43,547 nt of DNA from an uncultured beta proteobacterium (GTDB lineage Bacteria; Pseudomonadota; Gammaproteobacteria; Burkholderiales; Burkholderiaceae_C): NCBI GenBank assembly GCA_903845345.1, contig CAIMXF010000016.1:1-43547 (forward strand), given 5' to 3'. Below, in pieces: positions 1 through 43,547 of this stretch. The position numbers and the translations under genes were made by a program. How positions within the stretch are numbered: the first letter of the stretch is position 1; the number at the start of each line of letters is the position of its first letter. The notes below the pieces were generated by a model, which saw nothing but the letters and a program-made list of their open reading frames with translations, ran no database searches and was not told the DNA's origin.

Positions 1-1
1 G

Positions 2-55
2 CTGCGCGCCGCGCGCGCGCAGGAACAGCTGGCCGCGCTGGAGTCGGGCAGTTGA
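2..55 (+). CDS. prfA: Peptide chain release factor 1, C-terminal end (partial)
   Basis: Frame from nt 2 reads LRAARAQEQLAALESGS* and its stop overlaps the prmC start; prfA-prmC is a conserved gene order. Confidence 0.7.
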   Translation: MRAARAQEQLAALESGS

Positions 56-894
56 CGACGGTCGGCGCCGCGCTGCGCGACGCGCGCTTGCGCGGCGTGC
101 AGCGTCTCGACGCGCACCTGCTGCTGGCGCACGTGCTGGGGCAGTCGCGCGCGTGGCTGCTGGCGCATGGCGACGACGCGTTGTCCGATGCGCAGGGCGC
201 CACCTTCGAGGCGCTCGTCGCGCGCCGCGCGGCCGGCGAGCCGTTCGCCTACCTGGTCGGCGAACGCGAGTTCCACGGCCTGGCGCTGGCCGTGAACGAG
301 GCCGTGCTGGTGCCGCGTCCGGACACCGAGACGCTGGTCGACTGGGCGCTCGACCTGTTGCAAGGCGAGTTGGGCGGCATCGAACACCCCGCGGCGCTCG
401 ACCTGGGCACCGGCAGCGGCGCGATCGCGCTGGCGCTGAAGAACGCCTGCCCGCGCGCGCGGATGTGGGCGGGCGAGCGCAGCGCGGGCGCGCTCGCGGT
501 GGCGCGCGCGAATGCGCAGCGCCTGGCGCTGGACGTGCGCTTCGCAGCGGGCGATTGGTGGGACGCGCTGGCCGGCGCGCCGGATGCGCCCGTCTTCGAC
601 CTGGTCGTCAGCAACCCCCCCTACATCGCGGCCGACGACCCGCACCTGGCGGCGCTGACGCACGAGCCGTTGTCCGCCCTGGTGGCCGACGACGACGGCC
701 TGGCCGACATCCGGCGCATCGCCGACGGCGCACGCGGCCGGCTGCGCACCGGCGGCTGGCTGCTGTTCGAGCATGGCTGGGCGCAGGCCCTGGCGGTGCA
801 GGAGATCCTGCAGCGATCCGGCTTCGGCGAGGTGCGCACGCGGGTGGACATCGAAGGCCGGCCGCGCTGCACCGGCGGCCGGCTGGGCGCCTGA
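52..894 (+). CDS. prmC: Peptide chain release factor N5-glutamine methyltransferase PrmC
   Basis: 280 aa; YLVGEREFHGLALAVNEAVLVPRPDTETLVDWAL, DLGTGSGAIALAL and the NPPY motif (VVSNPPYIAADD). TTG start overlaps the prfA stop. Confidence 0.95.
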   Translation: MTTVGAALRDARLRGVQRLDAHLLLAHVLGQSRAWLLAHGDDALSDAQGATFEALVARRAAGEPFAYLVGEREFHGLALAVNEAVLVPRPDTETLVDWALDLLQGELGGIEHPAALDLGTGSGAIALALKNACPRARMWAGERSAGALAVARANAQRLALDVRFAAGDWWDALAGAPDAPVFDLVVSNPPYIAADDPHLAALTHEPLSALVADDDGLADIRRIADGARGRLRTGGWLLFEHGWAQALAVQEILQRSGFGEVRTRVDIEGRPRCTGGRLGA

Positions 895-1091
895 GCCTCT
901 CTTTGTAAGGCCTGCGGCCGACGCACGCAAGCGTCGAAACGACGCTATCGTCACAACGTCTCTGCAAAGTCACAGGAGGTAATGAGACAGGCAAAAGCCC
1001 TTTGTTTGCCGATATCTCCAGCACGGCAATAGGCGTAGCATCGATTTTCTGGAGTCTGGTTTTTTGCCTTCGAGGCACTCGGGAGCCGACC

Positions 1092-1628
1092 ATGGGACAT
1101 GCATATTCGACAGGGCGACGCTCGCGCGCCGGCCGCCAGGTTGCCGCACTGGCGATCCTCGCGGCGTTGACGATGGGTGCCCGGGCCCAGGGGACGGCCT
1201 TGCGCATCGAAGAAGGCGCCTATCCGCAGCACACTGCGGCCGAGTATGCGCTCACAAACAACCGCTCGACCGGCGGCAGCCTGCGCGTCTTCAGCGACTA
1301 CTACTTCTTCGACTCGGCCCAGGCCAACCTGGGTCCGACCGTCGGCAGCGTCGTCGGCGGCCTGCGCGCGAGCACCGGCGTGGTGGGCCTGTCCCAGCCG
1401 CTGTCGCTGTACGACGCCCGTCCCGACCCGCTGCAAAGCCTGCCCTACATCGGCCTGGGCTACAGCCATCTCTGGTTCAACAGCCAGCTGAGCCTGAACG
1501 CCGACTTCGGCCTGGCATCCCAGAACCACGGCCACGGCTTGTTCAGCAGCGCCAGCACGCTGGACGACGCCAACGGCCAGTTGCACTGGGCGCCGGTGAT
1601 GGCGGTCAACGTCCGCTACTCGTTCTGA
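1092..1628 (+). CDS. Small outer-membrane beta-barrel-like protein (hypothetical)
   Basis: ATG at 1092 gives a signal peptide (AALAILAALTMGARAQ), alternating hydrophobic strands and a C-terminal Phe (VNVRYSF*) typical of OMPs. Confidence 0.6.
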   Translation: MGHAYSTGRRSRAGRQVAALAILAALTMGARAQGTALRIEEGAYPQHTAAEYALTNNRSTGGSLRVFSDYYFFDSAQANLGPTVGSVVGGLRASTGVVGLSQPLSLYDARPDPLQSLPYIGLGYSHLWFNSQLSLNADFGLASQNHGHGLFSSASTLDDANGQLHWAPVMAVNVRYSF

Positions 1629-1736
1629 GCGCCCTGCCGGTGCGCCGGGGGAAGCCTTTGGGGTGCGAAGACAAGCCGTTTGGCTTATAAACGCAGGATC
1701 CGCGCCAGCGTGCGCCTCCTTTCGAATTGCACTGCC

Positions 1737-2048
1737 ATGTCCGACGTCCAGCAACGCATCGATGACCTCGTGAAGAACAACCACATCGTGTTGTTCATGA
1801 AAGGCACCGCCCAGTTTCCGCAATGCGGTTTCTCCGGCCGCGCCATCCAGATCCTGAAGGCCTGCGGCGTGACCGACCTGAAGACGGTCAACGTGCTCGA
1901 GGACGGCGAGGTGCGCCAGGGCATCAAGGAATACGCCAACTGGCCGACGATCCCGCAGCTGTACGTCAACGGCGAGTTCGTCGGCGGCTCGGACATCCTG
2001 ATGGAGATGTACGAAGCCGGCGAGCTGCAGCCGCTGCTGGCCGCCTGA
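1737..2048 (+). CDS. grxD: Monothiol glutaredoxin, Grx4 family
   Basis: MSDVQQRIDDLVKNNHIVLFMKGTAQFPQCGFSGRAIQIL with the CGFS active site; WPTIPQLYVNGEFVGGSDI. Confidence 0.96.
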   Translation: MSDVQQRIDDLVKNNHIVLFMKGTAQFPQCGFSGRAIQILKACGVTDLKTVNVLEDGEVRQGIKEYANWPTIPQLYVNGEFVGGSDILMEMYEAGELQPLLAA

Positions 2049-2110
2049 GTTGGGCGCCGCCCGGCCGCCGGCAGGCGCTCGCGCCGACGTCTGCAGGAGG
2101 TAGGCTTCCG

Positions 2111-2680
2111 ATGGACAAGGCTCCGGCGATCATCGTCGGCATCACGGGCGCCTCCGGCGCCGCGTACGGCGTGCGCCTGCTGGATCGCCTGCGCGAGCTG
2201 GGTGCCGAGACGCACCTGGTCGTCACGCCGTCCGGCGTCATCAACGCCCACCACGAACTGGGCCTGTCGCGCGACGATCTCGCCGCCAGGGCCACGCACG
2301 CCTGGCCGGTCGGCGACATCGGCGCCTGCATCGCCAGCGGCAGCTTCGGCGCGCAGGCGATGGTGGTGGCACCGTGCACGATGAAGTCGCTGGCGGCGAT
2401 CGCGCTCGGCTTCGGCGACAACCTGCTCACGCGCGCCGCCGACGTCATGCTCAAGGAACGCCGCCGCCTCGTGCTGATGGTGCGCGAGACGCCGTTCAAT
2501 CTCGCCCACCTGCGCAACATGACCGCCGTCACCGAGATGGGCGGCGTCGTGTTCCCGCCGCTGCCGGCGTTCTACAACAAGCCGCAATCGATCGCCGAGA
2601 TGGTCGACGACACCGTCGAGCGGGTCATCGAGATGCTGGGCGTCAGCGGCGCGGCGCCGAGGCGCTGGAACGGCCTTTGA
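2111..2680 (+). CDS. ubiX: Flavin prenyltransferase UbiX
   Basis: MDKAPAIIVGITGASGAAYGVRLLDRL; MVVAPCTMKSLAAIALGFGDNLLTRAADVMLKERRRLVLMVRETPFN. Confidence 0.95.
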   Translation: MDKAPAIIVGITGASGAAYGVRLLDRLRELGAETHLVVTPSGVINAHHELGLSRDDLAARATHAWPVGDIGACIASGSFGAQAMVVAPCTMKSLAAIALGFGDNLLTRAADVMLKERRRLVLMVRETPFNLAHLRNMTAVTEMGGVVFPPLPAFYNKPQSIAEMVDDTVERVIEMLGVSGAAPRRWNGL

Positions 2681-2725
2681 GACCGCGCCGGGGCTGCTTC
2701 GCAGCGCTGAACGGCCTCTAGACCG

Positions 2726-3390
2726 TCAGCGAGACGCCGGCGCCGACGCCGGCTTCGCCTGCGGATCCGTCCACTCCCAGCGCTTGCGCGCGCCGAGCAC
2801 CATGTTCGGATACGCCGCCTGACCGCGGCTGCCGTTGTAGCGGCCCAGCGCCATGAACAGGTCGCCGTTCTCGATGTCGAGATAGTGGCGCAGGATCACG
2901 CAGCCGAAGCGCAGGTTGACCTGCATGACGAACAGCCGCGCGGCGTCGCCGTCGCCGATCTGGCGCGTCCAGAACGGCATCACCTGCGTGTAGCCGCGCG
3001 CGCCGACGCTGCTGATGGCGTACTTGCGAAAGCCGCTCTCGGCCTGGATCAGTCCGAGCACCAACGCCGGCTCCAGGCCCGCGCGTTTGCTCTCGTACCA
3101 GACGGTCTGCAGGAACTCGATGCGCTCGTGGCCGTCGCTCTTGTTCTTCTTCAGGCGCTCGCTCATCGCCCCGAGCCAGCGCAGGTAGGCCAGGCGCTCC
3201 TGGATGTCGGCGAAGTGCAGCTCGGGCGGCGGCGCGGCGCTGGCGATGGCGGCGCTCAGCGCGGTGCGCACCGCGTCCGCCAGCGGCTCCTCGATCTGCG
3301 CGCCCGCTTGCGCGCGCGTGACGCAAGCGAGCGCGAGCGCGCCGGCGACGAGGCCCGCGACGGCGCCGCGTCGAACCGGCCCGGACAAGC

Positions 3391-3394
<4 letters not shown>
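2726..3394 (-). CDS. Lytic transglycosylase (SLT domain)
   Basis: Signal peptide, then [36 protein letters not shown] (ES, GxMQ-like motifs). ATGA overlap with the upstream proS. Confidence 0.88.
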
Positions 3395-5136
<1,742 letters not shown>

Positions 5137-5264
5137 GGGCGCAAGGTTACCGGGTTGTCATCAAGGAATCACGAATCCTGCCGCCGCATGCGGAAAAACG
5201 CGAACTCGTGTTTTGTGTACCGCCAGTGCAATAATGTCGACAGTTAAAGAATCGGGGTCAGATT

Positions 5265-5888
5265 ATGCTCGACCGAGAGGGCTTCAGGCCCAACGTCGGC
5301 ATTGTGCTGCTCAACTCGCGCAACCAGGTGTTCTGGGGAAAGCGTCTGCGAACGCATTCCTGGCAGTTCCCGCAAGGGGGCATCAAATACGGCGAGTCGC
5401 CCGAGCAGGCAATGTTCCGCGAGCTCCACGAGGAAGTGGGGTTGCTGCCCGACCACGTGAAAATCCTGGCGCGCACCCGCGACTGGCTGCGCTATGAAGT
5501 CCCCGAGCACTACATCCGCAAGGACGCGCGCGGCCACTACCGCGGCCAGAAACAGATCTGGTTCCTGCTCAAGCTGCTGGGCCGCGACTCCGACATGAAC
5601 CTGCGCGCCACCGACCACCCCGAGTTCGACGCGTGGCGCTGGAACGACTACTGGGTGCCGCTGGACGTCGTCATCGAGTTCAAGCGCGGCGTCTACCAGC
5701 TGGCGCTGACCGAGCTCGCGCGCTTCCTGCCCAAGACCAATTATCACAACCGCTACCTGCGCGGCGGCCCGCGCGGGCCACGCGATGACCACGACCCGCC
5801 CGGCGACCTGCCCGACGATGTCGTCGCCAACGGCGATGGCCGGATCGAGCCGCATCCACCGGCCGCCGACGACCTGGCCGCGCACTGA
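5265..5888 (+). CDS. rppH: RNA pyrophosphohydrolase (Nudix)
   Basis: [28 protein letters not shown]...[28 protein letters not shown] (Nudix box). Confidence 0.95.
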
Positions 5889-5987
5889 CGCGACGACAGG
5901 ACACACGACGCCGCGCCGGCCGCAGAGCCGGGGAACGAGTGGGGGATCGCGCCGGCCACGCCGGACGCGAGGCCGAGGCAGGACGAC

Positions 5988-6512
5988 TTGTTGCGCGATA
6001 GCCAACGTGCCTTCGTCGCAAGAGCGCTCGCGTGCGCGCTCGCCTGGAGCGCGCACGCGAGTCGCGCCGCCGACGCGGCGGCCCCCGCGGCCAGTGCAGT
6101 GAAACCCGGCGGCCAGGGGCCGCTGTCGGAACTGCGTGCGTCGGCCGATCGCGGCGACCGCGTCTCGCAATACAACCTCGCGCGTCGCTACCTGTGCGGC
6201 ACCGGCGGCGCCGACAAGGACGATGCGCAGGCGCTCGGGTAGCCGACGAATTCGGCCACCCGGGGCACGCCCGAGGCGCAGGACGCGCCGGGGATCCTGG
6301 TTTCGTCCGGGCGCGGCGTCCCGCGGGACGACCAGAAGATGTGCGAGTGGTTCCAGACGGCGGCGCAGCAGGGCGACCCGCACGCGAAGGCGAGCCTCGG
6401 CGCGCGCTACGAGACCGGCCACGGCGTCGGCCGGATCGCTCCCAAGGCGTTCCAGGGGTATCGCAAGGCCGAGGAACAGGGCAGCGCGGTCGCGCAGAAC
6501 GAGACGCCTTGA
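5988..6512 (+). pseudogene. Sel1/TPR-like repeat protein interrupted by an in-frame TAG
   Basis: Signal-peptide-like N-term, LSELRASADRGDRVSQYNLARRYLCGTGGADKDDAQALG then TAG at 6240; the same frame continues PTNSATRGTPEAQDAPGILVSSGRGVPRDDQKMCEWFQTAAQQGDPHAKASLGARYETGHGV...NETP* with further Sel1-like repeats. Confidence 0.65.
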
Positions 6513-6566
6513 TGGCCAAGTCGCTCGGGCGCGACTGCGGTCCGGGCCGCTGAGCGCGCGGCGCGC

Positions 6567-9336
<2,770 letters not shown>

Positions 9337-9378
9337 GGTGCATTAGCTCCTGTGCAATGAGTTCGGGCGAATCGACGC

Positions 9379-9690
9379 TTACGCGTTGATGGCCGAGATC
9401 TCGAGTTCGGTGAAGTGCTGGCGATGACCGCCATGCTTCTGGTAGTGCTTGCGACGGCGCATCTTGAAGATGCGAACCTTGTCGTGCCTGCCTTGGGCAA
9501 CCACGGTAGCCTTCACGCTTGCACCCGCGACCAGGGGCGCGCCGACCGTCAGTTCCGCGCCGTTGCCGACTGCGAGAACCTGATCCAACACGATTTCCTG
9601 GCCAACGTCCGCAGCAATCTGTTCTACCTTAATCTTTTCGCCGGCAGCAACCTTGTATTGCTTGCCACCGGTTTTTACGACCGCGTACAT
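9379..9690 (-). CDS. rplU: 50S ribosomal protein L21
   Basis: [25 protein letters not shown]...[26 protein letters not shown]. Confidence 0.98.
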
Positions 9691-9978
9691 AGATGACCTT
9701 TCAGTTGACTTCATCGCCGTCCGACGGCTTGGCCGGCGCTGCCTGCCTCCCGGACGACGCGGTCGAAACTTGGCAATTTCGAGGGAGTCGCCCCGGCCAG
9801 GAACGTTCCACATGTGGTCATGCGGTAACACCCGGCCCAGGCACGCTTGGACCGCCATTGGTCGGCGAAGCCCTCGATCATATCATCGAGTGCTTGAAAC
9901 GTCAAAGCAGGTGGCAAGGACAGACGGCGGGGCCTCCGGCCTTCCTATAATGGCCCATTCCCCCTTCCGCGAACCGTC

Positions 9979-10962
9979 GTGAACGCCCCCCTCACCCACG
10001 CGCCCTTGCCTGCCGATCCGATGGCTGCCGAAATGCAGGCCGTCGACGACGTGATCCGTCGCCGGCTGACGTCCGAAGTCGCGCTGGTCGACCAGATCGC
10101 GAACTACATCGTGGGCGCCGGCGGCAAGCGCATCCGCCCGCGCCTGGTGCTGCTGTTCTCGCGCGCGCTCTCGTTCGCGGGGGACAGCCGCTTCGAGCTG
10201 GCCGCGATCATCGAGTTCATCCACACCGCCACGCTGCTGCATGACGACGTCGTCGACGAGTCGGCCCTGCGCCGCGGCCGCGCCACCGCCAACGCACTGT
10301 TCGGCAACGCGGCGAGCGTGCTGGTGGGCGACTTCCTCTATTCGCGTGCGTTCCAGCTGATGGTCGGCGTCAACAGCATGCGCGTGCTCGACGTGCTGGC
10401 CGACGCCACCAACGTGATCGCCGAAGGTGAAGTGCTGCAGCTGATGAACATGCACGACGCCGACCTGGCCGTCGAGGACTACCTTCGCGTGATCCGCTAC
10501 AAGACGGCCAAGCTGTTCGAGGCCAGCGCCCGGCTGGGCGCGGTGATCGCCGGCGCGCCGCGCGACATCGAGGACGCCTGCGCCAACTTCGGCCGCTCCC
10601 TCGGCACGGCATTCCAGCTGATCGACGACCTGCTCGACTACGAAGGCGATCCCGCGGCGCTCGGCAAGAATGTCGGCGACGACCTGCGCGAGGGCAAGCC
10701 GACGCTGCCGCTGCTGTTCGCCATGTCGCACGGCACGCCCGAGGAGGCCGCGCTGATCCGCCACGCCATCGAGCAGGGCGAGGTCGAGCGCCTCGGCGAG
10801 ATCGTGCAGGTGGTGCGCCGCACCGGTGCGATCGACGCGACGCGCGAGGCCGCGCGCCGCGAGGCCGACCATGCGCGCGCCCAGCTCGCCGCGCTGCCCG
10901 AGTCGGACGCCAAGTGCGCGCTTCTGGAGCTGTGCCTCAAGTCGGTCGAGCGCTCGTCCTGA
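9979..10962 (+). CDS. ispB: Octaprenyl/polyprenyl diphosphate synthase
   Basis: GGKRIRPRLVLL, LLHDDVVDES (DDxxD-type) and QLIDDLLDYEGD motifs; divergent from rplU-rpmA as commonly seen. Confidence 0.92.
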   Translation: MNAPLTHAPLPADPMAAEMQAVDDVIRRRLTSEVALVDQIANYIVGAGGKRIRPRLVLLFSRALSFAGDSRFELAAIIEFIHTATLLHDDVVDESALRRGRATANALFGNAASVLVGDFLYSRAFQLMVGVNSMRVLDVLADATNVIAEGEVLQLMNMHDADLAVEDYLRVIRYKTAKLFEASARLGAVIAGAPRDIEDACANFGRSLGTAFQLIDDLLDYEGDPAALGKNVGDDLREGKPTLPLLFAMSHGTPEEAALIRHAIEQGEVERLGEIVQVVRRTGAIDATREAARREADHARAQLAALPESDAKCALLELCLKSVERSS

Positions 10963-11126
10963 CGCGCGCATGGCGCCGGCGCTTGCCGGAGCCCTGAAAA
11001 ATGTGCGAGAATCCTTAGCTCAGCGAAACGGTGGAAACCAAAGCAATCAGCCGGATCGAGCGAATGTCCGGAAGGACAGCCCGCAAGGGCACCGTCAGAG
11101 GCTTCTTTCAGGCTTCGCTGAAACAT

Positions 11127-11203
11127 CGGGGTGTAGCTTAGCCTGGTAGAGCGCTACGTTCGGGACGTAGAGGCCGGAGGTTCGAATCCTCTCACCCCGA
11201 CCA
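11127..11203 (+). tRNA. tRNA-Pro (anticodon CGG)
   Basis: CGGGGTG/CACCCCG acceptor stem, TAGCTTAGCCTGGTAGAGC D-arm, CTACG-TTCGGGA-CGTAG anticodon arm, GGTTCGAATCC T-arm, encoded CCA; 77 nt. Confidence 0.95.
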
Positions 11204-11232
11204 GAATTCTCCTTGTATATCAAGGACTTGCA

Positions 11233-11256
11233 GAAGCCGCGGAGACGCGGCTTTTT
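11233..11256 (+). terminator. Rho-independent terminator after tRNA-Pro
   Basis: AAGCCGC-GGAGAC-GCGGCTTTTT: GC-rich stem followed by a T-run. Confidence 0.7.
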
Positions 11257-11364
11257 GCATTTCTGGTGGGTTCTGTTCCACAAGACCGAGATTGGTCGGC
11301 ACAGGCACCCGAGAAAATAGACCTGGGTTGCTTCAGGCATCTCCCTCGTCAACTGGGGATGGCC

Positions 11365-11690
11365 ATGGCAGATCGCACCATCGCTCCCGCTTCCTAGTCA
11401 GCGTCAAGAACCGTGACGAACTCACGGAACACTTCCCCTTCGACAAGCTCCCGGCCGTCGAAGCCTGCATCGCGGCACTGAAGGCGCAAGGCTTCAAGTC
11501 GCGCGTCGGGAAGTTCGACGAAAAGCTGGCTCGTTCGCATCCGTGAGACAGGTCACAAGGCCATTGGCGCGACCTTCCCAACGCGTGAGCTGGCGCAGGG
11601 CTTTCTGGAGCGCACCACCAGCGAGCGCCGGCTGGGACTCTTGTCGACTACACCCTCTCACTGAAGACCAGCGTCGCCGACCACCGTCAT
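11365..11690 (+). pseudogene. Decayed site-specific integrase-like N-terminal remnant
   Basis: MADRTIAPAS / RFLVSVKNRDELTEHFPFDKLPAVEACIAALKAQGFKSRVGKFDEKLA / VRIRETGHKAIGATFPTRELAQGFLERTTSERRLGL / VDYTLSLKTSVAD read across three frames separated by at least three apparent frameshifts, immediately downstream of a tRNA. Confidence 0.5.
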
Positions 11691-11726
11691 CGCACTGCAC
11701 CGCGAAGCAGCTGGGTGCCTTGCTGG

Positions 11727-12137
11727 TCAGCTCGCTCGCGAATAGAACGCGTCGACGGCCCCCTGGTCGGCTTGGAAAAGCTCTATGCGCTTCTTGCGCC
11801 GGCCTTCGAACTCGAAGGCAATCGCCTCGGTCCAGCTCAAGCTGGCGCCCTGGATGGTTGCGTGATTGCGTGTGGTCAACATCACCTTGCAGTCGTTGAC
11901 AAGCCACAACATGTCAGAGACGCCATAGGTTCCGCCCGTCATCTGCATCAGTCGAGCAAAGTACGCCATGACCGCGTCGGGCCCCACATGAAGTCCGCTC
12001 AGGACGTTGCTGCCTGGCACGCTGTAGACGACATCCGGCGCGAAGATCTCGCGCGCCTCGTGGAAGTCTTGTTGCGCCATGGCTGCCTGGTAGGCCACGA
12101 TTCTCTTCACCAGCGGGTGTGAAAGAGCTCCGCTCAT
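11727..12137 (-). CDS. Nuclear transport factor 2 / SnoaL-like family protein
   Basis: MSGALSHPLVKRIVAYQAAMAQQDFHEAREIFAPDVVYSVPGSNVLSGLHVGPDAVMAYF: NTF2-fold pattern. Confidence 0.75.
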   Translation of the reverse strand: MSGALSHPLVKRIVAYQAAMAQQDFHEAREIFAPDVVYSVPGSNVLSGLHVGPDAVMAYFARLMQMTGGTYGVSDMLWLVNDCKVMLTTRNHATIQGASLSWTEAIAFEFEGRRKKRIELFQADQGAVDAFYSRAS

Positions 12138-12148
12138 CGTTGTATCCA

Positions 12149-13039
12149 CTATCGATCTCCCGACTCGGGCTTCAGCACCTCCTTCAGCGACGCAGCGAGA
12201 TCGTTGCGTCGCGGCTCCCATCCGAAGTCACGCTGCGCCTTCGCGGCGCTGAAATGCTGGCTGACGGCCAACGCGGGCGCGAAGAACCCATAGGCGCTCT
12301 GCAGCGTCTGTTCATCGGCGGCGAAGGGGGGCGACAGCGTCCAGACGTCGGACGCGATGTCGAGCAGCTTGCCGATCGACACCGCAGGGCCCGCCGCCAG
12401 GTAGGCATGCCCCCCGCCCGGTCCGCGCTCCAGAACATGAGCGATGAGCTGGGCCCAATCCTCGACATGCACCGTCGACCAGAGCTGGGTCCCGGTGCCC
12501 GGTAACGGCAAGGAGCCCCGCTGCGCCGCGGCGCGCGCCAAGGCCCCCGGGATCATGGCGCCCTTGCCGCCATGCACCATAGAGGCGTAGACCACGAAGG
12601 ATCTCGGGCCACTGCCTCGTGCGGCGGCGAGCACCGACTCCTCAAGCCTCGCCTGCTGCGCCAGGAACGGCGGGGGGTGGAAGCCGGAAGATTCGTCGCG
12701 CACGGCCGTCGCGGTGTCGCCGAAGACCAGTGAGCCACCTTGCATGGCGAAGGCCTGATCCCCCTTGATGGCCGCCAGAACGGCCGACACCGCCCTGGCG
12801 TTGAGCGCCGCGAACTCCGGCGTGGGCGCCGATGCAAAGTGTCCAACTGCGTCGAAGCGGGACGCAATACGCGCGAACTCGTCCGGCCGCGCGAGGTCTG
12901 CTGCCACCGGCTGCATACCGGTGGGTGCCGGTTCGCCGGCGCCGCGCACCATCGCAAAGAGCTGATGCCCGTTGCGCATCAGATGCCTGGCGACGTGGGA
13001 CCCAATGTACCCCGTCGCACCTGTCAGAAAAATCCTCAT
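12149..13039 (-). CDS. NAD(P)-dependent epimerase/dehydratase (extended/atypical SDR)
   Basis: MRIFLTGATGYIGSHVARHLMRNGH with the GxxGxxG Rossmann motif. Confidence 0.85.
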   Translation of the reverse strand: MRIFLTGATGYIGSHVARHLMRNGHQLFAMVRGAGEPAPTGMQPVAADLARPDEFARIASRFDAVGHFASAPTPEFAALNARAVSAVLAAIKGDQAFAMQGGSLVFGDTATAVRDESSGFHPPPFLAQQARLEESVLAAARGSGPRSFVVYASMVHGGKGAMIPGALARAAAQRGSLPLPGTGTQLWSTVHVEDWAQLIAHVLERGPGGGHAYLAAGPAVSIGKLLDIASDVWTLSPPFAADEQTLQSAYGFFAPALAVSQHFSAAKAQRDFGWEPRRNDLAASLKEVLKPESGDR

Positions 13040-13144
13040 GCCATATTCCGAAAAGTTGCTGCGGATCCACTGTAAGAGCGGCAACGAACGGTGGCGTACA
13101 GTTTGCCTAAACACTGGCTTTAGTCAAACAAGATGAGGTGATCT

Positions 13145-14053
13145 GTGACCTCGGGACCCTCCTGGGACAATTTGCATGCGTTTCTCGACATCGCCCGGTC
13201 ACCGAGCCTGGGAGCGGCCGCGCGCCGTTCGGGGGTCACCACATCCGCGATGAGCCAGCGGCTCAGCACAATCGAGAAGCAAGTCGGAATGCAGCTGGTC
13301 CACCGCTCGTCGAGAGGGCTGAAGTTGACCGAGGCCGGCCAGGCCTTGCGTGCGGGTTGCGAGCAGATGGAGCGGGCCGCCCAATGCCTCCTGGACGACG
13401 GGGGACGCGAAGGCCAGATGCGAGGCTCCGTTCGTCTGAGTTGTCCAGTCGGACTTATTGATGCACTCATCGTCCCGATGCTCACCAAGCTGCTTCTGCG
13501 AAACCCTGGCGTCAGTCTAGAGATCGTGGCCAGCGACGAGCATGTCGACTTGAAGAAGTTGGGCATCGACGTGGCCCTGCGTTTCGGCTGGACGCGTGAC
13601 GGCGACTACTTCGCCAAGAAGCTGGCGTCGTTCGAAGAATTCGTTTGTGCGTCTCCCGAGTACCTGCAGCGGCGAGGCCTGCCCCAAAGGCCAGAAGACC
13701 TGGCCGCTCACGACTGGATCGGCTACGCTGGCTTCGGAGCCCGACAACGCCTGACCTTCAGGCATCGCACGGAGTCGTCCGTACGGGTGTCGATCGGCTG
13801 TCGCGTTCTCACGTCGAGTTCGACGTCAATCGCGCATTGGCTGTGCGCAGGCGCCGGAATCTCGCGACAACCAGCGCCCGTTGTGCAGTCGCTGATTGAA
13901 GCGGGGCGGGTGACGAGAGTACTGGCTTCATGGGAGCTTCCCGGCCCTTCGTTGTATGCGGTCTACAACAGGACAACGGGTGCCCCGCACGTGCGCGAGA
14001 TCGTGTCCTTCCTTGGTCAGGAGATGCGCTCGGCCACGATGTCGGGGCGGTGA
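13145..14053 (+). CDS. LysR family transcriptional regulator
   Basis: N-term HTH: FLDIARSPSLGAAARRSGVTTSAMSQRLSTIEKQVGMQLVHRSSRGLKLTEAG. Divergent from the SDR gene; GTG start. Confidence 0.93.
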   Translation: MTSGPSWDNLHAFLDIARSPSLGAAARRSGVTTSAMSQRLSTIEKQVGMQLVHRSSRGLKLTEAGQALRAGCEQMERAAQCLLDDGGREGQMRGSVRLSCPVGLIDALIVPMLTKLLLRNPGVSLEIVASDEHVDLKKLGIDVALRFGWTRDGDYFAKKLASFEEFVCASPEYLQRRGLPQRPEDLAAHDWIGYAGFGARQRLTFRHRTESSVRVSIGCRVLTSSSTSIAHWLCAGAGISRQPAPVVQSLIEAGRVTRVLASWELPGPSLYAVYNRTTGAPHVREIVSFLGQEMRSATMSGR

Positions 14054-14428
14054 GCGCCTCGCAGCGCCTTCACGCAATACCCTCGCAGGGAATCAGGCGG
14101 CGCGCCCGAACGGGTGCTCGCCGGGCAGCCGCCACTTCATCCGTGAATCCGACCTGCGGCCGACCAACCCCATTGCGGGCCAGCATGCACGTCGTGGCTG
14201 ACCTCAGACGGTGTCAGTGGCGCGGCGGATTCGCCCGGGCTGCGTGAAACACAAAGAAGCGTGGTTTCTTGCTCGCATTTCTTCCGCGCAAAGCGCTGTT
14301 TCATAGGCAATCTATGGGTAGCTCGAAGAGATAGGCATCGCATGGCGCGACGGGGAACGACACCTCGACCGGGTCAGAGACGCTCTCGAACCGGGGTAGG
14401 CGACCGTGGGTTACCAAGACGATCCCGA

Positions 14429-15601
14429 ATGCGCATCGAAGAACCCCCAACCCATGATTCGAGGAGAGGCCCCGGCAGGGCGCCCTACGTGAACTCGGCA
14501 AAGGCGAGGACGTCGCGGCTCGCTGGAGGAGCCTATTGGCCCATGATGCGGCGCATCGTGGTGACGGCGGGCTGCATCGATGCCGTCTGGATTCCGCTCT
14601 ACGCCTGGTTCGGTTCACCCCGGCTTGCCATGCTGAACGTGGTGAGCGTCATTCTCTACTTGTCAGCCTGGCGGCTGCTGGTGCGACGCCACAACCGGGT
14701 GGCGGTCAGCCTGATCTGGGCAGAAGTACTGACGCACGCAGCCATCGGCTCCCTGCTCCTGGGGTGGGACAGCGGATTCCACTATTTCTTGCTCCTGTTC
14801 ATTCCGGCAATCGTTGTCGGCTCGGTCCGCAGGCTTGCGGTGCCCATGGTGTTGGCCGTATTCGTCTTCTATGTGGGCCTGGACGCACTGTGCGATGCGT
14901 ACGCCCCATTGCAGCCGATCTCGACCTCGGCGCTTCGAATGGCCAAGTGGCTGAACATGGGGTTGATCTTCGGCATGTTCTTCACGATGGCCTCCCTCTA
15001 CCGGAACACCATCCTGAGGGCCGAGCGACGTCTCCTGGCGCAGGCGACCACGGATGCCCTGACCGGCCTCGCCAACAGAAGTCACTTCCAGCTTCTCGCC
15101 AGCGCCGAGATCGCCCGCAGCCGGCGCAGCGGCAAGCCGTTGGCGCTGATCCTGTCGGACATCGACTTTTTCAAGCGCATCAACGATGAGTTTGGGCACG
15201 AGGCGGGCGACACCGTCCTGCTCGAGTTGGCAACTCTGCTGACGGCTTGCCTGCGGGAGGTCGACATTCTCGCGCGATGGGGTGGTGAGGAATTCCTCGT
15301 CTTGCTTCCAGACAGCGACGAAAGGGGCGCCGCGGAGGTCGCGGAACGGATACGGCAAAAGGTATGCGCTGCACGGATCCGGGTCGCGGATCGCGAGATC
15401 GCAGTCTCCATGTCGTTCGGCGTCACACAGATCGGCGCTGATCGGGATCTGCGCGCGGCGACCGCCTGCGCCGACCGGGCGCTCTACCGCAGCAAGCAAC
15501 AGGGGCGCAACCAGGTCAACCTGGCATCCGCTGCCGGGAAGGTCGAAAGTCCAGGCGAGGCTGCACCTGCGGCGAGAGATACCAGCGCGGACGGCGCGTG
15601 A
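14429..15601 (+). CDS. Membrane-anchored GGDEF-domain protein (putative diguanylate cyclase)
   Basis: Several TM segments, then TTDALTGLANRSHF...ILSDIDFFKRINDEFGHEAGD...REVDILARWGGEEF (GGEEF with an RxxD I-site). Start uncertain: the ORF opens at 14261 and 14542 is another candidate. Confidence 0.88.
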   Translation: MRIEEPPTHDSRRGPGRAPYVNSAKARTSRLAGGAYWPMMRRIVVTAGCIDAVWIPLYAWFGSPRLAMLNVVSVILYLSAWRLLVRRHNRVAVSLIWAEVLTHAAIGSLLLGWDSGFHYFLLLFIPAIVVGSVRRLAVPMVLAVFVFYVGLDALCDAYAPLQPISTSALRMAKWLNMGLIFGMFFTMASLYRNTILRAERRLLAQATTDALTGLANRSHFQLLASAEIARSRRSGKPLALILSDIDFFKRINDEFGHEAGDTVLLELATLLTACLREVDILARWGGEEFLVLLPDSDERGAAEVAERIRQKVCAARIRVADREIAVSMSFGVTQIGADRDLRAATACADRALYRSKQQGRNQVNLASAAGKVESPGEAAPAARDTSADGA

Positions 15602-15946
15602 GATCCCGGTGACGCGATGGCGCCGAGCAAGGCGCCGAACGAGGGTCGTCAGATGCCTTCCGACAATCTCGGCGTCGCACGTCGTCCGACGAACCTGCCG
15701 ATGAACAACCCGCTGCGCGACTCGTGGCGAGACCCGTCAGGCGTCGCTGGAAACCAGGTTCGAAGCCACGCATTGATCCCGCTCGCGACGAGGTTTCGTT
15801 TCGGACTGTTTGGCCAAGGCGTGCAGGACCGTCTGACGTGCAGCGCGTAGGCAAGCCAAGCTGACATGGAACCGGGCTTCACCTCGACAGGACGGCGCCA
15901 GGTCTTCTGCCGTGGCGGCCGCCGCCGCCTCTGCCCGGGGGAGATC

Positions 15947-16666
15947 TCAGGCTGACGGTCTGCGCGCGAGAGCCTCGACAGCGTCGCGGTAAGCGCGCGC
16001 CACCGGACGCACCATGCGGTGGCTCAGGGTCACCTCGTCGCCCGAAACACCCGTCAGGTGCGCGCGGTTGACCAGATGGCGCTTGTGGATGCGCACGAAG
16101 CCGAACAGGGTCAGGCGCTGCTCGAGCGTGGCGATGCCCTCGCTGACGCGGATCGACTCACCGGACAGGATCAGCCGGGCAGCGTCGCTGCTGGCGTCAG
16201 CGTCCACCGCGATGATTGCGCTCGGCACGACGAGCCGGTGGCCAGGGCCATCGGCGAACGCGAGCGGCATCGCTGTCGGGCTGCCGCCCTGCGCACGCTT
16301 CAAGCTCAGCAGGGGCCTCAAGCGCCCCAGCGTGTCGTCCAGCGTGCCCTGTGCGATGGGCTTGAGCAAGTATTCGCGGACCCCCGCCTCGTAGGCCAGC
16401 ATCGCGTATTCGGCATACGCGGTGAGCAGGACCCCGATGCCGCCGGGCTTCCAGGCGCGCAGCCATTCCAGCCCGGACATCGCGGGCATCCGGGCGTCGA
16501 TGAATACGAGGTCCACCGGATCGCGAGACAGCACTTCGAGCGCCTGGACTGGCTGCAGAAACCTTCCGCCGTCCACGAAATCGGGATGGCTGCGCAGGAG
16601 CACCCTGAGCGCATCGTGGGCGACGGGCTCGTCATCGACCGACGCATAGACCCAGGGCGCTACCAC
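15947..16666 (-). CDS. LytTR-type response regulator (REC + LytTR)
   Basis: VYASVDDEPVAHDALRVLL...LVFIDARMPAMSGLEWL...YLLKPI; C-term FVRIHKRHLVNRAHLTGVSGDEVTLSHRMVRPVARAYRDAV. GTG start overlaps the upstream kinase stop. Confidence 0.9.
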   Translation of the reverse strand: MVAPWVYASVDDEPVAHDALRVLLRSHPDFVDGGRFLQPVQALEVLSRDPVDLVFIDARMPAMSGLEWLRAWKPGGIGVLLTAYAEYAMLAYEAGVREYLLKPIAQGTLDDTLGRLRPLLSLKRAQGGSPTAMPLAFADGPGHRLVVPSAIIAVDADASSDAARLILSGESIRVSEGIATLEQRLTLFGFVRIHKRHLVNRAHLTGVSGDEVTLSHRMVRPVARAYRDAVEALARRPSA

Positions 16667-17631
16667 GTCGCCAGTTCCACGCGAAAGTTGTCGCCGTGCA
16701 CTTGTGCCTCGAGCCGATGGCGTCCAGGCATGACATGGTGCAGGCGGCGTCGCAGGAGTGCCAGGCCGATCTCGGCTTCGCGTCGTGCGATGGCCGCAGC
16801 GGCCTCGCCGGCTGTCCGCTGCGAGATCGACAGCCTGATGCCGACCTCGGTGGCAGACATCGCGACACGCACGTCAAGAGGCGCGGCCGATCCGCGATCG
16901 CGGCGCAGTGCGTGGTGGAACAGGGTGGCGGCCAGCAACGACGGCACGGCTTCGTCGCCGTCGCCCTCGAATTCCAGACTGATCGTCCCGACCTCGTGGT
17001 CGCGCGCGAGGCAGAGTCGGGCGCAGGCTTCGATGTATCGCCTTTCCTCGTGAAACGCAACCTCATCACGCCGCGGTGCTTCCACCAGGTGGCGCATCAC
17101 GACGGACAGGTCCAGGATCAGCGACGATGTGCGTTCCGGCGCACGGAGGGCCACCTCGTGCAGGGTGCGCAGGTTGTCGCTCAGCACCTGCGGCGCCATC
17201 TTCGAGCCGAGCAGTCTTTGCTCTGCCGCGGACTGCAGGCGCTTGGCGACGGGCAGCCGTCTGTCGGTCTGCCAGGCGGCGAGCATGCCGCGGATCGCCA
17301 GGGTGAGCGCCACGGCGAACAGGCAGGCGGCGAACAGGGAGACCAGCGGTGCGTCGGTGCCCAGCCGGCGCATCATCGGAGCGAAGGCGAAAGACCAGAC
17401 TGCGCAGCCCGCTATGACCAGGCCGACCTTCAGCCACGTGCCCGGCCGGGCACGCCCCGCCAGCCACCGGGCGGCGTAGATCGGCGGTGCGAGCAGGCCC
17501 GCCAATTTGAGCAGGCCGGGCACGAACTGATGCGGCATCGGCGACTGGACCGGGTTGGCGCGCGTCACCGCGGCGATGAGCAACGCCGTCGCGAGCCAGA
17601 GGGCGACGTGCACGAGGAGCTTGCGCATCAT
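16660..17631 (-). CDS. LytS-like sensor kinase homologue, apparently catalytically degenerate
   Basis: N-term TM segments; LGSKMAPQVLSDNLRTLHEVAL aligns with the PHFLFN region but lacks His; ATLFHHALRRD aligns with ATLFENAVKHG and lacks the N-box Asn. Confidence 0.8.
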   Translation of the reverse strand: MMRKLLVHVALWLATALLIAAVTRANPVQSPMPHQFVPGLLKLAGLLAPPIYAARWLAGRARPGTWLKVGLVIAGCAVWSFAFAPMMRRLGTDAPLVSLFAACLFAVALTLAIRGMLAAWQTDRRLPVAKRLQSAAEQRLLGSKMAPQVLSDNLRTLHEVALRAPERTSSLILDLSVVMRHLVEAPRRDEVAFHEERRYIEACARLCLARDHEVGTISLEFEGDGDEAVPSLLAATLFHHALRRDRGSAAPLDVRVAMSATEVGIRLSISQRTAGEAAAAIARREAEIGLALLRRRLHHVMPGRHRLEAQVHGDNFRVELATW

Positions 17632-17693
17632 GCTGCCTTCGGCCAGCAGCGCGCGTTCGGTGCGGCTGGGTCCCGCCGTCGCGTCGTGGCGGC

Positions 17694-18728
17694 TCACCAC
17701 GCCTCCATCAGGACCTCGAACGAGCGACCTTGCGGAGCGGCCTCGAAACGATGGCGGTACGGGTAGAGGTATTGAAGGCGCCGCCGCACCAGGTCGACGC
17801 CGGCGAGCATTCCCGGCGGTGCGTTGCGAACGTCCGACAGCCGGTTGCTCATGCGCAGCAGGAAGCCCTGGGCATGCACGTTCAGGTTGACGTCGATGTC
17901 CACCTTGCCGGCCGAATCCATGCCGTGCTTGACCGCATTCTCGAACAGGGTGGCGGTCAGGAAGGCGGGGATGGCGTTGCCGGGATCCCCCTCGAACGCC
18001 AGTTCGATCGTCGAGTGCGGGTCGAGACGGATCAGCGCGAAGCGCCTGTAGGCTTCGATGAAGCGCCATTCCTCCGCGGCGCTGTGGAGTTCCGCCGGAC
18101 GCTCGACCGTCAGCGGGGTCATCATGTTGGCGAGATCCTGCACCAGCGGTGCCAGCTCCGCGGGACGCGTCAGCGACACGGCGTAGAGCGTGTTGAGCAG
18201 GTTGAACAGCGTGTGCGGGGCCAACTGGGCGCCGAGCAGCTGCTGTTCGGCGGCGATGCGCAATTGCTCCAGCCGTGCAATGCGACGCCGCGCCCGCAAT
18301 CCGCGCAGCGTCTCGCTTGAACCGAGGGCAATGGCGGTCACGAACGCCATGTCGGTGATGCTTTCCAGAAAGGTCGCCCGCAGACCCATGGCCCTCGAGA
18401 TCGGCAGCAGGCAGACGCTCCAGGCGACGGCCATGATCGCCACGGCAAGCAGTCGCATCGGCAGACTGGCCCTCAAGCGCCTGAACAGCGCAATGCATCC
18501 GTACCACGGCAACGCGAACCCGATCAGGGTCAGCGCCACGTAGTCGATGAACACGCGCAGGCTCAGTCTGTCGCTCGATTGCTCCAGGTCCACCCACAGG
18601 AGCAACAAGCACCAGGCGCACCAGGCGAGCGCGTGCAGGGCGATCCTGCCGGCGATCACAGGCAGGGGCAGCGTCCCTCGTGCCGCGTGCGACGCGGAAC
18701 CGGCCTTGGCCGACTGCGCTGGTTTCAT
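17694..18728 (-). CDS. LytS-like sensor histidine kinase (His_kinase family)
   Basis: Four or more TM segments; LGAQLAPHTLFNLLNTLYAVSL phospho-acceptor motif; ATLFENAVKHGMDSAGK N-box. Confidence 0.87.
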   Translation of the reverse strand: MKPAQSAKAGSASHAARGTLPLPVIAGRIALHALAWCAWCLLLLWVDLEQSSDRLSLRVFIDYVALTLIGFALPWYGCIALFRRLRASLPMRLLAVAIMAVAWSVCLLPISRAMGLRATFLESITDMAFVTAIALGSSETLRGLRARRRIARLEQLRIAAEQQLLGAQLAPHTLFNLLNTLYAVSLTRPAELAPLVQDLANMMTPLTVERPAELHSAAEEWRFIEAYRRFALIRLDPHSTIELAFEGDPGNAIPAFLTATLFENAVKHGMDSAGKVDIDVNLNVHAQGFLLRMSNRLSDVRNAPPGMLAGVDLVRRRLQYLYPYRHRFEAAPQGRSFEVLMEAW

Positions 18729-18943
18729 CGAGCCTCCTCATGCAATGCGATGCCGCCTGGATGTGCCGGGCTCCGGCGACCCATCCGCCAGCATAGCGGC
18801 ATCCAGGTCGAGCCGCGTTCATCCCGGCGTGGCATTCGCCGGCCGCCTCCGTGCAGCCAGGGAATTCTCGACGCCGGACGGCGGACTGATCCGTCGTGAG
18901 CCCGCGCGCGGGCGCCGGACGACGGCCCGTGGGAGCGACCCGG

Positions 18944-20122
18944 TCACGGCGCGGGCGTGCGCGCGCCGCCCGAGGCTGCAACCGGTGGCCACTTCCTCTG
19001 CAGCGCCTGGACATCCGACGGATGGACGTTGGCCTGCGCCAGCGAGCCTGCGCAATACGACAGCACGCGCCGATCCATGAGCGCGAACCACACCGGAGGG
19101 AGGTAGACCGCCCACATCAGGCCCGCATAGCCGATCGGCAATTGCGGGCTGTCGCGATCCGCCCGCAGTGTCTGGTATCGGCGTGCGGGGTGGGCGTGGT
19201 GGTCCGAGTGGCGCTGCAGGTTGAACAGCAGCCGGTTGCTGAGCCTGCTGTCGCAGTTCCACGAGTGCCTCGGGGCACAGCGCTCGAGCTTGCCGTCGAT
19301 CGTCTGGCGCTTGAGGCCATAGTGCTCGATGTAGTTGATCGCCTCCAGCAGCGAGACGGCATAGGCCGCCTGCAGCAGCACGAACAGCGCTACATGGCCG
19401 TTGCCCAGCATCCACGCCGTCGCCACGAGCATCGCCGAGACCGCATGCGACTGCAGGCACTCGTTGGACGCGTGCCAGGGCGTCCGCCCAACGCGGGCGA
19501 GCCTCACCGCTTCGATGCGCCAGGCCGAAACCGCGCCTCCTGCCACCGAGCGAGGCAGGAAGCGCCAGAAGCCTTCGCCCAGGCGCGCGCTTGCCGGATC
19601 CGACAAGGTGGCGACGCGCCGGTGATGGCCCCGGTTGTGTTCGATCCGGAAGTGGCCGTAGCAGGCCGGCGCCAGGGCGAACCTCGCCGCCGCAGCAGCG
19701 AGCGCGCCGGCGTGATGGCCTATTTCGTGGGCTGCAACGATCGCGAGCCCATTGACGGCACCGACCGTCGCGACGAGGCCTGCGAACGCGACCGCGGACA
19801 GGGACGGTCGCGCCGCGAGCGCCAGCGCCGCGGCGAACGTGGCCCATTGCAGCGGCAGCAGCAGCCATGGCAGGGCCGCGTGCGCGCCGTCCGCCTGCCC
19901 GGCGCCAGGGCCTTGCGGATCGTCGCCGAGCAAGGCATCCAGCGCCGGGATGACCACAAACAGCAGCGCGGGCACGCACCACAGGAGCAAGGTGGGCGCC
20001 CCCAGGCAGACGGCCAGCACGAGCAACGACGCCAGAGCAGGCATCAGCAGGCTGGGCAGCCACCGCGCTGCGCGAGGCGGGGCGTGGCGGCGGATGGCTG
20101 GCGAAGGGGCAGGCATGTTCAT
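18944..20122 (-). CDS. AlkB-like alkane 1-monooxygenase / membrane fatty acid hydroxylase-desaturase family
   Basis: His-rich motifs HEIGHHAG, EHNRGHH, NYIEHYGL and LQRHSDHHAHP in an integral-membrane context match the AlkB signature set. Confidence 0.88.
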   Translation of the reverse strand: MNMPAPSPAIRRHAPPRAARWLPSLLMPALASLLVLAVCLGAPTLLLWCVPALLFVVIPALDALLGDDPQGPGAGQADGAHAALPWLLLPLQWATFAAALALAARPSLSAVAFAGLVATVGAVNGLAIVAAHEIGHHAGALAAAAARFALAPACYGHFRIEHNRGHHRRVATLSDPASARLGEGFWRFLPRSVAGGAVSAWRIEAVRLARVGRTPWHASNECLQSHAVSAMLVATAWMLGNGHVALFVLLQAAYAVSLLEAINYIEHYGLKRQTIDGKLERCAPRHSWNCDSRLSNRLLFNLQRHSDHHAHPARRYQTLRADRDSPQLPIGYAGLMWAVYLPPVWFALMDRRVLSYCAGSLAQANVHPSDVQALQRKWPPVAASGGARTPAP

Positions 20123-20299
20123 TGGCGCGCGCCGGCGGATCGGCGCATGTCGGCGGTTTGGCGCCGGGGACGGGGGAGCATCAATCTTTCACATATCGGC
20201 AATCGGACTGGTCGCTGAAGCCTTCAACCTTCCTTCACAGGCGCCGATAAGAAAGGCAGAGCGGGTCGTTCCCGACGCCGCGACCCGACCACAACTCCC

Positions 20300-22792
20300 A
20301 TGAAAGCCCTCTTGTCCGCAGTACCGCACCTGGTATCAGGACTGGACCCGGGCGCGCCCGACGCCGCGGGGCCGGTGCGCGAGCATGAACGGCGCCTGGC
20401 GCAAATGGCGGTGCTCAACGTCATCGCCAGCGTGCTGCTCGCGCTTGCCGCAGGACAGGGCTTGGCCGCATGGACGGCCGTCATCGCCACGATGGGCTAC
20501 AGCTGGTGCGGGCAGGTCGTGTTCTTCGCGCTGGTGCGCAGCGGCTGGTCGAAGCGGCGTCCGGATCCCACGTTGTCGTTCGAGCAGTTGATGTTCGCCA
20601 TATCGGTGGTGGTGCTGTCCTACGGCCTGCTCGACATCGCGCGCGGCGCTGCGCTCGAACTCCTGTGCCTGCTGCTCGCATTCGGCATGGATCGCTTGTC
20701 CACGCGTCAGTTGCTGAAGGCCTCGATCTGCGCCGTCACGATGCTGGCGTTGACCTCGGTGGCGCGCATCGCGCTGGGGACGGGCGCCTTGCGCGTGCAC
20801 CTGGAGGTCTACAACCTGCTGATGGCTGCGGTACTGCTGCCCGTGGCCATCATCGCCGGTGGAGAGATCAGCCGGCTCCACAGACGTCAGGCGATCCAGC
20901 GCAGCGAGCTGGCCTCGACGCTGGGCAGGCTGACCGAACTGTCGCTTCGCGACGGATTGACCGGGCTGACGAACAGGCGCCATGTGCTGCGCATGATCGA
21001 GCAGACCCGTCAGCAGGTGGCGACGACGGGAAGCGGGTACTGCGTCGCGATGCTGGACATCGACTGGTTCAAGCGGGTCAATGACGGCTACGGGCACGCG
21101 GTGGGCGACCTGGTGCTCAAGGAGTTCGCGTCGCTGATGCGGTCGATCCTCGACAGTCGCTTCACGCTGGCGCGATGGGGCGGCGAAGAATTCCTGCTGC
21201 TGATGCCTGCCTGCAACCTTCTCGAGGCCCAGGCCGCGCTGTCCGCGTGCAGCCGGAGCGTGCAGGCGCACGACTGGTCTGCCCTGGCCGCCGGGCTGGC
21301 CATCACATTCTCGGCGGGCATCGCAGGAAGCCGGGACCACGAAACGATCGACGACACGCTGCAGCGTGCGGACCGGAGCCTGTACGTGGCCAAGGCCAAC
21401 GGCCGAAACCGCACCGAGGTCTGCGTCGAGGACAGCAGGCACACGAGCACCGCAGCGATGTCCGCTGCGCGGCCGCCTGCGGTTGCGCATGCCGCGCCAA
21501 CACCGCATCGGCCGCAGCACCAGGCGTCAGCCGGCGCCTTCCCGCACCGGCCCGTCGGCAGTGGCCGCGCGGCGGGCCATTTCGTCGAACGGCGCGCGGA
21601 GGATGGCCGGGCCGTCGACGCCGGCCGTCGTCCAGCCAACGTCGTTGCATGGCTGGTGGATGTCGTCACGAGCAGGTCGCCCGACATCCGCGAGAACCTC
21701 AGGTTGCCGCTGATCGCCTGCGTGCTGCACGCCGTCTGGTTGGCGGCTGTCTACTTCTATGCGATGCCGCATGGCGCGATCGATGCCCTGGCGGGGTGGT
21801 TCGTGATCGCCTATGAATCCGCCTGCGCGGTCGGCTTCTATGCAGCCATCCGCTCGGGCTGGTCGCGGCGATTCGCCGACGGCGGGCTCGTGCTCGCCCA
21901 GATGCTCGCGGCGAGCGCCATCGCTTCCTTCGGCTATGTCGCGGCGCCGGAACTCAGGCCGTCCATCCTGCACCTGCTGTGTGTGATACAGGTATTCGGC
22001 ATGGTGACGCTGCGCCCCGGCGAGACCAGGACCGCGGGCATGGTCGGCATCGTCCTGCTCGGCGCGGTCATCGCGTGGCTGACCTGGACAGCGCCCGCTG
22101 ACCTGAACGCGGAGATCTTGAAACTCGTGCTCGCCTGCACCGTCATCTTCCAGCTCTCGATCCTGTCGCATGTGTACAGCACCCTTCGCGAGCGCGTGCA
22201 CTCCGATCGCCTGCAACTCGAACAAGCCGTCGTGCAGGTCGAGGAGCAGGTGATGCGGGACCCGCTCACCGGACTGCTCAATCGCCGCTACATGGAGCAG
22301 GCCCTGGCCGCGCGCCATGCGGCGTGGCTCGCCGGCAACGGCGACTTCTGCCTGGGTATCCTCGATCTCGACCACTTCAAGACGATCAACGACGAGAAGG
22401 GTCATCACATCGGCGACGCGGTGCTTGTCGCGCTGGCCCAGGCCGCGGCACAGACGCTTCGCGACTCGGATCTCATCTGCCGCTGGGGCGGAGAGGAGTT
22501 CATATGCCTGCTGCAAGGCAGCGCGCCCGAGTCGGCGAGTCGCGCGACGCTGCGGCGGCTGCGCTCGGCATTTGCGCAGGCTTCTGCAAACGTCCCGGGC
22601 CTCGGCCAGACCGTGACGTTCTCGACCGGCTTCGCGCGCCCGCGCGACGGGGTGGCGCTCGAGGAACTGATCGCGCAAGCCGATCGTGCGCTCTATGACG
22701 CCAAGCGGGGCGGCCGCGATCGCGATGTTTTCGCCTACGAGCCGTCAGACCGCGCCGAGCGCGTTCCCGCCGCATCGATCGCGACGCGATGA
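20300..22792 (+). CDS. Tandem membrane-GGDEF/membrane-GGDEF protein
   Basis: 830 aa; two TM blocks each followed by a GGDEF domain: LARWGGEEFLLLMPAC and RDSDLICRWGGEEFICLLQGS. Confidence 0.88.
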   Translation: MKALLSAVPHLVSGLDPGAPDAAGPVREHERRLAQMAVLNVIASVLLALAAGQGLAAWTAVIATMGYSWCGQVVFFALVRSGWSKRRPDPTLSFEQLMFAISVVVLSYGLLDIARGAALELLCLLLAFGMDRLSTRQLLKASICAVTMLALTSVARIALGTGALRVHLEVYNLLMAAVLLPVAIIAGGEISRLHRRQAIQRSELASTLGRLTELSLRDGLTGLTNRRHVLRMIEQTRQQVATTGSGYCVAMLDIDWFKRVNDGYGHAVGDLVLKEFASLMRSILDSRFTLARWGGEEFLLLMPACNLLEAQAALSACSRSVQAHDWSALAAGLAITFSAGIAGSRDHETIDDTLQRADRSLYVAKANGRNRTEVCVEDSRHTSTAAMSAARPPAVAHAAPTPHRPQHQASAGAFPHRPVGSGRAAGHFVERRAEDGRAVDAGRRPANVVAWLVDVVTSRSPDIRENLRLPLIACVLHAVWLAAVYFYAMPHGAIDALAGWFVIAYESACAVGFYAAIRSGWSRRFADGGLVLAQMLAASAIASFGYVAAPELRPSILHLLCVIQVFGMVTLRPGETRTAGMVGIVLLGAVIAWLTWTAPADLNAEILKLVLACTVIFQLSILSHVYSTLRERVHSDRLQLEQAVVQVEEQVMRDPLTGLLNRRYMEQALAARHAAWLAGNGDFCLGILDLDHFKTINDEKGHHIGDAVLVALAQAAAQTLRDSDLICRWGGEEFICLLQGSAPESASRATLRRLRSAFAQASANVPGLGQTVTFSTGFARPRDGVALEELIAQADRALYDAKRGGRDRDVFAYEPSDRAERVPAASIATR

Positions 22793-22820
22793 CGGCCATG
22801 ATCACGCCGCCTGCCGACGC

Positions 22821-25472
22821 TCAGGCGACGCCCCGCACCGTGTTTCGGCCCGACTGCTTGGCTTCATAGAGCGCGCGATCCGCCAGTTCGACGACTTCCT
22901 GCCAGCCGGCGGCGGCCGGACGCAAGGGATCGCTCGGGAAACAGGCGAACCCGATGGACGCCGTGATGGCCAGCGATGCATCGCCCGCAACGAAAGGACT
23001 CGCGCAGACGACGCGCCGCAGCCGCTCGCCGAGCGCGGGGACGCGATTCCTGCTGACGCGTCGAGTCACGACCATGAATTCCTCGCCGCCCCAGCGCGCC
23101 AGGTAGTCGCCGTCGCGGCATGCCTGCACGAGCCGGTCCCGCATCTGAGCCAGCACGGCGTCTCCGACGGGATGGCCGTACGTGTCGTTGACCTGCTTGA
23201 AGTGGTCCAGGTCGATCATGAAGAACGCGAGGTCGTCCGAAACGGGCAGCGCCGGGCGCGCGTCCTCGTAGGCGCGCAGGCACAGTGCGATGTCAGCGTC
23301 AAGTTGCTGCAGCAGGAAGCGCCGGTTGCGCAATCCGGTCAGGGGATCGGTGAGACTCATTTCGGACAGCCGGGCATTGGCTTGTTCGAGCTGCTTGTAG
23401 GTGCGTGCGTTGCCCAGCGCGATGGCGCCGTAGGCGCTGAGCGTTCTCAGGACGAGCCGTTCTCGATGGCCATAGGCGTCGCCGCGCTCGGACTGCAGGG
23501 TCATGACGCCCAGAAGCCGTTCGCCCACCAACAGCGGCGAATACAACGCGCTGCGGGTATAGAGCGTCCCGGCCATGCGTTGGTCCTGCGCCGGCTCGTC
23601 GCTGCCCCGCGTGCGGAAGACTTCCTCGCGAGTGCGCGCGCACAGGGCGGTTCCGGCCTCCGGGTCGTCGATGCTCACGACGACGGGCACCAACAGCGGC
23701 AGGCCGTCTTCCACGCCATGCGCCAGTTCCAGGCGCAGCCCGTCTTCGCTCATGAGGAAGATGGCGAACGAACTCGCGTCGAGCAGGCCGCACAGGTGGC
23801 GGCCCAGGGCCTCGAAAATGCTTCGGTCGTCGAGATGCGCCGTCACTTCGCGACCGACGATGCCCAGCAGCGCGAGCGTGTCGCTGGTGCGTGTCAGGAC
23901 GTCGGCGCGCGCGGCCTGCTCGCGCGCCAGTTGCTGATGGTGCTCCATCAGCGTGCGCGCGCGTTGCACACGGTGGCGCACTTCCATGGCGATTGCCCGG
24001 TTGGCAGTCTGCTCGGTGTATTCGGCACGCCGCGCCGTCGCGGCGCGGCTCGAAAACCCGTAGGCGACCTCGAAGTCCTGCCGCCTGGCATGCGCTTGCG
24101 CCAACCCGCTCAACAGGTCGGAGCGGATCGGTAGCCCGGCAGCGGTCGCGACGTCCAGCGCGCGGTGGAGGAAATGGATTTCTCCGTCGGGCCAGGGGCT
24201 TTCGGGGACGGGTGCCGTGCTGCCTGGCGCGTAGGCGGACGCCATGACGAACAGGATCTCGGACTCGACGAGGGCGTTGCCCAGCAGACGCACCAGCGTC
24301 AGCGCAGACTGGCCGATTTCGAGTGCTCGCTCGTGCTGTCCCAGCGCGACGTACACCTCGACCTGCTGCCTCAGCGCGAGCACCTGATGGGTCGTGCTGC
24401 CGCTCGCAAGCGCGTGTTCCTCCTGCGCGCGGTAGGCTTGCAGCGCCTGTTCCAGGTTGCCGAGCGCGAATTCGACTTCGCCCAGAACTTGCAGCAGGAC
24501 CGTGTAGCTCGCGATCCGGGTGAGGCCGGCAAGCGCCTCCCTGGCTTCCAGGATCTGCTCGCGCGCAGCGTCGACATTGCCGAGCTCGCACAAGGTGTGG
24601 GCGCTCTGGACGAGGCAGATGCCGATGTGCCGGGGAACCCCGCGTTGCCGCGCACGCTCCAGTGTTTCGTCGATACGTTCCAGCGCGCCTGCATGGTCGA
24701 CCAGGTTGGACAACGCGCTGGCCGCGTTGCAGGCGCAGACGGTCGCTCGGCGTTCCTGCCCGACCCATCGGTAGGCATCGACGGCGATCGTCAGGGATTC
24801 CAGGCCGATGCGGTTGTCGCCGCGATTGATGGCCACGGTGCCGACGTAGTCGTGCACGACGGCCAGCAACGCGGCATCGTCGCCGAGCGCGCGCAGATCC
24901 GATCCTTGCCGAGCGGTATCGACGAGGCCCTTGTCGACGAACGACCGCCACCGTGCGTCGGCCGCGACGATGCTGGCCGATGCGGCGAAGATCGCCTCGA
25001 AACCGTCGAACAGGCGGGCGCGGGTGTCGTCGCCGACCACGCGTGCACGCACGGCCGCGGCACCCAGCAAGGCGGAACTGGCCTCGCGGTCGCCGGCGTC
25101 GTGTTCGACCAGCCCGGCCACGAACAGCGCATCGGCAACGCCGACGCCGTCACGGGCGGACTCGAACAGCGGCCTGGCGCGAGCCGCCTGGGACCGGGCA
25201 GCGTCCAGGCGCGACATCTGGAGGTCGACCTCGGCCATCACGAGCGCGAGACGGCCGGCGAAGGACTGCTGCACCGGCGACGGCGCCAGTGCGATTTCAG
25301 CGTCGAGAGACCGTGCCGACCGCTCCGCCGCGAGCGGAAAGCGTTGTCGGAGGTGCCATGCGATTTCGACGCGCAACGCCAGGCGCCGGTCGTCGTCGCG
25401 TGCGTCCGATCCGAGCTCGCTGCATTCGCGCTCGAGCGCCTCGAGCGCCTCGTCAGTGACCATGAACTTCAT
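22821..25472 (-). CDS. TPR-like repeat + GAF + GGDEF protein (putative diguanylate cyclase)
   Basis: Long Ala-rich helical repeats, GAF-like region (IFEALGRHLCGLLDASSFAIFLMSEDG...SALYSPLLVGERLLGVMTLQ), then LTDPLTGLRNRRF...RDGDYLARWGGEEF. Confidence 0.88.
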   Translation of the reverse strand: MKFMVTDEALEALERECSELGSDARDDDRRLALRVEIAWHLRQRFPLAAERSARSLDAEIALAPSPVQQSFAGRLALVMAEVDLQMSRLDAARSQAARARPLFESARDGVGVADALFVAGLVEHDAGDREASSALLGAAAVRARVVGDDTRARLFDGFEAIFAASASIVAADARWRSFVDKGLVDTARQGSDLRALGDDAALLAVVHDYVGTVAINRGDNRIGLESLTIAVDAYRWVGQERRATVCACNAASALSNLVDHAGALERIDETLERARQRGVPRHIGICLVQSAHTLCELGNVDAAREQILEAREALAGLTRIASYTVLLQVLGEVEFALGNLEQALQAYRAQEEHALASGSTTHQVLALRQQVEVYVALGQHERALEIGQSALTLVRLLGNALVESEILFVMASAYAPGSTAPVPESPWPDGEIHFLHRALDVATAAGLPIRSDLLSGLAQAHARRQDFEVAYGFSSRAATARRAEYTEQTANRAIAMEVRHRVQRARTLMEHHQQLAREQAARADVLTRTSDTLALLGIVGREVTAHLDDRSIFEALGRHLCGLLDASSFAIFLMSEDGLRLELAHGVEDGLPLLVPVVVSIDDPEAGTALCARTREEVFRTRGSDEPAQDQRMAGTLYTRSALYSPLLVGERLLGVMTLQSERGDAYGHRERLVLRTLSAYGAIALGNARTYKQLEQANARLSEMSLTDPLTGLRNRRFLLQQLDADIALCLRAYEDARPALPVSDDLAFFMIDLDHFKQVNDTYGHPVGDAVLAQMRDRLVQACRDGDYLARWGGEEFMVVTRRVSRNRVPALGERLRRVVCASPFVAGDASLAITASIGFACFPSDPLRPAAAGWQEVVELADRALYEAKQSGRNTVRGVA

Positions 25473-25757
25473 TGATGGCTCCTAGAAGGGCGTCGGCGCC
25501 CGGGTGCCGCACCGCCGACACCCTTCGGCATTGCCCGGGAGGGACGCCGGCCGCCATCGCGCCGGCCATCCTGGCGATGATAGGTAAACGCGCCGGTGCG
25601 GTGCACCGCGCCGGACGGCAATCGACGAGAGTCGTCGGTTTCACAACGGTCGGGCTCGCCTGTGGCGCAAAGTGCAGCAAAGAATGATCGATCGCGAGGG
25701 TTCACAATCCACTGCACGCACAACGATCCTCCTGCAAGCATCGATTCACAGCTGCCG

Positions 25758-28700
25758 ATGAAACGTCCCAGCGCTGCCAATACGACCGTGGAGACCGCCC
25801 CGATCGAGATCCTGGTGCTGGGAGGATTCTCCGTGCGAGGGATCGGCGGGCAGGGCCTGGGCCAGATTGAAGGGCGCACCCACGTGCGGGCCCTGCTCGC
25901 CCTGCTTGCGGCACATCCTCAAGGCGTGCAGCGCGACGAGGTCGCCGACGTGCTCTGGCCCCGCCTGGGCGAGGCCGCGGCGCGAAATCGGCTGCATCAC
26001 ACCATGCATCTCGCGCGCCAGGCGCTCGGCGCGATCGCCTGGCCGGATGAGTGGCTCCAGCTGCAACAGGGTCGTGTCCAGCTGGATCCGCGGGTCGACT
26101 CGGACGCGCATCGGATCCTCCGCCTCGTGCAGCAGCCGCTGGAGGCCGCGTCGGAGGTGGATCTGCTCACCGCGCTGGACCAGTATCGCGGCGAGTGGGC
26201 GCCCGAAGTTGTCGCAGGAGGCCTCGGCCATACGGTGCGGCGCCAGTTCCAGGAAGCGCACGTCGCCTTGCTGAAGGAAGCCGCGCGCCGCCGCATCGCG
26301 GAGGGCGACGTCCCTGTGCGCAGGCAGTTCCTCGAACGCATCGTCGACATCCAGCCTGCCGACGAATGGGCCTACCAGCAGCTGATGCAACTCGATCTGG
26401 ATTCGGGCCGCCATCACGCCGCGCTGCGGCTTTTCGAGGCTGCCGGGCGCGCCCTCGGTCAAAAGCTGGGGCTTCGGCCATCGAAGGTGCTCGCCGACAT
26501 CGCCGCGGACGCGGCGGCGCGGATCGGCCCCGACGTGCGCCTGCACGATCGCCTCGCCGCGCCGGGTGAAATGCTGATCGACCGGGAACCGCTGATACGA
26601 GACATCTGCGCGGCACTGCGCAGCGGGCCCGGGGTGTGGAACGTGCACGGCCTGGGCGGAGTCGGCAAGACGGCGCTGATGCGCGAGGTGATGCGCCGCG
26701 CGGGGCCCACCCGTCCCGATGGCGTGATCTACGTGCCGTTGGGCGACGGCAAGGGCCCTTCCATCGCGCAGACGGTCTGCCTCGCCGCCGGCCTCGATCC
26801 CGAGAGCGAGCTCACCACCGAGGCCGCCTTCGCTTTGTTGCTGGCGTCGCGGGACATGCTGGTCGTGCTGGACGACCTCGATGAAAGACCCGAAGGCGCT
26901 TCGCTTCTCGCGGCCCTGCCCGCAGGCCTGCGATCGCGCGTGGTGGCGATCACGCGCGTTCCGGTGGCACTCGCCGAAGTGAACCACGTCGCCGTCCGCC
27001 CGCTGGGGGTTCCGGACGCTGACGCCCCGCTCGTCCAGGTACGGCTGTCGCCGGCGATCGCGTGCTATCGGCTGCGCCGGCCCGTCGCCGACGTCCATGA
27101 ATGGTCAGCCCAGCACTGGAGCGAAGTGATCGCCCTCGTGCGCAAGCTCGATGGCCTGCCCCTGGCCATCGAGCTGGCAGCGGCCCGCTCGGCCACGATG
27201 ACGGCCGGAGAGATCCTCGCGCAACTGGAGGCGAGCGCGGGCGACGATGAATCGCCAGGCTTGCACGACAGCAGTTACCTGCACGGACCGGTCGGTGCGG
27301 CCCTGGCGCTTTCGGTGCGGCTGCTCGGGCCGCACGCCCGCATCGTGCTGCATGGCTGCGCCGAACTGCCCGGCTGGTTCGCACCCGAAGATGCGATTGC
27401 CGTGTCGGAGGCGGCCGGACTCGGCAAGGGGCTCCCGCTCGCAGGCTGTCTCGATGAACTGGCAGATGCCGGGCTGCTCGAGCGTCGCGATGGCCGTTTC
27501 CGGATGCTGCATCTCACGCGCGATCACGCTCGCCGCGAGGCGGCGTACGCCGGGTTGTTGCCGGCCATCCGCCGCACCCGCATCGAGGCGATGGTGCAAC
27601 GCCTGCATCGCGAGGCCTGCGACATCGAATCGCCCGGATACACGCGCTGGATGGACACGCTCCTGGCCTGCCATGACGAGGCGCTGCCCCTGCTCGACGA
27701 GGTGGGCGCCGAGGACCCCGACTTGTTCCTCGGCTTACTGGTGCCGTTGATGCACTCGTGGGCGGTGCGCGGTCTGCTGACTCTCGGCTTGCGCTGGGCT
27801 CCGGTAGGCATCGCCGTGGCCGAAGCGGTCGGCGATCGCCAGGCGGCGGTCGGCGTTCGGATACTGACCGCGGCGTTGCTGATCGACGGCCGCCGTTTCG
27901 ACGAGGCGCTCACGTACTCGGGTGCCGCCCTGGCGGAGTTCGAATCCGGTGGCGGCGACGAGCTCTCGCCGGTCCTGCGGGCACACCTCGTGGCGCTGCA
28001 CGCCGAGGCCACGGCAGGCACGAGTCCGCTGGCTGTCGCACTCGGCGCCATCGATGCCGAACTGGCGGCGATGCAAGGTGCGGAGCAGCCGGGATGGTGG
28101 ACCTTGCAGGCAGCCAGGCTGGATCTGGGGCAAGCCATCGCGGTGGCGTCGATGCCCGGCGATCAGGCGCGCGTCTGGCCCGTCGATGCCTGGCGTGCAC
28201 GGTTGGCCGGGTCGCTGACCTGGTGCGATCTCCTGCTCGCACTCAGCGGTGGCGTACCGGGGATGGCGCCGCAGGAGCGGCTCGACCTCTGCGATGAACT
28301 GCTGGCCTGCGCACGGGAGCTGCGCGCGCCGCGTGCGACCCACGCCGCCTTGAGCCGTCGAGCGTGGGCGCAGATGGCATCGGGAAGGATCTCCGACGCC
28401 GAGGCGACCGTGATCGACTGGTACCGGCTCGCGCGAGCGGCGGGCCGCGACTCGGCGGCCACCTACGCCTGCCTGTGGCTCGCCGAGCTCTCGTGGCGGC
28501 GCGACGACGTGAACGGCTGTGCGCCCTGGATGGACGCCGCCAGGAAGCTTGTCGCTGACCTGCCGCACGCCAATTCCATGCGCATCAACGTCGCGCTTCA
28601 CGAGATCGTCATCGACGCGCTGCACGGCGCGCTGGCCGGCGGCATCGCGCGCTTCGTCGCATTGCCGGTCGATTTCATCGCCACCGCGCGTCGCACGGCA

Positions 28701-28967
28701 CTGGAACACGTGGTCGAGGCCGCCGCCTTGCTGGCCGCCCGATGCGGCCTGGCGCATCTGGCGACCACGCTCTCGCAGTCGCTCGGCGTGCTGTCGGACG
28801 CCAAGGACAACGTCGCGCTGGTGACCGACTTTCGGGCGCGCCATCTGACGAACGCTTCCCCCGTCCGGGAGGAGAGCCTGCTTGCCGCGGAACACGTCAT
28901 CGAACGCGCCCGGAGCGATCTGTTGACGCTGCATGAGTACTGGAGCGCCGCGCCTGCGGCCCGATGA
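25758..28967 (+). CDS. SARP/AfsR-like regulator: DNA-binding + BTAD + P-loop NTPase + helical repeats
   Basis: N-term IEILVLGGFSVRG...VRALLALLAAHPQGVQRDEVADVLWPRLGEAAARNRLHHTMHLARQAL; BTAD; Walker A VHGLGGVGKTALMREV; Walker B MLVVLDDLDE; GLPLAIELAAAR. ORF opens at 25596. Confidence 0.85.
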   Translation: MKRPSAANTTVETAPIEILVLGGFSVRGIGGQGLGQIEGRTHVRALLALLAAHPQGVQRDEVADVLWPRLGEAAARNRLHHTMHLARQALGAIAWPDEWLQLQQGRVQLDPRVDSDAHRILRLVQQPLEAASEVDLLTALDQYRGEWAPEVVAGGLGHTVRRQFQEAHVALLKEAARRRIAEGDVPVRRQFLERIVDIQPADEWAYQQLMQLDLDSGRHHAALRLFEAAGRALGQKLGLRPSKVLADIAADAAARIGPDVRLHDRLAAPGEMLIDREPLIRDICAALRSGPGVWNVHGLGGVGKTALMREVMRRAGPTRPDGVIYVPLGDGKGPSIAQTVCLAAGLDPESELTTEAAFALLLASRDMLVVLDDLDERPEGASLLAALPAGLRSRVVAITRVPVALAEVNHVAVRPLGVPDADAPLVQVRLSPAIACYRLRRPVADVHEWSAQHWSEVIALVRKLDGLPLAIELAAARSATMTAGEILAQLEASAGDDESPGLHDSSYLHGPVGAALALSVRLLGPHARIVLHGCAELPGWFAPEDAIAVSEAAGLGKGLPLAGCLDELADAGLLERRDGRFRMLHLTRDHARREAAYAGLLPAIRRTRIEAMVQRLHREACDIESPGYTRWMDTLLACHDEALPLLDEVGAEDPDLFLGLLVPLMHSWAVRGLLTLGLRWAPVGIAVAEAVGDRQAAVGVRILTAALLIDGRRFDEALTYSGAALAEFESGGGDELSPVLRAHLVALHAEATAGTSPLAVALGAIDAELAAMQGAEQPGWWTLQAARLDLGQAIAVASMPGDQARVWPVDAWRARLAGSLTWCDLLLALSGGVPGMAPQERLDLCDELLACARELRAPRATHAALSRRAWAQMASGRISDAEATVIDWYRLARAAGRDSAATYACLWLAELSWRRDDVNGCAPWMDAARKLVADLPHANSMRINVALHEIVIDALHGALAGGIARFVALPVDFIATARRTALEHVVEAAALLAARCGLAHLATTLSQSLGVLSDAKDNVALVTDFRARHLTNASPVREESLLAAEHVIERARSDLLTLHEYWSAAPAAR

Positions 28968-29035
28968 GGGATGTCCGTCAGTTCATGAGGCCGCGTCCCG
29001 TGGACCTCGGCATCGTCGTGCGCAGGACGGCCTGG

Positions 29036-32000
29036 TCAGGGGCGCACGAGCGATTCCAGGAGTTCGTCGAGCGTCGCTACGCGCACCGTCAGGCGGGTGG
29101 ATTCCTCGCTCGAGCCTTCGGACAACGCTGGCAGGCCTGCCCTCAGGTCGTGCGCGCGCTGTGCGACCCACAACCGCAGGCGGTGCTGCGGCCGGCGCGA
29201 GAATTCCGCCAGCCGCTCCAGCGCGCGCGTGGCCAGGTCGGGGCGGCCCAGGTGCAGCAAGAGGTCGGCGGCATTCACGCAATCGCCCTGCAGGTCCGGC
29301 AGATGCCTGTCGCGGGAAGGGATGTCCAGGAGTTCGCCGACGCGCCGGACCGCGATCGCCCGCGAGCCCTGCCGCGCGTCGAGCAGCGCAGACAGGGTTT
29401 CGACGCTGACGCGTGTTCCCATGTTGGCGCTCAGCTTGGCCTGCTCGCGCAATTCCGTCGCGAAGGCCCGCGCCACCGGCCAGGCACCCATCGCGTAGTT
29501 GGCCCAGCCCAGCAGCAGCAGCCCCCGCGTGGCCAGCGCGGGATGCCGGGTGACCTCGGGCCGTGCCATCAGCAGGGACGTGGTCTCGATCGCGCGCTGG
29601 AACTGCATGTCCGACATCAGTACCGCGGCGCGCAGCAACTCCGCCTTGGCCGCCTCGCTCTGGTCGGACAGCGCGCGTGCCGAACGCTCGACGTGCAGGA
29701 TGCACTGCTGCGCAAGGCTCGTGTCGCCAAGCGCAAAGGCGATCTTGGCGCGCATCTGCTGGCTCTTGAGCAATCCTCGCGTCAACCCGAAGTGGTTGAA
29801 GACGCCGACGGCCTCCGCGCACGACTGGAGCGCCTTGGCCAGTTCGCCCTGGCGCAGCGTCGCCTGGGCGACCCGCAACAGGCTCTCGCCAGCTTCGATG
29901 CCCTTGGCGTTGACCGACGGGGCGCGCGCACTGCCGGCCTGGGAGGCGCCGTAGCGGTCGATCAGCGAGATGGCCGCAGATCGCAGCGCCTGGTCGCCCG
30001 AAGTCCCGAGCCGCGATACGGCCCGGCCTGCATCCTCGAAAGCGCCGTGCAGTTGACCGAGCTGCGCTCGCAGCCTGGCGCGCTCGACGAACAATTGTGC
30101 CGCGCAGGCGTCCGGCACCTGTTCCATGTGTTCGCCCAGGCTGGTGAGCCAGTCCAGCACCCGCGGCGCGTGGCGCGAGCCGCCCCAGGCATGCCGCTGC
30201 GCGGCGCAGAGCGAGGCCAGGTCGGCGTGCCGCCCGCCGATCTGCCACTCGCGCACAAGGGCCTCGAAATCGTCGATGTGGTCGTCGAACCAGGTCGCTG
30301 CGCGCGTGACGGCCGCGAGTGTCGTGTCCGAAGGCGATGCACCCAGCGTCAGCCAGGCCGCGATGCGCGCCTGCACCGTGTGCGGCGGCAAGTCATCGCC
30401 GGCGATCACCTGCGCCGCGACCGCGTAGCGCGGCACCCTGAATTCACTCCAGGCGCCGTCGTGCGCCTGCCGCACTCGCCGCAGGAACAATTGCTGGCGC
30501 ACGGCCTGCTCGACCAGGCCGTGCACGGCCGCGGGTTCGCCGTCCCACAGTGCCGCCAGATCATCGCGGGAGAGCCAGCTCCTGCAGCGCCCGGCCAGGG
30601 CCAGCAGGCGCTTGAGGTCCGCGGAGGCCGACTCCACCCACCGCACCAGCGCTTCCCCCGCCGGCGAGGCGCTGCGCGCGACGTCGACCGGTCGCAGGGG
30701 ATCGCGCAGCAGCACGACGGGATCGCGTTCCAGGCGCGAGACCAGTTCGTTCGGCCACATCGTCTCCAGGACGCGGCCGGCGGCTTCCAGCAGTGACGGC
30801 AGCCCGTCGACGGCGAGCGCGATCGCCTCGACGGTCGCGCGCACGCGCTTGTCCTGCAGCGACCAGCCGTGGACGCCCGACCGATGCACCAGTTGCGCCG
30901 CCGGCGGCGGTGTCGCCGAGTCCGGGGAATGCAGCAGGTCGGTCGGATCGACGATCAGGTTCTTCTCGTCGCGCAGGCGCAGCGGGGTCTGGGCCGTCAC
31001 CAGCCATCGGACGTCCCTGTTCATCGCGTGCCACGCGGAGATGGCGCGCGCGATCTCCGGGTGGCAGGGCGAGGCCAGGCCGTCCAGCACGACCAGCAAC
31101 TCGCGGCCATGCAGCGCCTGCATGACGGCCTCCACGGTCGACTCGCAGCGGTCGCGAGGCATGAGGGCACGCGCCACCGCCAGAAGAAAGTCGGTGACGT
31201 GCGTGCTCGCGTTCTGGCAATCGATCCAGACGACCCCATGGCGGAAGTGACTCGAGGTGCGATGGCACAACTCGATCGCCAGCGCGGTCTTGCCGCAACC
31301 GGGCGGCCCGACGAGCGCAACGAGGGTCGAGTACGGATCGGCGAGCGTCCGCGACGCGGCCTCCAGCAGCCCCTGGTAACCGACGATCGCCTTGCGAAGC
31401 GGCAGCGCGGCACGCGCCGGCTCCGGCGCCATGGCGACGATGCCGGGTTCGGTTGCCGAGGCCGCCGCGGGCCGGTTCGCGCGCTGCTGGATGTCACGCA
31501 CCAGGTCGTCGAGGCGATGGACGGCGCCGCCATCCTCCTCTTTCAGCAGATCGCGGATGCTCCGGCAATGCGACACCGCGGCATCGGGCCGACCCCGATC
31601 GGCCATCAGGCTCGCGTAGACGCAATGAGCCTCGACGCCGGCCGAGGGGCGCAGGGCACGGCGCAACGCATATTGCAGCGCGAGATCGGTGTACTCGAGA
31701 TCGGTGGCGAGCTGGACCGCTTCCGCGAGAGCCTGGTCGAACAGGCCCGCCAGCCAGGCACGGCGCGACTCGATCTCGGACGACGAGTCCCAGTCGGTCG
31801 CCAGATCGTCCTGGTACCAATGAAGCGCTCGCGCCACCGCCGCGAACCGGCTTGCGTCGTCAATCGCTTCGGTCTCGAACGCGGCGAGAAACTCCTGCGC
31901 ATCGAGCAGCACGTCCGGCGGCAGCTTGAGCTCCACGCGCTCCGCGCCAACCACGATCTGTGGCCGCAGGGCCAGCGGCAGCGTCTCGAAGCCCTGGCGT

Positions 32001-32302
32001 ATCCAGTGGACGGTGTGGTGCAGCCTGTTTCTGGCGCGCTGCTCGTCGAAATCGGGCCACAGCGCGGCCAGCACCTTCGCACGCGACTCCGACAGGTGCC
32101 ACGCGCTGCCGAGCAACTGGAGCAGCCGGCGGGCGTGGGCGCGACGCCACAGGCCCGGGTCGAGCGCGGCGTGCCGGAACTCGGTGGCGAAAGCGCCCAG
32201 CACGCGGATGAGGCCCGCGGGCGCGCTGGCTTCTCCCGGCACCAGGGTCGCCGGGGAGGAAGACGAGGTGCGTGCGTCCGCGAATGCCGGTCGGGATTGC
32301 AA
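29036..32302 (-). CDS. SARP/AfsR-like regulator: DNA-binding + BTAD + P-loop NTPase + helical repeats
   Basis: IRVLGAFATEFRH...HARRLLQLLGSAWHLSESRAKVLAALWPDFDEQRARNRLHHTVHWIRQGF; Walker A LVGPPGCGKTALAIEL; ELLVVLDGLA. TTG start preceded by AAGGAG. Confidence 0.83.
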   Translation of the reverse strand: MQSRPAFADARTSSSSPATLVPGEASAPAGLIRVLGAFATEFRHAALDPGLWRRAHARRLLQLLGSAWHLSESRAKVLAALWPDFDEQRARNRLHHTVHWIRQGFETLPLALRPQIVVGAERVELKLPPDVLLDAQEFLAAFETEAIDDASRFAAVARALHWYQDDLATDWDSSSEIESRRAWLAGLFDQALAEAVQLATDLEYTDLALQYALRRALRPSAGVEAHCVYASLMADRGRPDAAVSHCRSIRDLLKEEDGGAVHRLDDLVRDIQQRANRPAAASATEPGIVAMAPEPARAALPLRKAIVGYQGLLEAASRTLADPYSTLVALVGPPGCGKTALAIELCHRTSSHFRHGVVWIDCQNASTHVTDFLLAVARALMPRDRCESTVEAVMQALHGRELLVVLDGLASPCHPEIARAISAWHAMNRDVRWLVTAQTPLRLRDEKNLIVDPTDLLHSPDSATPPPAAQLVHRSGVHGWSLQDKRVRATVEAIALAVDGLPSLLEAAGRVLETMWPNELVSRLERDPVVLLRDPLRPVDVARSASPAGEALVRWVESASADLKRLLALAGRCRSWLSRDDLAALWDGEPAAVHGLVEQAVRQQLFLRRVRQAHDGAWSEFRVPRYAVAAQVIAGDDLPPHTVQARIAAWLTLGASPSDTTLAAVTRAATWFDDHIDDFEALVREWQIGGRHADLASLCAAQRHAWGGSRHAPRVLDWLTSLGEHMEQVPDACAAQLFVERARLRAQLGQLHGAFEDAGRAVSRLGTSGDQALRSAAISLIDRYGASQAGSARAPSVNAKGIEAGESLLRVAQATLRQGELAKALQSCAEAVGVFNHFGLTRGLLKSQQMRAKIAFALGDTSLAQQCILHVERSARALSDQSEAAKAELLRAAVLMSDMQFQRAIETTSLLMARPEVTRHPALATRGLLLLGWANYAMGAWPVARAFATELREQAKLSANMGTRVSVETLSALLDARQGSRAIAVRRVGELLDIPSRDRHLPDLQGDCVNAADLLLHLGRPDLATRALERLAEFSRRPQHRLRLWVAQRAHDLRAGLPALSEGSSEESTRLTVRVATLDELLESLVRP

Positions 32303-32805
32303 GAAAATCTCCTTCTGTGATTGCGCGAGCTCGTCGTTGCCCGCCGGGAGCGACCGGCAAGAGGCGTCGAACAGGGCGAATCGCAGTCCAGCTTATCGCC
32401 CGTTCGTCGACGCTTGCGTAGCAGAAGGTGACGGCACCGAAAGGGTTAACCCTCAACCGTGAACTATTGAGCAAAGACTCGGCAAAGGCCCCGGTCGCCC
32501 GGTGCCATGTCGTGGAGCCCCGCACGGGCAGCACTCTTCAGCGCCACGCCGCGCGGCCACCCCGTTGCAGTGGGCATCGACCGCGCGGGTGCTTCATGTC
32601 GGTGCTGTTCCAGTAGCGCCCTGTGACCTTCGATGCCTCCGGATACCTGGATCGGGCGCTCTGGAAGCCGAAGAAAGCTGAAGAAAATCGGCGCCGGGAA
32701 CCATGGTCGAGCCGCCGAAGGCATGCAGGTCTGCCCGCATTGCAGGTCGGTGTCGCCCCCATTCACCCACCGGTGCCCGTCAGGCCGAAGCCCAGCCGTC
32801 GTCCC

Positions 32806-35004
32806 ATGTCGAATCCGTCCCGTCCCTTCGCCGATCCCCACGCGCGCCGCCGCCCCATCGCCGCCGCCTGCAGCCTGGCCCTGGCCCTGGCCGGCTGCGG
32901 CGGCGGATCCGGCAGCACGCCATCGAGTGCCGGCGGCGGTGCGGTCGCCAGCGCGCCGCCCGCCAGTTCTCCCGCCTCGAGCGCGGCCCTGAGCGCGGAT
33001 CAACTGGCACAGGCGCTCAGCGCCGGCGTGAAGATCTGGCGCCAGCAACGCATCGACCTCAATGGCGAGAACAAGGGCGCCTGCGCCAATTGCCACTCCG
33101 CCGACGGGATCGAGCTCGCGATCTGGAACTTCACCGGCGACGACGTGGTTCGCCGGGCGCATCTCGACGGTGTCAGCGCCGCGGATCAGGCGACCCTCGT
33201 CACCTACTTCGTCGCGATGCGCCAGAAGTACAACGTGGTCAAGCTGCGCGACGTCGAGACCGACCATCCGTTCCAGCCCGGCGGCACCTGGTACACCGGC
33301 AGCAGCGACGAGCGCGACCTGGCCTTCGCCAACGGATCGTTCAAGCAGGCGGCACCCACGTTGCTGGGCCCGCCCATCGCGACGCTGGCCGACGCGCAGC
33401 GCGCGATCCAGGAGATCCGGGCCAGCAATCCGCTGCAACTGAAGGTGGGCATCGAGCTGCCGCAGATCTCGCGCGACTGCGTGCGTCCCGGGGAATGTTC
33501 GCTCAACGACTGGATGTCCGACCTGCCGCGCTTTCCGAAGCCGGAGATGGAGGCGCAGTGGTTCGCGCTCAACGACGCCTACATCGCCAACCCGACCGAC
33601 GAGAACCTGCGCGGGCTGCTGCTGGCGGTCGACACCATGACCACGCCCTGGCTGCAGCCGGGCGAGACGACGATCGGTCCCGCGGGCTCGTTCGGAACCA
33701 CCAAGTTCAAGTCGATGCAGGTGCTGCAGCATTTCGTGCGGCGCGAGCAGCTGGGCCTGTTCTCGCCGGCCGACAACGTGGATCCGATCGCCAGCATCAA
33801 CGGCCCTGGCCTCGAGCGCTCGAACTTTCCGTTCCTGGTCGGAGACGCCGCTTTCGACAAGACCGACCAGCCCCTGGACAAGGCCAGCGAGCTGCCGGCC
33901 TTCGTGCGCACGAGCCTCGGCGAGACGCCCACCAACCCGCTGACCGACCAGGACGTCGCCGAGCAGAAGATCGCCTTGCGCACGCCCTGGTGGTGGGCCG
34001 GCTTCATGTTCGATCCCAGCCTGTCGACGGGCACGAACGGCGAGTACTTCATCGGCAACCTCAGCAATCCGGAGGACGGCGAAGGCTACGCGTTCCATCA
34101 GCTGTACGCGGGCGCGCGCAGCGCCGTGGATCCCGGCTACCGCGCCGTGCGCGGCATCGACAACTCGGCGACGCGATTGCCCCAGGGCCTGAGCATCGGC
34201 GGCGGGGGCGACTCGGCGATGCTCTTCGTCACGGCGGACGCGCGCCTGATGTACCGCCGCGCTGCGGTCAACTGGGTGCGGATGCACCTGTTGCTGCTGC
34301 AGGATCAACTGACGCAGTTCGGGCCCACGGCGTTGTCGTCGACCGACGTGCAGTCCTCGGGCTATGTCTGCAGTTCGGACTATGGGCACGGGCTGCCGGC
34401 CGCGGTGATGACCGCGGCGACGTTCGACGGCGCGGGCGCGCCCGTCGTCTTCGGCCTGTACAACAAGGTGCGCGCGCTGGCGGGATGCCCGGGGCAGCCG
34501 GCGCCTGCCACCTGGGTCGCGGGCAACGGCACCGGGCTGACGGTGCAATGGTTCGCTTCGATCGACCTCGCGACCAGCAAGACCGGCGCATCCCTCGGCC
34601 AGCGCGTGGAGCCCATCGAGTGGATGCCGCGCCAGGACGTCGAGCGCGGCTACTTCCGCGACTATCTCGCCAGCATCGGCGTGGCCGGCAATGCCGGCTC
34701 GCGCACGACCGGCACCATCGAGGCGCCGATTTCGGGCGACTACATCTTCGGAGAAGGGTCGCTGTCGCAAGGCCGGCTGTGGATCAACGGCCAGCTCGTC
34801 TACAGCTCCGAGAACCCGACCTCCTCGTTCGGCGGCGTCAACGTCAATCCCGGCGTCACGCTGCACCTCGACGCAGGCCAGAAGGCCACGTTCCTGCTCG
34901 AACGATACAACGTCGCATTCAACGGGATCAGCGTCGGCTGGGCAACCGCGGACGGCACCTTGCCGATGAACTCGATTCCGACGACGCAGCTGTTTCCGCA
35001 GTAG
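32806..35004 (+). CDS. Lipoprotein with a single CxxCH haem-binding motif and C-terminal PA14-like domain
   Basis: Lipobox SLALALAGC; GACANCHSADGIELAIW; C-term TTGTIEAPISGDYIFGEGSLSQGRLWINGQLVYSS...LHLDAGQKATFLLERYN resembles PA14. Confidence 0.75.
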   Translation: MSNPSRPFADPHARRRPIAAACSLALALAGCGGGSGSTPSSAGGGAVASAPPASSPASSAALSADQLAQALSAGVKIWRQQRIDLNGENKGACANCHSADGIELAIWNFTGDDVVRRAHLDGVSAADQATLVTYFVAMRQKYNVVKLRDVETDHPFQPGGTWYTGSSDERDLAFANGSFKQAAPTLLGPPIATLADAQRAIQEIRASNPLQLKVGIELPQISRDCVRPGECSLNDWMSDLPRFPKPEMEAQWFALNDAYIANPTDENLRGLLLAVDTMTTPWLQPGETTIGPAGSFGTTKFKSMQVLQHFVRREQLGLFSPADNVDPIASINGPGLERSNFPFLVGDAAFDKTDQPLDKASELPAFVRTSLGETPTNPLTDQDVAEQKIALRTPWWWAGFMFDPSLSTGTNGEYFIGNLSNPEDGEGYAFHQLYAGARSAVDPGYRAVRGIDNSATRLPQGLSIGGGGDSAMLFVTADARLMYRRAAVNWVRMHLLLLQDQLTQFGPTALSSTDVQSSGYVCSSDYGHGLPAAVMTAATFDGAGAPVVFGLYNKVRALAGCPGQPAPATWVAGNGTGLTVQWFASIDLATSKTGASLGQRVEPIEWMPRQDVERGYFRDYLASIGVAGNAGSRTTGTIEAPISGDYIFGEGSLSQGRLWINGQLVYSSENPTSSFGGVNVNPGVTLHLDAGQKATFLLERYNVAFNGISVGWATADGTLPMNSIPTTQLFPQ

Positions 35005-35197
35005 GTCAGCCGCTTATACGAGCGACGCCCGGATCGCAAGTGACGTCTGCGTGTGAAGAAGCCGTGGCCAGGGCTGCAGTCCTAGTCGCCCGCGTGTTAA
35101 AAACGCTGACAGCGGCGGCACGATGGCCCGCCAGAAAGGGCGCGACGGGCAGGCGTTCGCCACGTCGCGACCTGCTGCTCACCGGGAGGTTAGGCAA

Positions 35198-36163
35198 GTG
35201 TCCCAGGACTTCGAGACAGCGGCTGTCGACGCCGCAGGCGGCTTCTTTCGTTCAGCCGGGCATGGCGCGCACTGGCATCCCGGCAGCCCTTGCGCCAACT
35301 GCGCAACGCCCCTTCAGGGCAGATGGTGCCACCGGTGCGGCCAGGCGAGCGAAGACCTTCATCGCTCGATCTGGCTGCTGCTGGGGGAGGTCGTCGAAGG
35401 CGTTCTGCACTTCGACGGCCGGGTGTGGAAAACCTTGCCCGACCTGATCCTGCGTCCGGGTCGCCTCACGCGGGCCTATCTCGATGGCCATCGGGCGCCC
35501 CAGATCCCTCCGCTGCGCCTGTTCCTCGTGGTGCTGCTGGCGCTGTTCTTCGTCGGCTCGATGGCCGGGCACGCCGTGCATGCGGACGCCGAGGTGACCG
35601 TTGATCGGGCCCATGGGGCGGCGACGGCCGCCCGACCCTTCGTCAAATTGGATCCCGACGACGCGGCGAAGCTTGACGCGGCGCTCGCCAAGCCGCACGT
35701 CATGATCATGGACAAGAACGACGAAGCGGCGAGTTCCTGGCTCGAGCAGCGGATCAAGAAGGCGATCGACGATCCCGAGCGATTCAAGCTCATCCTGGAG
35801 CAATGGTCGGAGCGCTTCGCATTCCTGACGCTGCCGCTGGCCACCGGTCTGCTCAGCCTGCTGTTCATGTTTCAACGCCGGTTCTTCGTCTTCGACCATG
35901 CCATCTTCAGCTTGCACTCGCTCTCCGCGGTCGGTCTGCTGCTGATCCTCGCGCTCGCGTTGGCCGGGCCGACCAACGGCCATTCCTTCATCGTGCTGGC
36001 GGTCGCGCCGCTGCACCTTTTCATGCACATGCGCGGGGTCTACGGAACCGGCATCATCGGCACCCTGGTGCGCATGCTGGTGTTGTTCCTGGCGTCATCG
36101 CTCGGTCTGTCGCTCATCGCTCTTGGTTTCGTCTGGGTCGGATTGAACGGCATGGGTTCCTAG
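35198..36163 (+). CDS. DUF3667-like zinc-ribbon membrane protein
   Basis: CANCATPLQGRWCHRCGQ zinc ribbon, then LLLGEVVEGVLHFDGRVWKTLPDLILRPGRLTRAYLDGHRAPQIPPLRLFLVVLLALFF. GTG start with GGAGG 8 nt upstream. Confidence 0.8.
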   Translation: MSQDFETAAVDAAGGFFRSAGHGAHWHPGSPCANCATPLQGRWCHRCGQASEDLHRSIWLLLGEVVEGVLHFDGRVWKTLPDLILRPGRLTRAYLDGHRAPQIPPLRLFLVVLLALFFVGSMAGHAVHADAEVTVDRAHGAATAARPFVKLDPDDAAKLDAALAKPHVMIMDKNDEAASSWLEQRIKKAIDDPERFKLILEQWSERFAFLTLPLATGLLSLLFMFQRRFFVFDHAIFSLHSLSAVGLLLILALALAGPTNGHSFIVLAVAPLHLFMHMRGVYGTGIIGTLVRMLVLFLASSLGLSLIALGFVWVGLNGMGS

Positions 36164-36477
36164 AGTCTTGTCCCGGAAATGCGCGGCCTGCCGATTCGAC
36201 CCGTGGCAGCACGCCACGACCAACTCGATCAGCCGCAGTTCCGGCAACGAGCGGGTCGAACCCCGTCGGGGCGGGCTCGAAGCGACGCGATCGCGGCGTA
36301 GCGGCAGGCCCGCGCGCTCACCGCGCTTCGCCCCGTCTTCAGGCCGTGTATTCCCGGGACAGGATGCCAGGGACGGGCTGCAACACCGGTTTGGAAAGCG
36401 CCCATCCGAGTCGGACGACGGCGCAGGCTGCGTGATTCCAAAATCGCGGTGCTCGCTTGGACGAAGCGGCCCGATGC

Positions 36478-39400
36478 TCACTGGGAATAGGCGCCGATCG
36501 TGTAGCCCGACTTCGACGGGCGGGCGTTGCCGTTGATGTCGGTGGCGGGCGCGAGCCGTGACGTGCCGCTGCCGATGGCCGGACTTCCGGCGCGCAGTTG
36601 CAGGCTGATCGATGCCGGCTTGGTGGTATCGATATTGGAATAGAGCGGGTCGCCGACCTTGTCGTGCGCGCCGTTGGCGCCGAAGGTGCCCCGGGAATTC
36701 GTCCCGCCGTAGTAGAGGTTGTAGTCGACGCTGCAACTGGTGCAGGCCGAGCCTTGCGTCACCGGATTCTGGGCCGCCAGGCTGTAGAAGATGTTGTTGA
36801 AGACATTGACGTCGCTGATCTGGCCCAGGTTCATCTCGCCCCGGCCGTTGACGTGCGTGGACTGGGCCGCGCTGAGGCCGGTCGGCGAGAGGACGTTGTC
36901 CAGCGTCGAATTGTTGACGACGTCCACGTGGGAGCTCTGGTAGACCTCGATGGCCGCGCTGCCGTTCGAATACACGACGTTGTTGGCGACCAGCGTCCGA
37001 CCGGTATAGGCAGGATAGGGCACCGTCGCGTCATACGCATTGTTGTGGTTGGAATCGATGATGATGCCTTCCCCGTCCGAGATGTAGCCCACCTGGCCCC
37101 ACGGGATCAGCTCCTGGTTGCCGTAGACGACGTTGTTGGTGATGATCATCTTGTACGGCGTGGTGGTGTCGGACGGATTCGAGTCGTAGTCGATCAGCGT
37201 CGAGATCCCGGAGCAGCCATACGCGGAGTACAGCGCGTTGTCGAACACGGTATTGCCCGAGATCGTGACGTAGTCGGCCCCGATGGTGGCGATGCCGCCG
37301 CCCGGGCATTCGGACACGTTGTTGTTCAGGATCCTCAGGTGGTGCGGATACGGCGGCGTCTTGGCCGCCTGCGCCGCGATGCAGTTGCCGTTGTACTTGG
37401 GGTTGGCCGCGGGATTCGATTCGACAGCCTGGGCGCCGGCCAGGGTCAGCGACGCGTTGTCGCCCACCACGGTGAACCCGTTGACTTCCACGTACTGGGC
37501 GGTCGGCGTGAAGAAGATGCCTTCCCAGATGCCATCGGTCTGGATGACCGGATGGGCGCCAGGATAGGCCTTGTAGGTGATCCAGGCATTCGCCGTCCCG
37601 GCGCTCGAGATCGACAGCACCGCGCCGCCGGTGTCGTTGGTGTAGGTGCCGTCCATCGCGAGCACGACCTGGCCGGCCTTGACGAAGCCGGATGCCCGCG
37701 CCAGCGTGCGGAAGGCGGTGCCGGGCGTCATCCCGTCGTGCGTGTCGACGCCGGTGCCGCTCACGTACCAGGCCGTCGTGCAGTTGATGGCCACGCCCGA
37801 CACGTTGGCGACCACGCCCGATCCGGTCGCGCCGGTGGTCGTGCAGAACTGGCCCACGGGTTGGCCCGTGACCGCCACCGCGTAGCTGCCGCCGTACGCG
37901 ACCGGCGTCGCGAACGTGAATGTGCCGTTGGCAGCGACGCTGGCGACGTTGCCGCCCGTCCCGCCGTTGTCGGTCAGCGTCACCGTCTGTCCGCTGGCCA
38001 GTCCCGTGACCGTGCCGCCGATCGTGTAGGTCCGCGTCGAGCAGGTGATCGCCACGCTGGTGACGTTGGCGTTCACGCCGGTTCCGGAGCCGGTGCCGGC
38101 CTGGACGCTGCACGTCTGGCTTGTCGGCTGCGTGCCGGCGGTCACCGCGTAGCTGCCCAGGTAGGCGACCTGGCTGGGGAACGTGAAGGCGATGGGCGCT
38201 CCGGTCCCGGTGAGCGTGGCGGTGTTTCCTCCGCCGCCGCCGTTGTCCGCCAGGGTCAGTGTCTGCCCGGAGGCGAGGCCGGTGACGGTGCCGCCGATGC
38301 TGTAGGAATCTTTCGAGCAGGCAACCGCCGTCGTCGACACGGCGCCTGTCACGCCCGCGCCGGATCCGGACGACACGCTGCACACCTCGTTGGCAGGCTG
38401 GGTGCTGATCGTGACCGCGTAGCTGCCCAGGTAGGGCACCTTGGTGGCGAACGTGTAGCCATCCGTGCCGCTGCCGCTGCCGGTGACGGTCTTCGCGTCG
38501 CCACCGTTGTCCAGGAGCGTGACGGTCTGGCCGGCCGCCAGGCCGGACACGCTGCCACTGATCGCGTAGCTGTCCTTCGCGCAGGTCAGCGAGATGCTGG
38601 ACACGTCGGCGTTGACGCCCGATCCTGCACCCGTTCCCGCGGCCAGGCTGCAGGCCTGGTTCGTCGGTTGAGTGCTGATCGTGACGGCGTAGCTGCCCTT
38701 GAACGGGACGCTGGTGGCGAACGTGAAGGCATCGGTGCCCGAGCCGTTGCCCGTGATCGTCTTCGCATCGCCGCCGTTGTCGAGAAGCGTCAGGCTTTGC
38801 CCGCTGGCCAGGCCGCTGACCGTGCCGCCGATCCTGTAGCTGCTGGCGGAGCAGGCCAGCGCGACGGTCGAGACGTTCGCGCTGACACCCGAGCCCGAGC
38901 CGGAGCCCGACGCCACGCTGCAGACCTCGTTGGTCGGCTGGGTGCTCACCGTGACGGCGTAGCTGCCCTGGTAGGCCACCGCGGTGGCGAACACGAAGCT
39001 GTCGCTACCCGTGCCGCCGCCGACGATGGTCACAGGATCGGCGCCGTTGTCCTTCAGCGTGAGGCTCTGTCCCGCGACCAGGCCGGTCACCTTGCCGCCG
39101 ATGGTGTAGTTGCTCTTCGAGCAGTTCAGGTTGACCGACGTGACGTTCGCATTGACGCCCGATCCGGAACCCGAACCGGAGGCGACGCTGCACGTCTCGT
39201 TGGTCGGTTGGGTGCTGATCGTCACCGCGTAGCTGCCGAGGTAGGCCACCTTCGTCGCGAACGTGTACGCGTCGGCTCCACTGCCACCGCCCGTGATGGT
39301 CTTCGCATCGCTGGCGTTGTCGAGGAGGGTGACGACCTGGCCCGCCGACAGCCCGGAGACGGTGCCGCCGATGGCGTAGGTATCCTTCGCGCATGTCAAT

Positions 39401-40836
39401 GCGATGGCCGATACGTTGGCATTGACGCCGGCGCCGGAGCCCGTGCCGGCCGCCACGCTGCAAGCCTGGTTCGTCGGCTGCGTGCTGATCGTCACCGAAT
39501 AGCTGCCGTTGAAAGGCACTCGAGTGGCGAACGCGAAGGCGTCGCTGCCCGTTCCCGAGCCGGTGACCGTGGCGGGATCGCCGCCGTTGTCGAACAGCGT
39601 CAGATGCTGTCCGGAGGCCAGCCCCGTCACGGCGCCGCCGATGCTGTAGCTGTCGGCCGAGCAGGTGAGCGCCACGGTCGACACGCTGGCGCCGATACCC
39701 GATCCGGTACCGCTGCCCGAAGCGACGCTGCACACTTCGTTCGAGGGCTGGGTGCCGACGGTCACGGCGTAGCTGCCCTGATAGGCCACGGCGGTGGCGA
39801 ACACGAAGGCATCCACGCCGGCGCCGCTGCCGGTGATCGTCAAGGGATCGGCGCCGTTGTCCTTCAGCGTGAGCGTCTGGCCCGCGAACAGGCCGCTCAC
39901 CTTGCCCCCGATGGTGTAGCTGCTCGCGGAGCAGTTCAGCGACACCGATGACACGTTCGCGTTCACGCCCGACCCCGACCCGGAACCCGACGCGACGCTG
40001 CAGACCTCGTTGGTCGGCTGGGTGGCCACCGTCACCACGTAGGCCCCCTGGAATGCGACCGGCGTCGCGAACGTGAAGGCGCCGTTCGCGGAGATCGTGA
40101 GGGAGTCTGCCCCGTTGTTGCGCAATGTCACCTGCTGCCCGCTCGCCAGGCCGGCGATCGTGCCGCCTATCGTGTAGCCGTCCGCCGAGCAGACCAGGGC
40201 CACGGATGCGACATCGGCGTCGACGCCCGACCCGGAGCCCGAACTCACGGTGCAGCTTTCGTTGGGCGCCGCACCGGAGATGACCACGGCGTAGCTGCCG
40301 CCTTCGTTGATGCGCGTCGGAAACGAGAAGGCGCCATTGCCGCTGACGACCACCGAATCGCTTCCGTTGGCCAGGGTGACGGACTGACCCGCCACCAGAC
40401 CCGAGGCCGTTCCCGACAAGGCATAGGTGTTGGCGGAACAGCTGACGTCGACGTCCGAGACCGCCGCGGTCACGCCCGCGCCGGTCGCGTTGTTGATCGA
40501 GCAGGTCTGGCTCGCCGGCTGGGTGACGATCGTCACGGCGTAGCTGCCGTTCTGCGGCACGGCGGTGGCGAAGGTGAACGGCTGGTTGGCGCTCAAGGTC
40601 TGCGTGTCGCTGGCGCTGAAATTCGAGCCGCTGCTGATCTTGTCGGTCAGGACGAGCGTCTGGCCGGCCGCCAGGCCAGACACACTGCCACCGATCGTGA
40701 AGCTTGCCGTCGGGTTCGTACCGCCGCCGTTGCCGTTGCCGTTGTTGTTGCCACCGCCACCGCCGCCGCCGCAAGCCGTCAAGCTCAGCGCGACCAGTGC
40801 ACCGGCGATAGTCCAGGAGATCGATGGAAATTGCAT
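36478..40836 (-). CDS. Large repeat lipoprotein: 11 tandem ~90-aa repeats plus right-handed beta-helix-like C-terminal domain
   Basis: MQFPSISWTIAGALVALSLTACGGGGGGG lipobox; repeats of type YTIGGTVSGLASGQSLTLLDNG...FATxVxxxGSYAVTISTQPTNxxCSVASGSG...VSTVALTCS; C-term NNVSECPGGGIATIGADYVTISGNTVFDN-type beta-helix rungs. Confidence 0.87.
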   Translation of the reverse strand: MQFPSISWTIAGALVALSLTACGGGGGGGNNNGNGNGGGTNPTASFTIGGSVSGLAAGQTLVLTDKISSGSNFSASDTQTLSANQPFTFATAVPQNGSYAVTIVTQPASQTCSINNATGAGVTAAVSDVDVSCSANTYALSGTASGLVAGQSVTLANGSDSVVVSGNGAFSFPTRINEGGSYAVVISGAAPNESCTVSSGSGSGVDADVASVALVCSADGYTIGGTIAGLASGQQVTLRNNGADSLTISANGAFTFATPVAFQGAYVVTVATQPTNEVCSVASGSGSGSGVNANVSSVSLNCSASSYTIGGKVSGLFAGQTLTLKDNGADPLTITGSGAGVDAFVFATAVAYQGSYAVTVGTQPSNEVCSVASGSGTGSGIGASVSTVALTCSADSYSIGGAVTGLASGQHLTLFDNGGDPATVTGSGTGSDAFAFATRVPFNGSYSVTISTQPTNQACSVAAGTGSGAGVNANVSAIALTCAKDTYAIGGTVSGLSAGQVVTLLDNASDAKTITGGGSGADAYTFATKVAYLGSYAVTISTQPTNETCSVASGSGSGSGVNANVTSVNLNCSKSNYTIGGKVTGLVAGQSLTLKDNGADPVTIVGGGTGSDSFVFATAVAYQGSYAVTVSTQPTNEVCSVASGSGSGSGVSANVSTVALACSASSYRIGGTVSGLASGQSLTLLDNGGDAKTITGNGSGTDAFTFATSVPFKGSYAVTISTQPTNQACSLAAGTGAGSGVNADVSSISLTCAKDSYAISGSVSGLAAGQTVTLLDNGGDAKTVTGSGSGTDGYTFATKVPYLGSYAVTISTQPANEVCSVSSGSGAGVTGAVSTTAVACSKDSYSIGGTVTGLASGQTLTLADNGGGGGNTATLTGTGAPIAFTFPSQVAYLGSYAVTAGTQPTSQTCSVQAGTGSGTGVNANVTSVAITCSTRTYTIGGTVTGLASGQTVTLTDNGGTGGNVASVAANGTFTFATPVAYGGSYAVAVTGQPVGQFCTTTGATGSGVVANVSGVAINCTTAWYVSGTGVDTHDGMTPGTAFRTLARASGFVKAGQVVLAMDGTYTNDTGGAVLSISSAGTANAWITYKAYPGAHPVIQTDGIWEGIFFTPTAQYVEVNGFTVVGDNASLTLAGAQAVESNPAANPKYNGNCIAAQAAKTPPYPHHLRILNNNVSECPGGGIATIGADYVTISGNTVFDNALYSAYGCSGISTLIDYDSNPSDTTTPYKMIITNNVVYGNQELIPWGQVGYISDGEGIIIDSNHNNAYDATVPYPAYTGRTLVANNVVYSNGSAAIEVYQSSHVDVVNNSTLDNVLSPTGLSAAQSTHVNGRGEMNLGQISDVNVFNNIFYSLAAQNPVTQGSACTSCSVDYNLYYGGTNSRGTFGANGAHDKVGDPLYSNIDTTKPASISLQLRAGSPAIGSGTSRLAPATDINGNARPSKSGYTIGAYSQ
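37771..40701 (-). repeat. 11-unit tandem protein-coding repeat array (units 249-276 bp, mostly 270 bp)
   Basis: Unit boundaries at conserved (Y/F)xIxG codons at about 40701, 40425, 40176, 39918, 39648, 39378, 39108, 38838, 38568, 38304, 38028, counted directly from the sequence. Confidence 0.85.
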
Positions 40837-41247
40837 GGATTCGTTCAAGGAAGGCGGAAGAGGATGCGACGCGACCTGCGAACGCGATCGAGGCCGGATC
40901 GTCGGCGCTCGCGCTTCGCAAAGCGACGGGATGGCCCCGGCCAGCACCAAGCCGCCTGGGCGGACGATGCCGTATCGAGGCGTTGCCAGGGCATTGTGGT
41001 CATCGGCTTCGCGGCAAGGCTTTATCGCACTTTGCTGCGAGCGATCCGGGTGTGAGTGGATGCAAGAGAGCTACCGGCAAAGCAGCGCAAAGCGCCCGCA
41101 CAACGCACTTTGAGTAACTGCAACCCACGCCCCCCCAGCCTTTCGAGTCTGCGCAAGAAGGCGGGTCCAGGACCCGTGCCTGTCGATCGAGAGTGCTGCA
41201 CGCCGCATCGCTGCGGTCCCCATCTTCCACCTACGGAGAGTTGCGAA

Positions 41248-43062
41248 ATGAAGACCTATCTGAACGTGATCGGCCCTGTGGTGCTTGCGGCATTCGCGCT
41301 GCCGGCCGTCGCGTCCACCGTTCCCGCACAAGCGTCCTCGAAGCGGGCTGCCAGCCCCGACCAGCAAGTCGAATTCGAGGTCTTCATGCCTTTGCGCAAC
41401 GAGGCAGAACTCGACCAACTCCTGGCCAAGCAGCACGACCAGGCCTCGCCGCTCTACCGACATTGGCTCACGCCGTCGGAATTCAACGATCGCTTCGGCG
41501 CGAGCGCCGAGGCGGTCGAACGCGTGAGAACTTCGCTCGAATCGCGACATCTTCACGTCACGAGGCTGCATGCCCAGGGCATGCATGTGATCGGCAGCGT
41601 GGCCAGCATCAATGCGGCATTTGGTTCGAACCTGATGGAAGTCTCGCGCGCCGACGGACGCTCGCGCATCCAGGCACGGCGCGCTCTGCAGCTGCCCGCC
41701 GAACTCGCGAACGAGAACGCCGTGGTGGCCGCGTTCAGCAAGATCCGGGAGCGCCACCTGAACCTGAAGACGGTCGGGTCGATCAAGGACGGGCCCAACA
41801 ATCGCTACTCGGAGACCGGCGCCTACTGGTTCACCGACATCAAGCAGGCGTACGACTTTCCTTCCTACCAGGCCTTGTCCGGCAAGGGCGTCACCGTGGC
41901 CATCGTGATGGCAAGCGACTACCTGGACAGCGACATGACGCTGTATTTCGGCCATGAGAAGCTCAGCCCGCCCAAGATCGAACGAATCCCGGTGCTGGGC
42001 GGAGCGCCTTTCGATCCCAACAGTGGCGCCTCTGCCGAAGTGTCGCTGGACATCCAGCAGTCCGGCGGGATGGCACCCAATGCACGCATCAAGCTGTACA
42101 ACATTCCGGACCTGTCGGACAACTCGGTGCTGACCGCGTACAACGAGATCGTCCAGACCAATTCGGCCGACATCGTCAGTTCGTCGTTCTCGGGTCCGGA
42201 GGCAGGCTATCTGGCCTCGTACAACGACGGCACCGACTACACCTCGATCCTGACGCAGACCTATGAGGCGATCTTCAAGCAGGGCAACGCGCAAGGCATC
42301 ACTTTCGTGGCGAGTTCCGGCGACTCCGGAGGCCTGGACATTCCCGGCACCGCCTATTTCAATTCCCCGCCGTCGGCCGCCGCCAGGTTCGAGCCGGGCG
42401 TCGAGCACCCGGCATCAAGTCCGCACGTCACCGGTGTCGGCGGCGCGAACCTGATCACCACGAGCACGCCCGGCAGCCTCGCTTCCACCTATCTGTCGGA
42501 GAATGCCTACGGGGATCCGGAGGTTCCGTATGACCCTTACGGCCAGGGCGTGAACGTCGCTGGCGGCTACTGGGGATCGGGCGGTGGACAGAGCCAGGTG
42601 TTTGCGCGGCCCGGCTACCAGTTCCTCGTGCCGACGGGCTCGACCATGAGGACGGTGCCGGACGTCTCCCTGCAGGAAGGGGGGTGCCCGCTGGGGCTTT
42701 CCCAGTTGCCATGCGGAGCGCAGCGCAGTGCGGTCGTGCTGGCCTTCGGAGGCCAGCTCAGCGGCGCGATCGGCACGAGCGTGTCGGCGCCGGAGTTCGC
42801 AGGGCTTCTTGCACTGGCCGAGGAAAGCCTGGGCGGAAGACTTGGAAACGTGAACAACCTGCTCTATGTCGAAGCCGCCTTGCAGGAAGTCGATCCCCGC
42901 CTCAAGTTCTTCCATACCAACCAGGCGGGATTCAACGGCTACGAGTACACGAAGCCCGTCTACAACCAGGTCCTGGGCGTCGGAACTCCGTACGCAAAGA
43001 GGATGATCCTGAGGGCCGATCTGCCGTCTGCCGGTGATCCCCAGACTCCTTCGAATCCCTGA
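41248..43062 (+). CDS. S53 family (sedolisin/kumamolisin-like) serine peptidase with pro-domain
   Basis: Signal peptide; pro-domain FMPLRNEAELDQLLAKQHDQASPLYRHWLTPSEFNDRFG; catalytic E/D in SAEVSLDIQ; SSGDSGG; catalytic Ser in IGTSVSAPEFAG; YNQVLGVGTP resembles the Ca-site end. GGAG RBS. Confidence 0.92.
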   Translation: MKTYLNVIGPVVLAAFALPAVASTVPAQASSKRAASPDQQVEFEVFMPLRNEAELDQLLAKQHDQASPLYRHWLTPSEFNDRFGASAEAVERVRTSLESRHLHVTRLHAQGMHVIGSVASINAAFGSNLMEVSRADGRSRIQARRALQLPAELANENAVVAAFSKIRERHLNLKTVGSIKDGPNNRYSETGAYWFTDIKQAYDFPSYQALSGKGVTVAIVMASDYLDSDMTLYFGHEKLSPPKIERIPVLGGAPFDPNSGASAEVSLDIQQSGGMAPNARIKLYNIPDLSDNSVLTAYNEIVQTNSADIVSSSFSGPEAGYLASYNDGTDYTSILTQTYEAIFKQGNAQGITFVASSGDSGGLDIPGTAYFNSPPSAAARFEPGVEHPASSPHVTGVGGANLITTSTPGSLASTYLSENAYGDPEVPYDPYGQGVNVAGGYWGSGGGQSQVFARPGYQFLVPTGSTMRTVPDVSLQEGGCPLGLSQLPCGAQRSAVVLAFGGQLSGAIGTSVSAPEFAGLLALAEESLGGRLGNVNNLLYVEAALQEVDPRLKFFHTNQAGFNGYEYTKPVYNQVLGVGTPYAKRMILRADLPSAGDPQTPSNP

Positions 43063-43471
43063 GCAGTCGCGGCGCGCGTCCAACAAGACCTTGCAAACCA
43101 AACCAGCCGACGGATCGACCCACCGGAGCACGCGCGGCCTCGCGGCTGAAACCGGGATCGGCAAATCCACGGTCGCGCGCCGCCTTCAGGCGTTCCGTCA
43201 CGTCGTCGAGCGCCAGGTCGATGTCCGTCGCCGCCGCCGCGAACGCACGCCTTGTCACAGCTCTGCCGGCTACTTGCATGTCGACGCTGCGCGCCCGGAC
43301 AACAATGCTCGGCGGATGCGCGAGCCTCGACAGTCGCTGCAGGTCTCGACTTTCTCGCTGACTGCGTGGGCACGTCGGCTTTGCGAGCCCCTGCGCTGCG
43401 GGCTGGCTTCGCGGCCGTCCATGCTTGGGCGCACGCCAGATGGCCGCGCCACCAATCTTCTCGGGAAATTC

Positions 43472-43547
43472 ATGAACCTCGTCAAATTGCGCTCCGCTTC
43501 GGGTCTCGCCACGCTTGGCCTGCTCGCGTTGGCGCTGAGCGCGTGCA
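43472..43547 (+). CDS. Start of a lipoprotein gene, truncated by window end
   Basis: ATG at 43472 reads MNLVKLRSASGLATLGLLALALSAC with a lipobox Cys at the window edge. Confidence 0.55.
   Translation, partial: MNLVKLRSASGLATLGLLALALSAC

Follow-up and report, generated by a model that had tools for sequence, protein, structure and literature searches.

A pseudo-histidine kinase encoded between a PF06580 kinase and a LytTR regulator: a recurring operon in Burkholderiales

Within the window, the 43,547-nucleotide stretch of DNA analyzed here, three overlapping genes encode a membrane histidine kinase (HK-A), a paralog that has lost its catalytic residues (HK-B), and a LytTR response regulator. 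The same order of kinase, pseudo-kinase, and LytTR regulator recurs across Burkholderiales, and this recurring, independently evolved operon is a more interesting result than the observation of the window pair. Known pseudo-histidine kinases are a handful of isolated examples, namely DivL, RetS, and FasC. The loci reported here form a widespread and conserved set in which the operon ties a dead kinase to its active twin and their regulator, while the window pair represents an independent origin with a single-kinase ancestor that is still visible. In Burkholderiales, many genes of the PF06580 type have the look of sensor kinases but cannot encode kinases. The recurrence of the gene order suggests that such a dead sensor kinase belongs to the standard working parts of a switch built from three proteins. 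The role of such subunits is open to experiment, since the partner is identified, the gene is amenable to deletion, and natural variants exist by the dozen.

Locus layout and catalytic residues

The genes for HK-A (17694..18728), HK-B (16660..17697), and the regulator (15947..16666) follow one another on the minus strand, and the open reading frames are exactly those in which an earlier, sequence-only reading had recognized two adjacent paralogous kinases and one REC-LytTR regulator. HK-A is a membrane protein with a His_kinase domain (PF06580) and retains, as that reading had it, both the acceptor His172 in APHTLFN (codon 18213..18215, minus strand) and the N-box ENAVKHG (17922..17942, minus strand; FENAVKHG with the preceding residue). 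The regulator combines a REC domain (PF00072, 53 bits) with a LytTR DNA-binding domain (PF04397, 30.7 bits), and its VDDEP, D57, LLTAY, and LLKPI motifs are intact, including the T and the K, which identifies it as a LytTR response regulator.

The end of HK-B at 16660 agreed with the earlier proposal, but its start, formerly placed at 17631, is probably the in-frame GTG at 17697, since this codon gives a 4-bp GTGA overlap with the HK-A stop (17694..17697, minus strand). The resulting protein has 345 amino acids, and its stop overlaps the GTG start of the regulator by 7 bp (16660..16666, minus strand), bearing out the translational overlap noted before. Long spurious open reading frames are common in the window, which has a GC content of 68%, and we therefore considered a chance open reading frame. 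This is disfavored for HK-B: its GC content by codon position (0.74/0.51/0.84) is coding-like, resembling that of the neighboring genes, and the protein is homologous to HK-A over its full length.

HK-A and HK-B aligned over 321 amino acids with 31 to 32% identity and 5 gaps. The Pfam PF06580 model (cutoff, 25.2 bits), proposed earlier as a check, recovered HK-A at 38 bits but not HK-B, which scored 21.2 bits and is nevertheless homologous to HK-A. Both proteins are PF06580 kinases accompanied by a LytTR regulator. Neither is LytS proper (HPK8), because the LytS-specific 5TM domain is absent; no Pfam match to a 5TM-5TMR_LYT or GAF input domain was found in either protein, and each is predicted to contain about four membrane helices.

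At the positions of the HK-A motifs, HK-B indeed reads APQVLSDN and FHHALRRD. Since both the acceptor His and the N-box Asn present in HK-A are lost, we term HK-B a pseudo-kinase of the PF06580 family. In an alignment of HK-B with 14 other PF06580 kinases, it was the sole row of 15 with H170 and N262 changed, which upholds the earlier claim of their loss from an intact frame. Five positions that are invariant in the other 14 sequences were altered in HK-B alone: H170 (to Q; codon 17188..17190, minus strand), N174 at +4 (to D), E261 (to H), N262 (to H), and H266 (to R). In the former N-box (16897..16920, minus strand), the E, N, K, H, and G are all substituted, and only one of seven N-box residues matches HK-A, compared with 64% identity in the flanks. 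HK-B also lost F173, Y225, and one G-box Gly at near-invariant columns; those it retained (L163, P169, L176, L197, E218, R232, A263, L312, R318, and L319) are nearly all structural. An AlphaFold2 model of HK-B (mean pLDDT 78; DHp and CA mostly 80 to 95) comprised a membrane part of four helices, a DHp hairpin, and a CA-type sheet, and its closest PDB match was the GanS kinase domain 6swk. These observations support the view that the predicted fold and the reading frame were retained while catalysis was lost. The G-box of HK-A is itself partly degenerate (GMLAGVDL versus the GHGVGLKN type), so full activity of HK-A is not certain.

Recurrence, origins, and selection

Scanning with PF06580 revealed a second pair of a strong and a weak kinase match followed by a LytTR regulator in the same genome, on contig C262. 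This operon (L001, 475-3789) is unrelated to that of the window; its pseudo-kinase reads SVNTEVLYDA and has no recognizable N-box, and a gap of about 450 bp precedes the regulator. Similar loci were present in one genus mate (L098) and in further genera. When a profile built from four pseudo-kinases was run against 201 genomes of the family, degenerate copies were found in 22, with a canonical kinase directly upstream, within the fetched stretch, in 21 of these. Searching every genome contig for a version of the PF06580 acceptor motif in which Gln replaces His returned 40 loci, mostly from Burkholderiales, in genera including Roseateles, Mitsuaria, Pelomonas, Rubrivivax, Rhizobacter, Variovorax, and Massilia.

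Together, these loci gave 44 distinct kinase/pseudo-kinase junctions. The start codon of the pseudo-kinase lies at an exact 4-bp overlap in 42 of the 44, the same geometry as at the HK-A/HK-B junction. A downstream regulator of the LytTR type was detected in 35, in most cases with another 4-bp overlap; among the remaining loci, several run up against a contig or locus border, or their regulator lies beyond the scanned offset (e.g., L042). The window operon shares this order and its overlapping genes. Among 43 pseudo-kinases, the acceptor His is replaced in 42 (by Q, E, A, M, R, or L) and the N-box Asn in all 43, while the Asn at +4 has become Asp in 29. Nearly all of them retain P(-1), L(+2), F(+3), L(+6), P(+36), and E(+48). 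Part of the preference for Gln reflects the scan that required this residue; among profile-found loci, Gln occurs in 8 of 17. A pseudo-kinase of this conserved family was predicted to adopt a kinase fold (pLDDT 90), with 6swk as the first PDB match and DivL (4q20) as the fourth. A spread of these pseudo-kinases beyond the family was considered and rejected, as 10 of 10 class-wide loci that were fetched proved to be canonical kinases.

Four kinase-type genes stand in a row on one strand at G503:C4:123173-127576, and in the locus fetched from there (L071) canonical and degenerate copies adjoin. One betaproteobacterial metagenome-assembled genome has two consecutive kinase/pseudo-kinase pairs, both pseudo-kinases reading PQFLFN (L112, 979-5723). 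The pseudo-kinase of L069 (444-1853) kept the acceptor His (MEPHLLFD) and lost the N-box, leaving an acceptor without an ATP site, comparable to FasC. In two Massilia loci (L121 and L089), a kinase located about 700 bp past a canonical one has Gln for the acceptor His together with an intact N-box (LVENAIRHGL); these products lack the His but perhaps bind ATP.

In phylogenetic trees, 38 other pseudo-kinases formed a single clade (99/96), while HK-B grouped with HK-A (100/99) outside it. Since the window pair falls outside this clade, the architecture of kinase, pseudo-kinase, and LytTR regulator has evolved independently at least twice, once as an ancient and conserved family, and the Massilia pair L121, with the His lost and the N-box present, is a third and milder case. 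Both the tree and an AU test of forced monophyly (p 0.0105) rejected membership of HK-B in the conserved pseudo-kinase family, a result to be read with care given the long branch of HK-B.

The pseudo-kinases of the wider family, of which HK-B is not a member, are under purifying selection. Their dN/dS was 0.11 (L060/L061) and 0.135 (L056/L057) for the closest pairs and 0.2 to 0.38 for most pairs with at least 78% identity, compared with 0.05 to 0.4 for the partner kinases; in one pair the pseudo-kinase value was 0.43 versus 0.49 for the kinase. Values at larger distances were saturated (near 1) and were excluded. Distances among the pseudo-kinases covaried with those among their partner kinases (r 0.89; 0 of 2,000 permutations), a correlation to which shared species history contributes.

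HK-B itself arose as a lineage-specific tandem duplicate from a single-kinase ancestor. A profile combining HK-A and HK-B, the only search in which this relative surfaced, identified G615 as the sole one of 401 family genomes with a relative of the window pair. G615 carries one kinase (SPHTLFN, ENALKHG, GLGLGQAL) and a regulator that is 44% identical to that of the window, and the two genes overlap by 7 bp, matching the HK-B/regulator overlap. HK-A and HK-B were sisters with the G615 kinase outside (96/84 and 100/100), which places the tandem duplication that produced the second kinase in the window lineage. HK-B evolves somewhat faster than HK-A (branch lengths 1.47 versus 0.98; exclusive matches to G615, 39 for HK-B versus 66 for HK-A; Tajima chi2 6.9). 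Because these 39 residues were kept in HK-B where HK-A has changed, HK-B has not simply decayed. No HK-B ortholog was found, G615 having only a single kinase: a search with P0002 gave none in 60 relatives and 369 class genomes, the window regulator had none in 101 family genomes, and a P0002 peptide scan of 84,980 species genomes, a weak test since the chosen peptides were not conserved ones, gave no relative.

Proposed role of HK-B

For comparison with studied systems, we note that the Fas kinases are of the HPK10/AgrC kind rather than PF06580, that FasA is a LytTR-family regulator, and that DivL belongs to the HisKA kind. The FasB/FasC/FasA system is the nearest studied case to HK-A, HK-B, and their regulator. 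In group A Streptococcus, FasB and FasC heterodimerize in two-hybrid assays upstream of FasA, and as in the window, two adjacent membrane kinase-type genes, one of them proposed to encode a pseudokinase, precede one regulator gene; however, it is the presumed pseudokinase FasC that contributes the acceptor His (H246), with the kinase domain coming from FasB, whereas HK-B contributes neither (PMC12675982). RetS, a kinase-dead histidine kinase-like protein, controls the active kinase GacS by direct contact, as we propose for HK-B and HK-A, but it retains an H-box and phosphatase motif, carries receiver domains, is encoded elsewhere, and belongs with a different kinase family and regulator (PMC5992135). 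Similarly, the pseudo-histidine kinase DivL, whose structure 4q20 was among the top matches of the conserved-family model, modulates its partner kinase CckA; unlike HK-B, it has Tyr at the acceptor site and is single copy and unlinked to its partner (PMC4211667, PMC9430884). BtsS/BtsR and YpdA/YpdB also pair a PF06580-type kinase with a REC-LytTR regulator, but with one active kinase per regulator and with 5TM-5TMR_LYT and GAF input that HK-A and HK-B lack (PMC5552118). In the literature searched, which excluded most subscription journals, we found no report of PF06580 pseudo-kinases or of a recurring kinase/pseudo-kinase/LytTR operon.

We consider it fairly probable that HK-B is a noncatalytic partner subunit that tunes HK-A through a DHp heteromer and forms one signaling unit with the regulator. 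The three overlapping genes would then yield a LytTR regulator and two membrane subunits of the kinase type. Of these two, HK-A alone would be catalytic, binding ATP, phosphorylating its own His172, and passing the phosphate to D57 of the regulator. After the tandem duplication of HK-A's ancestor, HK-B would have lost the acceptor, phosphatase-type, and ATP-site residues and been kept as a noncatalytic subunit that binds HK-A, and possibly the regulator too, via its DHp helices. Translational coupling may ensure that HK-B is made in step with HK-A, and HK-B may add a second membrane input and shift HK-A toward its on or its off state. The heteromer could be active if PF06580 kinases phosphorylate within one protomer; were phosphorylation confined to the opposite protomer of the dimer, HK-B would act as an inhibitor. 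We infer heteromer formation, and likewise the direction of control, the signal, and the target genes; activity of the pair is not assured, because the G-box of HK-A is itself altered. By analogy with FasBC, a direct precedent, the earlier suggestion of a heterodimer partner or sensor arm is plausible.

The findings support one half of the earlier proposal of a pseudokinase with retained function, namely loss of catalysis with fold and frame preserved. The other half, that HK-B probably retains a function, is strongly favored by two results: the gene order recurs, and the pseudo-kinases of the wider family are under purifying selection. It is rather unlikely that HK-B is a recent duplicate on its way to becoming a pseudogene, intact only through short time and operon read-through. 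The lack of a detected ortholog, the visible single-kinase ancestor, and the longer HK-B branch would fit such decay, but at 32% identity the duplication is old, and HK-B nevertheless has no stop or frameshift. Its coding-like codon-position GC, its exact overlaps with both neighbors, its retention of ancestral residues that HK-A lost, the concentration of damage in catalytic motifs, and the conservation of equivalent genes elsewhere also speak against decay.

That HK-B acts alone on the regulator, by stripping its phosphate or by sequestering it, rather than as a partner of the kinase, appears improbable. The regulator-docking DHp helices are retained and kinase-dead RetS can dephosphorylate a receiver (PMC5992135), but at +4, the site that by analogy corresponds to the phosphatase residue in HExxT/N of other kinases, HK-B and most members of the wider family have Asp instead of Asn. 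We regard as very doubtful that HK-B is still an active kinase using nonstandard acceptor and ATP-site residues. A His does lie 10 residues past the lost acceptor (LHEV) and IGL remains of the G-box. A conserved His or Asn elsewhere in HK-B had been named as evidence against a pseudokinase, and none was found: relatives do not conserve the LHEV His, the N-box is entirely gone, the G-box has lost two of its three Gly residues, and no alternative N-box Asn exists in the CA region, whose sole Asn lies in GDNF at the far C terminus. An assembly or binning artifact is extremely unlikely, even though the assembly is of metagenome type (631 contigs, 6.9% contamination) and the region lacks synteny in three genus mates, since the open reading frame and overlaps are exact, an independent locus on another contig and named isolates show the same architecture, and wrong binning would alter the name of the host rather than the finding.

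A broader proposal than a noncatalytic partner role for HK-B is, in our judgment, possible but distinctly tentative. Sensors with three obligate parts may have arisen repeatedly in Burkholderiales. In each, the active PF06580 kinase would function solely in a heteromer with a cotranslated paralog that supplies no acceptor His and no ATP site, and this pseudo-kinase would be a dedicated allosteric and sensory subunit that forces phosphorylation within the active protomer. If true, such a design would amount to a class of two-component system absent from the literature searched.

Genes upstream of the operon

No LytTR-type direct repeats and no convincing sigma-70 promoters were found upstream of the operon; the lack of such repeats counts against the proposed signaling unit. 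Positions 19000-31000 of the window had no syntenic counterpart in three other genomes of the genus and may be an accessory region or part of a mis-binned contig. The next gene upstream of HK-A, on the same strand (18944-20122, minus), encodes an AlkB-like membrane desaturase/hydroxylase (PF00487, LQRHSDHHAHPARRYQTLR), which is at most a guess as a possible target of the system. Beyond it, a single open reading frame of 830 amino acids (20300-22792, plus strand) contains two complete membrane-GGDEF modules, both reading GGEEF, and has a paralog with about 72% DNA identity on contig C235 of the same genome.
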